Positions 1-64,000 of a stretch of DNA of 64,000 nt are shown piece after piece. The notes beneath the pieces are model-generated. The model was not told the DNA's origin. It saw nothing but the letters and a program-made list of their open reading frames with translations, and searched no databases. The position numbers and the translations under genes were made by a program. Each line of letters opens with the position of its first letter. Within the stretch, counting starts at the first letter, position 1. The DNA is from Pseudanabaena yagii GIHE-NHR1 (GTDB taxonomy: Bacteria; Cyanobacteriota; Cyanobacteriia; Pseudanabaenales; Pseudanabaenaceae). The stretch is from the NCBI RefSeq assembly GCF_012863495.1, contig NZ_JAAVJL010000001.1, forward strand, positions 434,001 through 498,000, written 5' to 3'.

Positions 1-885
1 ACGGAAAGCCAAGGAGCTAGAACGACCAGATTTTTTGGGCTGAGCAGCTTTGGATGCCGCAGCCTCAGACTTTTTTGCTTTAGCAGGAGTCTTAGGTGCA
101 GCAGCTTTAGCAGTAGCTTTAGGAGCCTTGGTAGCCTTGGCAGCAGCTTTAGGAGCCTTGGCAGCAGCTTTAGGAGCCTTGGCAGCAGCTTTAGGAGCTT
201 TCTCTACCTTAGCCGCAGGAGCCGCAGCCTTAGCCGCACCTCTACCTCTCTTGATGGTTGATGTAGGAACTGTTTTCAAACTTTCGAGGGAAAGTGTGTA
301 GTAACCGAGCTGATTAGGAACACGCTTCCATCTATTTTCACCTTTACCCTTCGATAGGTTCTTAGTGACACGTTCTTTGGCTACACGGAAAACAGTTTCA
401 GGGAGATCTCCATAAAGGATATTGACTACATCATCTGCATTAACTGCTTGTCCTTGGCGCTCATTCAAAATCTTTTCGATCGATTCTGTCAGGGTTAGTC
501 CTTCGTAAGCAGGACGAGTTGTCAATGAACCCCGACGATGTCCTCTTCCTTTTCCTTTAGCAGCAGGTGTGGCGGCAGGAGCTGCTTCAGGTTTAGCGGC
601 GGCTTTGGGTTTACGACCTTTGGTAGGGGCGGCTTTGGGAACTTCAGCAATTACGGGAGCAACTACAACAGGAGGAGCAACTACAGCTTCTTTCTTTTTA
701 CCTTTGGCTTTAGGAGCTTCGGCAGGGAGGCTGCCAAGGAGGGCTTCAACGTGAGCGAGTTGAGCGCGGGCTTGAGCGACTTTATCTTCATATTCTGCGA
801 GGAAACCTTGCAAATGGGATTGCAAAGCTTGTAAAGACGCGCCAAAACCATCTGGCTGTAGACTTACAGGTAGATCTATACTCAT
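1..885 (-). CDS. Ala/Lys-rich histone H1-like protein (3' end beyond window)
   Basis: Open frame of 295 codons from an ATG at 885 to the left edge with no stop, so the C-terminus is missing. Residues about 1-50 look helical or coiled-coil (LQALQSHLQGFLAEYEDKVA). Residues about 50-110 are an Ala/Pro/Lys linker. Residues about 115-205 form a compact segment (ESIEKILNERQGQAVNADDV, then a basic stretch ending NQLGYYTL) resembling a winged-helix/HARE-HTH-like fold. The tail is a run of AAAKAPK-type repeats like eukaryotic histone H1 or bacterial HU-like tails. Inferred role: a DNA-associated, nucleoid or regulatory protein in the cytoplasm. I do not recognise a named family. The plus-strand frames here are antisense to this gene. 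Confidence 0.75.
   Translation of the reverse strand, partial: MSIDLPVSLQPDGFGASLQALQSHLQGFLAEYEDKVAQARAQLAHVEALLGSLPAEAPKAKGKKKEAVVAPPVVVAPVIAEVPKAAPTKGRKPKAAAKPEAAPAATPAAKGKGRGHRRGSLTTRPAYEGLTLTESIEKILNERQGQAVNADDVVNILYGDLPETVFRVAKERVTKNLSKGKGENRWKRVPNQLGYYTLSLESLKTVPTSTIKRGRGAAKAAAPAAKVEKAPKAAAKAPKAAAKAPKAAAKATKAPKATAKAAAPKTPAKAKKSEAAASKAAQPKKSGRSSSLAFR
121..198 (-). repeat. 21-bp tandem coding repeat (Ala/Lys-rich tail)
   Basis: The 21-bp unit aggagccttggcagcagctt(t) is repeated about three times, with diverged units to the left. On the minus strand it encodes the PKAAAKA-type repeat of the histone-like tail. Copy number is likely to vary between strains by slippage. Confidence 0.7.
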
Positions 886-1046
886 ATTATGGGAACCAAA
901 GAGATAATAATGATTGATTGATTTGATTAGTTTGTTTCCTCATACATTTGCTTATGATGGAATAAACTCATCATTTCGTTCTATCACGTTTTGAGAGAAC
1001 TCGCAATAGTTTAGAAAGAATTCTCACCATTATCTGTTTTTCTAAA

Positions 1047-1077
1047 AGAGAGAGGGTGGCTGAGCCACCCTCTCTTT
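1047..1077 (-). terminator. Hairpin terminator after the split lipoprotein gene
   Basis: Perfect stem of gagagggtggc and its complement around a 3-base loop, A/T flanked, overlapping the TAA stop at 1076-1078. It closes the 3' fragment of the interrupted lipoprotein gene. Confidence 0.75.
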
Positions 1078-1317
1078 ATTTCTTTAGGTCTAACAGAAAT
1101 CTGGCTTCAGCAGCGCGATCGCTGTTAGGATATCTCTCTAGTAGCCTTTGTAAATAGCTGGGTTGCTCACTGAGAAAGAAGCTAGAAAATAGTAAATCAT
1201 CGATATAAGGACTTTGAGGAAATTTGACCTGTAACTCGGTGATAATGCTATCGATTCGTCGCTGGTAGTCAGAGAGCATACTCTTTTCCCGTTGTTCGTA
1301 ATCTTGATAAGAGTAGC
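1076..1317 (-). pseudogene. 3' fragment of IS-interrupted TPR-like lipoprotein gene
   Basis: Codes for the last about 80 residues of the lipoprotein whose 5' part lies at 2382-4494. Removing the IS and one copy of the 9-bp target duplication joins the halves in frame (...QLSSRRS-YSYQDYEQ...), giving a protein of about 784 residues. The fragment contains helical-repeat sequence (FPQSPYIDDLLFSSFF, LERYPNSDRAAEARFLLDLK) typical of TPR or YfiO-like repeats. An ATG inside the IS left end (1339) gives an artificial 87-residue frame, and nothing suggests that it is a functional start. Confidence 0.85.
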
Positions 1318-1326
1318 TACGTCTAC
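1318..1326. repeat. 9-bp target-site duplication, left copy (tacgtctac)
   Basis: Identical to 2382-2390 on the other side of the IS. A length of 9 bp is usual for the IS903 group of the IS5 family. Confidence 0.9.
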
Positions 1327-2381
1327 GGCGTTGTTGCATAAAAAGGGGAAGAGAAGGTAAATTAGATAAAAATCAGGAGATGGAGTCCCAGCAAATGACA
1401 CAGAAACATGAGATCCGCAACTGGACAGAGTATAACGCAGGGCTAAAACAAAGAGGAAGCCTGACTTTTTGGATGAGCGAAGAAGTAATTGAAGGATGGT
1501 TAAATCAAACATTAAGTGGCAAACGGGGAGCTTCCAAAGATTACAGTGATATAGCAATAGCGACATTTATCACGGTCAAAGCGGTATATCAGCAAGCAGG
1601 AAGACAAACGCAAGGACTGTTAGAGTCAATATTTGCCTTGATGGGAATAGATTTACCAGTACCAGACCACAGCACCGTGTCAAGACGGACAGCAAGTTTA
1701 AGTGTGACCTTACCAGTAATCCCGAAACAGGGAGCAGTGCATGTAGTAGTTGATTCGACAGGGATCAAAGTATACGGCGAAGGGGAATGGAAAACACGGC
1801 AGCATGGAATTAGTAAGAGACGGACATGGCGCAAATTACACCTAGGAGCCGATGAATCAACAGGAGAAATACTGGCTGCGGTCGTCACCACGAATGATTG
1901 CCACGATGGAGAAGTACTCGCCGATATTCTCGATGCGATTGATGCTGAAATTGCTCAAGTTTCCGCAGATGGAGCTTATGACCATCGTCATTGTTATGAC
2001 GAGATTGCCCAACATGGTGCTAAAGCCGTGATTCCTCCGCGCAAAGATGCCAAAATCTGGCAGCATGGCAATACCAATGCTCCACCACATCCGCGTGACC
2101 AAAATCTCCGTTATATCCGTAAACATGGGCGTAAAAAATGGAAACGTGACTCAGGTTATCATCGGCGCTCTTTGGCAGAAACTACGATGTTTCGTTTCAA
2201 AAAAATCTTTGGTGCTACTTTATGTTCTCGTAAATTTGACAATCAGGCGGTTGAGTTGTTCATCAAATGTGCTGCTCTTAATCGCATGATTCAACTGGCT
2301 AAACCTCTCTCCTCTCCTGTTGTTCGTTAATTTTCTAAGATCCTCCATCTTTTGGCTTCTTTTTATTCATGCAACAAAGCC
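1327..2381 (+). mobile_element. IS5-family (IS903-group) insertion sequence, complete
   Basis: A 1055-bp element. Its left end begins ggcgttgttgcat. The right end, read on the other strand, begins ggctttgttgcat, so the terminal inverted repeats match at 12 of 13 positions, and this motif is typical of IS903-like elements. It is bounded by a perfect 9-bp target duplication and encodes one intact DDE transposase, so it looks recent and potentially active. It lies opposite to, and interrupts, the lipoprotein gene. Confidence 0.93.
1380..2330 (+). CDS. IS5-family transposase
   Basis: A 316-residue DDE transposase that cuts and joins the ends of its own IS. The catalytic triad is visible as D125 (VVDSTGIK), D197 (SADGAYD) and E267 (AETTMFRFK); the spacing and the Y-(x)-R-(x)-E surroundings fit the IS903 subgroup. 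The DUF4372-like N-terminal region (NWTEYNAGLKQRGSLTFWMS) is also typical. An ATG at 1395 (MTQKHEIRNW) is an alternative start. The frame is full length and fills the IS. The gene has no cargo neighbours. Confidence 0.93.
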   Translation: MESQQMTQKHEIRNWTEYNAGLKQRGSLTFWMSEEVIEGWLNQTLSGKRGASKDYSDIAIATFITVKAVYQQAGRQTQGLLESIFALMGIDLPVPDHSTVSRRTASLSVTLPVIPKQGAVHVVVDSTGIKVYGEGEWKTRQHGISKRRTWRKLHLGADESTGEILAAVVTTNDCHDGEVLADILDAIDAEIAQVSADGAYDHRHCYDEIAQHGAKAVIPPRKDAKIWQHGNTNAPPHPRDQNLRYIRKHGRKKWKRDSGYHRRSLAETTMFRFKKIFGATLCSRKFDNQAVELFIKCAALNRMIQLAKPLSSPVVR

Positions 2382-4494
2382 TACGTCTACTGCTGAGTTG
2401 GCGATATTGTCCACTAGCACTCAATCCTGCGGGGGGATGGATACGTTGGGTTTCTGCGAAAGTGTGGTTTTCCCACTGGGCAAGTAGGGTCATGGCAAGC
2501 ATATACAAAGATTTTTCACGAATCGCAGGAGAGAGATTTTTGTCGTCGAGTAAATTTTGATAGAGGGAAAGGGCGATCGCATTTTGACTACCGCCTTGAT
2601 ATTTAGCCAAAATCTCAGAGCTACTGCGTTTGGATTCATCGCATACCCACCACTTATCACATTCCCAGTCCGTAGGGATGCGATAGGCGCGAAATCCATC
2701 CCAGATTGGTAGATAGCCATTTTTCCATCCGCCCATTCCTGCCCAATCCGAAGCGATTTGGTAGCGAGATTCGGGAGTATTTTCGATTTGCCATTGGCGC
2801 AGTTTTTGCCAGCGTAGTTTTTGTTCACTCAGGAGTGATTGCGCTTCTTTCTTAAAATCAACCACTCGATTATCCTCACGCCACCAGCGACCTTGAGGAT
2901 AATAGTATTCTTCGAGGATGCGGTCGGGAATTGTATCTAAATTTAAGTTGGCAGTGGTTTCTAAGGCTTTCGCATAATTGTGCGATCGCGCATATTGAAT
3001 GGCGATCGCATATTGCAGCAGTGGTGCAAGGGGTTGATTATCTGGTTCTTGCAAGAGGGTTTGCATTTGTTCGATAGACAGTCCCACATCGAGGAGAGTC
3101 CGCACATGGGGGAAAGCGAGATAGAGAGCATCGCGATCGCCCATGGATTGCACCATGATTTTGATCCACAGTCTCATTGCTCCCACAATGTCATTGTTGT
3201 TTTGGAGACTGAGGGCGAGGAAATAGTTAGCATCATCGGCTCCAGAATGATTAGGATATTTCTTGAGCCAGTCCTGCCATGCGTTGAGGCGTTCTTTCTC
3301 TGTGCGGTTAGCATTACGCGAGAGGATGTCTTGACTACGCGGCTCACCATCAAAATAGGAGCGTCCTGTTAAATCTCCATACTCACGACAGGCGATCACA
3401 AATTTGGATTGCGGATATTTTGTCACCATCCCTAAGAGTAGGTAATAAGCATAATCACCTTTACTCGCGAAATTCTCATAACTAACGATCTTGGAGAGGG
3501 AATGAAGCTGGGATAGGTCGTTGTTCAAAATATTTTGAAGGAGTTCTGTCCCTTGAGCATCCCCATGACGATCTAGTTCAGAGATCGCCCAAATCCGATC
3601 ATTAGAATTTGGTTCATTAATCAAAGAACGGAAGAAGGCACGACCAAAGGGACTAATTTCTCCCGCTTTAATCGCTCCAAGTCGCTCGACCAAGATATAT
3701 TCCTGAGCATCACTCGGTAGTTTTTGATAGAGTGCGATCGCCGCCTTGATTTGACTATCTGTCGGTTTTGATAACTGCTCATAGTTTACCCATTCCGATA
3801 AACCTGCGAAGTTCTTATCTTTTTCGTATGGGGATTTACCATATACGGCTTCATAGCCTAGGAGTCTCGTCAAAAACTCCAAGTTGAATTGACTATAATA
3901 TTGCGGAGAATTTTTGGGTTCGAGATTAGCTTTGGCGAGACTGATTAGCTCTTTGCGGACTTGAGGATCATCTAATCCGAAATCTTTCTCCCAGTCTTTA
4001 CTTTTATCCTCGGAGACATAGGGAGCGATTTCGTACAAACTAGGATAGGTCAAGCGGCGTTGAATTTGTTCACGGAGCCATATGGTCGTATAGGGTTTAC
4101 CAAGATTGCGAATACCTTCAATACCATACTTCTGTCTAGTTTCATCACGGGAACGCGCATAATAGCTCAGCAATGGATATGCTTTAGCTCCGTACTTTTT
4201 CCATGCGGGATTGGCGACAGGATCTTTTCCCCATTTGGCAACGATAATATCTTGGCGGATAGCTTGAACGATTTCTTGCCACTGTGGATCGAAGCGGAGG
4301 CGATCGCGAAGGACATCATCGATTTCCAGTTGGGAAATTTCTTGGGCACTGAAGGAGTCCGCTAGTTTTGACATTTCCGCAGGACTAGGTATTTTGACGG
4401 TGCGTGATTGAAATACTTCTGCTGCTTTGATTGCTGCACCACAGGAGGCGATCGTGATGAATATCGTTAATATATATAGATGTCGCTTTTTCAT
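2335..4494 (-). pseudogene. 5' part of IS-interrupted exported lipoprotein with helical repeats
   Basis: The frame runs from the ATG at 4494 into the IS and stops at 2335; only residues coded by 2382-4494 belong to the host gene. The ATG is preferred over an upstream TTG (4506) because a ggag motif sits about 7 bases before it. Residues 1-18 form a lipoprotein signal ending IASC, so the product would be lipid-anchored outside the inner membrane or in the outer membrane. The rest is a long alpha-helical, tetratricopeptide- or lytic-transglycosylase-superhelix-like protein (NYFLALSLQNNNDIVGAMRL, AIQYARSHNYAKALETTANL). The truncated product loses about 80 C-terminal residues and gains about 17 IS-encoded ones. 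Function unknown. Confidence 0.8.
2382..2390. repeat. 9-bp target-site duplication, right copy (tacgtctac)
   Basis: Matches 1318-1326 exactly. Confidence 0.9.
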
Positions 4495-4606
4495 TTTGCT
4501 CTCCAAACTCCAAGCTATAGGACTGGTTTCCCCAGAAAAAGTGGCTATCTATCATTAAATGTGATTTAGGCGAGATAGAAATACTTCTCAGCAATTTGCA
4601 ACAAAT

Positions 4607-4657
4607 ATCCCCTTAAGAAAGAATCGGCGCATTGCACCAATTCTTTCTTAAGGGGAT
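4607..4657. terminator. Long intergenic hairpin
   Basis: Arms atccccttaagaaagaat and complement around a loop of about 14 bases. It lies between the lipoprotein gene start and the SDR gene end. It may end transcription of the SDR gene (read right to left) together with the adjacent hairpins. Confidence 0.55.
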
Positions 4658-4674
4658 TTCGAGAAACAGGATGT

Positions 4675-4738
4675 GAGAGAGGGTTGGCATAGCTAACGCT
4701 CTCTCAAGTAAAAGCCTTGCTTAGCAAGACTTTTACTT
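4675..4738. terminator. Double hairpin downstream of SDR gene
   Basis: Two successive stem-loops, agagagggttggc... and aagtaaaagccttgc.... The pair resembles the double hairpin at 22954-23038 in layout and in flanking words (attgtaaaatttataagctt), so it is probably a dispersed unit as well as a terminator. Confidence 0.55.
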
Positions 4739-4777
4739 ATGGGATTGTAAAATTTATAAGCTTAAGAACTGACGTGT

Positions 4778-5494
4778 TTAAAAGAATAAATGACTTTCAG
4801 GTTGAATATTGATTTCCATCGGTACAGCTTGAGGATCTGCCGAGAGGGCAAACATAATTGCATTTGCCGCAGTTTCGGGAGTCAGCATTTTGCTGCGATC
4901 GACTTTGAGACTGACATTATCCCAAAATGGCGAATCAATTCCCCCAAAATAAAACAGAGTTACCTTAATTCCAAAGCGACGTAACTCATCCGCCATACAT
5001 TTGCTAAAGCCAACGGCTCCAAATTTAGAAGCACAATAGGCGGCTGCCATTGCCATCGGATGTTTACCCAAAATGCCAATCACATTACAGATATGTCCAA
5101 TCTTGCGATCCTTCATCGCATTAGCAACTAACTGACTCGTATAAAAATTCCCTTTGAGATTGAGATCGAGTAGGTAATCAAGTTCCTGTGGCTCAATGCG
5201 ATTGAATTGTTTGAGAATACCTGCACCTGCGGCATTAACTAAGACATCAATCTGTCCAAACTGCGCGATCGCCTGTCGCACCATTCCTTCAACTTGAGCA
5301 TATTTCGTAATATCTGTAGGAATAGCGATCGCTTCAGCATCGTAATCATCTTCGAGATTGTTAACGAGTTCCTCTAATTTATGGATATCTCTGGCTACGA
5401 GAACTAATTTTGCACCTGCTTCTGCTAATTTCGGTACAAGCGCTGAACCAATCCCACCTGTTGCACCGACAACGACAACAACTTTGTTTTGCAT
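4778..5494 (-). CDS. Short-chain dehydrogenase/reductase family protein
   Basis: A 238-residue Rossmann-fold protein of usual SDR length. The NAD(P)-binding motif GATGGIGSA is at about residues 10-18, NAAGAG is near 88-93, and the YxxxK pair (YCASK) is near residue 154. The catalytic serine normally 13 residues before the tyrosine is a glycine here (NVIGILG replaces the usual NISSxAG), so activity may be altered. The substrate cannot be told from sequence. It stands alone between hairpin-rich spacers. Cytoplasmic. Confidence 0.85.
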   Translation of the reverse strand: MQNKVVVVVGATGGIGSALVPKLAEAGAKLVLVARDIHKLEELVNNLEDDYDAEAIAIPTDITKYAQVEGMVRQAIAQFGQIDVLVNAAGAGILKQFNRIEPQELDYLLDLNLKGNFYTSQLVANAMKDRKIGHICNVIGILGKHPMAMAAAYCASKFGAVGFSKCMADELRRFGIKVTLFYFGGIDSPFWDNVSLKVDRSKMLTPETAANAIMFALSADPQAVPMEINIQPESHLFF

Positions 5495-5681
5495 CTGAAA
5501 ATTACAATTTGTTTACAATACTTTATATTCCTTTACATAATATAGCGCTTTTCAAGTAGGCGAGTTACATAGGGTTGTACCCAAGCCTATGGCTTGGGTA
5601 CAACCCCGTACTTCACGAGATTTGTATATGCGATAAGACTTTCTCGTAATTAGAGACTTGCTATTACTTAAAGTACCTGTG

Positions 5682-5725
5682 GCTTCGACTCCGCTCAGCC
5701 AACGTTAGCTGAGCGAAGTCGAAGC
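5682..5725. repeat. Dispersed palindrome of the gcttcgactYcgctcagc type
   Basis: An 18-bp near-perfect inverted repeat with a short spacer. The same palindrome forms the core of the MITE-like elements at 24658, 32044 and 32215. Here it lacks the TATAGCARTCC ends. Confidence 0.7.
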
Positions 5726-5775
5726 TAGATCAACTTTGGTGGAACATTTTTTATCCGCAAGAGCCGTACAGCTAG

Positions 5776-5818
5776 TTGGCATAAAAAAAGAACGCATAGC
5801 GTTCTTTTTTTATGCCAA
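5776..5818. terminator. A/T-flanked hairpin, likely terminator
   Basis: Stem ttggcataaaaaaagaacgc with its complement. U-tract potential on both strands suggests a two-way intrinsic terminator. Confidence 0.6.
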
Positions 5819-5914
5819 GTCTGGTTAAGCTTATAAATTTTACAAAGTCCAGAAGTAGGGCTTTTACTTCTAAAGTTTGATAGAGAATTGGCTACGCCAA
5901 TCCTCTATGCACAT

Positions 5915-6745
5915 TTAAACTCCGTTTTTCTTAAACCAAGCTTTCAATCGTTTCCAGCCATCTTCGGCTTCTTTTTGGCGGTAGGAGGGGCGATAATCAG
6001 CATTAAAAGCATGGGGAGCTTCAGGATAGACAACGATTTCGGAGGTAACACTGCAACCCTTAAGTTGCTCGCGCATTTGCTCAACTGTCTCTAGGGGAAT
6101 ACCTGTATCCTTACCACCATAAAGTCCTAAAATTGGCACTTGTAAATTTTTGGCGATATCAATCGGATGCTTTGGTGTGAGTTCTGTCGATTCACCCACC
6201 AGTTTGCCATACCAAGCTACACCAGCCTTGACCTTAGGATTATGGGCTGCATAGAGCCATGTAATCCTGCCACCCCAGCAGAATCCTGTAATCCCCAACT
6301 TTTGAATATCGCCCTGTGCAGATTTGGCTGCCCATTCTACGGTTGCGTCAAGGTCAGCAAATACCTGAGCATCAGGAACCTTGCTCACAATCGGTCTAAT
6401 TTGAGCAATATCGGCGAGTTTTGATACGTCGCCTTGGCGATAAAACAATTCGGGGGCGATCGCTAAATATCCTAATTTGGCTAGACGACGACATACATCT
6501 TGAATATGAGCATGAACACCAAAAATTTCTTGGATTACTAAAATTACGGGGAAATTTTTTCCTCTGGCGGGTTGTGCTCGATAGGCGGGAATCGTGCCAT
6601 CACTGACAGGGATTTTCACTTCTCCTGCAATTAGCCCCTTACTAGTGGTGGTAATTACTTTCGCGGAAATGGGCTGAACAGCGATCGCAAATCCAGCAGT
6701 TAGGCTACTAACGGCGATAAACTCGCGCCTTGTAAGTTTTGACAT
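5915..6745 (-). CDS. Tat-exported dienelactone hydrolase family protein
   Basis: The start is placed at the ATG at 6745, which gives a twin-arginine signal ([16 protein letters not shown]) directly at the N-terminus; the longer frame to 6817 adds an implausible leader. About 276 residues, alpha/beta hydrolase fold. The cysteine nucleophile is in GFCWGGR, followed by the Asp (GGKDTGIP) and the His ([11 protein letters not shown]) of the DLH triad. Such enzymes hydrolyse dienelactone or related esters. With a Tat signal it should act in the periplasm. A single gene; its natural substrate is unknown. Confidence 0.88.
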
Positions 6746-6977
6746 TGCTGTAATCCCTTGAAATATCCTTAAAAACAACGTGAGTTTGATATAGCCATGT
6801 GCGCGTGTGTCACGCACATGGTGTAAAACGAAAAAATCGCTTTATAATTTTTTCCGTTTTACGCTTGCTTAGAAAATTCGTTAAAAACAAATAAGACGAT
6901 CAGCCATGCTCATCGCCTCTTAATATTCTGCATCCTAAAAATGAAAATAGATGTATTGCAGCTTTCGCCTTCTTATA

Positions 6978-7034
6978 TATGTGGAAGCGCAACCCTTCGG
7001 GTTGCGCTTCCACATACCATTTAGGATTGCTATA
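6978..7034. repeat. UUCG-capped hairpin plus one MITE end
   Basis: An 18-bp perfect stem closing on cttcgg (6978-7016), followed by atttaggattgctata (7019-7034), which is the right terminal repeat of the 114-bp MITE family. The same pairing of a tggaagYgc hairpin and a MITE end occurs at 62108-62179. Confidence 0.65.
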
Positions 7035-7040
7035 GTTGCC

Positions 7041-7083
7041 AAATAACAAACAAGGGGCAATTTGTGCCCCTTGTTTGTTATTT
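7041..7083 (-). terminator. Terminator of gpmI
   Basis: A 19-bp perfect stem (aaataacaaacaaggggca) whose arm contains the gpmI stop codon (7078-7080). A-rich on one side and T-rich on the other. Confidence 0.8.
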
Positions 7084-8682
7084 ACCGATTTTTACTGGTG
7101 TTTTGAGTTTTTTGACTTCATAATTGGCTGGCTCCAAGAGAGACAATCCAGTCATTTCTGGAGGTTTGGGAATTTGGAGGATTTCTAGAATAGTTGGTGC
7201 AATGTCCGCAAGGCGACCACCTGTGGGCTTGAGCTTGACATCTGCACCATGACCATGAATCTTGCGTCCTTCGCCCTCAACCAGAATAAATGGTACAGGG
7301 TTGCTGGAATGGGCTGTCCAAGGATTGCCATCTTCATCCCACATACATTCCGCATTACCATGATCGGCGGTAATCAGAGCTGTGCCACCTGCATTCGCGA
7401 TACTAGACAGGAGATTGCCCAAACATCGATCTACATGTTCCAGAGCCTTGATGGTTGCTTCAAAGTTACCAGTATGTCCAACCATGTCAGGATTCGCGTA
7501 ATTGATCACGATCAGCGAATAAATCCGCTTGGCGATCGCCTCTGAAGCAATTCTGGTTACTTCAGTTGCCGACATAGCTGGCTCTTGGTCATAGGTCGAT
7601 ACCCTTGGACTATTGACCAATATACGATCATCACCTTCGCTGGCTTCTTCCATACCACCATCAAAGAAATATGTGACATGGGCATATTTTTCAGTTTCGG
7701 CTAGACGTAATTGCTTAAGTCCATGACTGGCTACAACTGGACCTAGGAGATTAGTCAAGTTTTGGGGCAAGAAGGCAACAGGGATCGATAGTGAACTGTC
7801 GTACTGGGTGAAGGTGGCATAGGCAAGAGGCTCTATGCGCTCACGTTCAAATCCCGTGAAGTTTGGAGATACAAATGCTTGAGTGATCTCACGGGAGCGA
7901 TCGGGTCGGAAATTAAAGCAAATGACACCATCACCTGCAGCGACCGCACCATGAGCAATTCTTGTTGGCGGCAAAAACTCATCGGTGATTTTTTCCTGAT
8001 AAGCCGCAGCTAGCACATCGACTGCTGAAGTTAGCTCAGTTGTGATTTGATCATTAGTCAAGACTTCATAGGCTTTTTGGACTCGATCCCAACGCTTGTC
8101 ACGATCCATCACAAAATAGCGACCGCTAATAGTAACGATGCGCCCAGTGCCAGTTTTATGAAGATATGCTTGCAATAACTTAATAAAGTTAATTCCAGAC
8201 TGGGGCAAGGTGTCGCGACCATCAGTAATGGCATGGATACAGACATCTTGGATACCCTGAGCCTTTGCTAAGTCGATCAAACCTAATAAATGCTCGATAT
8301 GAGAATGTACACCACCGTCAGAGCAAAGCCCAATTAGGTGTAACTTGCCATTATTAGCTTTGACTTGGTCGCAAACATTGACTAGTGCAGGATTGGCTAA
8401 TAGTGAGCCATCATCTACAGCATCAGAAATTCTAACTAATTCTTGGGGGACGACTCGACCTGCGCCAATATTCAAATGACCAACTTCTGAGTTGCCCATT
8501 TGACCTTTGGGTAAGCCGACATCCTTGCCAGAGGCTTGGAGGAGAGTTTTGGGGTAAGTACTCCACAGACTATCTATGACAGGAGTATTTGCTGCGGCGA
8601 TCGCATTGCCCTCGGTTTCTTCTCTATATCCCCAGCCGTCCAAAATGATCAGAACCAGTGGAGAAACAGACCCCGTTTGCAT
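7078..8682 (-). CDS. gpmI: 2,3-bisphosphoglycerate-independent phosphoglycerate mutase
   Basis: 534 residues, matching the family's usual 510-540. It interconverts 3- and 2-phosphoglycerate in glycolysis, in the cytoplasm, with two Mn ions. Metal-binding and nucleophile motifs are present: LDGWGYREETEGNAI near the start, the phosphoserine site MGNSEVGHLNIGAGR, HSHIEH, TDGRDTLP, GRYFVMDRDKRWDR, and the C-terminal NYANPDMVGHTG and TADHGNAE. It stands alone, with a strong hairpin at its end. Its start is supported by the conserved VLIILDGWG at residue 10. Confidence 0.97.
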   Translation of the reverse strand: MQTGSVSPLVLIILDGWGYREETEGNAIAAANTPVIDSLWSTYPKTLLQASGKDVGLPKGQMGNSEVGHLNIGAGRVVPQELVRISDAVDDGSLLANPALVNVCDQVKANNGKLHLIGLCSDGGVHSHIEHLLGLIDLAKAQGIQDVCIHAITDGRDTLPQSGINFIKLLQAYLHKTGTGRIVTISGRYFVMDRDKRWDRVQKAYEVLTNDQITTELTSAVDVLAAAYQEKITDEFLPPTRIAHGAVAAGDGVICFNFRPDRSREITQAFVSPNFTGFERERIEPLAYATFTQYDSSLSIPVAFLPQNLTNLLGPVVASHGLKQLRLAETEKYAHVTYFFDGGMEEASEGDDRILVNSPRVSTYDQEPAMSATEVTRIASEAIAKRIYSLIVINYANPDMVGHTGNFEATIKALEHVDRCLGNLLSSIANAGGTALITADHGNAECMWDEDGNPWTAHSSNPVPFILVEGEGRKIHGHGADVKLKPTGGRLADIAPTILEILQIPKPPEMTGLSLLEPANYEVKKLKTPVKIGK

Positions 8683-9060
8683 AAAAGACAGTTCCTTGTT
8701 AAGTACACGTTCACTCCTGACTTGGCAATAATACCATCAGAGCAAATTTACGGATTATCTTAACAATACTTGGCAATTAGCGCGATCGCAATGTATCGCA
8801 AAAAACTTTTAACAATGTCCCAAATGTATAGATTGCTACTTTGAAAAAAGTAATCAGCCCAAAAGATAAGTGGCGGTGCAAAACACCGTCACTTATCTTT
8901 TAGGTAAAGACCTTGTATGGCGATCGCCTAGATGAAATGTATTATAGATAAGCTGTAATGCTTTGACTTGAATTAGTTAACTTGAGTGAGTTGACTGGAC
9001 TTCGGTTATTGGGCAGAACATCTTCAGAAATTCTCTCAGGTTTACAAAATTTCCCCACGA
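8683..9060. other. Spacer between divergent gpmI and lysC
   Basis: Must hold both promoters. It contains a strong hairpin at 8861-8901 (arms aaaagataagtgRcggtg) and several HIP1 octamers. No open frame worth calling. Confidence 0.55.
8861..8901. terminator. Hairpin in gpmI-lysC spacer
   Basis: Nearly perfect 17-bp arms. It lies between divergent genes, so it is not an obvious terminator for either; it may insulate the two promoters or be a dispersed element. Confidence 0.4.
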
Positions 9061-10887
9061 ATGGCGCTAATAGTTCAAAAATATGGTGGCTCCTCCGTAG
9101 CCGATGCCGATCGCATTAAAGCAGTACGCGATCGCATTAAGCGGACAGTTGATGCGGGTAATCAAGTCGTAGTTGTAGTGTCGGCGATGGGCAAAACCAC
9201 GGATGGTCTGGTTGCCCTTGCGGAATCTGTATCCGCAACCCATGCCCAAACCCTTGAAGAAATTGCTGCTAAAGAGCGTGAGACTGATCTGCTCTTGGCA
9301 ACGGGTGAACAGGTAACGATCGCTTTGTTGAGTATGGCTCTGCAAGCAGTGGGTCAACCTGCGATCGCCATGAACGGTTCGCAAGTACGGGTAGTCACCG
9401 AGCCAAACCATACTCGCGCCAGAATTTTGTATGTAGAACCCGACCAAATTAAATCAGAGTTGGCTCGGGGTAAGGTTGTGGTGATCGCAGGTTTCCAAGG
9501 GGTGGCGATTGATGCAGCAACAGGTTTACCAAGTACAGAAATCACGACCTTAGGACGGGGTGGCTCGGATACTTCAGCAGTGGCGATCGCGGCGGCGATT
9601 GAGGCAGATGTTTGTGAGATTTATACCGATGTTCCGGGAATTCTCACCACCGATCCCCGCATTGTCCCCAAGGCGCAAATGCTCGATGAGATTACTTGCG
9701 ATGAAATGTTAGAGCTGGCTAGCTTAGGTGCAAAGGTCTTGCATCCGCGATCGGTCGAAATTGCGCGGAACTTTGGCGTAAAAATGTGTGTGCGATCGAG
9801 TTGGCTCGATGATCCCGGGACAGTAATTACCTCACCCCGCATTGGGACAGGCGATTTGAAAACATTAGAAGTAAATCGTTTTGTGGAAAACGTTTCCATT
9901 GATTACGATCAAGTCAAAATTGCCCTCTTGCAAATCCCTGATCGTCCGGGGATCGCCTCGCAATTGTTCAAGCCCCTTGCTGAGCAAGGCGTAAATGTGG
10001 ACTTGATCATCCAAGCGGTGCAAGAAACTGAGGGTGTTAATGATATAGCCTTTACGATTCCTCAAAATCAATTGCAGCTAGCGGAATTAGTCACCCGTAG
10101 CCTAGAGATTGGCGCAAGCTCAGTTACTATTGACTCCAATGTTGCCAAAATCAGCATTATTGGAGTTGGGATGATCGGTCGTCCGGGAGTTGCGGCCAAA
10201 ATGTTCTCGGCACTGGCTGAGGCTGGAGTTAATATTCAGATGATCTCTACCTCGGAAATTAAAATTAGCTGTGTGATTGCCGCAACCGATGGCGAAGCGG
10301 CGATCGCTGCTCTCCAAAAAGCCTTTGATGTGCCTGTACAGACAGAAACCTCCCAAGAAAAAAACATCGGTAATGCCAATAACCCACCAGTGAGAGGCGT
10401 TGCCCTCGATCGCAATCGCGCCAGAATCGCTGTCCAAAAAGTACCTGATCGTCCGGGGATGGCGGCGCAGATCCTTGAGCAATTAGCTGAGCAAAATATT
10501 AGCTTAGACATGATCGTGCAGTCCCAGTCCGATCGCGATGTCAATGAGATTGCCTTTACAGTAGCAATTACGGATCTGGCTAAAGCAGAAACCGCACTGA
10601 AGCAGGTCGCGACCGATCTCGGTTATGGCGAAGTATCCTGTGATGACGATATTAGTAAAGTCAGCATCGTGGGGTCAGGGATGATCAATCAGTCTGGTAT
10701 TGCTGCACGGATGTTTGGAGCATTAGCAGATGCAGGCATTAATATTGAGATGATCGCCACATCTGAAATTAAAGTTAGCTGTGTAGTACGCGATAATCAA
10801 GCGGAACAAGCACTAAAACTAATTCATCAAGAATTTAACCTTTCTGGCGATCGCGCGATCGAAGTTCCCAGTGTCTTGAAAAAGTAG
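9061..10887 (+). CDS. lysC: Aspartate kinase with four ACT domains
   Basis: Phosphorylates aspartate, the first step toward lysine, threonine and methionine, in the cytoplasm. The kinase domain is about residues 1-245 (VQKYGGSSVADADRIKAVRD, TLGRGGSDTSAVA, DVPGILTTDPR). Four ACT modules follow at about 270-420 and 450-600. The second pair repeats the first in layout (IPDRPGIASQLF / VPDRPGMAAQIL and GVGMIGRPGVAAKMF / GSGMINQSGIAARMF). At 608 residues it is longer than the two-ACT enzymes (about 400-450). The four-ACT form is known from cyanobacteria and implies allosteric feedback by lysine and/or threonine. Confidence 0.96.
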   Translation: MALIVQKYGGSSVADADRIKAVRDRIKRTVDAGNQVVVVVSAMGKTTDGLVALAESVSATHAQTLEEIAAKERETDLLLATGEQVTIALLSMALQAVGQPAIAMNGSQVRVVTEPNHTRARILYVEPDQIKSELARGKVVVIAGFQGVAIDAATGLPSTEITTLGRGGSDTSAVAIAAAIEADVCEIYTDVPGILTTDPRIVPKAQMLDEITCDEMLELASLGAKVLHPRSVEIARNFGVKMCVRSSWLDDPGTVITSPRIGTGDLKTLEVNRFVENVSIDYDQVKIALLQIPDRPGIASQLFKPLAEQGVNVDLIIQAVQETEGVNDIAFTIPQNQLQLAELVTRSLEIGASSVTIDSNVAKISIIGVGMIGRPGVAAKMFSALAEAGVNIQMISTSEIKISCVIAATDGEAAIAALQKAFDVPVQTETSQEKNIGNANNPPVRGVALDRNRARIAVQKVPDRPGMAAQILEQLAEQNISLDMIVQSQSDRDVNEIAFTVAITDLAKAETALKQVATDLGYGEVSCDDDISKVSIVGSGMINQSGIAARMFGALADAGINIEMIATSEIKVSCVVRDNQAEQALKLIHQEFNLSGDRAIEVPSVLKK

Positions 10888-10915
10888 TAAGTGGGCGCTT
10901 TGCGCCACACTTACT
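10886..10915 (+). terminator. Hairpin after lysC
   Basis: agtaagtgggcgc pairs with gcgccacacttact with one bulge, starting at the stop codon of lysC. It is a weak terminator in front of lepB. Confidence 0.5.
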
Positions 10916-10956
10916 AAAGACGCTTTAAGATAAGTACATATTCCGCGAGCATTTCT

Positions 10957-11655
10957 ATGTCATCTGATAATTCTAGCGATCGCCCAGATCAGTCTCCAGT
11001 AAATCCGCCATCTGATCCGAAACAAGTGCCACCAGCACAGGAACGTTCGCTCAAAACTATTTTGGCGGACAATTTACCGACGGTGACAGTTGCGATCTTA
11101 TTAGCGGTCGGAGTCCGAATATTTGTGGCAGAACCACGCTATATTCCCTCCAGCTCAATGGAGCCAACCTTATTAATTGACGATCGCCTAATTATTGATA
11201 AACTTTCCTTTCGCTGGCGCAAACCTGAACGTGGCGAAATCATTGTCTTTAATCCACCCAATGTTCCTGTAGTGCCTGATGCCACTAAGGTTTATATCAA
11301 GCGCGTCATTGGCTTACCAGGCGATCGCATTAGCATTCATGATGGCAAAGTCTTTATAAATGATGCGCCTCTAAATGAGCCATACATTGCTGCTCCACCA
11401 AATTACACCTTGCCGACCCAAGATGATGCCCTCTGTCCTAATTGCTTCCGTCCCTCTAATGTGCAATCAGGAAAGGATTATCCATATTTCACTGTCCCCA
11501 ATGGTAAATATTGGGTGATGGGTGATAACCGCAATAACAGTTTGGATTCCCATGCGTGGGGCTTCATGCCAGAGGAAAATATCGTTGGGCGTGCGATGTT
11601 TCGCTACTGGCCCTTTGATAGTCGTGCGGGTAACTTGACTGTTCCTAAATATTAA
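10957..11655 (+). CDS. lepB: Signal peptidase I (first of tandem pair)
   Basis: Removes signal peptides from exported proteins at the outer face of the membrane. A Pro-rich cytoplasmic tail of about 45 residues is followed by one membrane helix (TVTVAILLAVGVRIFVAE). The catalytic serine is in PSSSMEPTL and the catalytic lysine in YIKRVIGLPGD; the last box is MGDNRNNSLDSHAWG. 232 residues. Compared with the next gene it has an insertion of about 20 residues with a CPNC cysteine pair (DALCPNCFRPSN). It lies 60 bp before the second copy, with a hairpin between, so the two may be separately transcribed. Confidence 0.94.
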   Translation: MSSDNSSDRPDQSPVNPPSDPKQVPPAQERSLKTILADNLPTVTVAILLAVGVRIFVAEPRYIPSSSMEPTLLIDDRLIIDKLSFRWRKPERGEIIVFNPPNVPVVPDATKVYIKRVIGLPGDRISIHDGKVFINDAPLNEPYIAAPPNYTLPTQDDALCPNCFRPSNVQSGKDYPYFTVPNGKYWVMGDNRNNSLDSHAWGFMPEENIVGRAMFRYWPFDSRAGNLTVPKY

Positions 11656-11685
11656 AACTATGGGCAGGTCGCGCACATAGTTTTA
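11653..11685. terminator. Hairpin between the two lepB genes
   Basis: taaaactatg and catagtttta arms, the left arm containing the first gene's TAA stop. Confidence 0.55.
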
Positions 11686-11715
11686 GTTAGCTCAAATATA
11701 TATAGATATTGATTC

Positions 11716-12294
11716 ATGTCCACAGAAAATAAGCTCGATTCGCAAGTGACCGTCAAACCTTGGTGGCAACAACATGGTGAAACGATTCGGATTTTTGCTG
11801 TTGCCCTTGCGATCGCTATTTTCCTCCGTGCTTTTATCGTTGAGCCACGCTTCATTCCCTCTGGCTCAATGGAGCCGACTTTGCAAGTGGGCGATCGCAT
11901 TTTAGTAGACAAAATTTCGCAACGTTGGCAAGAACCTCAATACGGCGATATTTTAATTTTCTATCCGCCTGCTACACCTGCAACCAGTGATACGAGCAAG
12001 GCTTACATTAAGCGATTGATCGGTGTGGAAGGCGATCGCATTGCGGTTAAGAATGGCAAGGTCTATCGCAATGGTGAAGCTCTTGATGAGTCCTATATTG
12101 CAGAAGCTCCAAAATATACGATGCGTGAAGTAGTCGTTCCCAAAGGTCATTACTGGATGATGGGCGACAATCGCAATCACAGTAATGATTCGCATATTTG
12201 GGGATTTTTACCAAAAGAAAATGTCATTGGTAAAGCAACTATTAGATTCTTTCCTTTTGGCGATCGGTTAGGTGCAATTACAACAAGTAAGTAA
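11716..12294 (+). CDS. lepB: Signal peptidase I (second of tandem pair)
   Basis: 192 residues, a shorter paralogue of the preceding gene. A short cytoplasmic part is followed by one membrane helix (IFAVALAIAIFLRAFIVE). The catalytic serine is in PSGSMEPTLQVGDR and the lysine in YIKRLIGVEGDR; the last box is MGDNRNHSNDSHIWG. It lacks the cysteine-containing insertion. Many cyanobacteria carry two type I peptidases, thought to serve different membranes or substrates. The tandem order here points to local duplication. Confidence 0.94.
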   Translation: MSTENKLDSQVTVKPWWQQHGETIRIFAVALAIAIFLRAFIVEPRFIPSGSMEPTLQVGDRILVDKISQRWQEPQYGDILIFYPPATPATSDTSKAYIKRLIGVEGDRIAVKNGKVYRNGEALDESYIAEAPKYTMREVVVPKGHYWMMGDNRNHSNDSHIWGFLPKENVIGKATIRFFPFGDRLGAITTSK

Positions 12295-12330
12295 TATCTA
12301 AAACAACAAGAGATAGGACAGGATAGATTT

Positions 12331-12579
12331 ATGTCAACTAATGAATCCTTGTTATCAAGAATTACTTTTGACCGCAATATTTTGGGTGGTAAGCCCACAA
12401 TTCGCGGTATGAGAATTTCTGTGGCGATGATTTTAGAGCTTTTGTCTAAGGGATCGGCAATGCAGGAAATTTTGGAGGATTATCCAGATTTAGAAATTGC
12501 TGATATTTATGCAGCATTACTCTATGCCTATCGTCTAGTAGCTAATGAGGAAATTTTTGAAAGGTCGGTTGCATCATAG
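12331..12579 (+). CDS. DUF433-family antitoxin
   Basis: 82 residues. The DUF433 pattern is clear: ITFDRNILGGKPTIRGMRIS, then VAMILELLSKGSAMQEILED and YPDLEIADIYAAL, a winged-helix-like DNA-binding fold. The family pairs with DUF5615 PIN-like toxins, and that gene follows 2 bp later. It should bind its own promoter and neutralise the toxin. The upstream promoter lies in the 36-bp gap after lepB. Confidence 0.88.
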   Translation: MSTNESLLSRITFDRNILGGKPTIRGMRISVAMILELLSKGSAMQEILEDYPDLEIADIYAALLYAYRLVANEEIFERSVAS

Positions 12580-12581
12580 TC

Positions 12582-12929
12582 ATGAGATTTTTACTTGATA
12601 TGAATGCAAGTGGAGCTTTATTGAGTTTATTGCTGGATTCTGGTCATGATGTTGTTTGTGTACGCGATGTTGATCGCAAAATGAGTGATAGTGAGATTCT
12701 GAATTGGGCGGTAAGAGAAAGACGCATTATCATTACGACGGATTCTGATTTTGAGCAAATGATTTGGCTACAGGCAAGACAACATTGTGGAGTTTTAAGA
12801 TTGGAAAATTTGCCTCGCTCAGAAAGAATGTCACTATTTGAAGAAGTACTGTCTAGTTATGGTCAAGATTTAGAAGCTGGAGCCGTTGTGATTGCTTCAA
12901 AACAAAAAATTCGGATTCGTAGAAGCTAA
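12582..12929 (+). CDS. DUF5615 PIN-like toxin
   Basis: 115 residues. The Mut7-C/PIN-like start MRFLLDMNASGALLSLL supplies the first acidic residue. SGHDVVCVRDVDRKMSDSEI and IITTDSDFEQM supply the others, as expected of a metal-dependent RNase. It follows the DUF433 antitoxin by 2 bp in one operon. The family partner is known; RNase activity is inferred from the fold. The frame looks intact. Confidence 0.87.
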   Translation: MRFLLDMNASGALLSLLLDSGHDVVCVRDVDRKMSDSEILNWAVRERRIIITTDSDFEQMIWLQARQHCGVLRLENLPRSERMSLFEEVLSSYGQDLEAGAVVIASKQKIRIRRS

Positions 12930-12934
12930 AATTA

Positions 12935-13178
12935 ATGAATAATCATCAATCGATGCGCTACACAATTCTCATTCAATGGTCTGATGAAGATAACTGCTTT
13001 GTTGTCTTTTTACCTGAATTTACAGATGTGATGCAACCTTGCAGAGAATACTTACTTAGAAGCAATTCAAAATGCTCAAGAAGTGATTGAACTGCTAGTA
13101 GAATCTGCTATAGAAAAAGGTGAACCATTGCCCAAGCGCCAAAAGTTTCAAACAATTCCAATTTTGCAAGCTGCATAA
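12935..13178 (+). pseudogene. HicB-like antitoxin, frameshifted
   Basis: The first frame gives MRYTILIQWSDEDNCFVVF LPEFTDVMQPC, the usual HicB-like start. It then leaves frame. The +1 frame continues with NTYLEAIQNAQEVIELLVES and ends at TAA 13178. The loss of a few bases around 13038 (where relatives have THG plus a Glu) breaks the gene. A second ATG at 12953 is the more likely original start. No HicA-type toxin gene is next to it. It sits 5 bp after the DUF5615 toxin, so it may be a leftover of a toxin-antitoxin cluster. Confidence 0.78.
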
Positions 13179-13335
13179 AATCGAAGGATGCTCAACCTTG
13201 GGGATTGGGATTGGACATTGAGTCGTCTTTTGTTCTGGCGATCGCAGTTTGAGCAAGCCTGCATGATGTTTGGGTATGGTCAATAACAATCGTCACTTCA
13301 GATTGCATAATCTATAGATGTAACCAATTTTTTCA

Positions 13336-14433
13336 ATGGCAATCATGAGCAACTCTCTCAAGCGCACCCCTTTGTATGATCTTCATGTTAGCTCTGGTGC
13401 GCGATTAGTAGAATTTGGTGGGTGGGAGATGCCCGTGCAGTACAAAGGCATCATTGCCGAACATAATGCCGTGCGATCGCAGGTGGGGATGTTTGATGTG
13501 TCCCACATGGGTAAATTTGCCATTTCTGGGGAAGGCGTTCTCGAAACCTTAAACAAACTTGTGCCATCGAACTTAGGTCGAGTCAAGGTAGGACAGGCTC
13601 TATATACAGTCTTACTCAATGAGCAAGGTGGGATTATCGATGATGTGATTTTTTATCACCATGAGCCAGATGGCGATCGCGAAAATTGGTCAGTAATTGT
13701 CAATGCTTCCACCACCGAAAAGGATAAGGCATGGTTACAACAACATTTAGGCGATCGCTTAGTTGATAACTCCGCATCTCAAACATTAATTGCTGTACAG
13801 GGAAAAACTGCGATCGCCACTTTGCAGGAGCTAGTCGGTGCGGACTTGATGAAATTACCCAGACTGCGCTTTGGGCATACCTATACAGAAGTACTAGGCG
13901 TTCGTAGCTTCGTAGCACGCACAGGCTACACAGGCGAAGATGGCTGCGAAATTATGACCGATATCGAAACTGGTAAGGCACTTTGGCAAAAACTTCTCAA
14001 CCTCGGTGTTGTTCCTTGCGGATTAGGTTGTCGCGATACCCTGCGACTCGAAGCAGGAATGCACCTTTATGGGCAGGACATGAACGATAGCACTACACCT
14101 TGGGAAGCGGATATCAATTGGATTATTCATCTCAAAGAGAAGGGAGAATTCTACGGACGTGCTGTTCTTGAAGATCAAAAACAGAATGGAGTGCCTCGTA
14201 AATTAGTTGGTTTGGAATTGGAAGGTCGCAATATTGCTCGTCATGATTATCCGATTCGCTTTGAAGGCGAAACTGTGGGGATCGTCACCAGTGGCACGAT
14301 GTCACCAACATTAGGAAAGGCGATCGCCTTTGGTTATGTACCACCCCATCTCGCCAAGATGGGGCAAATCGTCCAAGTCCAAATCCGTGACAAAGAATTT
14401 CCTGCCAAGGTAGTTAAGCGTAACTTTTTGTAA
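13336..14433 (+). CDS. gcvT: Aminomethyltransferase, glycine cleavage T-protein
   Basis: Transfers the methylene group from the H-protein aminomethyl lipoate to tetrahydrofolate in the glycine cleavage system; in cyanobacteria this serves photorespiration and C1 supply. 365 residues, normal length. Seen: TPLYDLHVSSGARLVEFGGW, MFDVSHMGK, the TGYTGEDGCEI box, and the C-terminal beta-barrel part ending GYVPPHLAKMGQ...VQIRDKEFPAKVVK. An ATG three codons later (13345) is equally possible. gcvH and gcvP are not next to it. Confidence 0.96.
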   Translation: MAIMSNSLKRTPLYDLHVSSGARLVEFGGWEMPVQYKGIIAEHNAVRSQVGMFDVSHMGKFAISGEGVLETLNKLVPSNLGRVKVGQALYTVLLNEQGGIIDDVIFYHHEPDGDRENWSVIVNASTTEKDKAWLQQHLGDRLVDNSASQTLIAVQGKTAIATLQELVGADLMKLPRLRFGHTYTEVLGVRSFVARTGYTGEDGCEIMTDIETGKALWQKLLNLGVVPCGLGCRDTLRLEAGMHLYGQDMNDSTTPWEADINWIIHLKEKGEFYGRAVLEDQKQNGVPRKLVGLELEGRNIARHDYPIRFEGETVGIVTSGTMSPTLGKAIAFGYVPPHLAKMGQIVQVQIRDKEFPAKVVKRNFL

Positions 14434-14435
14434 TC

Positions 14436-14472
14436 TCAACCAAGGGCAGTGCCAAGCACTGCCCTTGGTTGA
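14436..14472 (+). terminator. Terminator of gcvT
   Basis: 16-bp perfect arms (tcaaccaagggcagtg) beginning 3 bp after the gcvT stop. Confidence 0.75.
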
Positions 14473-14559
14473 TTCTATGAATTGGCGATTGACCCATAAT
14501 TTACGTTTAAAGGTAGAATCTAAAAGATTTTCTTACCTTTACCTAAAAGAAATTTTCCT

Positions 14560-15687
14560 ATGTACGACTGCATTGTTGTGGGAGCAGGTCCATCTGGTGG
14601 TTCAGCATCCTATCATTTGGCAAAACGAGGACGTTCGGTTTTGTTACTCGAAAAAGAAAGCCTGCCTCGATACAAGCCTTGTGGTGGTGGCGTTTCGCCG
14701 ATGGTACAAGAGTGGTTTGACTTTGACTTTTCGCCAGCAGTTGCATTGACCGTCAGCAATATTCGCTACACATGGCAAATGGGCGATCCTGAACTGGTGG
14801 AACTAACTACCAAAGAACCAGTGTGGATGGTGCGCCGCGATGTCTTTGATCATTATCTCGTCCAGCAAGCCCAAAAATTAGGCGTAGAACTCCGCGACAA
14901 TACTGGCGTTACAGGAATTGAATGGAAAAGCGATCGCTGGTTAGTCAAAACTGAAAATGATGTCTTTGAAGCTAAGTATGTAATTGCTGCCGATGGAGCA
15001 AAAGGCACAATGGCGAAATGGCTAGGATTTAAAGAAAGAAAACGCCGCATGGGAGCCGCCCTCGAAGTCGAAGCGCCTCACTCTGCGCCCGATGTGAGTG
15101 CCGCCCATTTTGATTTTGGTTCTGTCCAAAATGGTTATATCTGGAACTTCCCTAAACCTGACGGTTATTCCATTGGTGCAGGTACATTCCTTGGTGGTGA
15201 GAAGCAAAATCTTAAAGAGCTTGGTGCTGCCTACGCGGAAAAGTTTGGCATTGATATCACTTCCATTAAGCAATATGGGCATCCTCTCTGTTTATGGGAT
15301 GGAAACCAACCGCTACACACCCAAAATGCTCTCCTCACTGGTGAATCGGCATGTATTGTCGATCCCTTTACTGCCGAAGGAATCCGTCCTTCCTTGTTAA
15401 CAGGCATGTTTGCAGGGCAAGCGATCGATGAAGCGATCGGCGGTAATAATGATGCTCTAAAGCAATATACCCAGAGAGTCCATGAAGAATGGGGTGAAGA
15501 TATGGTGTGGGCACAGCGCATTGCCAATATTTTCTATCGCATTCCCAGTTTCGGTTACAAAATGGGAGTGAAGCGCCCCAGTGCTAGTCAACGTATGGGT
15601 AAGATTCTCTGTGGTGAGTTGCGTTATCGCGATGTTGCAGGGGCTGCGGTGAAGCGCCTCACGAAAGGATTAATGGGTATAAAATAA
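14560..15687 (+). CDS. Geranylgeranyl reductase family FAD-dependent oxidoreductase
   Basis: 375 residues. The Rossmann FAD motif GAGPSGGSASYHLAKRG is at residue 8, the PxxYxxCGGGV box (PRYKPCGGGVSP) follows, the NAD(P)-side GD motif is ADGAKGTMAKWLG, and the second FAD box is DPFTAEGIRPSLLTG. This is the ChlP/GGR superfamily, which reduces geranylgeranyl chains of chlorophyll or lipid precursors. It is shorter than, and starts differently from, the cyanobacterial ChlP (about 405 residues), so a different isoprenoid substrate is possible. Cytoplasmic or membrane-associated. Single gene. Confidence 0.85.
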   Translation: MYDCIVVGAGPSGGSASYHLAKRGRSVLLLEKESLPRYKPCGGGVSPMVQEWFDFDFSPAVALTVSNIRYTWQMGDPELVELTTKEPVWMVRRDVFDHYLVQQAQKLGVELRDNTGVTGIEWKSDRWLVKTENDVFEAKYVIAADGAKGTMAKWLGFKERKRRMGAALEVEAPHSAPDVSAAHFDFGSVQNGYIWNFPKPDGYSIGAGTFLGGEKQNLKELGAAYAEKFGIDITSIKQYGHPLCLWDGNQPLHTQNALLTGESACIVDPFTAEGIRPSLLTGMFAGQAIDEAIGGNNDALKQYTQRVHEEWGEDMVWAQRIANIFYRIPSFGYKMGVKRPSASQRMGKILCGELRYRDVAGAAVKRLTKGLMGIK

Positions 15688-15720
15688 AATAAGGGTCGCG
15701 CTTTGCGCGACTCTTATTTT
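15686..15720 (+). terminator. Terminator of the GGR-family gene
   Basis: Stem aaaataagggtcgcgc with its complement (one mismatch), T-rich end. It overlaps the gene's TAA. Confidence 0.75.
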
Positions 15721-15724
15721 ATGG

Positions 15725-15779
15725 CGCAAAGAAATTTTTAAAAGCGTTGCTTCGCAACGCTTTTAAAAATTTCTTTGCG
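15725..15779. terminator. Second long hairpin, perfect arms
   Basis: 26-bp arms (cgcaaagaaatttttaaaag...) around a ttgcttcgcaa core, just before the glycosyltransferase start. Possibly a double terminator or a dispersed palindrome. Confidence 0.6.
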
Positions 15780-15802
15780 GTTATTACTGTAAGAATAAAG
15801 AG

Positions 15803-16885
15803 ATGAATAAAAAATATCGGTTACTGTTTTTATCTACTCCCGTAGGTGCATTAGGTTCTGGAATTGGGGGCGGCGTAGAATTAACTCTTCAGAATGCAGC
15901 TAAGGCACTCATGGCAAAAGGTCATGAAGTGGAAATAGTTGCTCCTGAAGGTTCTGTTACCAATGTCACGAAACTAACCCCAATAGCAGGCAATAGCCAA
16001 GTTTCCGCCCAAACTCAAGTCGGAACAGATATGGTCGTATTGCCCCAAGATTCTGTTCTCGAAAATATGTGGAGTTACGCGAGAGAAGTCCAAGATCAGT
16101 TTGATTTATTATTCAATTTTGCCTACGATTGGCTACCTCTATATCTCACACCATTCTTCCATCGCCCGATCGCCCATTGGATTAGTATGTCATCCCTCTC
16201 GCCTGTGATCGATGCGATGGTCAGCAAAACAGTCAAGCTTTGTCCTCAGGCGATCGCTGTCAATACTCGAGCCTGCGCTAATACCTTTAGCGATGGCGAT
16301 CGCTTGATGATTATGGGCAAAGGCATTGATGTCACCCAATACAATTTTGTGGCAAAGCCTGAACAACCTAGTCTGGCATGGGTAGGACGCATCTCTCCTG
16401 AAAAGGGACTAGAGGATGCCGCCGAAACTGCTCAAGCGACAGGTTTACCACTACGAGTATTTGGACTCATTCAAGATCAAGCCTATTGGCAACAGATTCA
16501 AACCGATTTCCCGAAGGCAGAAATCCATTATGAAGGATTTTTATCTACCCATGAGTTACAGCAAAAACTAGGTCAATCGAGTGCTTTGTTAATGACACCA
16601 CGCTGGATCGAGGCTTTTGGTAATGCGGCGATCGAGGCGTTTGCCTGTGGAGTACCTGTGATTTCCTATCGTAGCGGTGGACTGACGGAAATTGTGCGCC
16701 ACGGTAAGACAGGATTTCTTGTGGATATGGGAAGTGTCGCAGGATTGATTAAGGCAGTTTCTCAGTTAGATCAAATCGATCGCTTAGTCTGTCGTCAGCA
16801 ATTAGAAGCGGAATATTCCCTAGAAGTCTGGGGTGATCGCTTAGAGAAATGGTTTGAGCAACTCATCACCAACTACAAAATTTAG
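15803..16885 (+). CDS. Glycosyltransferase family 4
   Basis: 360 residues with the GT-B fold. Seen: a glycine-rich N-terminal loop (GSGIGGGVELTLQNAA), GRISPEKGLEDAAE at the start of the second domain, and the GT4 donor-site motif EAFGNAAIEAFACGVPVISY followed by GGLTEIV. The donor and acceptor sugars cannot be told; similar cyanobacterial proteins are annotated as UDP-glucose-type transferases acting on glycolipids or exopolysaccharide. It overlaps the convergent GAF gene by 4 bp. Confidence 0.9.
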   Translation: MNKKYRLLFLSTPVGALGSGIGGGVELTLQNAAKALMAKGHEVEIVAPEGSVTNVTKLTPIAGNSQVSAQTQVGTDMVVLPQDSVLENMWSYAREVQDQFDLLFNFAYDWLPLYLTPFFHRPIAHWISMSSLSPVIDAMVSKTVKLCPQAIAVNTRACANTFSDGDRLMIMGKGIDVTQYNFVAKPEQPSLAWVGRISPEKGLEDAAETAQATGLPLRVFGLIQDQAYWQQIQTDFPKAEIHYEGFLSTHELQQKLGQSSALLMTPRWIEAFGNAAIEAFACGVPVISYRSGGLTEIVRHGKTGFLVDMGSVAGLIKAVSQLDQIDRLVCRQQLEAEYSLEVWGDRLEKWFEQLITNYKI

Positions 16886-17400
16886 TCAAAGTCTAAAACT
16901 TCGCTTTGAATAGATGGTGCAGCCGATAAACCTTGAGAATATAAACGCATGGAGGTAATGTCCGAATGCTCCCATTTTTTCACGTCTTGGCAATGATGGG
17001 CTACCAATAGCCCCCATAGCTTGCCATTATTAAGCACAGGGGCTACTAAATTGGAGCGGACTTGCAAACTTCTTAAGAAATCACGGTGGCAATCACTGAT
17101 AGGAGCAATTTCAATATCATCTGCCCAATAAATACGCCCAGCTATATACAAATCCGCATACTCTCGTTTAAAACATTCATCAGCACCCGTTGAACAAATG
17201 ATCGAATACTTATGATCGCTCAAAGCTTCAAAGGTTACCTGTCCCTTCCAATGAGAATAGAAATAATACAAAGCCACGCGATCAACATCTAAGCACTCCC
17301 GCAGTTCATGTAAGGCATCATGAACCAAGGAGTCTTGTTGTAATTTATTGGTAATTCGAGTTAAAACCGAATTCAAACCGCGATTGGCAGGATTCATCAT
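16882..17400 (-). CDS. Stand-alone GAF protein with DXCF cyanobacteriochrome cysteines
   Basis: 172 residues from the ATG at 17400 (a TTG at 17415 is less likely). One GAF domain covers about residues 10-155. It shows the signature of bilin-binding cyanobacteriochromes: the canonical cysteine with adjacent His (DCHRDFLRSLQVRSNLVAPV, C104-H105), then LWGLLVAHHC. It also has the second-cysteine motif DECF (D74-C76-F77) of the DXCF class. The two cysteines are 28 residues apart, the spacing I recall for TePixJ (C494 and C522). Such domains bind phycoviolobilin or phycocyanobilin and sense blue/green light. There is no kinase, GGDEF or MCP output domain, so it would act through a partner, or may be a free photoreceptor. 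Bilin binding is inferred. Confidence 0.8.
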   Translation of the reverse strand: MMNPANRGLNSVLTRITNKLQQDSLVHDALHELRECLDVDRVALYYFYSHWKGQVTFEALSDHKYSIICSTGADECFKREYADLYIAGRIYWADDIEIAPISDCHRDFLRSLQVRSNLVAPVLNNGKLWGLLVAHHCQDVKKWEHSDITSMRLYSQGLSAAPSIQSEVLDFD

Positions 17401-17847
17401 TGCAAGAGATAACAAATAAAGCTGAAAAAGGTTAAAAATCCGAAAATTGCTGAATAAGACATCCTTTGTGCTTTCTTAAGTCCCAAATAAATTCTCAAAA
17501 AGCTTGCGAGGTAATCTCTTGGAAAATTTATTTGTACTATACAAAACCCTAAAAGTCTGTATTTATTTAATATCAAGGACACTGAATAGTTGTCGCAGGT
17601 TCTGCCATATCTTTTAATAGTTTCTAATTTTAATCTTGTGTGCAGTACATATAACAATGCTTACTAAAAAAATAGCAAGATATGGATACCAAGAAATATT
17701 CTTTATACTTATATCTGTTGTGGATATGGCGCAACAGAGTCTAAAACACCTTTCTAGTAAGGCTTTTAAGATTTAAGTCTCTTTATTCCTATTAAAAAAA
17801 GCTATACTTTAGATATGAGTTTTTTTACTTAGTAGCGAGTCAAAATC
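17401..17847. other. Spacer upstream of recO and the GAF gene
   Basis: AT-rich, carrying both divergent promoters. The stretch 17480-17560 shares words with 59560-59640 (cccaaataaattctcaaaaa.. / ..aatttatctaggtcg), so part is a decayed dispersed hairpin. A minus-strand frame here is best explained by that repeat. I see no gene. Confidence 0.5.
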
Positions 17848-18696
17848 TTGCCAAAAGAATATCAAGCTACAGGAATTAATCTTAAGGGAATGCCCTTGGG
17901 TGAGCACGATCGCCTATTGACGATCCTTACTAAGGAATATGGCTTGATCAAAGCAGTAGCTACTGGGGCACGTAAACATCGCTCGGCAATGGCAGGACGC
18001 TCTGGTTTATTTGTCGTCAATGATCTGCAAATTTCCGTGGGGCGATCGATGGATCGGATTAAAAATGCGGAAATGGTGCAATCTTTTGTAGGTTTGGGGA
18101 AAACTCTGGCTAAGCTCACGGCTGCTCAATATTTATCGGAACTGGCTCTGATGCAGGCGCTATCAGCACAACCTCAAGAGGAATTATTTTTAGTACTAGT
18201 TGAGCATCTCAATCGCATTCAGGATGCCGAAAATAACCATGTCTTGGCTTGCTTGGCGCATGGTACTTATCACTTGCTCGCGATCGCAGGTTTTGCCCCG
18301 CAGGTACATAGCTGCTGCATTTCGCAACGTCCTGTAATTGCCAATCGCGAAATTCCGAAATGGAAGGCTGGATTTAGTATCGTTGGTGGTGGGGTGATTA
18401 ATCTGGAAATAACCGATCCTCCTAGTGACGGTAATCCGAATAGCGATCGCCCTATCAATGGCATGGAGATCATCGGCAATGACGCGATCCATAATCGGAT
18501 TAGCCATTACCTAAATGCTCCTGAACTCTTGGCGATTCAGGAACTTGCACAAACCGATTTAACCGATAATATTTTAAAGTCACAGACAACAGATTGGCTT
18601 ACAGTCGAAAGATTGTTACGAGCCTACGCACAGTATCATTTTGATAGACCAATCCAGTCTTCGGCACTGATTGACAACTGCTTTTTTAATATATGA
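17848..18696 (+). CDS. recO: DNA repair protein RecO
   Basis: 282 residues. It promotes RecA loading in the RecFOR recombination pathway and anneals ssDNA. The OB-fold start is typical (EYQATGINLKGMPLGEHDRL, LTKEYGLIKAVATGARKHRS). The helical middle ends with the family's cysteine region (VHSCCISQRP). The only good start is a TTG at 17848, since no in-frame ATG precedes the conserved sequence. The stop overlaps the next gene's ATG by 4 bp (ATGA), so they are translationally coupled. Confidence 0.92.
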   Translation: MPKEYQATGINLKGMPLGEHDRLLTILTKEYGLIKAVATGARKHRSAMAGRSGLFVVNDLQISVGRSMDRIKNAEMVQSFVGLGKTLAKLTAAQYLSELALMQALSAQPQEELFLVLVEHLNRIQDAENNHVLACLAHGTYHLLAIAGFAPQVHSCCISQRPVIANREIPKWKAGFSIVGGGVINLEITDPPSDGNPNSDRPINGMEIIGNDAIHNRISHYLNAPELLAIQELAQTDLTDNILKSQTTDWLTVERLLRAYAQYHFDRPIQSSALIDNCFFNI

Positions 18697-20096
18697 CCCA
18701 TTTATTCGATCCGCCCACACCGAATTTCCCTGAACATCACGATCCCCACCACGTTGATCCACATCATGCCGATCACCAGCAGACCATAGAAACCAGCGAT
18801 TCGCAGATTGATACTACTAGTGTCGATCCCGTTGATTCCCAATCTGTCCTTCGCAATCCTAACTTTTTATCACTGTGGAGTGGTCAAGTTTTTTCCCAGA
18901 TTGCCGATAAGATTTTTCTCGTACTCGTCATTGCGATCGTCTCTACACAATTTCAGCATGAAGGCGAGACTATTAGCGGTTGGGTTTCCGCAGTTATGGT
19001 GGCATTTACAATTCCTGCGATTCTATTTGGGTCGATCGCAGGTGTATATGTCGATCGCTGGAAGAAAAAAACAGTTTTAGTTAGCTCCAATATTCTGCGC
19101 GGAGCCTTGGTGCTGAGCATTCCGCTATTACTCTGGATCACCAAAAATAGTGTGTTACCTTGGGGCGCACCGACTGGATTTTGGGGATTATTATGTATTA
19201 CGTTTTTAGTCTCTACTTTTACGCAGTTCTTTACACCTGCGGAACAGTCTGCGATTACACTCGTAGTCGAGAAGCCAAAGCTATTATCTGCAAATTCGCT
19301 CTACACAACGACGATTATGGCAGCGCTAATTTTAGGCTTTGCTCTCGGTGAACCCCTCCTCGCTCTATCCGATCATCTGTGGCACAATTTTGGGCAAGAA
19401 GTGCTTGTAGGTGGTAGTTACTTAATCGCAGGGATCATCTTAATCCTCTTAAAAACGGGTGAAACGAAAGAGGATCTGCACCGTGATAGCTTTCATCTCT
19501 GGAATGACATTAAAGAGGGTTTACAATATCTCAAGGATAAAAAAACTTCGCTATCAGCTTTGATTCAGTTGATTTGTACCTTTTCGATTATTGCGGCGTT
19601 AACCGTACTGGCTGTGCGTTTAGCGGAGGTCATGCCCGAAATTAAGTCTGAGCAGTTTGGCTTTTTATTGGCAGTGGCTAGTTTAGGGATGGCGATCGGT
19701 GCTGGCATTGTGGCAAAACTAGGCGATCGCTGTAGTCGCCAAACCCTTGCTCTCGTTGGCTCGATTGGTATGGCTGTATTTTTAACAATGCTAGGATTTT
19801 TTAGCGATCGCTTTGGATTAGGACTAATCGCGATCGCAGGTACAGGGATTTTTGCAGGTCTATGCGTGATCCCTATGCAAACAGTAATTCAAGAAGAAAC
19901 TCCTGAAGATGTACGCGGTAAAGTCTTCGGCTTACAAAATAATGCTGTAAATATTGCCCTCAGTTTGCCCCTATCGGTCGCAGGCATCGCCGAGTCCTAT
20001 TTCGGATTGCAGCAAGTAATCTTTGCTCTCAGTGCGATCGCGCTATTTACAGGCATCCTCACTTGGTACATTGCCCGTCAACTGATCGAGTCCTAA
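18693..20096 (+). CDS. MFS transporter with His/Asp-rich N-terminus
   Basis: 467 residues, 10-12 predicted membrane helices from about residue 55. It belongs to the major-facilitator branch of MFS_3/enterobactin-exporter-like proteins (GSIAGVYVDRWKKKTVLVSS is the loop 2-3 signature; the later VIQEETPEDVRGKVFGLQN is also typical). The first 45 residues are unusual, with many His and Asp (PEHHDPHHVDPHHADHQ), and suggest metal binding. Substrate unknown; export of a drug, siderophore or metal complex is possible. It overlaps recO by 4 bp. Confidence 0.86.
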   Translation: MTHLFDPPTPNFPEHHDPHHVDPHHADHQQTIETSDSQIDTTSVDPVDSQSVLRNPNFLSLWSGQVFSQIADKIFLVLVIAIVSTQFQHEGETISGWVSAVMVAFTIPAILFGSIAGVYVDRWKKKTVLVSSNILRGALVLSIPLLLWITKNSVLPWGAPTGFWGLLCITFLVSTFTQFFTPAEQSAITLVVEKPKLLSANSLYTTTIMAALILGFALGEPLLALSDHLWHNFGQEVLVGGSYLIAGIILILLKTGETKEDLHRDSFHLWNDIKEGLQYLKDKKTSLSALIQLICTFSIIAALTVLAVRLAEVMPEIKSEQFGFLLAVASLGMAIGAGIVAKLGDRCSRQTLALVGSIGMAVFLTMLGFFSDRFGLGLIAIAGTGIFAGLCVIPMQTVIQEETPEDVRGKVFGLQNNAVNIALSLPLSVAGIAESYFGLQQVIFALSAIALFTGILTWYIARQLIES

Positions 20097-20124
20097 AGAA
20101 AGCGAGTTCGGGATAATTTGAAAC

Positions 20125-20171
20125 GGGCTTTTGAGAGAGGGTTTTCTCCGCAAACCCTCTCTCAAAAGCCC
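20125..20171 (+). terminator. Terminator of MFS gene
   Basis: 20-bp perfect arms (gggcttttgagagagggttt). Confidence 0.7.
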
Positions 20172-20217
20172 TAATTCAACAAGTGTCGCGCTTCGCGCGA
20201 CACTTGTTGAATTAGGG
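20169..20217. terminator. Second perfect hairpin after MFS gene
   Basis: 24-bp perfect palindromic arms (ccctaattcaacaagtgtcg...) with a cgcttcgcg core. It overlaps the previous hairpin by 3 bp. Confidence 0.65.
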
Positions 20218-20322
20218 CTAACTTTTATGATGTGTGATTTGTAACGCTAAGCCTACAGACAATCAGGTAATATTGCATCAATCGGGCAAAGCCTGATTCT
20301 ATGCAATTACTCACTTCTCAAG

Positions 20323-21714
20323 ATGCCAAAACTAACACCTAACCCTAGCTTTAGCTTGACCTTCCGTGTGCAACTCCTCAACCGCGCAGGAATGCTGTCT
20401 TCTGTGATCAGCGCTCTAGCTGAAGCGGGCGGGAATCTAGGACAGATTGATTTAATCCAACAGACTCGCAAAATTTCGGTGCGTGACATTACGGTCAATG
20501 CCTATAGCACTGAACATATGGATAAGTTAATTGCCGTTGTCAAAGCAGTTCCCGAAATTCGCGTACTCGATGTTTACGATCGCACTTTCCAAGTTCACCA
20601 AGGTGGCAAAATCCATCTCGAAGCCAAAGTTGCTGTTAAAGGTCAAGATGACCTCGCCATGGTCTATACTCCCGGGGTGGGACGAGTCTGTATGGCGATC
20701 GCTGAAGATAAGCGTAAAGTTTATGACTACACGATTAAATGCAATACGATTGCTGTTGTCACCGATGGCACAGCAGTTTTAGGACTCGGTGACATTGGAC
20801 CTGAAGCTGCCATGCCTGTAATGGAAGGTAAGGCAATGCTCTTCAAACAATTTGCAGGATTGGATGCGTTCCCAATTTGCCTCAACACCAAAGATGTTGA
20901 TGAAATTGTGGAAACAGTTAAACGGATTGCACCAACATTTGGCGGTGTGAATCTAGAAGACATTAGCGCCCCACGCTGTTTTGAAATCGAAAAGCGCCTC
21001 AAAGAGGAATTAGATATTCCTGTTTATCACGACGACCAACATGGCACAGCAATTGTCGTAGTTGCTGCCACCATCAATGCCCTCAAGGTCGTTGGTAAAC
21101 CCATCGATACAGTTCGGATCGTGATGAACGGTGCAGGAGCTTCAGGTATTGCCGTAGCCCGACTCTTGCGTGAAGCAGGTGTAAAGCAAATTTCGATGTG
21201 TGACTCTAAAGGATGTCTCAACAAAGAGCGCACCGATCTGACTGCGGAGAAATTAGAATTTGTCAGTGATTTCTCTGGTTCCTTAGCTGATGTAATTAAG
21301 GGAGCCGATATGTTTATTGGCTTAAGTGTCAAGGGAGCATTGACCCCTGAAATGGTCAGAAGTATGGCTCCTGCGCCAATTGTGTTCGCAATGGCAAACC
21401 CTAACCCTGAAATTCAACCTGAACTGGTGGTCAATGATGTTGCCGTAATTGCCACAGGTCGTAGTGACTACGCAAACCAAATCAATAATGTCCTTGCCTT
21501 CCCTGGAATTTTCCGAGGAGCACTTGATGCCCGAGTCCATCAAATTACTACTCAAATGAATTTAGGTGCTGCTCAAGCGATCGCCTCTTTAGTCAGCGCC
21601 AGCGATCTTGCTCCTGATTTCATCATTCCGTCCGTATTTGATCCGCGCGTTTCCCATGCTGTCGCTGCCGCCGTTCAGGCAGTTGCTCGCCAGCAAGGTT
21701 TAGCTAACGATTAG
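20323..21714 (+). CDS. NAD(P)-dependent malic enzyme with N-terminal ACT domain
   Basis: Decarboxylates malate to pyruvate; cytoplasmic. 463 residues. Residues 1-85 form an ACT regulatory domain (LTFRVQLLNRAGMLSSVISA, SVRDITVNAYS). The catalytic part has the Tyr of AMVYTPGVGRV, the lysine region VTDGTAVLGLGDIGPEAAMP with EGKAMLFK, the metal site HDDQHGTAIV, and the NAD-binding GAGASGIAVARLL. The ACT-fused form is common in cyanobacteria and firmicutes and implies ligand control. Single gene with its own terminator. Confidence 0.95.
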   Translation: MPKLTPNPSFSLTFRVQLLNRAGMLSSVISALAEAGGNLGQIDLIQQTRKISVRDITVNAYSTEHMDKLIAVVKAVPEIRVLDVYDRTFQVHQGGKIHLEAKVAVKGQDDLAMVYTPGVGRVCMAIAEDKRKVYDYTIKCNTIAVVTDGTAVLGLGDIGPEAAMPVMEGKAMLFKQFAGLDAFPICLNTKDVDEIVETVKRIAPTFGGVNLEDISAPRCFEIEKRLKEELDIPVYHDDQHGTAIVVVAATINALKVVGKPIDTVRIVMNGAGASGIAVARLLREAGVKQISMCDSKGCLNKERTDLTAEKLEFVSDFSGSLADVIKGADMFIGLSVKGALTPEMVRSMAPAPIVFAMANPNPEIQPELVVNDVAVIATGRSDYANQINNVLAFPGIFRGALDARVHQITTQMNLGAAQAIASLVSASDLAPDFIIPSVFDPRVSHAVAAAVQAVARQQGLAND

Positions 21715-21717
21715 TAA

Positions 21718-21752
21718 ATTAGAGAGGGAATGCTAAGCATTCCCTCTCTAAT
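21718..21752. terminator. Two-way terminator between malic enzyme and AHJR/HEPN-like gene
   Basis: Perfect 17-bp arms (attagagagggaatgct). It sits between convergent genes and overlaps the stop region of the minus gene. Confidence 0.8.
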
Positions 21753-22431
21753 GCTTTTCAGCAGCAATAAATTCATCTACTAAATTTAAAAGCTTTTCAA
21801 TTGCCTCATTGAGATTGACAGACTTCACAGGAAATCCATGGGCGACACGATTTCTAATTTCATTTAAAGCGATCGCTCTCTCAAATTGATCCCCAGAAAT
21901 TTCTGACTGAGCATAGAGATGTTGAATCATCAAAATCGTTGGCATACGATCAATCGGAATTGAGACCTGTCGAGCATGTCTTCGCATCAATACTTCCGCA
22001 AAAATCCAAAGAGCCAAAAAAGCTGGTTCATGCTCACCAATCGAGATCAATTTAGCGATGCGTTCTTTGCGATGCAAAATTTGCGATCGCGTCAATTTCG
22101 GATCGGCAATATCTTCTTCAGCAATCGGGGTAGCATCTTCACCCGTAATTAATAAAAATCGCCAACCACTATGTTCAGCGATCGCTCTTGCGATTTTGCA
22201 ATAACTAGAGATCGGTAAATTCGTCGCGAAATCAGCGATCGTAATTACCAACCCATGTTGGTCAGATATTTTCACCAGTAGATCTGGAGCGTATGAACTT
22301 AAATCAAGGCTCAAAGCAAAAGGCAATTGATGAATATGAGGATGTTGAATCACCTCATATCCTTGAGAAATATAGCATTCAGAAACTTTTTGTTTGAGCA
22401 AGCTATTAATACTGATCCTATCTACACACAT
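21748..22431 (-). CDS. REase-AHJR-like / HEPN-like protein
   Basis: 227 residues, family not firmly recognised. The N-terminal about 110 residues resemble the REase_AHJR-like nuclease fold (SYAPDLLVKISDQHGLVITI), but where active members have ExK this one has IAD, so the nuclease site seems lost. The C-terminal about 100 residues are helical and end with NEIRNRVAHGF, an RxxxxH motif as in HEPN RNases and in nonenzymatic HEPN partners. It could be a stress or defence protein, or simply a structural HEPN. Alone, followed by a hairpin. Confidence 0.6.
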   Translation of the reverse strand: MCVDRISINSLLKQKVSECYISQGYEVIQHPHIHQLPFALSLDLSSYAPDLLVKISDQHGLVITIADFATNLPISSYCKIARAIAEHSGWRFLLITGEDATPIAEEDIADPKLTRSQILHRKERIAKLISIGEHEPAFLALWIFAEVLMRRHARQVSIPIDRMPTILMIQHLYAQSEISGDQFERAIALNEIRNRVAHGFPVKSVNLNEAIEKLLNLVDEFIAAEKH

Positions 22432-22464
22432 TTATCATTTATATTTTACTAAGCTTAATTTAGA

Positions 22465-22550
22465 TATAGCAATCCTAAATAGTTTATAGAAGTAAACCCA
22501 CTCAAGTTGGGCTTTGACAACCCCAAAAATCTACAAATGATTGAGACTTA
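22465..22550. repeat. Decayed copy of the TATAGCARTCC MITE
   Basis: The intact left end tatagcaatcctaaat is followed by aaaatctacaaatgatt, a string also found beside the element at 62145-62179. The right end is mutated (gagacttatcatata). Confidence 0.6.
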
Positions 22551-22688
22551 TCATATATTTTTAAGTTTATTAAACAAATATTGAAAGTTATATAAAAACA
22601 TATCTGGTATTCATCACTGAGAATTCCCACAATAGCCTTAACAATTAGCCATAGAGATGGTGATATACAAAGCACAATCTCTTCTCTA

Positions 22689-22940
22689 ATGATAACGTTT
22701 TCTAAATTTGTAAAGTCATTAGACTTAACTACTCAAATACAGCACAAATTACCAACAAAAATATGGGAAATATCTAAAAAACATGACATCACAAATTTTT
22801 TAAGATATTTCTGTTGCTACTTTATATTAGAACGCATCAAAAACAAGAAGCGAGTGGCGGTACTTTGTGATACTACTCAAATTCTTGATTTGTGTTCTAA
22901 AAAGTATGGTGACAGTAATATCTCTTACTTCTTTATGTAA
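22689..22940 (+). CDS. Hypothetical small protein, doubtful
   Basis: An 83-codon frame with no recognised family. Lys/Ile/Phe-rich because of the local AT content; two hydrophobic patches (FLRYFCCYFILE). No clear ribosome site and no homologue that I recognise. It is kept only because it is the sole frame in a 750-bp gap. Confidence 0.2.
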   Translation: MITFSKFVKSLDLTTQIQHKLPTKIWEISKKHDITNFLRYFCCYFILERIKNKKRVAVLCDTTQILDLCSKKYGDSNISYFFM

Positions 22941-22953
22941 TTAACACAAAACA

Positions 22954-23038
22954 GGATTTGAGAGAGGGTTTGCATAGCAAACCTTCTCTCAAATCCCGAA
23001 ATCAAAAGCCTTGCATAGCAAGGCTTTTGATTTCGGGA
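22954..23038. terminator. Double hairpin downstream of leuC
   Basis: Stem 1 is ggatttgagagaRggtttgc around ata; stem 2 is tcccgaaatcaaaagccttgc around ata. The same two-hairpin plan with similar words occurs at 4675-4738. Confidence 0.6.
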
Positions 23039-23184
23039 TTATAAAACTTGCACGCTTAACCCGAACTGACGTTACTTACTAAAAGTTGTAAGTTAAATAG
23101 AACTTATATTGCGCTTTTCAAGCAAGCTAGGTAAGAGTTTGCTTCCTCACCTTCGGCAAGAAAGCAAACCTAGACTGGAAAATG

Positions 23185-24504
23185 CTATAGAAAATCACGA
23201 GGATCGGTAATATGACCTGTTAAGGCAGATGCAGCAGCAGTATAAGGCGAAGCAAGATAAATTTGCGCTTGCTTATTACCCATCCGTCCAGGGAAATTAC
23301 GGTTAGTGGTGGAAACGCAAACCTCAGCTTCATTCACTCGTCCAAAGGTATCTTGTGGTCCGCCCAAACAAGCAGCACAGGAAGGTGATGCTGGCTCAAT
23401 GCAACCCGCTTGCAAGAAAATCTCAGAAAGGGTTAATCCATCAATCTTGATGCTAAATAGATCGTTGTAAACCTTCTGCGTCGCAGGTACAAGATAGGTA
23501 GGAACCTTAACCTGTTGTCCCTTCAGCAATTTGGCAGCATGGTAGAAGTCTTCAGTTTTACCACCAGTGCAAGAACCGATGTAAACGCGATCGATTTTGA
23601 CATCTGTCACCTCACGGACAAGGGCACGGTTGTCAGGAGAGTGAGGCTTAGCAACTACAGGCTCTAGCTTAGATACATCGTAATGCTTGACGTAATAGTA
23701 GGGGGCATCAGCGTCAGCATAGAGCGATTCAAATGGCTTATCGGTACGCGATCGCACATAGTCAAAGGTAGTTTGATCAGGCGCAATCACGCCATTTTTA
23801 CCGCCCGCCTCGATCGCCATATTGCAAAGAGTCATCCGCTCTTCCATCGTCAGCTTAGAAATTGCCTCACCGCTAATTTCCAAGGCTCGATAGTTTGCCC
23901 CACTAACGCTGATATCACCGATGACATGCAAGATCAAGTCTTTTGCCAAGAGATAAGGAGGCATTTCGCCATCAAAGACAAACTTCATTGATGCAGGTAC
24001 TTTGATCAACAATTTGCCAGTACCCATCACAAAGGCAGCGTCAGTATTACCAATACCCGTAGCAAACTGCCCAAAGGCTCCCGCATTGCAGGTATGGGAA
24101 TCAGTACCGAATAGAACTTCTCCAGGTCTGGTGTGACCTTCTTGAGCTAGGGCAACATGGCACACCCCTTTGTAATCAGGGTTAGCTTTAAAGTTGGAAA
24201 GATCGGTGATGTCGTAGAAATATTTAATGTCCTGTTCTTTGGCAAAATCTCGCAAAATATCGACGTTGCGGTTCGCCCTTGCATCCTTAGTGAAAATATA
24301 GTGATCAGGAATTAAAACGATTTTTTCTCTGTCCCAAACCTTCGCATCACTACCAAATTCTTTTTTAAAGATGCCAATTGTACCCGGACCACAGACATCA
24401 TGGGTCATCAGCAGGTCAGCATTCACCCAAATATTTTCGCCTGGACTAACGTAGCTTTTTCCCGAAGCTTTTGCCAAAATCTTTTCGGTGAGTGTCATTC
24501 CCAT
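23185..24504 (-). CDS. leuC: 3-isopropylmalate dehydratase large subunit (homoaconitase-type)
   Basis: 439 residues, aconitase superfamily. The three Fe-S ligands are visible: IGSCTGGKTED for the first cysteine and PSCAACLGG for the other two. Substrate loops FGTDSHTCNAGAFGQF and TGIGNTDAAF are present. It isomerises isopropylmalate in leucine synthesis with a LeuD small subunit. It belongs to the shorter HACN/LeuC2 branch (about 420 residues), not the about 467-residue form I know from Synechocystis, so homoaconitate-like substrates cannot be excluded. leuD is not adjacent. Start MGMTLTEKI; the second Met is also possible. Confidence 0.82.
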   Translation of the reverse strand: MGMTLTEKILAKASGKSYVSPGENIWVNADLLMTHDVCGPGTIGIFKKEFGSDAKVWDREKIVLIPDHYIFTKDARANRNVDILRDFAKEQDIKYFYDITDLSNFKANPDYKGVCHVALAQEGHTRPGEVLFGTDSHTCNAGAFGQFATGIGNTDAAFVMGTGKLLIKVPASMKFVFDGEMPPYLLAKDLILHVIGDISVSGANYRALEISGEAISKLTMEERMTLCNMAIEAGGKNGVIAPDQTTFDYVRSRTDKPFESLYADADAPYYYVKHYDVSKLEPVVAKPHSPDNRALVREVTDVKIDRVYIGSCTGGKTEDFYHAAKLLKGQQVKVPTYLVPATQKVYNDLFSIKIDGLTLSEIFLQAGCIEPASPSCAACLGGPQDTFGRVNEAEVCVSTTNRNFPGRMGNKQAQIYLASPYTAAASALTGHITDPRDFL

Positions 24505-24657
24505 AATTGTGATGTCCTTACGTAGATGCTGATTCCTACTTATTTGTTAATCTAAATATTAGTTATATTATTTAGAATTATAGTCCGAGATCAGAAATTT
24601 TTGATACCTCCTACTCTAATTAACAATCTCGATAAAAGTCTATAAAGATCATTCATA

Positions 24658-24771
24658 TATAGCAGTCCTAAATCATTTATGAGAAAAATAGGGCTTCGAC
24701 TTCGCTTAGCCATCAGGATACGATGGCTGAGCGAAGTCGAAGCCTCTCTCAACTCATTTAGGATTGCTATA
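24658..24771. mobile_element. 114-bp MITE-like element, copy 1
   Basis: Terminal inverted repeats tatagcagtcctaaat and atttaggattgctata. The core is a 20-bp palindrome of the gcttcgacttcgctYagcc type around catcaggatacgatgg. It is almost identical, in the opposite orientation, to 32044-32157, which has the same length. It has no coding capacity. Confidence 0.88.
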
Positions 24772-24787
24772 GCTGTGTAGCTACTTT

Positions 24788-24840
24788 AAAACCCAGAAGG
24801 GAGTTGCGGCGCTTCGCGCCGCAACTCCCTTCTGGGTTTT
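24788..24840 (-). terminator. Terminator of the 241-aa membrane protein gene
   Basis: 25-bp perfect arms (aaaacccagaagggagttgc...) with a gcttcgc core, 10 bp beyond the gene's stop. Confidence 0.75.
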
Positions 24841-24850
24841 ATGTCTTAAT

Positions 24851-25576
24851 CTATGGTTGATTGCTAAATTCAGAATTACTGACGATTTCTTGCGATCGCA
24901 AATCAATTTCGGCGACTTTAAGTTTATTGGAAGAGGTATATAAAACCGACAACCGATTATTTTTAATTGCGGAATAACCGTTAAATCGATCCACCTGATC
25001 GACTAACACTTTAAAAGTCGTACCTGCGGCGTTAGCGATTGCAATTTGTTTCTGATCGCTATCATTGATACGTTTATCGTTGTTGGTGTCTTTATCCACT
25101 AACACATACAGAAAGGCAACTACAGGAACTTGCTTCTCTTCAGTATTAATATTCACAATAGGATTATTGACAATGGGAGTGCCATTTGCAGCTAAGGCGA
25201 TCGCGGATAGGAATAGTCCTTCATTTTTGGGTCGCAACCAATAGGAGCGCTTTTGATTAGGGTCAAAGAACATATAGTTTTGAATGGAACTAGATTCTTT
25301 AGAACCCGCCCTGTAGTCATAGTCTTGAATTAGATATATTGGCGCTTGTAGGATTTCTGAGCCTGCGATCGGTGTAAATGTGCCAATTTCCGTCTTTGCT
25401 TTAACTTGCTCATTTTTCGCGATGTTAATGACACTATCAACTTCTCTGGTTCTCGTAGCTTGTACGATGACATAAATTGCTGAGGCTGATAATGAGAGCA
25501 TTGCCAGAAGTCCTGCCATCAAAATAATGACAGCATTAACGCGCCAAATATAGTGAAAGATTCGCCGTGATTTCAT
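24851..25576 (-). CDS. Membrane-anchored hypothetical protein with EF-hand-like loop
   Basis: 241 residues. One N-terminal membrane helix (AVIILMAGLLAMLSLSASAI) after a basic start (MKSRR) gives an Nin-Cout anchor, so the bulk should be periplasmic. Near residue 180, DTNNDKRINDSD fits a calcium-binding dockerin/EF-hand loop (acidic or polar at positions 1, 3, 5, 9 and 12). The remainder looks like a beta-rich sensor or propeller fragment (FNGYSAIKNNRLSVLYTSS). No named family recognised. It precedes the 167-aa gene in the same direction, 100 bp apart. Confidence 0.65.
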   Translation of the reverse strand: MKSRRIFHYIWRVNAVIILMAGLLAMLSLSASAIYVIVQATRTREVDSVINIAKNEQVKAKTEIGTFTPIAGSEILQAPIYLIQDYDYRAGSKESSSIQNYMFFDPNQKRSYWLRPKNEGLFLSAIALAANGTPIVNNPIVNINTEEKQVPVVAFLYVLVDKDTNNDKRINDSDQKQIAIANAAGTTFKVLVDQVDRFNGYSAIKNNRLSVLYTSSNKLKVAEIDLRSQEIVSNSEFSNQP

Positions 25577-25675
25577 ATTTGCTTATGGTTTAACTGAGGT
25601 ATGCGGCAGGAGCGCTAAACCTAATAATTTCCACAAAGACTTGCAATGCAAGCCTTTGAAACAACTAAGTAATAA

Positions 25676-26179
25676 CTAGGGCGCAACGTAGCCTTGAATA
25701 TTCTCAGGACGTAAGGGACGCATAATTTGATTCGCACGGACTACCTGTTGATCTGTACCTTGGACAACGATCAGATATTTGCCTTCATCAAGACGATTGC
25801 GGAGAGGCACAGAATCACTACTAGTAGCAACACCAACACCGCCGCCGATAAATATGCTGCCCATCGCACCACCAAATGCACCGAGCAAACCACCGACTAG
25901 ATGATTACCGATGCTGCCAGCCCAAGCAAAGGTATGTAAATCGGTAACAAGGCTAAACCCGATGCCTGCTAAAAAGCCAAAGGGAACTAGCCAATAGGAC
26001 ATAAAAAAGGCTTGTTTGCGACCTTGGACAAGGGGATCGATAAAACCAAATTCTTCGGCACTTTTGTAGCCTTTACCCAAAATCGAAATTGCTTCCATCG
26101 GAAAATTAGCCGCTTCTAGCTGGGTATATACTTCCTCAGCCTTCAAGCGATCGCTCCAAACACTAACCAAATAATTCAT
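25676..26179 (-). CDS. Glycine-zipper membrane protein (DUF1269-like)
   Basis: 167 residues. A cytoplasmic start (YLVSVWSDRLKAEEVYTQLE) has the flavour of general-stress/DUF1269 ferredoxin-like proteins. Two hydrophobic Gly-rich segments follow (YWLVPFGFLAGIGFSL and LVGGLLGAFGGAMGSIFIGG), then a soluble tail with a second half-ferredoxin-like strand (YLIVVQGTDQQVVRANQIM). The family is conserved in cyanobacteria; function unknown, and a stress role is only inferred. Confidence 0.65.
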   Translation of the reverse strand: MNYLVSVWSDRLKAEEVYTQLEAANFPMEAISILGKGYKSAEEFGFIDPLVQGRKQAFFMSYWLVPFGFLAGIGFSLVTDLHTFAWAGSIGNHLVGGLLGAFGGAMGSIFIGGGVGVATSSDSVPLRNRLDEGKYLIVVQGTDQQVVRANQIMRPLRPENIQGYVAP

Positions 26180-26337
26180 ATACTCTTAATATTTTTAGAT
26201 GTTATTAAAATCGATTAACTGCTGAGCAATATCGTAATCTTAATTTTGCCCTTATTAGCCTTACTCAGCTAGATTAGGAAAATAGAGTTGGGGCGCAAAG
26301 TGCCTCAACTCTATTTTGAATATCATCTTTTTGAACT

Positions 26338-27030
26338 ATGACCTTGCCAATTCTTTATTCTTTTCGACGCTGCCCCTATGCAATTCGGGCAAGAATGGCG
26401 CTTGCCTATGCAGGGATTGCTTACGAACTGAGGGAAGTTTCGCTCAAAAACAAACCCAAGGAAATGCTAGAGATTTCGCCTAAGGGGACAACCCCAGTAA
26501 TGCAGATTTTTCAGGATGTTGAGAACTCTGCTCAAGATTTCGATCAAAGTTTTTTAATTCTTGAAGAGAGCTTAGACATTATGAATTGGGCTGTCCAGCA
26601 AAATGATCCCTGTAATTGGCAAAATCTATCGGATGCAGATTTGGCGATCGCTCAACAATTAATTAAAACTAATGATGGCGAGTTTAAGAAGGCTTTAGAT
26701 CGCTACAAATATCCCAATCGCTTTCCTGAGCAATCACAGGAGTTTTATCGTCAACAAGCTGAAGAAGTTCTGCAAGTATTAGAGAATCAACTTCAGCAAA
26801 ATAATTTCTTGATTAGCGATCGCCAAACCCTTGCAGATATGGCAATTTTCCCTTTTGTGAGACAGTTTGCCTATGTAAATATCGATTGGTTTCATTCCAG
26901 CCCTTATACCTATCTCCAAAAGTGGCTCCATTGGCATGAAACCAGCGAAATCTTTGAGTTTGTCATGCAGAAATTTCCTGTATGGACACCAGAACAAGAA
27001 AAAGTCATTATCAGCCAAGATTTTTGTTAA
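26338..27030 (+). CDS. Glutathione S-transferase family protein
   Basis: 230 residues. The thioredoxin-fold half opens with LYSFRRCPYAIRARMALAYA, where CPY is the usual catalytic cysteine/serine position of omega- or beta-class GSTs; the cis-Pro follows in GTTPVMQI. The helical half ends with FLISDRQTLADMAIFPFVRQ (the conserved N-cap box). It could act in thiol redox or deglutathionylation in the cytoplasm. The last codons and the stop form one arm of a long hairpin shared with the spacer. Confidence 0.9.
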   Translation: MTLPILYSFRRCPYAIRARMALAYAGIAYELREVSLKNKPKEMLEISPKGTTPVMQIFQDVENSAQDFDQSFLILEESLDIMNWAVQQNDPCNWQNLSDADLAIAQQLIKTNDGEFKKALDRYKYPNRFPEQSQEFYRQQAEEVLQVLENQLQQNNFLISDRQTLADMAIFPFVRQFAYVNIDWFHSSPYTYLQKWLHWHETSEIFEFVMQKFPVWTPEQEKVIISQDFC

Positions 27031-27068
27031 AAGTACTGCTTTGCAGTACTTTTAACAAAAATCTTGGC
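27014..27068 (+). terminator. Long hairpin overlapping the end of the GST gene
   Basis: 26-bp arms (gccaagatttttgttaaaag...) perfect around a tttgc core. The left arm contains the last five codons and the TAA of the GST gene. Confidence 0.75.
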
Positions 27069-27131
27069 TCTCGCCTCAGCGCAAAGCGCTGTAGGTATAA
27101 AATAAAGTTGAATGAATATGGAGCTAATCGA

Positions 27132-28706
27132 ATGAAACCCCTTGCCCTTTTGAGTGTTTCTGATAAAACAGGACTACTCGACCTTGCCCGTGAGCTATCC
27201 ACCACCTACAATTTTCAGCTAATCAGTAGCGGTGGCACAGCAAAGGCAATCAAGGCGGCAGAGCTTGAAGTTACTAAGGTTTCTGACTATACGGGAGCAC
27301 CCGAAATTTTGGGCGGACGGGTCAAGACTTTGCACCCGCGCATTCATGGTGGCATTTTAGCGAGACTCGACCTGCCCGAACATCAGCAAGACTTGAATGA
27401 TAACGCCATCCAGCCAATTCGGATTGTGGTCGTGAACCTCTATCCATTTGAAGAAACGATCGCGAAGCCTAATGTCACCCTCGAAGATGCGATCGAAAAT
27501 ATTGATATTGGGGGACCCACTCTGATCCGCGCTTCGGCAAAAAATTATAAACATGTGGCGGTACTGTCTAATCCTAGCCAATATGCCGAGTTGCTTGAAG
27601 AACTCAAAGCAAACAATGGTGAAACGACCCTAGAATTCCGTAAAAAATTAGCAGTTGCCGCCTTTAAACATACCCAGTCCTACGACACGGCGATCGCTAA
27701 ATACTTGAGTGGTGATTTAGTATCTAATCTTGAGAGTTTAGAAGAGAAGTCTACCAATACCCTTTCTTCTTCCTATACCTTACTGTGTAACAATCCAAAG
27801 CCCTTGCGCTATGGTGAGAATCCTCATCAACCTGCCACATGGTATCAAGTGGGAGCAACTCCTAAAGGTTGGTCAGCCGCTCAGCAATTGCAAGGAAAGG
27901 AACTCAGCTTTAATAACCTCCTCGATCTCGAAGCAGCTCGCAGCATTATTGCCGAATTTGGTGATGATCAGCCTGCTGCCGTGATCATCAAACACAATAA
28001 CCCCTGTGGCGTAGCGATCGGCTCAACCATTGCCGAAGCCTACCAAAAAGCCTTTGAAGCCGATTCCACTTCCGCTTTTGGTGGTATCGTTGCCCTCAAT
28101 CGCCCCATTGATGAAGAGACAGCCCAACTTCTCAACAAAACCTTTTTGGAATGTGTAGTTGCGCCTGCCTGTGTGCCTAGTGTGGCAAGCATTCTCAGCA
28201 AAAAACAAAATCTGCGGGTACTAGTTCTATCCGATTTCCATCAAGGTTCCCATGAGACCGTAAAAACGATCGCAGGGGGAATGCTCGTCCAAAGATCCGA
28301 TGATGAATCGGTCAAGCCTGACACATGGAAAGTCGTTACCCAAAAGCAACCTACCCCCGAACAGTTACAGGAACTAATTTTCGCTTGGAAAGTGAGCCGT
28401 CATGTCAAGTCCAATGCGATCGTCATTACCAAAGACTCCACCACGATCGGTATCGGCGCAGGGCAAATGAATCGCGTCGGTTCTGCGAAAATTGCCCTAG
28501 AGCAAGCAGGCGAAAAGGCTCAAGGTGCATTTCTCGCTAGCGATGGCTTCTTCCCCTTTGATGACTCGGTGCGGACTGCGGCGGCAGCAGGTATCACTGC
28601 GATCGTGCAACCGGGGGGCAGCTTACGCGATGCTGACTCGATCAAGGCGGCCGATGAACTTGGCTTAGTGATGGTACTTACAGGCATTCGCCACTTCTTA
28701 CACTAA
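27132..28706 (+). CDS. purH: Bifunctional AICAR transformylase / IMP cyclohydrolase
   Basis: 524 residues from the ATG at 27132 (the frame extends upstream to 26982, but the family starts at MKPLALLSVSDKTGL). It performs the last two steps of purine synthesis: formyl transfer to AICAR and ring closure to IMP. The MGS-like domain is about residues 1-150 (SGGTAKAIKAAELEVTKVSD, GRVKTLHPRIHGG). The transformylase part contains KHNNPCGVAIG, the catalytic Lys-His region, and ends with SDGFFPFDDSV and QPGGSLRD. Cytoplasmic. The gene stands alone. Confidence 0.97.
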   Translation: MKPLALLSVSDKTGLLDLARELSTTYNFQLISSGGTAKAIKAAELEVTKVSDYTGAPEILGGRVKTLHPRIHGGILARLDLPEHQQDLNDNAIQPIRIVVVNLYPFEETIAKPNVTLEDAIENIDIGGPTLIRASAKNYKHVAVLSNPSQYAELLEELKANNGETTLEFRKKLAVAAFKHTQSYDTAIAKYLSGDLVSNLESLEEKSTNTLSSSYTLLCNNPKPLRYGENPHQPATWYQVGATPKGWSAAQQLQGKELSFNNLLDLEAARSIIAEFGDDQPAAVIIKHNNPCGVAIGSTIAEAYQKAFEADSTSAFGGIVALNRPIDEETAQLLNKTFLECVVAPACVPSVASILSKKQNLRVLVLSDFHQGSHETVKTIAGGMLVQRSDDESVKPDTWKVVTQKQPTPEQLQELIFAWKVSRHVKSNAIVITKDSTTIGIGAGQMNRVGSAKIALEQAGEKAQGAFLASDGFFPFDDSVRTAAAAGITAIVQPGGSLRDADSIKAADELGLVMVLTGIRHFLH

Positions 28707-28713
28707 ACACCTT

Positions 28714-28740
28714 AAAAAAGCGCCCTTTGGGCGCTTTTTT
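28714..28740. terminator. Two-way terminator between purH and trpD
   Basis: aaaaaagcgccc / gggcgctttttt around ttt, a classical intrinsic terminator for both convergent genes. Confidence 0.9.
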
Positions 28741-29786
28741 TATTTCAAGAATCGAACTAATGCTTCCGCCTTATCCCATGCTGCGCCACTTTGGATGATC
28801 TGTGAGGCAATTTCCACACCTTCGTTCCAACTATTTGCAGCACCACCAATCCGCAAAGCTAAACCACTATTGAGAGCTACACAATCCGCTTGAGCGCGAT
28901 CGCCTTTTCCTTGCAAAACAGCTTTTAAAATATCTGCATTTTCTTGGACATTCCCACCCTTGAGACTCGCTAATGGTGCAGGAGTTAATCCTAAAGATTG
29001 AGGATTAATTGCCTCCTCTGTCACCTGACCATTACTCAAAAATGAAATATCCGTAAGATCACCTAAACCTGCTTCATCTAGACCTTCGCGGCTATGCAAA
29101 ACTACCGCTTGTTGGCGATCGAGCAACCGCAACGCCTCAGCTACGGTATGGGTTAAGCTTTTATTGTAAACTCCTAAAACCTGACCCGTGGGATGGAGTG
29201 GATTCACTAAAGGTCCTATTAAATTGAAAACAGTACGCACTCCTAAACTCTTGCGAATTGCACCTACGGATCTCATTGCTGGATGCCAATTCGGAGCAAA
29301 TAGAAATGTAATGCCTACTGCCGAGAGTGCTTCATAAATTTTTTCGATGGGAGAGGCGAGATGAATGCCGATCGCTTCTAAAACATCTGCGGAACCCGAA
29401 CGACTGGAAACCGCACGATTTCCATGTTTAGCGACAGGTATCCCTGCTGCTGCTACCACAAAAGCAACTGAAGTGGAAATATTAAAAGTAGAAGCGCCAT
29501 CACCACCTGTCCCACAGGTATCAATTAAAGGTTTTGAGCGATCAACAATATGACCAAACTGATCATGGGATTTCTGCCCTTCACTTTGAGATTGCAGCAC
29601 ATTCGCCATCGCTGCTAATTCTGAAGCCTCAACTCCTTTTAATTGCAAAGCGATCAAAATTGCTCCCGATAACTCTGGAGCGATCGCACCTTCTAGCCAG
29701 CCCTGCATCAGAGATGTTGCTTGTTCACTAGTTAAGGACTGTCGATCAATAAGCTGTTTTAATAGTTGGGACCAATTTTGTTCCAT
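28740..29786 (-). CDS. trpD: Anthranilate phosphoribosyltransferase
   Basis: 348 residues from the ATG at 29786; an upstream GTG (29825) would add 13 residues not expected in the family. It joins anthranilate and PRPP in tryptophan synthesis. Seen: the helical N-domain ([14 protein letters not shown]), the PRPP glycine loop [57 protein letters not shown] and NLIGPLVNP. Cytoplasmic. Other trp genes are not nearby. Confidence 0.96.
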
Positions 29787-29857
29787 AATTTTCTTGTTAG
29801 CTAAATATCTTAGGAAGGACTGCACTTCCTAAAGGATAAGAATACACTGGTTTTTGT

Positions 29858-29916
29858 AGTACAGAGAAATTTTTGAAAGTGCGGCGAATCTATGCCTTCA
29901 AAAATTTCTCTGTACT
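29858..29916 (-). terminator. Hairpin terminator of the FAD oxidoreductase gene
   Basis: 20-bp perfect arms (agtacagagaaatttttgaa) with a 20-base loop, 4 bp beyond the gene's stop. Confidence 0.7.
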
Positions 29917-29920
29917 CTAA

Positions 29921-31993
29921 TTACCAGATTTTCCAGTCACTCCAATTGAGATTGAAAATAGAAGTGTCTGGGAAAGCGATCGCATTATCATTCTGCACTA
30001 GAGTTTGCTGTAATTTGGTGAGTAGTGGGTTAACTCTCGGCAAGCTCTCAACTAATTGATAGGGTAAAATACCTTCTGTCAGGGCAAAAGATGCAGTTGT
30101 GCCTGCGGCGGCTCCCACTGACCATTCGTAGGAATGGACGCGATAACCTGCGGCGACGATGTAGCTATAGGCAATATTTTTGCCAGAGACGATTAAATTA
30201 TCGATCTTTTGGGGAATGAGCGATCGCAAAGGGATTTGTCCGGGGAATGCGGCTCCATGACCATTACGAACTCCTGCGCGTTCCGTATTGCCTGATTTTT
30301 CGACGGGATATTCACTGAGGCAGGGATGGAAGTCGAGATAATATTGGGCAATGCCGATCGCATCGGGATAAATGGTCGAACGGGTGCGGCGGGAGATTTT
30401 TTGTGGCTCCGTATTATTCCGAATCGCACTAGCTGCCTCTAAACCTGCTAAAGCTTTCCATAAATTGCGATAGGCTTCCTGTGAGAGGTTTTGGCGATAG
30501 GTTTCCGTACTAAAGTCCACCTGTGACACATCGATTTCAGACATACTGAAGCCTTCAGAATAGCCATAGGAAGGACGACCGATAATTCTTCTTGATTCAC
30601 GAATATAGGGATATTTGGATAGTCCATGCAGAGTTCCCATTGGCGAGTCAAAGCCCGTCAGTAAGCGATGATTTGGGAAAGGCTTTTTCCAATTAGTTTT
30701 TTGTTGGGAGTCGGTTGTGCCAGCCACTAGCCAATAGTAAAAACCGATGGCAATTTCTTCACCACTTTTGAGGGTTGATTGCCTCAAGCCGCCCATCCAG
30801 CCATTGGGTTCCAATTGCCCCGATCGCCATAATTGCTCTCTGGAATAAATCAAATTATCTTTGTCCGTGCCGGGGCGATAGTCATTGCCCCAGACCCAGT
30901 TCTGCATGGAGATATCACCTGCCTTCATCGATGAAACGCCAAAGGCATTCTTTTTGGGCTGATCAGTTGCAGTACTCCAAATGCGGCGATAGGTAAAAAT
31001 ATTGTCAAAATTGGCGAGACTTGGTTTCGGGTCAGAGCCGTAATAGGGCAAATAGCGATCGTAAAAACTAGGCTTTTGTTGAGGTTGTGCCTCGCTTGAC
31101 TGCTCCATTGCAAAGGTGTAGGTAAAGCCCTGTGTACAGTAAGCATCATTTTCGGTGACAGGGGATGATGGATTCAGGTGCGATCGCGGATCGATACCGA
31201 GACGATAGGGCACATCTGCTAAAGCAATAATTTCACCCGTTTCTGTGGAATCGATCACAAACCAATCACTAGGACGCTTTTGAGAATTTGGGATTGAAGA
31301 ATTGGTTAAAGGCACAAAACGAATAATTTGTTTTTGTAATCGCGATGAATTTTCGTAGCGATAGGCATCGTCGATGATTTGCGAAAGTGGCTCACTATTT
31401 AATGGGGCAGTGTTTGGTGCAGGTCGATGTTGAATGGCGATCGCACTATCAATTAATTTGCCATCAGCGCTAATTTCTAACTTTTTAATAACTGTATTGG
31501 GAAACCATTTTAATTTGCCATTACCTTTACGTTCCGCCTCCTGCAACATTTCCACTAATATTTGCTGTGCAGTATTAGGAATAAAACAGGAAACACTTAC
31601 CCAACAGTCTCCTGCATTTAATTTGCCATATTTCTGTTCGATCCTCTGACGAAATTCGGTATAGCCCTTAGGGAAGTACCAGAGACTACGCTGTTTCTTC
31701 GCTTCATCCAGAGCCGAAGTACCTTGAGATGTAATCTGTCCACCGATCCAATCGGTAATCTCTGTCATGCAAACAGTTCGCCCTGCGAGTAATCCCTCAT
31801 AGGTGGCGGCTGTACCTGCTACACCTCCACCCACAATCAGGATTTCACAATCTTCAGTCTGATCGACTTTGCGAGGAATAGAAGTTTGGTTTGGGGTATT
31901 AGCGATCGCATGAGGAACTAGTGCGATCGCTAATGCGATTCCCGTAAAAATCGTGTAATAAGAGAAACGAATTTTAGAAATAATCTTCTTCAA
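29921..31993 (-). CDS. Exported FAD-dependent oxidoreductase
   Basis: 690 residues. The N-terminal signal peptide (basic MKKIISKIR, then TIFTGIALAIALVPHAIA) is followed by the FAD-binding dinucleotide motif CEILIVGGGVAGTAATYEGL, so a Sec-exported or membrane-anchored flavoprotein is predicted. It continues with GRTVCMTEITDWIGGQ and ends with the second FAD region (PQKIDNLIVSGKNIAYSYIV), as in PF12831-type oxidoreductases. Substrate unknown. An exported flavoprotein with an ordinary Sec signal is unusual, because FAD is normally loaded in the cytoplasm. Followed upstream by two MITE copies. Confidence 0.8.
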   Translation of the reverse strand: MKKIISKIRFSYYTIFTGIALAIALVPHAIANTPNQTSIPRKVDQTEDCEILIVGGGVAGTAATYEGLLAGRTVCMTEITDWIGGQITSQGTSALDEAKKQRSLWYFPKGYTEFRQRIEQKYGKLNAGDCWVSVSCFIPNTAQQILVEMLQEAERKGNGKLKWFPNTVIKKLEISADGKLIDSAIAIQHRPAPNTAPLNSEPLSQIIDDAYRYENSSRLQKQIIRFVPLTNSSIPNSQKRPSDWFVIDSTETGEIIALADVPYRLGIDPRSHLNPSSPVTENDAYCTQGFTYTFAMEQSSEAQPQQKPSFYDRYLPYYGSDPKPSLANFDNIFTYRRIWSTATDQPKKNAFGVSSMKAGDISMQNWVWGNDYRPGTDKDNLIYSREQLWRSGQLEPNGWMGGLRQSTLKSGEEIAIGFYYWLVAGTTDSQQKTNWKKPFPNHRLLTGFDSPMGTLHGLSKYPYIRESRRIIGRPSYGYSEGFSMSEIDVSQVDFSTETYRQNLSQEAYRNLWKALAGLEAASAIRNNTEPQKISRRTRSTIYPDAIGIAQYYLDFHPCLSEYPVEKSGNTERAGVRNGHGAAFPGQIPLRSLIPQKIDNLIVSGKNIAYSYIVAAGYRVHSYEWSVGAAAGTTASFALTEGILPYQLVESLPRVNPLLTKLQQTLVQNDNAIAFPDTSIFNLNWSDWKIW

Positions 31994-32043
31994 GGGTTTT
32001 AGCTGTATTAAATGGGTGATTGCTAAAGCTATCAGGATTGAAT

Positions 32044-32157
32044 TATAGCAATCCTAAGTAAGTTGAGAGAGGCTTCGACTTCGCTCAGCCATCGTATCCT
32101 GATGGCTGAGCGAAGTCGAAGCCCTATTTTTCTCATAAATGATTTAGGACTGCTATA
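32044..32157. mobile_element. 114-bp MITE-like element, copy 2 (inverted relative to copy 1)
   Basis: Terminal repeats tatagcaatcctaagt and gatttaggactgctata. The core palindrome and both side arms match copy 1 at 24658-24771 with only a few changes. Confidence 0.88.
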
Positions 32158-32214
32158 GATGCTAATTTGCTTTATCTATCTAAATATAATGAAAAGACAA
32201 CAAAAAGTATGGCA

Positions 32215-32330
32215 TGTAGCAGTCCTAAATCAGTTGCCAAAAGCATTGGCTTCGGCTTCGCTCAGCCAGCAATAATGAAGCTTTAGCTGAGCGAAGTCGA
32301 GACCACTCATATCTCATTAGGGTTGCTATA
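32215..32330. mobile_element. MITE-like element, diverged copy 3
   Basis: Ends tgtagcagtcctaaat and attagggttgctata, core ttcggcttcgctcagcc ... gctgagcgaagtcga. About 116 bp; same plan as copies 1 and 2 but the core spacer differs. Confidence 0.8.
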
Positions 32331-32376
32331 TCTAACATTTGCTCCTTGTGATTCTTTTGCAAAAGCATAAACGAAG

Positions 32377-32395
32377 CTTAACCGTAAGTTAAATT
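32377..32395 (+). promoter_or_regulatory. Possible Pho box upstream of porin
   Basis: cttaaccg taa gttaaatt: two 8-bp units 3 bp apart, fitting the cyanobacterial Pho-box pattern (YTTAAYYW repeats). A weaker unit (cataaacg) precedes at the same spacing. It lies 52 bp before the porin ATG. Low information content, so tentative. Confidence 0.35.
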
Positions 32396-32446
32396 ATAGA
32401 AGCAAATTGGAACGTATGATGACCTTCAGTGTGAGAAATAGGCATC

Positions 32447-34144
32447 ATGGTTTACATTAAAAAGTCAGTAACACAACCACTCGTAGCAACATCAGTTCTA
32501 CTAGCAATCTTCAATATTGGGAACGCCAATGCAGTTGAACTAAAATCAAGTTCAACTTCCCAAAATGCAAGCAATGCAGCCAATATCCTGCAAAAAATCG
32601 AAAAAGATACTCTTGTTGAAACTCCAACCTTAGAGTCTGATAAAAACGCTCAAAATGTTACATCTGTATCTCAACTTACAGATGTCAAGCCCACCGATTG
32701 GTCATTTACCGCTTTACAATCTTTAGTAGAAAGATATGGATGTATCGCTGGCTATCCTGATCGCACCTATCGTGGCAAAAAAGCCCTATCTCGTTATGAG
32801 TTTGCAGCAGGTCTCAACGCTTGTCTAGACAAAATCAACGAAATTATTTCTGCTGGTTTAGCTGACAAAGTTAGCAAGGATGACCTAGCAGCTATTAAAA
32901 AACTTCAAGAAGAGTTTGCTGCTGAGCTTGCTACCTTGCGAGGAAGGGTAGATGCTCTGGATGCCAAAGTAACTAAACTGGAAGCTCAGCAATTCTCGAC
33001 AACTACCAAACTCAATGCCACAGTAATTTTTGCCCTTGCTGATACCTTTGGCGGTGTAGGAACAGGAACTAACGCTCAAAATCCTCAAAAAACTACTGAT
33101 GCGACTAACCTCAATTTCTCCTATCGTGCGAGATTGAACTTTGACACCAGCTTTACAGGGAAAGATTTACTGCGTACCCGTTTACAAGCTGGTAACAATC
33201 CAAACTTGGGTAATGCAACTAATACCCAAATGGCGCGTTTAGCCTTTGCCCAAGATACAGTTAATGTATTTCAGATTGATAAGTTCTACTACAGATTCCC
33301 AATTGGCAATAGCGCAACTGCTTACGCTGGTGTCAGCAAATTAGATCCAGATGATATCGCCGATACTCTCAATCCATATTATGAGAGTAGTGACAAAGGT
33401 GCTTTATCAAGATTTGGTCGTTATGATCCATTGATTTTCCGTGGTCCTTCAGGAGCAGGTATTGGATTCTCCTATAAAGTTGCACCAGAATTTACAGTTG
33501 CAGCTAGCTATTTAGCTAATTCTGACACTGCTGCTAATGCGACTGGACAGGCTGGCTTATTTGGTGGTGGCTACATTGCTAACTTGCAAATGGTTTATGC
33601 TCCAACATCAAATTTGAAATTTGGATTGGCATATGCCCGTAGTTTTGAGCCTGGAAGTAACGTCAATTTTGCTCAAAACACTGGCAGTAACTTTGGCAAC
33701 AAGCCATTTGCTACTGGTACTGGTAATGGTACTGGATTTGATACATCTGCTGATCGCTATGGTGCTCAATTTAATTGGCTAGCATCCAAAAGCTTTAACT
33801 TAGGCGGCTGGGTTAGTTTTGCTAATGCTCGCCAAGAATCAGGCGCAGGTGTAGGTAACACTGCTAATTTATTTAACTGGGGAGTTACCCTTGCATTCCC
33901 AGACCTATTTGCTACTGGCAATACAGGCGGTATCATTTTTGGACAGCCTCCCAAGGTAACTTCTAACACGAATGCCGCACGGATTGATCCAGATACTTCA
34001 TACATTTTGGAATTGCAATACAACTTCCGTGTTAGCAAAAATATCTCGATTACCCCTGGCATCTTTGCGGTATTTAACCCCAATCAAAATGCTTTAAACC
34101 CTACCACTTGGGTAGCAACTGTTAGAACTCTATTCAGTTTCTAA
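32447..34144 (+). CDS. SLH-domain outer-membrane porin (iron uptake porin type)
   Basis: 565 residues. A signal peptide of about 29 residues (LVATSVLLAIFNIGNANA) is followed by a linker and one SLH domain (about 80-140: SQLTDVKPTDWSFTALQSLV, YGCIAGYPDRTYRGKKALSR), a coiled coil (LADKVSKDDLAAIKKLQEEF, VDALDAKVTKLEAQ) and a long beta-barrel ending in F (NPTTWVATVRTLFSF). This is the standard build of cyanobacterial SomA/OprB-like porins, which attach to the cell wall by the SLH domain and admit ions and small solutes. The two phosphatase genes that follow suggest, but do not prove, a phosphate link. Confidence 0.92.
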   Translation: MVYIKKSVTQPLVATSVLLAIFNIGNANAVELKSSSTSQNASNAANILQKIEKDTLVETPTLESDKNAQNVTSVSQLTDVKPTDWSFTALQSLVERYGCIAGYPDRTYRGKKALSRYEFAAGLNACLDKINEIISAGLADKVSKDDLAAIKKLQEEFAAELATLRGRVDALDAKVTKLEAQQFSTTTKLNATVIFALADTFGGVGTGTNAQNPQKTTDATNLNFSYRARLNFDTSFTGKDLLRTRLQAGNNPNLGNATNTQMARLAFAQDTVNVFQIDKFYYRFPIGNSATAYAGVSKLDPDDIADTLNPYYESSDKGALSRFGRYDPLIFRGPSGAGIGFSYKVAPEFTVAASYLANSDTAANATGQAGLFGGGYIANLQMVYAPTSNLKFGLAYARSFEPGSNVNFAQNTGSNFGNKPFATGTGNGTGFDTSADRYGAQFNWLASKSFNLGGWVSFANARQESGAGVGNTANLFNWGVTLAFPDLFATGNTGGIIFGQPPKVTSNTNAARIDPDTSYILELQYNFRVSKNISITPGIFAVFNPNQNALNPTTWVATVRTLFSF

Positions 34145-34148
34145 CCGA

Positions 34149-34310
34149 TGTTACGTGGAACCCTCATCCCCCACCCCCTTCTCCCGCAGGAGAAGGGGAG
34201 CAGAACCCATATTATTTTCTTGTTCCCCTCTCCTGCAGGAGAGGGGCTAGGCGATGCACTGAGCCAGTCGAAGTGGGTGAGGGCTGTAGAAACTTCTACG
34301 TAACAACAAT
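34149..34310. repeat. Dispersed ccctcatccc / gggtgagggc palindromic repeat
   Basis: Outer arms gttacgtggaaccctca and its partner near tctacgtaac. Inner hairpins are cccttctcccgcaggagaagggg and cccctctcctgcaggagagggg. Repeats of this type are widely scattered in cyanobacterial genomes. A short gcactgagccagtcgaagtg insertion interrupts the right half. Confidence 0.75.
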
Positions 34311-34376
34311 TTCTAACTTAACGGTTTTCATTTTGCCTACGGCAAAAAACAAAAACCTTATTGAAATTGATTGTTT

Positions 34377-34410
34377 TGTTTTCAAATGAGCCTAGGCTCA
34401 TTTGAAAACA
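34377..34410. terminator. Perfect palindromic hairpin before the phosphoesterase gene
   Basis: tgttttcaaatgagcct and its exact complement, with no loop between the arms. 30 bp upstream of the next ATG, so it is either the end of the porin unit or a leader structure. Confidence 0.5.
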
Positions 34411-34441
34411 GCTATATCTTCTAGCTTGAGCTTCTAAATCC

Positions 34442-35557
34442 ATGAAAATTCAGCGCCTTCTTAATTCCTCTTTATTTCGATTTATTGTCTTTGCGATCGC
34501 TAGTTGTAGTCTGATTGTTTTATTGACAAACCAGCCTGTTTTCTCAAAAAACGATGAGTCAGTATTTTCTGATAAAGATGTGGACTTTTCGTTTGTTGTC
34601 GTTGGCTGTAACCGTGTCGATAAAGCAGATATTGCTAAAACTAGTCCTAGCACTGCCAATATCGAACAACTCAAGCGGACTTTTAAGGAGGTGTCTGAAT
34701 TATCGCCTCCCCCGAAATTTCTGTTTTTCGCGGGGGATCTCGTCATGGGTTATACCTCTGATGTGAAGACCCTTGAATCCCAATTAAAAGGTTGGCGCGA
34801 TCTCTATGAGAATTCGCCCTTGGCATCGAGTAAAACTACCTTGATTCCAATTACAGGCAACCATGAAACCCAAAACGAGAAGAAGGCATCCTATGAAGGT
34901 GCAGAAAAAGCTTGGTTAAAGGTCATGGCTCCCTACTTGAAGTATGCGGGAAATGGTCCTCACGCTGGTGGTAAAGATAATCTCAAAACTGATCAAAGTA
35001 AGTTGACCTATTCCTTTGATTACAAAGGAACCCATTTCGTTGTTCTTAATACTGACCCCGTTGGTCGTGATTGGAGCGTGCCAAAGGAATGGATTGCCAA
35101 GGATCTGGCGACAGCTAAGTCTCGTTTTGCTAAGCATATTTTTGCGATCGGACATAAGCCCGCCTATGCCTATCCCAACAATCTGTACAGTCAGCCAGAA
35201 GATAAGGAAGATGGATTAGGCAGGTTATATCCTGAGGATCGGGATCAGTTTTGGACAAGTCTGGTCGCTAATAAAGCAGAAGCTATGCTGGCGGCGCATA
35301 ATCATGTTTATTCTCGCGCCAAGCCTAAGGGCAATACTTGGCAAATCATCGCTGGTAACGGTGGCAGCAAGCTCGACAAGTTAATTGACCAATCAAAAAA
35401 TAATGCCTTTGGTTTTACGGTCATCAGTGTGATGAAAGACAATCACATAATGGTGACAAGTTATGGGCGTGATGTTCCCAAAGAAGGCTACCTTGCACCT
35501 AGCGAAAAATACCCTACAACCATTCGCGATCGCGGCGACATTACTTGGAATAACTAA
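34442..35557 (+). CDS. Exported calcineurin-like metallophosphoesterase
   Basis: 371 residues. N-terminal signal or anchor (FRFIVFAIASCSLIVLLTN). The metallophosphatase blocks are FFAGDLVMGYTSD (GD), GNHETQ (GNHE) and AHNHVYSR (GHxH-like, with A for G). The first block, normally DxH, reads VVGCNRVDK and is not canonical. Such enzymes split phosphate mono- or diesters with two metal ions, here outside the inner membrane. It is followed by a PhoX-type gene in the same direction, 70 bp apart, so a phosphate-scavenging role is likely. Confidence 0.85.
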   Translation: MKIQRLLNSSLFRFIVFAIASCSLIVLLTNQPVFSKNDESVFSDKDVDFSFVVVGCNRVDKADIAKTSPSTANIEQLKRTFKEVSELSPPPKFLFFAGDLVMGYTSDVKTLESQLKGWRDLYENSPLASSKTTLIPITGNHETQNEKKASYEGAEKAWLKVMAPYLKYAGNGPHAGGKDNLKTDQSKLTYSFDYKGTHFVVLNTDPVGRDWSVPKEWIAKDLATAKSRFAKHIFAIGHKPAYAYPNNLYSQPEDKEDGLGRLYPEDRDQFWTSLVANKAEAMLAAHNHVYSRAKPKGNTWQIIAGNGGSKLDKLIDQSKNNAFGFTVISVMKDNHIMVTSYGRDVPKEGYLAPSEKYPTTIRDRGDITWNN

Positions 35558-35565
35558 TCCGCAGG

Positions 35566-35590
35566 ATATGCCCTACTTTGCAGGGCATAT
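35566..35590. terminator. Short hairpin between phosphoesterase and PhoX genes
   Basis: atatgccct and agggcatat arms. Weak; it may only attenuate. Confidence 0.4.
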
Positions 35591-35627
35591 GCCCATCTAA
35601 AAAAATCTTTAATCATTACTCAAAAAT

Positions 35628-37859
35628 ATGACGATCAAACGTAGAGACTTCCTAACTTTCTTAGGTGGTATGGGCGGAGCGATGCTATTTGATGCAGTGC
35701 CTCGCAATCCTAATATCCCTAGATTCTCCATGCCCTTTATGGGTTCTGAGTCAAGCAATCAAGCATTTGCGGCAAACTCCTCACAACTGAGCTTCAAACC
35801 AATTAAGGGTGTGATGCCATTAGTCACAGATGCGATCGCGCCATCACGGCAGAGTCAAGCTTACAAAAATGTGGAAGTGGTTGACGATCTCGTTTTGCCT
35901 GAGGGCTTTGTTTACGATGTAATTGCGGCATGGGGCGATCGCGTTGGCGATTCACGTTTTGGCTATAACAATGACTATCTCTCCCTCGTTGAAACCAGCA
36001 ATAACGAAGGTTATTTAACCGTCAATTTTGAATATATTAGTCGCACTCCTTGGGAACAAGCCTATGAGAAGGTAATTGGCAAGTCTTTGCCTTTTAAGGA
36101 AGTCGATGCAGCACTTAAGGCGGCAGATAAACAGGAGATTGATGTATGGTCACTTGCAGATAGCGATCCTCTCAAATCTCAAATTGCCTTAATTGCGAAG
36201 GAAGCTTTAACTGATGTGGGTATTGGTGTGATTTCGGTACGCCGTAATCCTGATGGTAAATGGGTACGTACAAATTCCTCTGCGGATCGACGTATTACAG
36301 GACTCTCTGGATTAGAAGATGGTCGCTATCTCAAATCAACTGGCCCCGCCGTCGCTATTTTCCGCAAAGAGAAAGGATTGGGCTATACCGATCAACTAGG
36401 CGATCGCATTATTGGGACATTTCATAACTGTGCAGGGGGAACTAGCCCTTGGGGAACAGTATTTAGTGCTGAAGAAAATTATCAAGAGTTCGTACCAGAG
36501 GCGGTGATGGCTGATGGAACCTCTTTATCCCCTAGCAAAAAGAAATTTTCTCAAGATAATGTTGATCTATTTGGTGTTGCTAGTGTATTTGGCTTGGCAG
36601 GTAATAAGTATGGATGGATGGTCGAAATCGATCCCGCCAATCCCAATGACTACGGTACTAAGCACACATGGTTAGGACGTTTCCGCCATGAAGCAGTGGG
36701 TATTCGCGCCGAAGCAGGTAAACCCTTAGTGTTTTATTCTGGTTGCGATCGCCGAGGTGGACATCTCTATAAATTTGTCAGCACAGGTATTGTCAAAGAT
36801 CCTAAAGATAAAGCGAACTCTAAACTTTTGGAATCAGGAATGCTCTATGCCGCCAAGTTTAATGCTGATGGCAGTGGTAGCTGGATTGCGCTGAAAACTT
36901 CGACAGCGATTAATCCTCATAAATTGGATGTTCTGGGTGGCAAGATGTTACCGCTTCCCCAACGTCCTGAAGGTGGAGTTTTTAAAGCCACTAAAGAAGA
37001 AGAGATTGCGGAATTTAAGTCTAAGTTTAAGACTTTAGGTGATCTTTATACGGGTAGCGATCGCGAAAAGCAAGGGGCAATCCTGATCGATGCTCACTAT
37101 GCTGCTAATGCTGTTGGTGCAACCTGTACCGCTCGTCCCGAAGATACCGAAATCGCTCCTGATGGTTCTCTATTTATTGCCTTTACCTCTGGTTCTACAA
37201 GTTCCAGTGATGGTAGTCCCGATCTACGCATCTTTAAGGGAGCCGATGGCAAGGCATATGAATATGGCTGGATCATGCGCCTCAATGAAGATGCGAATAA
37301 ACCTGAAGCCATGAATTTTAAATGGTCGATGGTTGCCACAGGTGGCGAACCTGCCGAGGGTGGTCTGGGCTTTACCAATCCTGATAACTTAGCGATCGAT
37401 CGTGGTGGCAATATCTGGATGGTCACAGATATCTCTAGCGATAAGTACAATCTTGCCATCCCCAATCGCAAGGATAAGTCTGACAAGCCTGTTAGTCAGT
37501 CTAATCTACGTGGTCTCTATGGCAACAGTTCGATTTGGGTTATGCCAACATCTGGCAAAGATATGGGCAAGGCTTATCTATTCGGCTTTGGCCCAATGGA
37601 ATGTGAAACGACGGGACCATTTTTCTCTCGCGATCAGCAGACGCTTTTCCTCTCGGTACAACACCCTGGGGAAGTGACAGGCGTTCGTAAGGACATGGCA
37701 TTTGAGTCGCGAAAATTTGCGATGCGAACCACAAATGGTAAGGAGTTTATGCAAACTCGCAAAGTCCCCATCGGTTCCAACTGGCCATCACGCAAGCCTA
37801 ATGATTCACCAAAACCTGCGGTAGTTGCCATTCGCAAGATTGATAATACTGCGATCTAA
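35628..37859 (+). CDS. phoX: PhoX-family (DUF839) alkaline phosphatase, Tat-exported
   Basis: 743 residues. The twin-arginine signal TIKRRDFLTFLGGMGGAM targets the folded enzyme to the periplasm. The DUF839 core shows FHNCAGGTSPWGTVFSAEEN, WLGRFRHEAVGIRAEAGKP, SGCDRRGGHLYKFVS and the late TGGEPAEGGLGFTNPDNLAI and FFSRDQQTLFLSVQHPGEV, containing the acidic and cysteine residues that hold Fe and Ca in PhoX. It releases phosphate from organic esters and is usually under SphR/PhoB control. Length is normal for the long cyanobacterial form. Symbol by family only. Confidence 0.88.
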   Translation: MTIKRRDFLTFLGGMGGAMLFDAVPRNPNIPRFSMPFMGSESSNQAFAANSSQLSFKPIKGVMPLVTDAIAPSRQSQAYKNVEVVDDLVLPEGFVYDVIAAWGDRVGDSRFGYNNDYLSLVETSNNEGYLTVNFEYISRTPWEQAYEKVIGKSLPFKEVDAALKAADKQEIDVWSLADSDPLKSQIALIAKEALTDVGIGVISVRRNPDGKWVRTNSSADRRITGLSGLEDGRYLKSTGPAVAIFRKEKGLGYTDQLGDRIIGTFHNCAGGTSPWGTVFSAEENYQEFVPEAVMADGTSLSPSKKKFSQDNVDLFGVASVFGLAGNKYGWMVEIDPANPNDYGTKHTWLGRFRHEAVGIRAEAGKPLVFYSGCDRRGGHLYKFVSTGIVKDPKDKANSKLLESGMLYAAKFNADGSGSWIALKTSTAINPHKLDVLGGKMLPLPQRPEGGVFKATKEEEIAEFKSKFKTLGDLYTGSDREKQGAILIDAHYAANAVGATCTARPEDTEIAPDGSLFIAFTSGSTSSSDGSPDLRIFKGADGKAYEYGWIMRLNEDANKPEAMNFKWSMVATGGEPAEGGLGFTNPDNLAIDRGGNIWMVTDISSDKYNLAIPNRKDKSDKPVSQSNLRGLYGNSSIWVMPTSGKDMGKAYLFGFGPMECETTGPFFSRDQQTLFLSVQHPGEVTGVRKDMAFESRKFAMRTTNGKEFMQTRKVPIGSNWPSRKPNDSPKPAVVAIRKIDNTAI

Positions 37860-37878
37860 TAAGTAGCTCAGCTCGACA

Positions 37879-37931
37879 AATGCTGCCAAATGGGAGGATT
37901 CACTTTGCGATTCTTTCCGTTTGGCAGCATT
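37879..37931 (+). terminator. Hairpin after phoX
   Basis: atgctgccaaa pairs with tttggcagcat across a loop of about 25 bases, about 20 bp beyond the stop. Confidence 0.5.
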
Positions 37932-38040
37932 GTTGCTATCTAGTGAGTTTTAGAATACTTTTAGCTTTAGTTTGGTAAAAATCAGTATTAAAAGCGATCG
38001 CATCAAATAATCTCTGCAAAAGGCGATCGCTATTCGATGA

Positions 38041-38078
38041 GTGCTACCATCAGTAGTATTGTGAGTAGTATAAAATAG
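38041..38078 (+). promoter_or_regulatory. Putative operator/promoter of MazEF copy A
   Basis: gctaccatcagtagtattg followed by tgagtagtataaaatagt: two gtagtat units 11 bp apart, the second merging with a -10-like tataaaat. It is conserved at 50733-50771 in front of copy B, while sequence further upstream is less alike. No Shine-Dalgarno lies between it and the start codon, so the transcript may be leaderless. Confidence 0.45.
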
Positions 38079-38080
38079 TT

Positions 38081-38299
38081 GTGAAAGTATCTATTTCTCT
38101 GCCAGATGAGTTAGTTCACTACGTTGATGATCGCGTAGAAAATCGCAGTCGGCTCATTGAGGGGTTACTACAAGCATGGCGGAAGCAGCAGGAAAAGCAG
38201 GCGATGGTTGAGGCTTGTTTGTTGTTAGATGAGTTGTCAAATGATGAGGAAGCGACATGGCAGCAAGCGGCGATTATCGATTGGGAAGTATCTGGCTAG
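38081..38299 (+). CDS. MazE-like antitoxin, copy A
   Basis: 72 residues with GTG start (copy B uses ATG). The N-terminus MKVSISLPDELVHYVDDRVE is a ribbon-helix-helix DNA-binding unit (CopG/MetJ type). The C-terminal tail (LSNDEEATWQQAAIIDWEV) would bind and block the toxin. It differs from copy B (50774-50992) at only three residues. Its end overlaps the toxin start by 43 bp, an arrangement that couples their translation. Confidence 0.88.
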   Translation: MKVSISLPDELVHYVDDRVENRSRLIEGLLQAWRKQQEKQAMVEACLLLDELSNDEEATWQQAAIIDWEVSG

Positions 38300-38613
38300 T
38301 AAGTTTCGATCCTTCGATTGGTACAGAAATTCGCAAAACTCGTCCTGCGGTGATTATTTCTGGAACTGCTTTTAATCAGCGTAGTAAGTTAACTGTGTTA
38401 CCGATTACTTCTGCTAATCCTAGCGATCGCCTACTGCCAGTGATTGTGCCTTTGATTCCTTCTGTTACGAATAGGCTTAGCAGTAATAGTTTTGTGGTCA
38501 GTGTCAATCCGATGACTTTTGATAAACGTAGATTGATTCAATGTCTTGGACAGGTAGAACCGAATCAATTGGAAGAAATACAACAGATTTTGGTTAGGTA
38601 TTTAGAAATTTAA
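38257..38613 (+). CDS. MazF/PemK-family toxin, copy A
   Basis: 118 residues. MazF signature: GSIWLVSFDPSIGTEIRKTR-P-AVIISG, then LTVLPITS. These toxins cut mRNA at short sites. It differs from copy B by about ten residues, mostly clustered in two stretches (IPSVTNRLS versus IPSINNGLS; VVSVNPMT versus VVCIDPMT), so it is more diverged than its antitoxin. It forms the left border of the first defence cassette. Confidence 0.88.
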   Translation: MAASGDYRLGSIWLVSFDPSIGTEIRKTRPAVIISGTAFNQRSKLTVLPITSANPSDRLLPVIVPLIPSVTNRLSSNSFVVSVNPMTFDKRRLIQCLGQVEPNQLEEIQQILVRYLEI

Positions 38614-38649
38614 CTAGAAACGATATTTTAAAAAGCGATCACACTTTTA

Positions 38650-39174
38650 CTAAAAAGACGAAATAACTTTTGTATATTGAACCTTTGCTCTCTGTTTAAA
38701 ACTAGCAAAGTCAATAACTTCTGAAGTTCTTGCGGCTTCCCAAATTTCGTTGACGATCTCAGTCAATGCTGGTATTACAAGTAAAATATATTGCCCCACG
38801 CCTTTGTCACTTCTGCCTCCAACCTTCATCGCAGAAGGCATTTTTTCTGAAAAATCTTGCCAGTCTTGTTGAATCCAAAATACTTCATCATCTATTACGA
38901 CAAGCTGTTTATCCCTTAAATTATCGTCAAATCCACTCTTGTTCAGAAATTCCACTATTTTGCGGACGGTCTGAAGTGATATTTCTTGCCGAAGGTGCTT
39001 GATTGCACGAATTTCAAGAATTTGTTCCCAAGTATAAATAACGGTAGGTTTGCGAGACTTGCCAATCCTTTGAGGTATCACAAGCTCTTTCATTTCTAAA
39101 TACTGAAGCCGATTTGATGTAGTTTCGGTAAGAGCTAGAGTTTCTGATCGTGTAAAACCTTCTATAAGAACCAT
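38650..39174 (-). CDS. MerR-like transcriptional regulator
   Basis: 174 residues. A winged helix-turn-helix of MerR type fills the N-terminal half (TRSETLALTETTSNRLQYLE, IYTWEQILEIRAIKHLRQEI, LQTVRKIVEFL). The C-terminal half is unlike known effector domains. It is divergent from the big methylase gene across a 193-bp spacer, as expected of a controller of a restriction-modification locus. Autoregulation and control of the methylase are inferred. Confidence 0.7.
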   Translation of the reverse strand: MVLIEGFTRSETLALTETTSNRLQYLEMKELVIPQRIGKSRKPTVIYTWEQILEIRAIKHLRQEISLQTVRKIVEFLNKSGFDDNLRDKQLVVIDDEVFWIQQDWQDFSEKMPSAMKVGGRSDKGVGQYILLVIPALTEIVNEIWEAARTSEVIDFASFKQRAKVQYTKVISSF

Positions 39175-39367
39175 AAGTTGAAGGGCAGTATTAATGTATT
39201 ACCTTTTGACAAGTTTATAATACATTTGATTAGAATTTACATTTGAAGTGATATTATCTTTGTAAAGTAGCTTTAATCTAGATAGCTAAACTAAATCTAG
39301 ATTTTTCAAGAAATAGCTCATTGATTATTTAATTTAAATTGATCTTGAGTGCAATTGGTTTGGAATT

Positions 39368-42300
39368 ATGTCGCAGTCTGGGATGCTAGAACTAGCTCAC
39401 AAAAAACTTTATTGGCCGAAACCTGAGCAGATCTGGGAACCTAGTGGCTCTGGTCCAAAGGTTTATGCTCAATTGGCTAAAGAAAAAATTGAAGAAAAAA
39501 TCACGAGAGACAAGCAAAAATTCCCAGATGCAAAAGGTGCAAAAGTTAGTGTCTTGGCGGCTAACCCAGAAGGTGATGAAACAGAATCACCGATTGCAAT
39601 TATATGTCAATTTACTAGATCTGTCTCTTCAGTAACAATTAAAGAAGTACATAGATTAGCATGGAGCTTTAGTCGGGCGCGATCACTAATCACAATAGAA
39701 CCGAGCTTAATTCGAGTTTGGTCTTGCTGTGAACCACCTACAGAAGAAGAGGAACTTAAAGAGGTTGCAAGTGTAACTAAGGCTCATCTTTCTGAACAAG
39801 CTGATCTTTCTGAGCAAGCAGCAAATGCTCTGCAATGGGTTGAGTTAGTCTCTGGGAATTTTTTCCAAAACCATGAGAATCGGTTTAAAAGAAGTGGTGC
39901 TGCCGACCAAATGCTATTGGACAATCTCAAGGAAGTTAGACAACAGCTTGAGGTTGATGGTTTGGATGTTGAAACTATCCATGACCTACTAGCAAGAATT
40001 ATTTTTATTCAGTTCTTATTTCAGAAGCAAGATTCTAAAGGTGAACCTGCTCTGAATGAAAGGATTTTGCAAGATTTGCATTCACAAGAAGTTTTATCTA
40101 AATCTTATAGGAAATTATCTGAGATTCTTGATAACTTTGATGATACTTACAGTCTTTTTCGTTGGTTGAATGACAAGTTTAATGGAGATTTATTTCCAGG
40201 GAAAGGTGAAACAGAAGAAGAACGTGAATCTGAATGGCAAGAAGAAATACAAAAAGTTAGAGTAGAAGAAAACCGATATCTAAAAAAGCTTGCAGATTTT
40301 GTCAGAGGAGATCTAAAGATGCAAGATGGACAATTTTGCTTGTGGAAATATTATTCTTTTGATGTTATTCCGCTTGACTTCATTAGCAGTATTTATGAAG
40401 AGTTTGTTAATAAAAAAGCAGGAGAAGGTGTTCACTATACCCCAGAATATATTGTTGATTTTATCTTGGATGGCGTTCTTCCTTGGGAGCAAACAGAATG
40501 GGATCTCAAAATCTTAGATCCTGCTTGTGGTTCTGGAATCTTTTTGGTAAAAGCTTTCCAGAGATTGATTTACCGATGGGAATTAGCTCATGATAATGAA
40601 AGAATTTCAGCAAATGTTTTAAGATATTTGCTTGAGAATAATATCTTTGGTGTTGATATTGATAAAGAAGCGGTTAGGGTTGCATCTTTTAGTCTCTATA
40701 TGACGATGGTAGATAGTATTGATCCTCTAAAATATTGGGAAAACCAAGTTCGGTTTCCTCGATTAAGGAACCAAAGACTAATTCATTCAGATTTTTTTGC
40801 AGAAGATAAAGAAGGATTTCGTACCGATCAAGATGCTGAGACTTATGACTTGGTGTTGGGTAATGCGCCTTGGGGCGATGGGACACTTACACCCTTAGCG
40901 TCTGAATGGCAAAAGAGAGATAAAGGTCGGTGGTTTGTTCCTGATAAAAATATTGGTCCGCTATTTTTACCCAAAGCGGCTGTTTTGACCAAACCAGGTG
41001 GGCAGATATCGATGATGCAACCTGTATTCATACTAATTTTGAGTCAACTAGGTACTGCAAAGGAGTTTAGAAATAATTTATTTTCAGAATATTGTGTTGA
41101 AGAGATTATTAATCTAGCAATTTTACGATTTGAGATTTTTAAAAATGCAATTTCTCCAGCTTGTATTATTACTCTTTCTGTACAAAAGCCTAATATTGAA
41201 CATTTAATTGTTTATATATGCCCTAAACCTAGTTGCAGCAATGAAGATAACTACTACATAAAAATTGAGCCGCAAGATATTAACACCATATATTTACAAG
41301 AAGCTATATGTCAACCTTTGGTATGGACTGTTTTAATGTGGGGAGGTAGACGAGATTTAAATCTGATACAACATTTAGCTAGACATGAAAGCTTATCTAA
41401 ATATGAGGAAAAAGGTCTTGTGAAAACGCGACAAGGCGTAATTCCAGGAGATAGGAAAAAGCATCAAGAAGAACTACTTGGAAGAAGAAGAATATGGCAA
41501 GCCAAGTTCCCTCAAAATACTTTTCTAAAGCTAAATGCTAAAGATCTACCTATTAATAAAGATCCAATGACTCACTCAAGAGATTCAACGAATTTCTCAG
41601 CGTTTGAAATTCCGCAGCTTATTCTTAAGCAAAGTTGGCAGGCTTCAAGTAAGCGATTTCGAGCTGCTATTATTGAACCTGATGAAGATAGTCATCAAGG
41701 TGTTATTTGTTCTGAAACTTGTGTGAGCGTTCATATACCTGACGATTATGCTGATCTTCTTAAGACTGCATGTCTAATTTACAACAGTAGAATAGCAGTA
41801 TATTACTTATTTCTATTAAATGCTTCTTTTGCTTCTGAGCGCCCAAAAGTTACTGTGGGAAACTTGTTAAGTGTGCCAATTGTACAAAGAGAAGGATTAA
41901 ATTTAGATGTTGTCAAAACTTATGATGATGTTGACAGAATTGCAGGTGAATTATTTGCTCTTAAAGATAGTGAATATGTACTAATTAATGATCTTATAAA
42001 CTATACACTAGCAGATTTCAAAGGGGATAAATTTTCTCCAGGAAGACTGAAAACTCAGCGTTTTGGTCAAACTTTACTTGATAATAACGAAGAACCAGAA
42101 CTTAAAGAATATTGTGACTATTTTTTGCGTGTAATTAAGGGTGGATTTGGACAGGATAAGAAGGTATGTGCAGATATCTTTCAGGAAGAAACAAATCATC
42201 GTCTCCCTGTTAGGTTAGTAGCAATATATCTAAACAAGTCAATTCATGATGGAATCAAGATAGAACCTATTAACTCTCAAGACTTACTCAATCGATTGGA

Positions 42301-42547
42301 GCAATTGAATAAATTATTTATGGCACAACCTAGTTCTGATAATGGAGGAATTTTTTATCAGCGTGTAGCCAGAATATATACCTCGACTATTTGGAATGGT
42401 GAGCAAGTACCAACAGTGTATTTGGTTAAACCAGACAAAATTCGTTATTGGACTCGTTCTATGGCTTTGCGCGATGCGGATGAAGTTTCCGCAGATATCA
42501 TGCTGGGAAAAGCAAATTTAAACCAAGAGTCGGGGGCGTTACCTTAG
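39368..42547 (+). CDS. Eco57I-type N6-adenine methylase / restriction-modification protein
   Basis: 1059 residues. An N-terminal region of about 330 residues of unclear function precedes the class I methylase core: EGVHYTPEYIVDFIL, SAM motif I DPACGSGIFLV (D384), NNIFGVDIDKEAVRVA and the catalytic motif region LGNAPWGDG (499-502). The usual NPPY/F/W is NAPW here. A C-terminal region of about 500 residues with likely target recognition follows (FKGDKFSPGRLKTQRFGQ is at its end). I see no clear nuclease motif in this chain; the next gene could supply it. AT-rich codon use differs from the core genes nearby. Starts at ATG 39368. Confidence 0.82.
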   Translation: MSQSGMLELAHKKLYWPKPEQIWEPSGSGPKVYAQLAKEKIEEKITRDKQKFPDAKGAKVSVLAANPEGDETESPIAIICQFTRSVSSVTIKEVHRLAWSFSRARSLITIEPSLIRVWSCCEPPTEEEELKEVASVTKAHLSEQADLSEQAANALQWVELVSGNFFQNHENRFKRSGAADQMLLDNLKEVRQQLEVDGLDVETIHDLLARIIFIQFLFQKQDSKGEPALNERILQDLHSQEVLSKSYRKLSEILDNFDDTYSLFRWLNDKFNGDLFPGKGETEEERESEWQEEIQKVRVEENRYLKKLADFVRGDLKMQDGQFCLWKYYSFDVIPLDFISSIYEEFVNKKAGEGVHYTPEYIVDFILDGVLPWEQTEWDLKILDPACGSGIFLVKAFQRLIYRWELAHDNERISANVLRYLLENNIFGVDIDKEAVRVASFSLYMTMVDSIDPLKYWENQVRFPRLRNQRLIHSDFFAEDKEGFRTDQDAETYDLVLGNAPWGDGTLTPLASEWQKRDKGRWFVPDKNIGPLFLPKAAVLTKPGGQISMMQPVFILILSQLGTAKEFRNNLFSEYCVEEIINLAILRFEIFKNAISPACIITLSVQKPNIEHLIVYICPKPSCSNEDNYYIKIEPQDINTIYLQEAICQPLVWTVLMWGGRRDLNLIQHLARHESLSKYEEKGLVKTRQGVIPGDRKKHQEELLGRRRIWQAKFPQNTFLKLNAKDLPINKDPMTHSRDSTNFSAFEIPQLILKQSWQASSKRFRAAIIEPDEDSHQGVICSETCVSVHIPDDYADLLKTACLIYNSRIAVYYLFLLNASFASERPKVTVGNLLSVPIVQREGLNLDVVKTYDDVDRIAGELFALKDSEYVLINDLINYTLADFKGDKFSPGRLKTQRFGQTLLDNNEEPELKEYCDYFLRVIKGGFGQDKKVCADIFQEETNHRLPVRLVAIYLNKSIHDGIKIEPINSQDLLNRLEQLNKLFMAQPSSDNGGIFYQRVARIYTSTIWNGEQVPTVYLVKPDKIRYWTRSMALRDADEVSADIMLGKANLNQESGALP

Positions 42548-42551
42548 TAGT

Positions 42552-43286
42552 ATGGTTAAACGAAGGCAAACAATACCCGAAGCTAGATGGTCTCAAACGG
42601 AAGATTTTGTGGAATTGGCTTTAGCTTGGAAGAATGATGCAACTAAAACTCTTTGGGAATATGTTTGGCAAGGCTGGGACTGTTACTCTACAGAAATCCT
42701 ATCAAAAATCGATTTGTTAGAAGCTGACGAGCAGATTGAAAGGATGATTACACAAGATCTGGAACTAGATATTCGTCGTGTAATGTCAGGATATGAACCT
42801 TTTACAATTCAACATGAGAGATTTGAAGGAGAATTAAGAACTGTAGCTCCAGCAAGACCAAAACAATGTGATTTGTCCTTTGTATGGCTTGATAATCGTA
42901 GGATTACTTATCCTATCGAAGCGAAAGTATTAAAATCTGATAGTAATACTGGGGTTAAAGCCTATGTCGAAGAAATTGCTGAAAATTTTTTAAAGTTTAG
43001 ATACGCTCCATTCTCAAGTGAAGGAGGATTGCTTGGCTATCTTCTTCAAGGAAGTTCTAAAATAGCTTTTAAAAATATTGAAATAGCAATTTCCTGTACT
43101 TTATCCGATCATCCAGATTTTGTGGAACGCGATCACAAGATTTCAGATCATCAGCGTGTAGTTCCAGAAGATAAAACATATCCAGACAAATTTCGCTGTC
43201 ATCATTTGCTTTTACAATTGAACAAGGAACCCAATGTCAAACAAGCACCTAGAAAAAGAAAAAGCTCCAAAAAATTGAGCGATTAG
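42552..43286 (+). CDS. PD-(D/E)XK-like partner of the methylase
   Basis: 244 residues, family not recognised. It starts 4 bp after the methylase stop, so the two are one operon. The middle segment CDLSFVWLDNRRITYPIEAK fits a PD-(D/E)XK nuclease core (D107 or D114, E123-x-K125). A Lys/Arg-rich C-terminus (APRKRKSSKK) could bind DNA. Most likely the restriction subunit of the locus; this is inference from motif and position. Confidence 0.62.
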   Translation: MVKRRQTIPEARWSQTEDFVELALAWKNDATKTLWEYVWQGWDCYSTEILSKIDLLEADEQIERMITQDLELDIRRVMSGYEPFTIQHERFEGELRTVAPARPKQCDLSFVWLDNRRITYPIEAKVLKSDSNTGVKAYVEEIAENFLKFRYAPFSSEGGLLGYLLQGSSKIAFKNIEIAISCTLSDHPDFVERDHKISDHQRVVPEDKTYPDKFRCHHLLLQLNKEPNVKQAPRKRKSSKKLSD

Positions 43287-43310
43287 TTTTACTTGTAAGG
43301 CTTGCTTGAT

Positions 43311-43341
43311 AGCGATCGCTAGATGTAAAAATTTAGCGATC
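43311..43341. repeat. 31-bp direct repeat, left of DUF1016 module A
   Basis: agcgatcgctagatgtaaaa + atttagcgatc, identical to 44337-44367. A variant lies after module B (57105-57138). Each includes a HIP1 octamer and can fold on itself when both octamers are present. Confidence 0.75.
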
Positions 43342-43404
43342 ATATTAAAAATATAAAAGTTACAATACAGCTATAACTAACTCTCACGAAGGAACGTAGC
43401 AATT

Positions 43405-43638
43405 ATGACAGAGTTACTCGATCGCACAATTACTAAACTAAAAACACTATCTGTCGAGCAACAAGACGCGATCGCCATGATAATTTTAGAAGAACTCGAA
43501 GATGAAATTCAATGGAATAATTCATTTGAAAGTTCCCAAGACCTACTCGCAAAACTAGCTAAAGAAGCAATATCTGAATACAATGCAGGCAAACCTCAAG
43601 AAGATGAACGAAGCCGATCACAACTCACCACAGATTAA
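43405..43638 (+). CDS. Antitoxin-like protein with displaced C-terminus
   Basis: 77 residues. It resembles the small cyanobacterial antitoxin family that starts LLDRTITKLKTLSVEQQDAI and runs EELEDEIQWNNSFESSQDLL, AKLAKEAISEYNAGKPQE. The relatives I know end within a few residues of that point; here the last 11 residues (DERSRSQLTTD) are read from inside the DUF1016 gene in another frame. No toxin of the RelE/ParE type follows; the DUF1016 nuclease sits where it would be. It overlaps that gene by 35 bp. Confidence 0.65.
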   Translation: MTELLDRTITKLKTLSVEQQDAIAMIILEELEDEIQWNNSFESSQDLLAKLAKEAISEYNAGKPQEDERSRSQLTTD

Positions 43639-44326
43639 TTCAGATATCCAAGAAACAGCACAAAAACTCTTTAGCGAAATTAGTCAGCTTATTGACGCAG
43701 CTAAACAACGCGCCGCCATTGATCTTATTAGAAATGCCGAACTTGTACACAAATCTGAAGACCCCATTCGGCATCATTTAGAACAACTGCGTCAAGAGCA
43801 GCAAATATCCACAGACTTACTGCTAAAAGATCCCTACATCCTAGACTTTTTAGATATAAGCGATCGCTACTATGAAAAAGACCTCGAAGATGCCATCCTG
43901 CGCGATATTGAGAAATTCTTATTAGAACTTGGAGCAGGATTTACCTTTATCGCAAGGCAAAAACGTATCCAAATCGATAACGATGACTTTTATATTGACC
44001 TGCTGTTCTATAACCGCAAACTCAAACGCCTTGTTGCGATCGACCTCAAACTCGGCAACTTTCGCCACGAATATAAAAGCCAAATGGAACTTTATTTACG
44101 TTGGCTTGCCAAATATGACCAAGAGAGCGATGAACTTCCACCATTGGGAATCATTTTATGTGCAGGTAAAAAACAAGAACAGATTGAACTACTCGAACTA
44201 GACAAAAGCGGTATCCATGTTGCTGAATACCTCACCGTATTACCACCAAAAGAACTACTCCAAGCAAAGCTTCAACAAGCGATCGCCTCAGCACGTCGGC
44301 GATTACCTTCATCGGAACAGGATTGA
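43604..44326 (+). CDS. DUF1016/YhcG-type nuclease lacking N-terminal domain, copy A
   Basis: 240 residues from the ATG at 43604, where near-identity with copy B begins. The C-terminal PD-(D/E)XK nuclease domain of YhcG is complete (LLKDPYILDFLDI, DAILRDIEKFLLELGAGFTF, DDFYIDLLFYNRKLKRLV with IDLKLGNF as the DxK, then MELYLRWLAKYD and ILCAGKKQEQIELLELDKSG). The DUF1016_N domain (about 110 residues) is missing; LFSEISQLIDAAKQRAA is joined directly to IRNAELVHKSEDP. Copy B (56372-57094) has the same gap and differs at about five residues. Its role is probably nuclease-related defence or Holliday-type DNA handling; inferred. Confidence 0.85.
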   Translation: MNEADHNSPQINSDIQETAQKLFSEISQLIDAAKQRAAIDLIRNAELVHKSEDPIRHHLEQLRQEQQISTDLLLKDPYILDFLDISDRYYEKDLEDAILRDIEKFLLELGAGFTFIARQKRIQIDNDDFYIDLLFYNRKLKRLVAIDLKLGNFRHEYKSQMELYLRWLAKYDQESDELPPLGIILCAGKKQEQIELLELDKSGIHVAEYLTVLPPKELLQAKLQQAIASARRRLPSSEQD

Positions 44327-44336
44327 TATGTTTTGC

Positions 44337-44371
44337 AGCGATCGCTAGATGTAAAAATTTAGCGATCGCTA
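44337..44371. terminator. HIP1-based hairpin and direct repeat after DUF1016 copy A
   Basis: agcgatcgcta and tagcgatcgct arms. The first 31 bases duplicate 43311-43341. Confidence 0.6.
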
Positions 44372-44420
44372 GCAAGCAAACCGTTGCTCCGATCGCTACG
44401 CAGTCGAAACAACAATCTAC

Positions 44421-45383
44421 TTAGTACAAACTAGCAACATAGGACGCATAGCCGTTATACATTTGCGTAGCATAGCGATCGCCTGTTCCTAACATTTTTT
44501 CACTCGCCTGAGACCAGCGTGGATGCGGGATATTCGGATTGACATTCGCAGCAAAATCATATTCTTCGGGAATACGAGTGTTCCAAAATGTTGCGGGCTG
44601 GCGATCGCTAAATTCGATTTTCTCAATGGACTTGATACTCTTGTAACCATATTTCCAAGGCAAAACTAATCGAATCGGAGCACCATGCTGTTTCGGTAAT
44701 TCATGACCGTAAATACCCACAGCCATAAAAGCCAATTCATTCATCGCTTCTTTGATCGTTAATCCTTCCGTATAGGGCCAAGGCTGATTGTGCAAAATCT
44801 GTCTGCTTGCCTGTTCAGTACGCAAAAATGTGGTGAACTTGACATGAGTAGCATTTGCTTTCGGTTCCACTAACTCGATTAATCGCTTTAAAGGGAAGCC
44901 CAGCCAAGGTACTGCCATTGCCCAAGCCTCCACACAGCGATGGCGATAGAGCCTCTCCTCGATGGGCATTTTGGCGATTAAGTCCTCGATCGCAAATTTC
45001 TGAGGTTTCGCTACCAGTCCTGTGACTTCTATCGTCCAAGGATGGGGCTGAAATTTATCCACATATTTCCATACATCTTTATCACCACTGAACTCATAGA
45101 AATTGGTATAGACAGCCGCACTATATTCTTCCGTAATTGGGCGATCGAGGGTAAAGGCAAGATTGCGAGAGGCAGTAATTGCTTTCAGTCGTTCATTAGA
45201 TATCTGTTGCTTGACGATCGCTTTTTTCTCTTCGAGGGTTTGACAACCTGCCAGCAAACCGATCATGCTCAGGCTCCCTAGACCAGCATTCTTTAAAAAT
45301 CGGCGGCGATTCAGGTACACCGATTCTGACGTGGCTTGACTTTCGGGCAGAAACCAATCAGGAAGAATTTTGATCAAGGTCAT
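44421..45383 (-). CDS. msrP: MsrP (YedY) molybdopterin-dependent methionine sulfoxide reductase
   Basis: 320 residues from the ATG at 45383, which is preceded by aggaat at good spacing; the frame runs further upstream but the family starts near MTLIKILPDW. The Tat signal is NRRRFLKNAGLGSLSMIG. The sulfite-oxidase-fold core has the molybdenum cysteine in LYRHRCVEAWAM, plus PWPYTEGLTIKEAMNELA, HGAPIRLVLPWKYGYKSIK and the C-terminal box around TRIPEEYDF. It repairs oxidised methionines of periplasmic proteins. The MsrQ heme partner is not adjacent. Confidence 0.93.
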   Translation of the reverse strand: MTLIKILPDWFLPESQATSESVYLNRRRFLKNAGLGSLSMIGLLAGCQTLEEKKAIVKQQISNERLKAITASRNLAFTLDRPITEEYSAAVYTNFYEFSGDKDVWKYVDKFQPHPWTIEVTGLVAKPQKFAIEDLIAKMPIEERLYRHRCVEAWAMAVPWLGFPLKRLIELVEPKANATHVKFTTFLRTEQASRQILHNQPWPYTEGLTIKEAMNELAFMAVGIYGHELPKQHGAPIRLVLPWKYGYKSIKSIEKIEFSDRQPATFWNTRIPEEYDFAANVNPNIPHPRWSQASEKMLGTGDRYATQMYNGYASYVASLY

Positions 45384-45498
45384 GGTTATAATTCCTAAAG
45401 CAATTTGCGATGAAACCTGCCATAGCGTATACCAATCGGTATTCCCGCCAAAGGCGGGAATACCGATTGCTTGCTGTAAAAGCGCTATATTTACCATT

Positions 45499-46116
45499 AT
45501 GAACCGAGAAGATTTGCGATCGCTAGAAATTGCCAACTATCCAGTTGCAGGAGTTGATGAAGTTGGTCGAGGTTGCCTTTTTGGTGAAGTGGTCGCCGCA
45601 GCAGTAATTTTGCCTATCGAGAAAATGGCATATTTAGCAGATTTAGGTGTAACTGATAGCAAAAAACTGTCGGCATCAAAGCGTGATCAGTTAGACAAGA
45701 TCATTCGTGAAATAGCGATCGCCTATGCAATTGGGACTGCCTCGGTTGCAGAAATCGATCAAATCAATATTCTCGCCGCCAGTTTATTAGCAATGGAAAG
45801 GGCAATTTCTCAACTCAATCCACAGCCGAAGCATTGCTTAGTTGATGGTAATCAGCCTTTACGCTTTCAACTCATTAAGCCTATTCCCCAAACAACCGTA
45901 GTTCAGGGTGATTCCTTATCGATTTCCATTGCGGCGGCGAGTATTGTGGCAAAGGTATGGCGCGATCGCCAAATGATCGAACTTGCCAAAACCTATACAG
46001 GATATGACATTGCCACTAATAAAGGCTATGGAACTCCTAAACATCGAGAAGCGATTAAGAACCTTGGTTACACCGACCTCCATCGTCAAACATTTAAAAT
46101 CCGTGCAGCAGAATAA
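45499..46116 (+). CDS. rnhB: Ribonuclease HII
   Basis: 205 residues from the ATG at 45499, where the family start lies; the frame is open upstream to 45370 but overlaps msrP. It removes RNA from RNA-DNA hybrids and single ribonucleotides. Active-site motifs: AGVDEVGRGCLFGEVVAAAV (DEG), TDSKKLSASKRDQLDK, HCLVDGNQPL, GDSLSISIAAASIVAKVWRD and GYDIATNKGYGTPKH. The start codon is separated from the divergent msrP by a 115-bp spacer. Confidence 0.95.
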   Translation: MNREDLRSLEIANYPVAGVDEVGRGCLFGEVVAAAVILPIEKMAYLADLGVTDSKKLSASKRDQLDKIIREIAIAYAIGTASVAEIDQINILAASLLAMERAISQLNPQPKHCLVDGNQPLRFQLIKPIPQTTVVQGDSLSISIAAASIVAKVWRDRQMIELAKTYTGYDIATNKGYGTPKHREAIKNLGYTDLHRQTFKIRAAE

Positions 46117-46169
46117 TTTATAGATTTTTAGGAGTTGCTTAGCAACTCCTAAAAATCTATAAATTATTC
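46111..46169. terminator. Two-way terminator between rnhB and the PD-(D/E)XK-like gene
   Basis: 28-bp perfect arms (gaataatttatagattttta...) around ttgcttagcaa. Both genes' stop codons are inside the arms. Confidence 0.9.
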
Positions 46170-46774
46170 TCACATTCCTGAAAAGCTAAACGTAAAGCTC
46201 CCAAAGTCTTAGCAATATCATTAGAACTATACATTCCTGTTTCATAGACTTCGTTGGTAAGGGTAAGTTTATAAAATATCCATCCTTGCCCATTAGTAAC
46301 AATTCCCAAAACATCAATCTCTTTTCCTGCTTGCCGATTTTCCCATTGACAAGCTTGCATTTCTACTAAGCATTGAGCTAAACCCTGCTCAAAGTCATCG
46401 CGTTTAGCTTCGACAATACATAGGAATGGTGTATCTAAATAGTCTTGCCTAGCGGCAATTAAATAGTCAGCATTGCCAATTAAAATATCACTTTCTATTT
46501 TGCCGCCTTTCCATATTTTGAGTTTGTCAATACTATCCATTGCTTCTTCGCAAAAAGCATCGATCAGCAGCTTTTTAGATTCCTCATAACTCCGCAAATC
46601 GAAATTTCGATGCAAGCGCTCCAATCTTTTGATAAAAAATTCGCTAGGAGCGATCGCTAAATCTGGTAATTCCCAATGGGTTAAAGTTTTGATACCTAAT
46701 TGCTTATAAGCAGATGCTAGATCAAAGCTAGAGAAGCTCTTTTTTTTAGATTTTGATGGTTTAGTCTGTTTCAT
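46157..46774 (-). CDS. Conserved PD-(D/E)XK-like hypothetical protein
   Basis: 205 residues. The basic start (MKQTKPSKSKKK) is followed by a conserved cyanobacterial domain with GNADYLIAARQDYLDTPFLC then IVEAKRDDFEQGLAQCLVEM, an ExK nuclease-like core (Glu and Lys of VEAK) as seen in restriction-type and Uma2-like folds. The Asp partner is likely in GNADY. Small solitary members of this kind are common in cyanobacteria with no known function. The pdhB gene is divergent 190 bp away. Confidence 0.65.
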   Translation of the reverse strand: MKQTKPSKSKKKSFSSFDLASAYKQLGIKTLTHWELPDLAIAPSEFFIKRLERLHRNFDLRSYEESKKLLIDAFCEEAMDSIDKLKIWKGGKIESDILIGNADYLIAARQDYLDTPFLCIVEAKRDDFEQGLAQCLVEMQACQWENRQAGKEIDVLGIVTNGQGWIFYKLTLTNEVYETGMYSSNDIAKTLGALRLAFQECENNL

Positions 46775-46966
46775 CAGATATAACTTGCTATCTTAAGGTT
46801 TGCCTACATCCTAACTAAACTAATGTGAATGATGGCAAGTCGTAGCTTTGCCCAAATTATGCTTAGTCTCAAGTTTTTGGTGTAAGTTTTGGTGCAAGAT
46901 TTACGCTTTGTAAAGTTATAATTGAGCGTTAGCCCCAATAACTATGTAAATAATAAATAGATAAAT

Positions 46967-47941
46967 ATGGCAGAGGTTACTTTTTTTAACGCCCTCAGAG
47001 AGGCGATCGATGAGGAAATGGAGCGCGATCCAGCCGTTTATGTTCTAGGCGAAGACGTGGGGCATTATGGCGGCTCCTACAAAGTAACCAAAGACCTTTA
47101 CAAGAAATACGGTGACTTGCGCCTCCTCGATACCCCGATCGCCGAAAACAGTTTTACAGGCTTAGCGATCGGCTCAGCCATGACAGGCTTGCGCCCCATC
47201 GTTGAAGGCATGAACATGGGCTTCTTGCTCCTTGCCTTTAACCAAATTTCTAACAACGCAGGGATGTTGCGCTATACCTCTGGTGGTAACTTCAAAATCC
47301 CCATCGTCATTCGTGGTCCTGGTGGTGTCGGTCGCAACCTCGGTGCAGAACATTCTCAACGTCTTGAAACCTATTTCCAAGCAGTTCCGGGGATTAAGAT
47401 GGTGGCTTGCTCCACACCTTACAATGCTAAAGGTTTACTAAAATCGGCGATTCGCAACGATAATCCGATCCTATTCTTCGAGCATGTGTTGCTATATAAC
47501 CTCAAGGAAGATATTCCCGATGAGGAGTATTTACTGCCCCTAGATAAGGCGGAAATCGTGCGCGAAGGCAGCGATGTGACGATTCTCACCTATTCGAGAA
47601 TGCGCTATCACGTTCTCAAGGCTGTTGAGACCCTCGTTGATAAGGGCTACGATCCTGAAGTAATTGACTTGATTTCCTTGAAGCCTCTCGATCTGGAAAC
47701 CATCGTCACCTCCTTACGGAAAACCCATCGCATTGTCATCGTTGAAGAAGGAATGCGTTGCGCCAGTATCGGTTCCGAAATCATCGCTTCGATCAATGAC
47801 CATTACTTTGATGAGTTGGATGCGCCAATTGTCCGTCTTGCCGCTTTGGATGTACCTACTCCCTATAATGGCGGATTGGAGAACCTAACAATTCCTCAAC
47901 CTGAAGATGTAATTGCAGCAGTTGAGAAGTTACTAGCCTAA
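46967..47941 (+). CDS. pdhB: Pyruvate dehydrogenase E1 component beta subunit
   Basis: 324 residues, normal length. With the alpha subunit it decarboxylates pyruvate to acetyl-lipoyl in the cytoplasm. The TPP-binding pyrimidine-domain motifs are seen: [70 protein letters not shown], and the C-domain [13 protein letters not shown]. The alpha subunit gene is elsewhere, as is usual in cyanobacteria. Confidence 0.96.
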
Positions 47942-47943
47942 TG

Positions 47944-47990
47944 ACAACTCAAAAAAAAGCGGCACTTCGTGCCGCTTTTTTTTGAGTTGT
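47944..47990 (+). terminator. Terminator of pdhB
   Basis: acaactcaaaaaaaagcggc arms perfect around acttcgt, with an A8/T8 pair. Confidence 0.85.
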
Positions 47991-48000
47991 GCGTTAAATT

Positions 48001-48055
48001 AAAACCCAAATAAGTGAAGGCGGCACTTCGTGCCGCCTTCACTTATTTGGATTTT
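48001..48055. terminator. Second hairpin after pdhB
   Basis: Arms aaaacccaaataagtgaagg... perfect but for one base. The same ggcacttcgtgcc core as the preceding hairpin, so the pair may have arisen by duplication. Confidence 0.65.
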
Positions 48056-48074
48056 ATGTCCTAAGCAAAACTTA

Positions 48075-49569
48075 CTGGAGTTTAGACTAAAAGATGTAAG
48101 AAAGGCAGAGTAAAAGAGATACAAACTGCCTAAAGTAGATGAAAAGTAAAGAGACATCTACAGCCATGATTATTGATAAACTACAGGAATTTCGTCAACA
48201 GGCATATAAATTTTTAGGGAACGGAAGAGATGCCATATTAGACTTGATGGATGCAGTATTGACGAGTCCAAGAGTGAAATCATTTGCAGAATTATCATTA
48301 TCAGCAGTGTATCGACGGAAATGGTCAAGCCTGTATGAATCATTAAAAGACAGTCGTCCAAACCGAGGAAAGCTGAGACGATTATGTGTGGAACAAATCC
48401 CGAAAGCCATCCGCCCATTACTAGCAGGAGACCATACAGGATGGGGAAGACCGCATGCCAAAACGCTAAGAGACAGGATTTTTGTGCATCAACCGAATTT
48501 GGTAGAAGGGAACAAACCAATTGTGTTAGGGCACGACTACAGCACCTTGGCATGGATACCAGAAATGTCAGGGAGTTGGGCGATTCCGTTATGTCATGAA
48601 CGCATCAGTAGTTTTGAGACAGCAGCCCAAAGAGGTGCATTCCAACTGAGGCAAGTATGTCGCGATTTGACAGCAAGACCGATCGCCACGTACGACAGTG
48701 AATATGGCAGTGCCACCTTCATAAATTTGACCGAGGATATCCCCGTAGATTTACTACTGCGACTACGCCCGAATCGATGCTTATACAAAGCTCCTGCCCC
48801 CTATAGTGGCTGTGGTCGTCCCCGCAAGCATGGGGATAAATTCCAACTTGCCAATGCTGATAGTTGGGGAGAGCCATCGGCAACTTTTAGCTTAGAGGAT
48901 GAGACTGTCGGACAAGTGCTAATCCAGCAATGGTCTGATTTACACTTTAAAAAAGCATCCCAACGACATTTCCAAGTTATGCGAGTTACCCATCCCCATT
49001 GCTCTGGTTTGTGGTTAGCTTGGGTGGGTGAGCAAATGCCATCTTTAGAGCAGATTTGGAGACTGTACTTACGCCGTTTTGCCATCGACCATTGGTATCG
49101 CTTTGCCAAACAACGTTTACATTGGACTCTGCCTCAATTACTGACTCCTCAACAGGCTTTGCGCTGGAGTGACCTCATGCCTCTATTGTCTTGGCAGTTA
49201 TGGTTGGCGCGTCAACTGGTTATTGATACTCCTTTGCCTTGGCAAAAAACTCAAACCAATCTTACTCTTGGTCGTGTTGCTCAGGGCTTTGCTGCACTTT
49301 TAGTTAGGATTGGCTCTCCTGCTTGTTCTCCCAAACCTCGTGGTAAGTCTCTTGGCTGGAATTCTGGGCGTAAGCGGTCTCCTTTTCCTCGCTTTCCTGT
49401 CATCAAAAAACACGCCTCCCGTCCGAAAAAGGTCAATAAAGACAACCTTAATTCCTAACCTTCAATATTCTCCTTTTCTCTCTCTTCGTTTTGCTCAGTT
49501 CTCCATTTTATGGGTTACTTTTTCCTGCTCTTTTTCTGTTTCTCTTAATCAACTTAGTCTAAATTCCAG
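48075..49569 (+). mobile_element. Insertion sequence with about 16-bp terminal inverted repeats
   Basis: The left end ctggagtttagactaa and the right end, read on the other strand, ctggaatttagactaa match at 15 of 16 bases, with weaker similarity for another 20. The element is 1495 bp with one transposase. No target duplication is visible (left flank ...aactta, right flank gctctc...), in line with a deletion at the left side. Confidence 0.82.
48139..49458 (+). CDS. DDE transposase (IS4/IS701-like, NF041680-type)
   Basis: 439 residues. RNase H-like DDE transposase for the surrounding IS. Candidate acidic residues: LGHDYSTLAWIPE, TYDSEYGSATF, and the Glu/Asp of the late region DHWYRFAKQRLHWTLPQLLT. 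The Y-x-x-R-W-x-I-D-H signature (LYLRRFAIDHWYRFAK) is as in IS4-superfamily enzymes. The basic, Arg/Lys-rich C-terminus is normal. An ATG at 48166 (MIIDKLQEFRQQ) is an alternative start. The exact family name is from memory. Confidence 0.85.
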   Translation: MKSKETSTAMIIDKLQEFRQQAYKFLGNGRDAILDLMDAVLTSPRVKSFAELSLSAVYRRKWSSLYESLKDSRPNRGKLRRLCVEQIPKAIRPLLAGDHTGWGRPHAKTLRDRIFVHQPNLVEGNKPIVLGHDYSTLAWIPEMSGSWAIPLCHERISSFETAAQRGAFQLRQVCRDLTARPIATYDSEYGSATFINLTEDIPVDLLLRLRPNRCLYKAPAPYSGCGRPRKHGDKFQLANADSWGEPSATFSLEDETVGQVLIQQWSDLHFKKASQRHFQVMRVTHPHCSGLWLAWVGEQMPSLEQIWRLYLRRFAIDHWYRFAKQRLHWTLPQLLTPQQALRWSDLMPLLSWQLWLARQLVIDTPLPWQKTQTNLTLGRVAQGFAALLVRIGSPACSPKPRGKSLGWNSGRKRSPFPRFPVIKKHASRPKKVNKDNLNS

Positions 49570-49748
49570 GCTCTCAAGATAGGACTAGAATAAATCTGAG
49601 TAATCTGCAAACCAGACAATTGATCGGCTAATAATTTAGCTTGATTAATTCCATTCTCAGTTAGAGGATGTTTGCAGCCAGTGTTAGAAAACTCATGGAG
49701 CAGGTTAGCAATACTTTCACCATGACGGACAAAATAGAGTTTTAGCAT
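49554..49748 (-). pseudogene. Histidine phosphatase (PGM-like) truncated by IS
   Basis: Starts MLKLYFVRHGESIANLL, with the catalytic RHGE motif, then HPLTENGINQAKLLADQL and IYSSPILRA. At 49570 it runs into the IS right end and stops within it (WNLD). About two thirds of a normal 200-residue phosphatase is missing, and the missing 3' part is not found on the left side of the IS, so it was lost by deletion. Confidence 0.85.
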
Positions 49749-49862
49749 CACACTTTCTAGCAGACATATCACCATATCAATATCAATCCCCATAATAAGC
49801 TGCCAATTATGGTGAAAACTGCTAGGATAATATTGTCGTTATTACAATTTGTATTAACATCT

Positions 49863-50189
49863 ATGGGTTCCAAAACCTACTCACTTGCTCCTGCGAAAAT
49901 TGGCAATTCTCTTGGCTTTAGGTTGCCAGTATCGTTTTATCGCGATCATCCTCGGTTTGCTAATGCAACAGGATGGGTAGAGGTTCTAACTGACGATACG
50001 CTTTTGGTTAAGTTGGAACCAGTTACAAATGAGTCAGAAAGTAATGAAGAAAATAACGAATTAATGCTTAGTTTGTTTTTGGACTTTATCACTAAGGATG
50101 CTCTCAAAAATAGTGATCGCCTTGAAGCTTATACAGAAGTGATGGCTCAAGATGATGATGAACTCCTTGAAGGGGTTGAAATCGATTGA
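49863..50189 (+). CDS. PrlF/AbrB-type antitoxin
   Basis: 108 residues from the ATG at 49863, where SpoVT/AbrB swapped-hairpin sequence begins (MGSKTYSLAPAKIGNSLGFR, GWVEVLTDDTLLVKLEP). The acidic C-terminus (EENNELMLSLFLDFITKDAL) fits a YhaV-binding tail. It overlaps the following toxin reading frame at TGATGA by 1 bp. It appears intact although its toxin is broken. Confidence 0.82.
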   Translation: MGSKTYSLAPAKIGNSLGFRLPVSFYRDHPRFANATGWVEVLTDDTLLVKLEPVTNESESNEENNELMLSLFLDFITKDALKNSDRLEAYTEVMAQDDDELLEGVEID

Positions 50190-50640
50190 TGAGTGCAATC
50201 ATTCGCAATGGTTGGGAAATTACTTCCATCGAAATTTTTTTGGTGAACAAAGACGGCAACTAAAGGAACAGGTCAGACAATTAAAGGCGAATCTACCGCC
50301 TGAAGTGTTTGTTAAACATCCTACGGTTAAATTGCTTGCTGCTGTAATGGTGGGGATTAAGGAAAAAATAGTTATCGATCCGTTTGCACCTCAATTTGCA
50401 CTCAAGGGTGCGCTGAAGCATTATGGACGATTGAAGGGAATGGGGCTAAGCGATCGCTATCGGCTCTTTTTTCGAGCTTTTGAGGCAGAAAATCGAAAGG
50501 TTTTGATTGTTCTCTGGTTGGGATTTCCGCGTAAGGAAGGTGATAAAAATGATTGTTATGAAGTTTTTTCGCGGATGGTGCATAATGGCGATTTCCCTGA
50601 GAATTTAGAACAACTCCTTGCGGAAACTGATGTTATTTAA
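50189..50640 (+). pseudogene. YhaV-type toxin, frameshifted near codon 11
   Basis: From ATG 50189 the frame reads MSAIIRNGWEI, the normal YhaV start, but then leaves frame. The +1 frame continues exactly with YFHRNFFGEQRRQLKEQV and runs intact to 50640 (KHPTVKLLAAVMVGIKEKI, LKGMGLSDRYRLFFRAFE, LWLGFPRKEGDKNDCYEVF). A one-base loss in gaaatt-acttcc (about 50221) explains it. A frame opening at ATG 50152 inside the antitoxin would add an unrelated leader and is not a credible start. YhaV is an mRNA-cutting RNase of the RelE superfamily. Confidence 0.85.
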
Positions 50641-50732
50641 TCTCTCGGTTTGTATTTAACGCCCCAAGTGCAGAAGAGTTCGACGGCGATCGCAACAATA
50701 ATCTCTACAAATGGCGATCGCAATTCGACGTG

Positions 50733-50771
50733 TGTGCTACCATCAGTAGCATTATGAGTAGTATAAAATAG
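50733..50771 (+). promoter_or_regulatory. Putative operator/promoter of MazEF copy B
   Basis: gtgctaccatcagtagcatt then atgagtagtataaaatag, matching 38041-38078 with few changes. It is retained in both copies, unlike the sequence further upstream, which is only partly similar. Confidence 0.45.
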
Positions 50772-50773
50772 CT

Positions 50774-50992
50774 ATGAAAATATCTATTTCTCTTCCAGAT
50801 GAGTTAGTCCACTACGTTGACGATCGCGTAGAAAATCGCAGTCGGCTCATTGAGGGGTTACTGCAAGCATGGCGGAAGCAGCAGGAAAAGCAGGCGATGG
50901 TTGAAGCTTGTTTGTTATTAGATGAGTTGTCAAATGATGAGGATGCGGCATGGCAGCAAGCGGCGATTATCGATTGGGAAGTATCTGGTTAG
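50774..50992 (+). CDS. MazE-like antitoxin, copy B
   Basis: 72 residues with ATG start. It differs from copy A by V3I, E57D and T59A only. Same ribbon-helix-helix N-terminus and acidic C-terminal arm, and the same 43-bp overlap with the toxin gene. It forms the left border of the second defence cassette. Confidence 0.88.
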   Translation: MKISISLPDELVHYVDDRVENRSRLIEGLLQAWRKQQEKQAMVEACLLLDELSNDEDAAWQQAAIIDWEVSG

Positions 50993-51306
50993 TAAGTTTC
51001 GATCCTTCGATTGGTACAGAAATTCGCAAAACTCGTCCTGCGGTGATTATCTCTGGAACTGCTTTTAATCAGCGTAGTAAGGTAACTGTGTTACCGATTA
51101 CTTCTGCTAATCCTAGCGATCGATTACTGCCAGTGATTGTGCCTTTGATTCCTTCTATTAATAATGGTCTTAGCAGTAATAGTTTTGTTGTCTGTATCGA
51201 TCCGATGACTTTTGATAAACGTAGGTTGATTCAATGTCTTGGTCAAGTAGAAGCGAATCAATTGCAAGAGATACAACAGATTTTAGTTAGGTATTTGGAA
51301 CTTTAA
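50950..51306 (+). CDS. MazF/PemK-family toxin, copy B
   Basis: 118 residues, paralogue of 38257-38613 with about ten substitutions. The MazF core (WLVSFDPSIGTEIRKTRPAV) is unchanged; changes cluster in the loop NNGLSSNSFVVCIDPMTF. The TAA at 51304-51306 is also, on the other strand, the likely original stop of the neighbouring DUF2281-like gene. Confidence 0.88.
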   Translation: MAASGDYRLGSIWLVSFDPSIGTEIRKTRPAVIISGTAFNQRSKVTVLPITSANPSDRLLPVIVPLIPSINNGLSSNSFVVCIDPMTFDKRRLIQCLGQVEANQLQEIQQILVRYLEL

Positions 51307-51316
51307 TCAGGTTCTA

Positions 51317-51598
51317 TTATTTGTTGAAGTGCCTTAGCGATCGCTTCATATTGTTGAGGTGTGAAGATGCCGCGATAAATTTAACGGGTAGCCCTTCTTG
51401 TAGTTCTCCTTCTTGCCATTCATAGGATTCATAATTATCTAAACCTGACAGGTCGCTCTCTAGCCAGTCTGTATCTTCTTGAGTGCGTGAGTTTTCAGTT
51501 TGCCATACGAGATAGTTTAAAAAGCTAAGCACTTCTCGCAGTTTGTCATCAGGGATAATTTCTAAGCGTTGCACTATCTCGTTTTTAATTGTGTTCAT
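51317..51598 (-). CDS. DUF2281-like antitoxin, probably frameshifted at the end
   Basis: 93 residues as read. The antitoxin-like start MNTIKNEIVQRLEIIPDDKL-REVLSFLNYL is followed by WLESDLSGLDNYESYEWQEG and EGLPVKFIA. The last 18 residues look out of frame. The +1 frame instead gives GIFTPQQYEAIAKALQQIIE and ends at 51304, sharing its stop with the convergent MazF. Whether that is the original C-terminus cannot be settled by eye. No toxin partner lies upstream. Confidence 0.6.
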   Translation of the reverse strand: MNTIKNEIVQRLEIIPDDKLREVLSFLNYLVWQTENSRTQEDTDWLESDLSGLDNYESYEWQEGELQEGLPVKFIAASSHLNNMKRSLRHFNK

Positions 51599-51746
51599 AC
51601 TACTTTTCTCGATCCACGTTCAAGTTAGTTTTAGTTTAGCAAAACCCTAGTAGTAAAGACGATCGCTAAATCCATCACCCAAAATTGCAATCGCTTTGAT
51701 TTGGATGCAAAAATGCTAGAATTATCCGAAAGTTTCAGTAGATGTT

Positions 51747-54700
51747 ATGGATGACCGCGATCGCACGAATATTCAAGCATTTTTAGCTAAATGGCAAGGC
51801 TCACAGGGAAATGAGCGAGCTAATTATCAGACTTTTTTTGATGATTTGTGTGGGGCGTTGGGGGTGGAGCGTCCGATTCCGAAGGGGACTATGCAGGGTG
51901 ATCCTTACTGTTTTGATAAGGAGATTAAAGTTTTTCATAAGGAGGGAATTAAGACAAATTTTGTGGATTTCCATCGGGAGGGGCATTTCTTAATTGAGGC
52001 AAAACAGGGGAGTGATAAGCCTAAACAAAGTTCGCCGAAGCGCGGGACTGAGAGCTATTTGCGGATGATGGAGAAGGCTTTTTATCAGGCTTTGAGCTAT
52101 ACGCCGTTTTTAAATAGCAAGCCGCCGTTTTTGATGACTTGCGATATTGGTTCGCATTTTGAGCTTTGGATGAGTTTTAGTGGCAACTATGGTGGCTATG
52201 GGGCGCGGGAAGTAATTCCCCTTGAGGATCTTCTTAAAGAGAAGGTTTTCGATCGCTTTGTGGCGATTTTTAGCGATCCGCAAAGTCTGAATCCTGAGAA
52301 GTATCGGGCGCGGGTGACGCGAGAGGTGGCGGGGACTTTGGCAAAGTTGGCGAAGTGGCTAGAGGAGCAGGGTAAGGAACCGCAGGAGGTAGCGAATTTT
52401 TTGATGCGCTGCATTTTTACGATGTTTGCGGAGGATGTGCGGTTGTTGCAGGGGGAGATTTTTACGAGGGCGTTACAGGAGCGTTGGATTCCTGAACCGA
52501 GCCGATTTAAGGCTGAGATTGAGGATCTGTGGAAGGTGATGAATACGGGTGGGAAGTTCAATTTTGATGCGATTCCGCAGTTTAATGGCAGTTTCTTTGC
52601 GAATGCGATCGCCTTTGATTTGCCGAAGGAGCAGCTAGAGGTGTTGTATGATGCTGCCCAAAAGGATTGGCGCGAGGTGGAACCTGCGATTTTTGGGACT
52701 TTGTTGGAACGGGCGTTAGAGAAGAAGGAGCGCAGTCGATTGGGGGCGCACTATACGCCGCGATCCTATGTGGAGAGGTTGGTGCGTCCTGTGGTGATGG
52801 AACCTTTGCGCGAGGAGTGGCTTTTAGTTGAGACTGAGGTTAATCGGCTTTTGGTGCTGAAGGATGGACAGGAGGAACCAACGAAGTCGCAAAGAGATAA
52901 GGCGGCGGTAGAGATTCGGGCGTTTTTGGAGCGTTTGCAACAGGTGCGGATTCTTGACCCTGCTTGCGGTTCGGGTAATTTCTTGTATGTGACGTTGGAT
53001 TTGATCAAGACGTTGGAGCAGGAGGTGCAGATGCGGTTGTTGGATGTGTTGGGGAAGGTGACGACAGATTTGTTGGAGGAGTTCGATCCCCGTTTGGCGG
53101 GACGGAAGCAGGTGAATCCTTCGCAGTTTTTGGGTATTGAGATTAATCCAAGGGCGGCGGCGATCGCGGAGTTAGTAATCTGGATTGGTTATTTGCAGTG
53201 GCATTTTAAGCGTTATGGCACTACGCCACCGCCTGAGCCAATCTTGCAGGATTTCCATAATATCGAGTTTCGGGATGCGGTGTTGGCTTATGATGGGCGG
53301 GAGCTTGATGTTGATGCGAAGACGGGTAAGGTGCGGAGTCGTTGGGGTGGGCGGACGATGAGGCATCCTGTGACGGGTGAGGATGTGCCTGATCCGTCGG
53401 ATCAGGTTCCCATCTATCGCTACATTAATCCGCGTCCTGCGGTGTGGCAAGAGGCTGATTACATTGTTTCTAACCCTCCTTTTATTGGGAATAAACGAAT
53501 GAGAGATAGATTAGGTGATGGCTATGTTGACGCGCTACGGGCAACTCATGGCGATATTTCAGATACGGTTGATTTTGTAATGTATTGGTGGAATCAGTCA
53601 GCCAAATTGGTGATTGATAATAAACTAAAGAGCTTTGGGTTAATTACGACTAATAGCATTACTCAAACTTTCAACAGAAAAGTGTTACATGAATATCTAT
53701 CAGGAACTAATCCAATATCTTTGACATTTGCCATTCCAGATCATCCTTGGATAGACAGCGCAGATGGAGCCGCAGTTAGAATTGCTATAACTGTAGGCAA
53801 ACTTGGAAAACATGAGGGGAATCTAATAAAAGTAGCAAAAGAAATAGAAGGTGAGAATGAAATCTCTCTCATATTCACACCTTCGTCAAGGGGATTAATT
53901 AATTCTGATTTAAGTGTTGGTGCAGATGTTGCATCAGCAAAGAAATTGAGAGCAAATTCTATACTTAGTGGACAAGGTGTTATCGTCTTAGGAGAAGGCT
54001 TTCAGTTAAATGAAGAAGAATATCTAAAACTGTTGAAGCAAGAACCTCAAGGCGTTCATTTAGTTAAACGATATCGTAATGGTAAAGATATCACTGACAA
54101 ACCCCGTAATCTAAGGATCATAGATTTGTATGGTTTAACAGAATTGCAAGTTAAGCAATATCCATACATATATCAAAGAATTTATGAGCTTGTAAGACCA
54201 AAACGCTTAGAAATGAAAGACAAAGCTCGCCGTGAGCAATGGTGGCTTTTTGGGAGATCTAACCAAGAAATCCGTAATGCAATCAATGAACTTGACCGAT
54301 ATATTATTACCTGCCGAACTGCAAAGCATCGTGTTTTTGTATTTGCAGAAGGTGATATTTTGCCTGATGCGAAATTAATTGCTTTCGGTTTAAATGATGC
54401 TTTTTATCTTGGGATTCTTTCATCTAGCTGTCATCTAATATGGGCTTCAAAAAGTGGTGCATGGCTTGGAGTTGGTAATGATTCTAACTACAATCATTCC
54501 GAGTGCTTTGGAAAGTTTCCTTTCCCAGATGCAACATTAGAACAAAAAGAAAAAATTCGACAACTAGGGGAAAGACTCGATCGCCATCGCAAACAAGTAC
54601 AAGCCCAACATCCCGAAATCACGATTACAGGAATGTATAACCTCCTCGAAAAACTCCGCAAAGGCGAAGACTTCACCGACAAAGACAGAGAATACAACAA

Positions 54701-55331
54701 CAAAGCCCTAGTCTCCACCCTCAAACAAATCCACGACGACCTAGACAACGCCGTACTAGAAGCCTACGGATGGGAAGACTTGAAGCCATCTTCTCTCCAT
54801 CAGACCACTGATAGCCCCCCTAGCCCCCCAATTCTGGGGGGAACCGAACAGTCTAATCAGTCAAAGTCCCCCAGTATTGGGGGATTTAGGGGGCTTGATA
54901 AACTATCGGGTGAAAGTCTCACCGAAATCATCCTCGATCGCCTCGTCACCCTCAACGCCCAACGCGCCGAAGAAGAACGGAACGGACACATACGCTGGCT
55001 ACGTCCCGAATACCAAGCACCTAACGAAGTCCGCACTCAAACCATCATCGAAGGTGTTGGCGAAAGTGAAGAAGTAGCGATCGCCCCAGCCGAAGTCAAA
55101 ACCTTCCCCAAACAACCAAAAGACCAACTCGCCGCCATCCGCGACCTCCTCCGCACCAGCAACAACCCTTGGACGATCGCCCAAATCGCCGCCCAATTCA
55201 AAAACGGTGGTAGATATAAAAATGCAATTTCCGAAAACCTCGAACGCCTAGAATGGTTCGGCATCCTGCACTGCCATCAAGACGGTCAAATCAAATACTG
55301 GCAACACATCGAAACACAGCAAGCAAGTTAA
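51747..55331 (+). CDS. MmeI-like (type IIL) fused restriction-modification enzyme
   Basis: 1194 residues combining nuclease, methylase and target recognition. The N-terminal nuclease motif D74-x9-E84-x-K86 (DFHREGHFLIEAK) has the D-x9-ExK spacing of MmeI. SAM motif I DPACGSGNFLYVTL is near 404 and the catalytic motif NPPF at 576-579 (adenine N6 type). Target recognition is probably at about 700-950. Base use is mosaic: G-rich to about 53460, AT-rich from 53460 to 54540, C-rich after that. A palindromic repeat is inserted in frame at 54812-54896. MmeI is about 920 residues, so this one is long. It should both methylate and cut; activity untested. Confidence 0.85.
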   Translation: MDDRDRTNIQAFLAKWQGSQGNERANYQTFFDDLCGALGVERPIPKGTMQGDPYCFDKEIKVFHKEGIKTNFVDFHREGHFLIEAKQGSDKPKQSSPKRGTESYLRMMEKAFYQALSYTPFLNSKPPFLMTCDIGSHFELWMSFSGNYGGYGAREVIPLEDLLKEKVFDRFVAIFSDPQSLNPEKYRARVTREVAGTLAKLAKWLEEQGKEPQEVANFLMRCIFTMFAEDVRLLQGEIFTRALQERWIPEPSRFKAEIEDLWKVMNTGGKFNFDAIPQFNGSFFANAIAFDLPKEQLEVLYDAAQKDWREVEPAIFGTLLERALEKKERSRLGAHYTPRSYVERLVRPVVMEPLREEWLLVETEVNRLLVLKDGQEEPTKSQRDKAAVEIRAFLERLQQVRILDPACGSGNFLYVTLDLIKTLEQEVQMRLLDVLGKVTTDLLEEFDPRLAGRKQVNPSQFLGIEINPRAAAIAELVIWIGYLQWHFKRYGTTPPPEPILQDFHNIEFRDAVLAYDGRELDVDAKTGKVRSRWGGRTMRHPVTGEDVPDPSDQVPIYRYINPRPAVWQEADYIVSNPPFIGNKRMRDRLGDGYVDALRATHGDISDTVDFVMYWWNQSAKLVIDNKLKSFGLITTNSITQTFNRKVLHEYLSGTNPISLTFAIPDHPWIDSADGAAVRIAITVGKLGKHEGNLIKVAKEIEGENEISLIFTPSSRGLINSDLSVGADVASAKKLRANSILSGQGVIVLGEGFQLNEEEYLKLLKQEPQGVHLVKRYRNGKDITDKPRNLRIIDLYGLTELQVKQYPYIYQRIYELVRPKRLEMKDKARREQWWLFGRSNQEIRNAINELDRYIITCRTAKHRVFVFAEGDILPDAKLIAFGLNDAFYLGILSSSCHLIWASKSGAWLGVGNDSNYNHSECFGKFPFPDATLEQKEKIRQLGERLDRHRKQVQAQHPEITITGMYNLLEKLRKGEDFTDKDREYNNKALVSTLKQIHDDLDNAVLEAYGWEDLKPSSLHQTTDSPPSPPILGGTEQSNQSKSPSIGGFRGLDKLSGESLTEIILDRLVTLNAQRAEEERNGHIRWLRPEYQAPNEVRTQTIIEGVGESEEVAIAPAEVKTFPKQPKDQLAAIRDLLRTSNNPWTIAQIAAQFKNGGRYKNAISENLERLEWFGILHCHQDGQIKYWQHIETQQAS
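54812..54896. repeat. Palindromic repeat inserted in frame in the MmeI-like gene
   Basis: agcccccctagccccccaat... at the left and ...attgggggatttagggggct at the right form imperfect inverted repeats of about 29 bp. Such ccccctagccccc repeats are common intergenic elements in cyanobacteria. Here it codes a Pro/Gly/Ser-rich insert (SPPSPPILGGTEQ, SPSIGGFRGLD). Confidence 0.8.
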
Positions 55332-55465
55332 ATATAAAACGTGCTATCGTATAGATAGCCCTTCCTTTCGCGAAGTCTCAAGTTCCACTTGGGATACGTC
55401 TAAAAACAATCCCTAAAAAGATTAGTCCAATGACATAGCAAAGGCGGGGCTTTTGATTGTCTAAA

Positions 55466-56296
55466 TTACTTAGTTTTCGATACATCAATTTCATGTTCTC
55501 TCGGCTTAAATAGCCAATGACGATAGGGATGCAACCAAGTATTTCTCACATCACTTCTAGCCGTACTTACCCCAATATTAAAGTTTGGATATATTTTACG
55601 GATGCGCTGACTAATGTACTTATATAGCTTCTCCTTGTCAATGGTTCTCTTACCCCGAAACCTTGAACCTTCTGGCTTTTCCTTATGCTTATCATTTAGC
55701 CGAAACTGCATTGAACCTAAAACTATATCTAAACACTGCATAATTGCGTGATCGTGAGACTTTACTTCCGCTATTTGATCCAACGAGATTTTAATATTTG
55801 CATCCTCGAATTGGCGGAAATGATTCAGCCCAGCAATATACGCCTTAAAACTTGCAACCTTCTCTCTAGTGTCAGGTAAATCATCAAAATAGAGCCTAAC
55901 TTGAATAGGTAAATTTGTTGGATTAGAATATTGCAAACCAAAAGCGTGTTTTACAAACTGATAATACAGCAAAAAATATTCATTCTCTAATTGTTCAGAA
56001 CGTAAGCTTTTAGCAACAATGCTATTTTGCGTAAACATAATCCTAGTCTTAATTTTATCCGCTTCCACTAGGTCAAAAAATGTTTCCATCAGCCCCAGAT
56101 ATTTACTTAAATATTGATCTGTAACCTTTGACCATTTTGCTTCTTTCAATAAATTTAGTTCTATTTTTCGATCCTGCAAAATTTTTCGCACTTGATCCAA
56201 GTCCGAAGAACGTACTAAGACACCACCATAAAAATTAGAGAAATATTTGCCATTATCAATTGATTCATCGCAATAGATTAAATATTCTTGAGACAA
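55466..56296 (-). CDS. DUF3800 domain protein
   Basis: 276 residues. DUF3800 begins with the typical acidic motif YLIYCDESIDNGKYFSNFYG, and a second box is FDDLPDTREKVASF with SHDHAIMQCLDIVLGSMQFR, giving an RNase H-like acidic site. The function of DUF3800 is unknown; it often sits near phage-defence and mobile genes, as here beside the MmeI-like enzyme. Convergent with that gene. The promoter lies in the 75-bp gap before DUF1016 copy B. Confidence 0.8.
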   Translation of the reverse strand: MSQEYLIYCDESIDNGKYFSNFYGGVLVRSSDLDQVRKILQDRKIELNLLKEAKWSKVTDQYLSKYLGLMETFFDLVEADKIKTRIMFTQNSIVAKSLRSEQLENEYFLLYYQFVKHAFGLQYSNPTNLPIQVRLYFDDLPDTREKVASFKAYIAGLNHFRQFEDANIKISLDQIAEVKSHDHAIMQCLDIVLGSMQFRLNDKHKEKPEGSRFRGKRTIDKEKLYKYISQRIRKIYPNFNIGVSTARSDVRNTWLHPYRHWLFKPREHEIDVSKTK

Positions 56297-56371
56297 GCGA
56301 ATTATCCTATCTTTTACTGAAAATTTGAGTATATTGTACCAAATGCTAAAGCATATTAACTAGTAGCAACA

Positions 56372-57094
56372 ATGAACGAAGCCGATCGCAACTCACCACA
56401 GATTAATCCAGATATCCAAGAAACAGCACAAAAACTATTTAGCGAAATAAGTCGGCTTATTGACGCAGCTAAACAACGCGCCGCCATTGATCTTATTAGA
56501 AATGCCGAACTTGTACACAAATCTGAAGACCCCATTCGGCATCATTTAGAACAACTGCGTCAAGAGCAGCAAATATCCACAGACTTACTGCTAAAAGATC
56601 CCTACATCCTAGACTTTTTAGATATAAGCGATCGCTACTATGAAAAAGACCTCGAAGATGCCATCCTGCGCGATATCGAGAAATTGTTATTAGAACTTGG
56701 AGCTGGATTTACCTTTATCGCAAGACAAAAACGCATCCAAATTGATAACGATGACTTTTATATTGACCTGCTGTTCTATAACCGCAAGCTCAAACGCCTT
56801 GTTGTGATCGACCTCAAACTCGGCAACTTTCGCCACGAATATAAAAGTCAAATGGAACTTTATTTACGTTGGCTTGCCAAATATGACCAAGAGAGCGATG
56901 AACTTCCACCATTGGGAATCATTTTATGTGCAGGTAAAAAACAAGAACAGATTGAACTGCTCGAACTAGACAAAAGCGGTATCCATGTTGCTGAATACCT
57001 CACCGTATTACCACCCAAAGAACTACTCCAAGCAAAACTCCAACAAGCGATCGCCTCAGCACGTCGGCGATTACCTTCATCGGAACAGGATTGA
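56372..57094 (+). CDS. DUF1016/YhcG-type nuclease lacking N-terminal domain, copy B
   Basis: 240 residues. Near-identical to 43604-44326 (H6R, S13P, Q28R, one F-to-L and one A-to-V change), with the same missing DUF1016_N segment. The nuclease core (DDFYIDLLFYNRKLKRLV, IDLKLGNF) is intact. It has no overlapping antitoxin-like gene in front: similarity to copy A starts at the start codon and ends in the downstream hairpin, so gene and hairpin moved as a unit. It forms the right border of the second cassette. Confidence 0.86.
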   Translation: MNEADRNSPQINPDIQETAQKLFSEISRLIDAAKQRAAIDLIRNAELVHKSEDPIRHHLEQLRQEQQISTDLLLKDPYILDFLDISDRYYEKDLEDAILRDIEKLLLELGAGFTFIARQKRIQIDNDDFYIDLLFYNRKLKRLVVIDLKLGNFRHEYKSQMELYLRWLAKYDQESDELPPLGIILCAGKKQEQIELLELDKSGIHVAEYLTVLPPKELLQAKLQQAIASARRRLPSSEQD

Positions 57095-57104
57095 TATGTT
57101 TTTC

Positions 57105-57138
57105 TGCGATCGCTAGATGCAAAAAATTAGCGATCGCA
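57105..57138. terminator. HIP1-based hairpin after DUF1016 copy B
   Basis: tgcgatcgcta and tagcgatcgca arms, 11 bp perfect. Homologous to 44337-44371. Confidence 0.6.
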
Positions 57139-57171
57139 GCCAAAATATCTTCTATCCGCTTTTTCAAATCT

Positions 57172-57462
57172 CTAAATGGCACGAATTAACTCCCTTAGCA
57201 CAGGCTCACGAAGATGTTGACGAAGTGCCGACTTAGTTCCTAAATCCACTTTGCATTGCAAAATATCTTCTAAGTAACGCCGCACACGAAACAAATCAAA
57301 TAATGTCGCTTCGATCGCAAATTCTACTAACAGATCTACATCACTATCAGGACGCGCTTCATCTCTTGCAACAGATCCAAATAAATCAAGAGATACAACT
57401 CCTAAACCTTTGATTTGGTCTCTATGTTTTGCCAAAATTCCTAAAACTTCTACTCGCTTCAT
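57172..57462 (-). CDS. MNT-type nucleotidyltransferase (MntA-like), solitary
   Basis: 96 residues. The minimal nucleotidyltransferase motif is GSVARDEARPDSDVDLLVEF (GSx10DxD). In MntA-HepT modules it adds AMP to the HEPN toxin as an antidote. Here no HEPN gene is next to it, so it is an orphan or acts in trans. The C-terminus (LEDILQCKVDLGTKSALRQH) is normal. Confidence 0.88.
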   Translation of the reverse strand: MKRVEVLGILAKHRDQIKGLGVVSLDLFGSVARDEARPDSDVDLLVEFAIEATLFDLFRVRRYLEDILQCKVDLGTKSALRQHLREPVLRELIRAI

Positions 57463-57532
57463 ATCAGCACTTGAGTTTTACGATTGCTTCTAATTCTTAC
57501 ATGAATGTTTAAAGACGTTAACAGCACAATGT

Positions 57533-57591
57533 AATCAAGGCAGACAAATCAAATACTGCTGCAAATATATCTCAATCTAGCAAGCAAGTTA
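57533..57591 (+). pseudogene. Remnant matching the 3' end of the MmeI-like gene
   Basis: caaatcaaatactg and, after an imperfect stretch, caagcaagttaaa repeat the last about 50 bases of the gene at 51747-55331 (GQIKYW..., QAS stop). Frame and internal codons are damaged (a TAG appears). It lies immediately upstream of hisZ, past the right edge of cassette B. Confidence 0.5.
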
Positions 57592-57657
57592 AAAAGCGAT
57601 CGCTTAATATCGGCAAGCATTCACGGTAGGATAAAAGGCGAAGACTGAGAGAATTGT

Positions 57658-58860
57658 ATGGTGCATCAACTGCCGACTGGCGCAAAAGACTTACTTCCCC
57701 TAGACGTTGCTCAAAAGCGTTGGATCGAGAGCCGCATTCAACAAGTTTTTCAGTCATGGGGCTATCAACGCATCATTACCCCAACTGTAGAACATTTGCG
57801 ATCGCTAACCGCAGGCGGAGCCGTCGATCCCAAATCCGTAATCCAACTGCATAGCAACAGCATCGATATTTTAGGATTACGTCCTGAATTTACCGCCTCG
57901 ATCGCCCGTGCCTATGCTGCCCGATTGGGTAGTCATGTGGCAACCTGTCCGCAGCGACTTTATTACAATGCCAATGTATTTCGGCGGCGAGCCAATAGCA
58001 CCTCCGAGGAATCCTTTCAGGCTGGCGTAGAATTACTGGGCGCTTCAGGATTGTTAGCCGATGGCGAAATTTTATTGCTTTTAGCCGAAAGCCTCGATCG
58101 CGTAGAACTACCAGATTGGCAAATCATCCTCGGCGATGCCAGACTCACAGGTGCATTGCTCGATCTATTGCCAGAACAATATCGCGCCAAAGTCCGCCAA
58201 AGCCTTGCCAAACTTGATCGCATTGCCATCACCGAAATGGACTTACCCGAAGATGTCAAAGGCTATGCCCTTGAATTGGTTGACCTACGTGGCAAGCCCA
58301 AGGATGTCTTGAGCCGTCTCTCCACAAGCAAATGGACATCAGGACTGACAGGAGAAATTAGTTACCTCAAATCCTTGATAGATCTTTGGGAAAGTACCAA
58401 TCAAAATGCTAGCGATCGCCTCATCCTCGATCTCAGCTTTATGCAAACCTTCGACTATTACACAGGGATTGTGTTTGATGTTGCCTGTAATAACTATGTC
58501 GTTGCCCAAGGCGGACGCTACGATCGCCTGCTCGGTGTCTACCATCCACAAAATGTCAGTTATCCCAGTATCGGCTTTTGCATTAATCTCGAAGACCTGC
58601 AACAAGCTCTGCAAAAACAATTACCACAAACCCTCACCACATCAAGCTGGTTAGTTGTCGCCAAAACTCCCGATGCGATGCAAGCCGCCTTTGCCCATGC
58701 CGCAAAATTGCGCCAAGAGCCACAAATAGAGGCGATCGAGCTAGAGCTAGAGTTTCGTGATGCTGATGTTGTGCGTGACCATGCGCGATCGCGTGGTATT
58801 CCCCAGATTGCATGGGTAAGTAGTGATGGAGCGATCGCTTCAGAAACAACAGCTATTTAA
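57658..58860 (+). CDS. hisZ: ATP phosphoribosyltransferase regulatory subunit
   Basis: 400 residues. A HisRS-like paralogue without aminoacylation that activates short-form HisG in histidine synthesis. Motif 2-like QRLYYNANVFRRRANSTSEE and TFDYYTGIVFDV and QGGRYDRLL are present, as in HisZ and HisS. The start at 57658 (MVHQLPTGAKDLLPLDVAQK) is the family start. No tRNA-binding domain at the C-terminus, which favours HisZ over HisS. Cytoplasmic. Confidence 0.94.
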   Translation: MVHQLPTGAKDLLPLDVAQKRWIESRIQQVFQSWGYQRIITPTVEHLRSLTAGGAVDPKSVIQLHSNSIDILGLRPEFTASIARAYAARLGSHVATCPQRLYYNANVFRRRANSTSEESFQAGVELLGASGLLADGEILLLLAESLDRVELPDWQIILGDARLTGALLDLLPEQYRAKVRQSLAKLDRIAITEMDLPEDVKGYALELVDLRGKPKDVLSRLSTSKWTSGLTGEISYLKSLIDLWESTNQNASDRLILDLSFMQTFDYYTGIVFDVACNNYVVAQGGRYDRLLGVYHPQNVSYPSIGFCINLEDLQQALQKQLPQTLTTSSWLVVAKTPDAMQAAFAHAAKLRQEPQIEAIELELEFRDADVVRDHARSRGIPQIAWVSSDGAIASETTAI

Positions 58861-58908
58861 ATAAAAAAGAGAGGTGCTGCTAAGCAGCACCTCTCTTTTT
58901 TATTTAAA
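58856..58908 (+). terminator. Terminator of hisZ
   Basis: tttaaataaaaaagagaggtg... with perfect complement around gctaagc, including the stop codon; T-rich exit. Confidence 0.85.
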
Positions 58909-58972
58909 AATATTGGTCAAATTTGGAGAACTTAAGGTAATCTATTCAACCAATCATCAAATTTGCGTAGAT

Positions 58973-59023
58973 AGAGATTTACTAAATGAAGATCACTAAG
59001 TGATCTTCATTTAGTAAATCTCT
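58973..59023. terminator. Palindromic hairpin upstream of the SH3 protein gene
   Basis: agagatttactaaatgaaga... arms of about 24 bp, perfect around ctaag. It follows the hisZ terminator closely, so a double structure again. Confidence 0.55.
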
Positions 59024-59067
59024 CATCCATTTTGCTAGTGATTTTTGATAGAGATAGGTGTGCCTGA

Positions 59068-59511
59068 ATGAGATTTCCCGAAACTGCAAAATCGAGTACA
59101 AGTTTAGCTTTTAGCCTAGGGATAATTGTGGCGATCGTGGCGACAGGCTGGTATTACGTCATTTTGCCATTTCAGAAACATCCCCAAAGACCTGTATTTT
59201 CCAATGATCTAAAGTCGGTTCCAGCACCAGCACCACCGATCGCTGCAATTAAAGTTGCGCCTATGCCTCAACCTACGGTCAAGGCAAAACCTAAAACTAA
59301 TGATGCTAAGTATCAAGGTAAGGTTAACGCTAGCATTGGTCTAGTATTTCGTGCTGATCCAAGCCAAGCCTCTAAGAGCGTTGGTGGTGCGGACTTTAAT
59401 ACTAAAGTTTCTGTAATTCGAGAAGCCCCCGATCGCGAATGGGTATATGTTCGTAACGAAAACACCAAAGAAGAAGGTTGGGTTAGATCTGGCAATATCA
59501 CCAAAGAATAA
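59068..59511 (+). CDS. Membrane-anchored SH3-domain protein
   Basis: 147 residues. One N-terminal membrane helix (SLAFSLGIIVAIVATGWYYV) is followed by a Pro-rich linker (PAPAPPIAAIKVAPMPQPTV) and a bacterial SH3_3 domain (about 88-145: NASIGLVFRADPSQASKSVG, VSVIREAPDREWVYVRNENT, EGWVRSGNI). Anchored to the membrane with the SH3 outside, it probably binds cell wall peptides. Exact role unknown. The stop is inside a hairpin arm. Confidence 0.82.
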   Translation: MRFPETAKSSTSLAFSLGIIVAIVATGWYYVILPFQKHPQRPVFSNDLKSVPAPAPPIAAIKVAPMPQPTVKAKPKTNDAKYQGKVNASIGLVFRADPSQASKSVGGADFNTKVSVIREAPDREWVYVRNENTKEEGWVRSGNITKE

Positions 59512-59536
59512 AAAATGGCTATGTCATTTTTTATTC
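59506..59536 (+). terminator. Hairpin ending the SH3 gene
   Basis: gaataaaaaatgg / tcattttttattc arms, containing the TAA stop; one G-T pair. Confidence 0.7.
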
Positions 59537-59570
59537 AATAGATACATCCTATTTAGGATTTGTGTAATAC

Positions 59571-59619
59571 AGATAAATTTTGAAAAAGCTTGCTTCGCAA
59601 GCTTTTTCAAAATTTATCT
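59571..59619. repeat. Dispersed hairpin (agataaattttgaaaaagc type)
   Basis: A 22-bp perfect palindrome with ttgcttcgcaa at its centre, followed by aggtcgagaaagcgcaaagcgctgta. Similar words occur near 27068-27105 and 17480-17560. Confidence 0.6.
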
Positions 59620-59692
59620 AGGTCGAGAAAGCGCAAAGCGCTGTAAGTGCGGCGTAAAGATCCGCACTTACTCCATATAAACAAGAACACTC

Positions 59693-60016
59693 ATGATTCG
59701 GTCACTATTTTTATTCTTCTTAGCAGGACTCTGTGAAATTGGTGGTGGCTATTTATTTTGGCTATGGTTGCGAGAAGGCAAAAGCTTTTGGTTAGCGATA
59801 ATTGGGATGGTGATCTTGGGGCTATATGGAGTTCTGCCAACCCTTCAAACAGCTAACTTTGGCAGAGCCTATGCCGCTTACGGAGGCATCTTCATTGTGT
59901 TATCGATCGCTTGGGGATGGTTAGTGGATCGAGTTATTCCTGATAAATTTGATCTAATTGGGGCTGGGATCGCCTTCTTGGGGGTATTAGTAATTATGTA
60001 TGCGCCAAGATCATAG
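59693..60016 (+). CDS. YnfA family (UPF0060) membrane protein
   Basis: 107 residues with four predicted membrane helices, the exact size of the family. Conserved start [20 protein letters not shown] with the Glu of LCEIGG, and [20 protein letters not shown] and the closing [14 protein letters not shown]. It resembles small multidrug-resistance (SMR) transporters; its substrate is unknown. Single gene. Confidence 0.94.
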
Positions 60017-60151
60017 TAATCATCCACAAACCCAAACAAGAATAATTTTGAAAGCGTTACTTTCAAAATTATTCTTGTTTGGGTGATCTGGTAATTGCTG
60101 CATCAAAAGTTAAGACTGCTAAGATCAACAAAAGCGCAACCTCTAAAGGCT

Positions 60152-60271
60152 ATGGTTATTGCCAACTATCCATCACCACTAACCATCCTCGAAAATGGCG
60201 ATCGCCTCAGTCGAAATGATATGGCAGTAGTTCTCAAGACTTTGCAGACTGGGCGATCGCGTCATAGCTAA
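60152..60271 (+). pseudogene. Possible Uma2-like N-terminal scrap
   Basis: A 39-codon frame with PLTILENGDRLSRNDMA, reminiscent of the LENGDRLTRxEF start of cyanobacterial Uma2 (DUF820) nucleases. It ends at TAA just before a MITE-like element. Too short to be sure. Confidence 0.25.
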
Positions 60272-60275
60272 TACA

Positions 60276-60378
60276 ATACCAAATGAAGAAACGGCTTTGC
60301 CATTTCTTCATTGAAAAACCCTCACTGGGTTTGGTTTTCAAATCACAAAAGTGTTGTCACACTTTCGTGATTTGGTAT
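60276..60378. mobile_element. MITE-like element with ataccaaat ends
   Basis: Terminal repeats ataccaaat / atttggtat. Inside are three neighbouring hairpins (aatgaagaaa.., aaaaccctca.., caaatcacRaaag..). No coding capacity. A family distinct from the TATAGCARTCC elements. Confidence 0.6.
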
Positions 60379-60407
60379 AAAAGTTTAATATTGGAGGTTT
60401 TGCCACA

Positions 60408-61391
60408 ATGCCCCATCAGCATTCCCATAAACACCATGACCACTCGCATAAAGGGCATAGTCACTCCCATCATGGGCATGATCATGCGGTTCCAACTAAC
60501 TATAGTCAAGCCTTCATCATCGGCTTTATTCTGAATGTGGGGTTTGTGGTTACGGAGTTTGGATTTGGCTTTTTCTCTAACTCCGTATCATTGATTGCCG
60601 ATGCTGCCCATAATCTCAGCGATGTCCTGGGGCTAGTCATTTCATGGGTAGCAATTTTAGTATCGCGCCGCCAACCCTCTAGCCGCTATACCTATGGCTG
60701 GCGCAAGTCATCGATTTTGGCTACTTTTCTCAATGCCATTTTTTTGCTAGTCACTACAGGGGGGATTGTCTGGGAGGCAATTCAGCGATTGTTGGAGCCA
60801 TCAAGCAAGGTTGAAGGTGGTGTGATTATCGCTGTGGCGGCGATCGGGATTGTGATTAATACGGCAACGGCTCTCTTGTTTGCCTCTGGTAGTAAAGGCG
60901 ATCTGAATATTAGGGCTGTATTTCTGCACATGGCAGCCGATGCCTTAGTTTCTCTTGGAGTCGTCCTTGCGGGGATCGCGATTATATTCACCAAATGGTT
61001 TTGGCTTGATCCCGTTTTTAGCTTAGTGATTAGCGCTCTGATTATTTTCAGTACTTGGGAGCTATTAAAGGATTCATTTAACTTAGCGATCGATGGCGTG
61101 CCTAATGATATTGATGAGCGAGCAGTGCGGACTTATCTATCGGAACTGGATGGGGTAATAGGAGTTCATGATTTGCATATCTGGAATATGAGTACTGTGG
61201 AAACGGCTCTAACTGCACATTTAGTGATGCCCACAGGCAATAGTGATGAATTTCTTGCTCAGATCAGTCGAGATTTACAACAGCACTTTGCGATCGCCCA
61301 TAGCACTTTGCAAATCGAAACAGGCGATCGCGATCATCCTTGTGTTCTCGAAACCAAATGCCAAGCCCAAACTATCCAAGAATCCAAGTAG
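60408..61391 (+). CDS. CDF-family metal cation efflux transporter
   Basis: 327 residues. A His-rich N-terminus of about 30 residues (HQHSHKHHDHSHKGHSHSHH) precedes six membrane helices. Metal-site motifs: HNLSD in helix 2 (IADAAHNLSDVLGL) and HMAAD in helix 5 (FLHMAADALVSLGV). The cytoplasmic C-terminal domain (LSELDGVIGVHDLHIWNMST) is present. This fits the CzcD/ZitB group exporting Zn, Co or Cd. A second, shorter CDF-like gene follows 63 bp later. Confidence 0.94.
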   Translation: MPHQHSHKHHDHSHKGHSHSHHGHDHAVPTNYSQAFIIGFILNVGFVVTEFGFGFFSNSVSLIADAAHNLSDVLGLVISWVAILVSRRQPSSRYTYGWRKSSILATFLNAIFLLVTTGGIVWEAIQRLLEPSSKVEGGVIIAVAAIGIVINTATALLFASGSKGDLNIRAVFLHMAADALVSLGVVLAGIAIIFTKWFWLDPVFSLVISALIIFSTWELLKDSFNLAIDGVPNDIDERAVRTYLSELDGVIGVHDLHIWNMSTVETALTAHLVMPTGNSDEFLAQISRDLQQHFAIAHSTLQIETGDRDHPCVLETKCQAQTIQESK

Positions 61392-61454
61392 CATAGGTTG
61401 GGGCTTTGCGCCATGCTGTTCAAGCGACGATCTAAATCAGGCTCAGGAGGAACC

Positions 61455-62045
61455 ATGTCAGACTGTGGATGCCACATGGAGGCTAAAAATGCCGCAGAAA
61501 GAAAAACTCTGCGAATACTCCTCATTATTAATGGCACGATGTTTGTAGTTGGTTGTATTGCGGGGATTTTGGCACATTCTACAGCCCTGATTGCTGACTC
61601 ACTGGATATGTTTGCTGATGCATCGGTGTATATGCTGTCTCTCTATGCTGTTGGCAAATCTGCTCATTCCAAAAACCGTGCTGCAATGTTGAGTGGGATT
61701 TTGCAAATCACCTTAGCTGCCATGATTTTGATTGATGTCATTCAAAAATTTATCTGGGGAAGCGCCCCTGAATCCCATTGGATGATGGGCATCGCTTTTT
61801 TAGCCTTGATCGCAAATAGTTATGGGTTGTACCTACTAGCTAAGCATCGTCAAGGGGAAGTTCATATGAGAGCAAGTTGGATTTTTACGCAAAATGATGT
61901 GATCGCCAATATCAGTGTGATCCTTGCAGGCTTTCTAGTTTCTTGGTTAAGCTCTCGCATTCCCGATTTAGTTGCTGGTTTTGGGATTGCAATTTTAGTG
62001 ATTTGGGGAGGAATTAGGATTATTCGAGATGCTCGAACAGTCTAG
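61455..62045 (+). CDS. Short CDF-like cation transporter without C-terminal domain
   Basis: 196 residues from the ATG at 61455, chosen for a strong caggagg 4 bases before it; the frame is open 19 codons further. The N-terminus has a metal-binding-type SDCGCHME. Membrane helices cover the rest. The helix-2 site reads DSLDMFAD (Asp for His) and helix 5 TQNDVIAN. The cytoplasmic domain of normal CDF proteins is missing. Likely Zn/Co-related and functionally tied to the preceding CDF gene. It ends before a strong terminator. Confidence 0.83.
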   Translation: MSDCGCHMEAKNAAERKTLRILLIINGTMFVVGCIAGILAHSTALIADSLDMFADASVYMLSLYAVGKSAHSKNRAAMLSGILQITLAAMILIDVIQKFIWGSAPESHWMMGIAFLALIANSYGLYLLAKHRQGEVHMRASWIFTQNDVIANISVILAGFLVSWLSSRIPDLVAGFGIAILVIWGGIRIIRDARTV

Positions 62046-62046
62046 A

Positions 62047-62080
62047 AGAGAGGTCGCGCAAAGCGCGACCTCTCTCTTTT
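62047..62080 (+). terminator. Terminator of the CDF pair
   Basis: agagaggtcgcgc / gcgcgacctctct with a following tttt, overlapping the stop region. Confidence 0.85.
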
Positions 62081-62107
62081 GTTTTTTACACTTTGTCAAG
62101 GCATATA

Positions 62108-62179
62108 TTGTGGAAGTGCACCCCTTCGGGGTGCACTTCCACAAACTCAAAAATCTACAAATGATTTAGGACTGCTATA
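62108..62179. repeat. UUCG-type hairpin plus one MITE end
   Basis: ttgtggaagtgcacccc and its complement around ttc (62108-62144), then aaaatctacaaatgatttag and actgctata. Same plan as 6978-7034. Confidence 0.65.
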
Positions 62180-62264
62180 GCATAATAGATATAAAACTAA
62201 ATAAAGATAACGCTGCAAGTAAATTGCGTTATCTTGCTTAGCGCTTTGCGCTTACTTAAAAACC

Positions 62265-62313
62265 CAAGGAAAGTTTAGAAAGGATGGCTGCCATCCTTTC
62301 TAAACTTTCCTTG
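62265..62313 (+). promoter_or_regulatory. Perfect 24-bp hairpin in the obg leader
   Basis: caaggaaagtttagaaagga... with exact complement around the tgg-ctg centre, 30 bp before the obg ATG at 62344. It could be an attenuator, or mask the ribosome site with help from the actcctc that follows; or it may be a dispersed palindrome. Confidence 0.45.
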
Positions 62314-62343
62314 AACTCCTCAGAGCAATTAATCGGATTAGCA

Positions 62344-63339
62344 ATGCATTTTATCGATCACGTTACGATACAAGTAAAGTCAGGAAATGGTGGAGATGGG
62401 CTAGTTGCCTTTCGCCGTGAAAAATATGTACCTGCGGGTGGTCCTGCAGGTGGTAATGGCGGTAATGGTGGCTCGGTGATTTTACAGGCAACTACCGATC
62501 TGCAAACCCTTCTAGACTTTCGCTTCGAGAATATTTTTAAAGCAGAAGATGGCGAACGTGGTGGTCCTAGCAACATGACTGGCAAACGCGGCAGCGATCG
62601 CATTATCAAAGTGCCATTGGGTACGGTGGTAATGAATGCGGAAACAGGAGAAGTTTTGGGTGATCTCACTGATACTGATCAAACCTTGGTAGTAGCTAGA
62701 GGCGGTAAAGGCGGCTTAGGTAATAAATATTTCTTGAGCAATCAAAATCGTGCCCCTGACTATGCTTTACCTGGATTACCCGGAGAGGAGCTATCTCTTT
62801 ATCTAGAACTAAAACTTATTGCTGAGGTGGGGATTATTGGGTTGCCAAATGCAGGTAAATCAACGCTGATCTCAGTCGTTTCGGCAGCCCGTCCCAAAAT
62901 TGCAGATTATCCTTTCACCACACTAGTACCAAATTTAGGTGTAGTGTCTAAGCCTTCAGGTGATGGTATTGTCTTTGCGGATATTCCTGGCCTTATTGAA
63001 GGTGCATCCGATGGCATTGGCTTGGGACATGACTTTTTGCGCCATGTGGAACGCACTAAGCTCTTAATTCACTTAATAGATGTGACTCAAGATGATCCTT
63101 TAGCGGCTTACCATACGATTCAAGAAGAGTTAGCTGCCTATGGTCATGGCTTAGACGAAAAGCCTCAGATTCTAGTTCTCAATAAAATCGATGCAATGTT
63201 GCCTGAAGATGTTGAGGCAATTTCCTCACAGTTTGATATCCCGATTCTCGCGATTTCGGCTGCCTCGAAAAAGGGGCTAGACAAGCTCTTGCAATCAGTC
63301 TGGAAACTATTGGAGCAGTTTGATCAAGACAATCCTTAG
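62344..63339 (+). CDS. obg: Obg-family GTPase
   Basis: 331 residues from the ATG at 62344, the normal family start (MHFIDHVTIQVKSGNGGDGL); an upstream in-frame ATG at 62284 lies in the leader hairpin. The Obg domain (about 1-157) is Gly-rich (GGPAGGNGGNGGSVI). The G domain has G1 GLPNAGKST, G3 DIPGLIEGA, NKID and the G5-like SAAS. It links ribosome assembly and growth control in the cytoplasm. The late C-terminal domain is absent, as in many cyanobacterial Obg proteins. Confidence 0.96.
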   Translation: MHFIDHVTIQVKSGNGGDGLVAFRREKYVPAGGPAGGNGGNGGSVILQATTDLQTLLDFRFENIFKAEDGERGGPSNMTGKRGSDRIIKVPLGTVVMNAETGEVLGDLTDTDQTLVVARGGKGGLGNKYFLSNQNRAPDYALPGLPGEELSLYLELKLIAEVGIIGLPNAGKSTLISVVSAARPKIADYPFTTLVPNLGVVSKPSGDGIVFADIPGLIEGASDGIGLGHDFLRHVERTKLLIHLIDVTQDDPLAAYHTIQEELAAYGHGLDEKPQILVLNKIDAMLPEDVEAISSQFDIPILAISAASKKGLDKLLQSVWKLLEQFDQDNP

Positions 63340-63340
63340 T

Positions 63341-63367
63341 AAACAAGGGGCTTAAGCCCCTTGTTTT
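63341..63367. terminator. Two-way terminator between obg and the DUF4359 gene
   Basis: aaacaaggggctt / aagccccttgttt followed by T residues; overlaps the DUF4359 stop (63367). Confidence 0.85.
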
Positions 63368-63696
63368 TATTTGAGCATATGAAAATTACCAAAGGCTGCG
63401 ATCGTCGTTACTTTTTTATTCGGTAGATCAGTTTCGTAAAGGCTGAACAATACATAATTTTGCTGCTTTGTGGAGTTGTTAACAATTCTCTTGATTACAC
63501 CTTTGCCTTGAGAGATCACAAATTTACAGGATTGTTGAGCAGCGATCGGCATATTCTCACCAGCACAAATTGAGGTTTTACCTGTTTCCGAAAACTGCTC
63601 CGTTGCATATTCGATGTAGCGATCTTTACTGGGATTAGTGATTGCCATACCGACAGCAACTACGGCAATCCCAATTAAAACTATTTGTAATTTCAT
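63367..63696 (-). CDS. DUF4359 family protein
   Basis: 109 residues. An N-terminal membrane or signal segment (LQIVLIGIAVVAVGMAITNP) is followed by the DUF4359 core (YIEYATEQFSETGKTSICAG, QSCKFVISQGKGVIKRIVNN, YVLFSLYETDLP). Function unknown; found mainly in cyanobacteria. The two cysteines in ICAG and QSCK could form a disulfide if exported. Confidence 0.82.
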   Translation of the reverse strand: MKLQIVLIGIAVVAVGMAITNPSKDRYIEYATEQFSETGKTSICAGENMPIAAQQSCKFVISQGKGVIKRIVNNSTKQQNYVLFSLYETDLPNKKVTTIAAFGNFHMLK

Positions 63697-63709
63697 ACTC
63701 CCTTCTCAC

Positions 63710-63758
63710 TGAAAGAATCATTGGTGCGCGGCAAAGCCACGCACCAATAATTCTTTCA
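63710..63758 (-). terminator. Terminator after the cysQ-type gene
   Basis: tgaaagaatcattggtgcg and near-complement around gcaaag. Contains the stop codon of the partial gene (63756-63758). Confidence 0.75.
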
Positions 63759-64000
63759 CTTTTTGATTGGCGCGATCGCATCTTGGCTAATTTGACAAAT
63801 CTGATCATGACAATGACCATTGCTAGCTACGATGGTTCCCCATTGCCGCAATTCGAGATTGTTGTAGGACAGTGGCGATAGGTCTGCGTGGGTAAGCTGT
63901 CCCCCTGCCTCAGTCAAGATAATTTCAGGAGCGCAATAGTCCCAGTCCTTGGGGGCAGACTTACCTGAAACAGAGATATAAACATCAGCATTACCTGAAG
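63756..64000 (-). CDS. Inositol monophosphatase / CysQ-type phosphatase, 5' part beyond window
   Basis: C-terminal 80 residues only, continuing off the right edge. Seen: SGNADVYISVSGKSAPKDWD-YCAPEIILTEAGGQLT, the conserved IMPase-family metal/phosphate box (WDxxAPxxIL, here with Cys for the usual first Ala), then NGHCHDQICQISQDAIAPIK. Probably 3'(2'),5'-bisphosphate nucleotidase (CysQ/SAL1), which removes PAP made in sulfate assimilation; inositol or fructose phosphates cannot be excluded from this fragment. Confidence 0.85.
   Translation of the reverse strand, partial: SGNADVYISVSGKSAPKDWDYCAPEIILTEAGGQLTHADLSPLSYNNLELRQWGTIVASNGHCHDQICQISQDAIAPIKK

Follow-up and report, generated by a model that had tools for sequence, protein, structure and literature searches.

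A complete stand-alone cyanobacteriochrome photosensor of the DXCF type is most probably encoded in the window, the 64,000-nucleotide stretch of the Pseudanabaena yagii GIHE-NHR1 genome that was analyzed here. The protein represents a conserved, single-copy orthologous family with predicted bilin binding and photocycle (probability roughly 0.8). This reading is carried by the sequence, the motifs, the fold, the phylogeny and the conservation, by the fact that no fusion was found, and by bilin-synthesis genes in the genome.

The GAF protein and its gene

The open reading frame starts with the ATG at 17400 and ends with the stop codon at 16882-16884 on the minus strand of the window; an alternative in-frame TTG start at 17415 would add five residues (Table 1). 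The single-domain protein of 172 residues described in the initial annotation was recovered, as the reading frame and one Pfam GAF domain agree. The statement that an output domain is missing held as well: none is present in the 172-aa protein, and no orthologue found was fused to a kinase, chemotaxis, GGDEF or other output domain. A scan for a promoter and a terminator found nothing, and the NCBIfam search returned no matching family, its sole match scoring far below the cut-off.

DECF and the canonical Cys-His had been placed 28 residues apart. Indeed, they could be identified as residues 74-77 and 104-105, and the distance from Cys76 to Cys104 is exactly 28 residues, a spacing that is invariant in 117 distinct family sequences, together with Phe77, Cys104 and His105. 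When the protein was aligned to TePixJ, as had been proposed, DPCF and CH of TePixJ fell on DECF and Cys104-His105. The WGLLVAHHC motif is present, but it is not the end of the protein for which it had been taken, since it occupies residues 129-137 and is followed by about 35 residues, including the helix at residues 145-160. W129, G130, L131 and H135 are invariant in the stand-alone family, across which the tail after Leu158 is usually nine residues long.

Table 1. Positions in the window of the GAF gene and of the parts of its product.
Feature	Positions	Strand	Evidence and remarks
CDS, probable stand-alone DXCF cyanobacteriochrome GAF protein	16882..17400	-	172 aa + stop; orthologues; dN/dS ~0.02
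GAF domain, residues 24-155	16936..17331	-	Pfam PF01590, 61.1 bits (cut-off 22.4 bits); AlphaFold; TePixJ GAF PDB match
DXCF motif D74 E75 C76 F77, with second, predicted photolabile Cys	17170..17181	-	Aligned to TePixJ DPCF
Cys104-His105, canonical predicted bilin attachment	17086..17091	-	Aligned to TePixJ CH; 117/117 members
WGLLVAHHC strand, residues 129-137	16990..17016	-	Bilin-binding GAF hallmark; also in PDB cyanobacteriochromes
N-terminal helix α1, residues 4-37	17290..17391	-	AlphaFold model; TePixJ counterpart is a dimer bundle
C-terminal helix α5, residues 145-160	16921..16968	-	AlphaFold model; then short tail, no signaling helix

Structure and comparison with known photoreceptors

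The protein has a bilin-type GAF domain with the canonical Cys-His of cyanobacteriochromes, and DECF places the second Cys in the Asp-Xaa-Cys-Phe that defines the DXCF subfamily. The fused output domain, a feature of typical multi-domain cyanobacteriochrome receptors, is absent. An AlphaFold model from 81 sequences reached a mean pLDDT of 90.9 and superseded an earlier model from 22 sequences, which was weak near residues 53-73. The top Foldseek matches of the model were cyanobacteriochrome GAF domains, and the closest solved structures were the bilin-binding GAF domains of miRFP670nano, the dual-sensor kinase 6oap and TePixJ. Comparison with TePixJ (4glq) resulted in a Z score of 22.4 and an rmsd of 1.9 Å over 149 residues, and similar values were obtained for other cyanobacteriochromes.

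TePixJ of Thermosynechococcus (4glq/4fof/3vv4), a blue/green DXCF photoreceptor, shares both Cys positions, their spacing and the fold with the window protein. However, the two are ~28-30% identical and fall in separate clades, and TePixJ belongs to a methyl-accepting chemotaxis protein, whereas the window protein stands alone. In a photo-crystal study, the chromophore of TePixJ twists towards Gln526 (PMC6955287), a residue that corresponds to Phe108 here. In crystals TePixJ forms a dimer via its α1 and α5 helices (PMC6955287); both helices are present in the model, and by this analogy homodimerization, or pairing with another helix bundle, would be possible. The best single-sequence PDB match was miRFP670nano (6mgh; 2.9e-21, Z score 23.4), an engineered lone cyanobacteriochrome GAF domain which shows that a lone GAF domain of such size can bind bilin. 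It differs in being an engineered fluorescent protein without the DXCF Cys, the aligned residues being DRYF. Columns 55 (β2) and 112 (helix 4) are presumably the published Phe sites of the teal-DXCF trapped-twist type. The window protein has Val55 and Leu112, and in these columns none of the 117 members has the Phe pair that is linked to teal photoproducts, or Phe at either of the two; TePixJ also lacks Phe at both columns and has Val and Leu, like the window protein.

A conserved family of stand-alone GAF proteins

In a sample of 386 cyanobacterial genomes, single matches (E <= 1e-38) were identified in 57 genomes from 31 of the 139 genera, and the family is single copy per genome. Most of 25 same-genus relatives carry an orthologue of 67-97% identity, and in scores of genomes orthologues are 46-97% identical to the window protein, which is well beyond chance. 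The 80 named genome loci are mostly from filamentous cyanobacteria and include Pseudanabaena, Nostoc, Anabaena, Calothrix, Rivularia, Fischerella, Leptolyngbya, Phormidesmis, Nodosilinea and Microcoleus, among others. All 80 are single-domain open reading frames; orthologous open frames are 165-222 aa long in the phylum sample and up to 267 aa among the named loci. The dN/dS of ~0.02 among close relatives indicates strong purifying selection. In a search-based census of GAF domains in the window genome, the other matches were at most 36% identical to the protein and all lay in open frames of at least 375 aa.

Cys76, Cys104 and Cys137 are nearly invariant in the 117 family sequences. Cys76 is found in 116 of them and Asp74 in 106, and the other 11 members have Glu, Ser or Asn in place of the Asp of DXCF. 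Mastigocoleus testarum BC008 (loci L158 and L155) has DESF, in which the second Cys is gone and the canonical Cys is kept; the two loci share their gene context, so one of them may be an assembly duplicate. The DESF protein is a natural single-Cys variant and a useful control. A family member of 52% identity was also found on a contig labeled Candidatus Gracilibacteria (L114), which is most likely a misbinned cyanobacterial contig. No relative was found when viral contigs were scanned with patterns from the GAF protein, and full-text searches of the open-access literature turned up no paper devoted to these stand-alone proteins as a family.

Some 18 positions are fixed across the stand-alone family but not among 44 multi-domain DXCF GAF domains. 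Positions 46 and 48 are Tyr in the family, compared with mostly Q/R/K and D/N, respectively, in the multi-domain domains; family residues 56-57 are Thr-Phe as against Val-Ala elsewhere, residues 70-72 are Ser-Thr-Gly and residue 108 is Phe. Because the relatives have polar residues at these sites, Tyr46 and Tyr48 are probably exposed and may form a contact surface. Judged from the alignment, the ~18 family-specific positions as a whole suggest a dedicated contact surface.

Phylogeny

Two trees were compared, a larger one of 96 domains and a smaller one which includes four ordinary GAF domains from the window genome. With arbitrary roots and bootstraps that were not fully converged, the family formed a single clade (support 100/100), which in the larger tree sat on a long stem (1.27) and was separate from the multi-domain DXCF GAF domains and TePixJ. 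In the smaller tree, three of the four ordinary GAF domains were split from all cyanobacteriochromes and the family by a branch with 98/94 support, and the fourth, on a very long branch, fell among the cyanobacteriochromes but not with the family. The family thus groups with cyanobacteriochromes, and a placement among non-chromophore GAF domains was not seen. Alignment to TePixJ, trees and fold all concur with the DXCF cyanobacteriochrome assignment made in the initial annotation.

The nearest multi-domain relative by profile score is the first GAF domain of a two-GAF DXCF histidine kinase from a genome of the same family (G028, locus L219). This domain was sister to the stand-alone family in the smaller tree only (96/87), the larger tree not resolving its position. 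The kinase differs from the window protein in its length of 708 aa, its two GAF domains and its histidine-kinase end, the latter read by eye.

Gene neighborhood

A glycosyltransferase gene converges on the GAF gene, its 3' end overlapping the GAF stop codon by 4 bp, and recO lies upstream of the GAF gene in divergent orientation. Among the 80 named loci (some gene names read by eye), the neighbors are clade-specific: recO is found in Pseudanabaena only; in many Nostocales ndhH lies upstream, with a gene for a MidA-like methyltransferase or a glyoxalase downstream; and in some Rivularia and Calothrix an ArgZ-type arginine dihydrolase gene lies upstream and an RNase D-like one downstream. At L095, L110, L107, L128 and further Nostocales loci, the GAF gene stands between ndhH and the MidA-like (Methyltransf_28) gene in a row on one strand. 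In mitochondria, NDUFAF7, a homologue of MidA, methylates NDUFS2, the homologue of NdhH. The conserved neighbors that the initial annotation had suggested looking for were not found, since no gene is kept across clades among the named loci compared, and hence no specific partner is indicated. RecO was rejected as a partner because its gene adjoins the GAF gene only in Pseudanabaena.

In Anabaena PCC 7120, alr3355 is ndhH (PMC8147232, PMC12923008), and Alr3356 is reported to be phytochrome-like, to contain a cyanobacteriochrome GAF domain and to be a direct FurA target (PMC4788461). The number of Alr3356 (Anabaena/Nostoc sp. PCC 7120) follows that of ndhH, just as the GAF gene adjoins ndhH in many Nostocales, whereas the window gene adjoins recO and not ndhH. 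By synteny and description, rather than by sequence comparison, Alr3356 is the probable orthologue in Anabaena PCC 7120. A study by Ma et al. from 2012 (FEBS J), cited for Alr3356, reportedly dealt with seven blue-absorbing GAF domains of PCC 7120, most of which are said to have dark states near 420 nm.

Other genes in the window

Near-identical proteins, one of 247 and one of 240 aa and both nuclease-like when read by eye, are encoded at 43583-44326 (+) and 56372-57094 (+); the pair is ~12.8 kb apart and flanks other restriction-modification-like genes. A methylase-like open reading frame of 1059 aa with an adjacent one of 244 aa (39368-43286, +) and a second methylase-like frame of 1194 aa (51747-55331, +), all read by eye, form a probable restriction-modification island. 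Between the two methylase-like frames lies a transposase-like one (48139-49458, by eye). Two signal peptidase I-like genes, whose sequences differ clearly, stand in tandem at 10957-11655 (+) and 11716-12294 (+), and two small adjacent frames at 12331-12929 (+) resemble a DUF433/PIN-like toxin-antitoxin pair.

Proposed mechanism

Chromophore binding and a photocycle are predicted for the protein from its relatives. The window genome contains two genes for heme oxygenase and one of the ferredoxin-dependent bilin reductase family, and therefore phycocyanobilin is probably available in the host. Cys104 would attach phycocyanobilin, and the GAF domain would probably isomerize it to phycoviolobilin, as DXCF GAF domains generally do, with a reversible Cys thioether at C10 (PMC11284453). 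In the dark 15Z state, Cys76 would form the second thioether at C10, giving a blue-absorbing form; blue light would isomerize the 15,16 bond and free Cys76, which would yield a form that absorbs at longer wavelength, probably in the green. The blue/green photocycle is a first guess by analogy and the color of the photoproduct carries real uncertainty; since the Asp of DXCF is replaced in 11/117 members and Phe108 stands in place of Gln526, the photocycle could differ. As the protein has no output domain, a separate protein would read its light state, via the family-specific surface and/or the α1/α5 helix bundle. Signaling through a protein partner is inferred weakly, and this step by itself has about even odds.

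Alternative explanations

A protein that binds bilin but does not signal, and serves as a phycocyanobilin/phycoviolobilin store, carrier, isomerase or light screen, would explain why an output domain is missing from every orthologue found. It would also fit the lack of a conserved partner gene and the isomerization of phycocyanobilin to phycoviolobilin that is general among DXCF GAF domains (PMC11284453). However, a carrier has no obvious need for the second Cys, which belongs to a reversible, blue-shifted photocycle and is kept in 116/117 members; the Cys104 linkage would, by analogy with relatives, be stable and better suited to a sensor, and the gene is single copy per genome, so that we consider such a role unlikely. 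All other such matches in the genome sit in frames of at least 375 aa, and a protein without output domain could for that reason be a truncated relic of a multi-domain cyanobacteriochrome. The chance of this is close to nil in view of the strong purifying selection (dN/dS ~0.02), the single clade of stand-alone orthologues over 31 genera and the convergent glycosyltransferase gene directly downstream, which indicates that no 3' part was lost here. A truncation or frameshift artefact is ruled out by the conservation and the dN/dS of ~0.02, and because no orthologue found is fused.

The probable orthologue alr3356 is a reported direct target of the iron/redox regulator FurA (PMC4788461), and the almost invariant Cys76, Cys104 and Cys137 would fit a sensor that responds mainly to redox state or iron through its thiols, with light as a secondary input. 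FurA control, however, bears on expression and not on mechanism, the same Cys residues are fixed in ordinary DXCF photoreceptors, and Cys137 is present in 44/44 multi-domain DXCF GAF domains, which makes a thiol sensor quite improbable. The position of the GAF gene in Nostocaceae, between ndhH and a MidA/NDUFAF7-like methyltransferase gene, could point to a factor for NDH-1 (complex I) assembly or regulation. In each of four Nostocaceae genomes that were checked, the three genes (ndhH, GAF and Methyltransf_28) lie within ~2-4 kb, and among the 80 named loci ndhH is near the GAF gene in 14 and MidA in 16. Yet Methyltransf_28 is absent from three Pseudanabaena genomes, one of them the window genome, so that the cluster is not a general link; ndhH is ~2 Mb from the GAF gene in the window genome, and three further carriers from outside Nostocaceae have the genes at distant places. 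A universal link to NDH-1 was therefore rejected as clade-specific, and such a function has very little probability.

Implications

Work on cyanobacteriochromes normally treats them as the input domains of larger receptors. The strictly stand-alone, single-copy family under strong selection described here suggests that a free photoswitch can relay light. Beyond the favored reading as a stand-alone DXCF photosensor, and at somewhat less than even odds, the family may be one of light-controlled adaptors in many filamentous cyanobacteria, in which a never-fused DXCF photoswitch would bind a partner in a light-dependent manner, and thereby regulate it, through a conserved aromatic surface. As naturally self-contained domains of ~170 aa, its members would be raw material for blue-light optogenetic tools.
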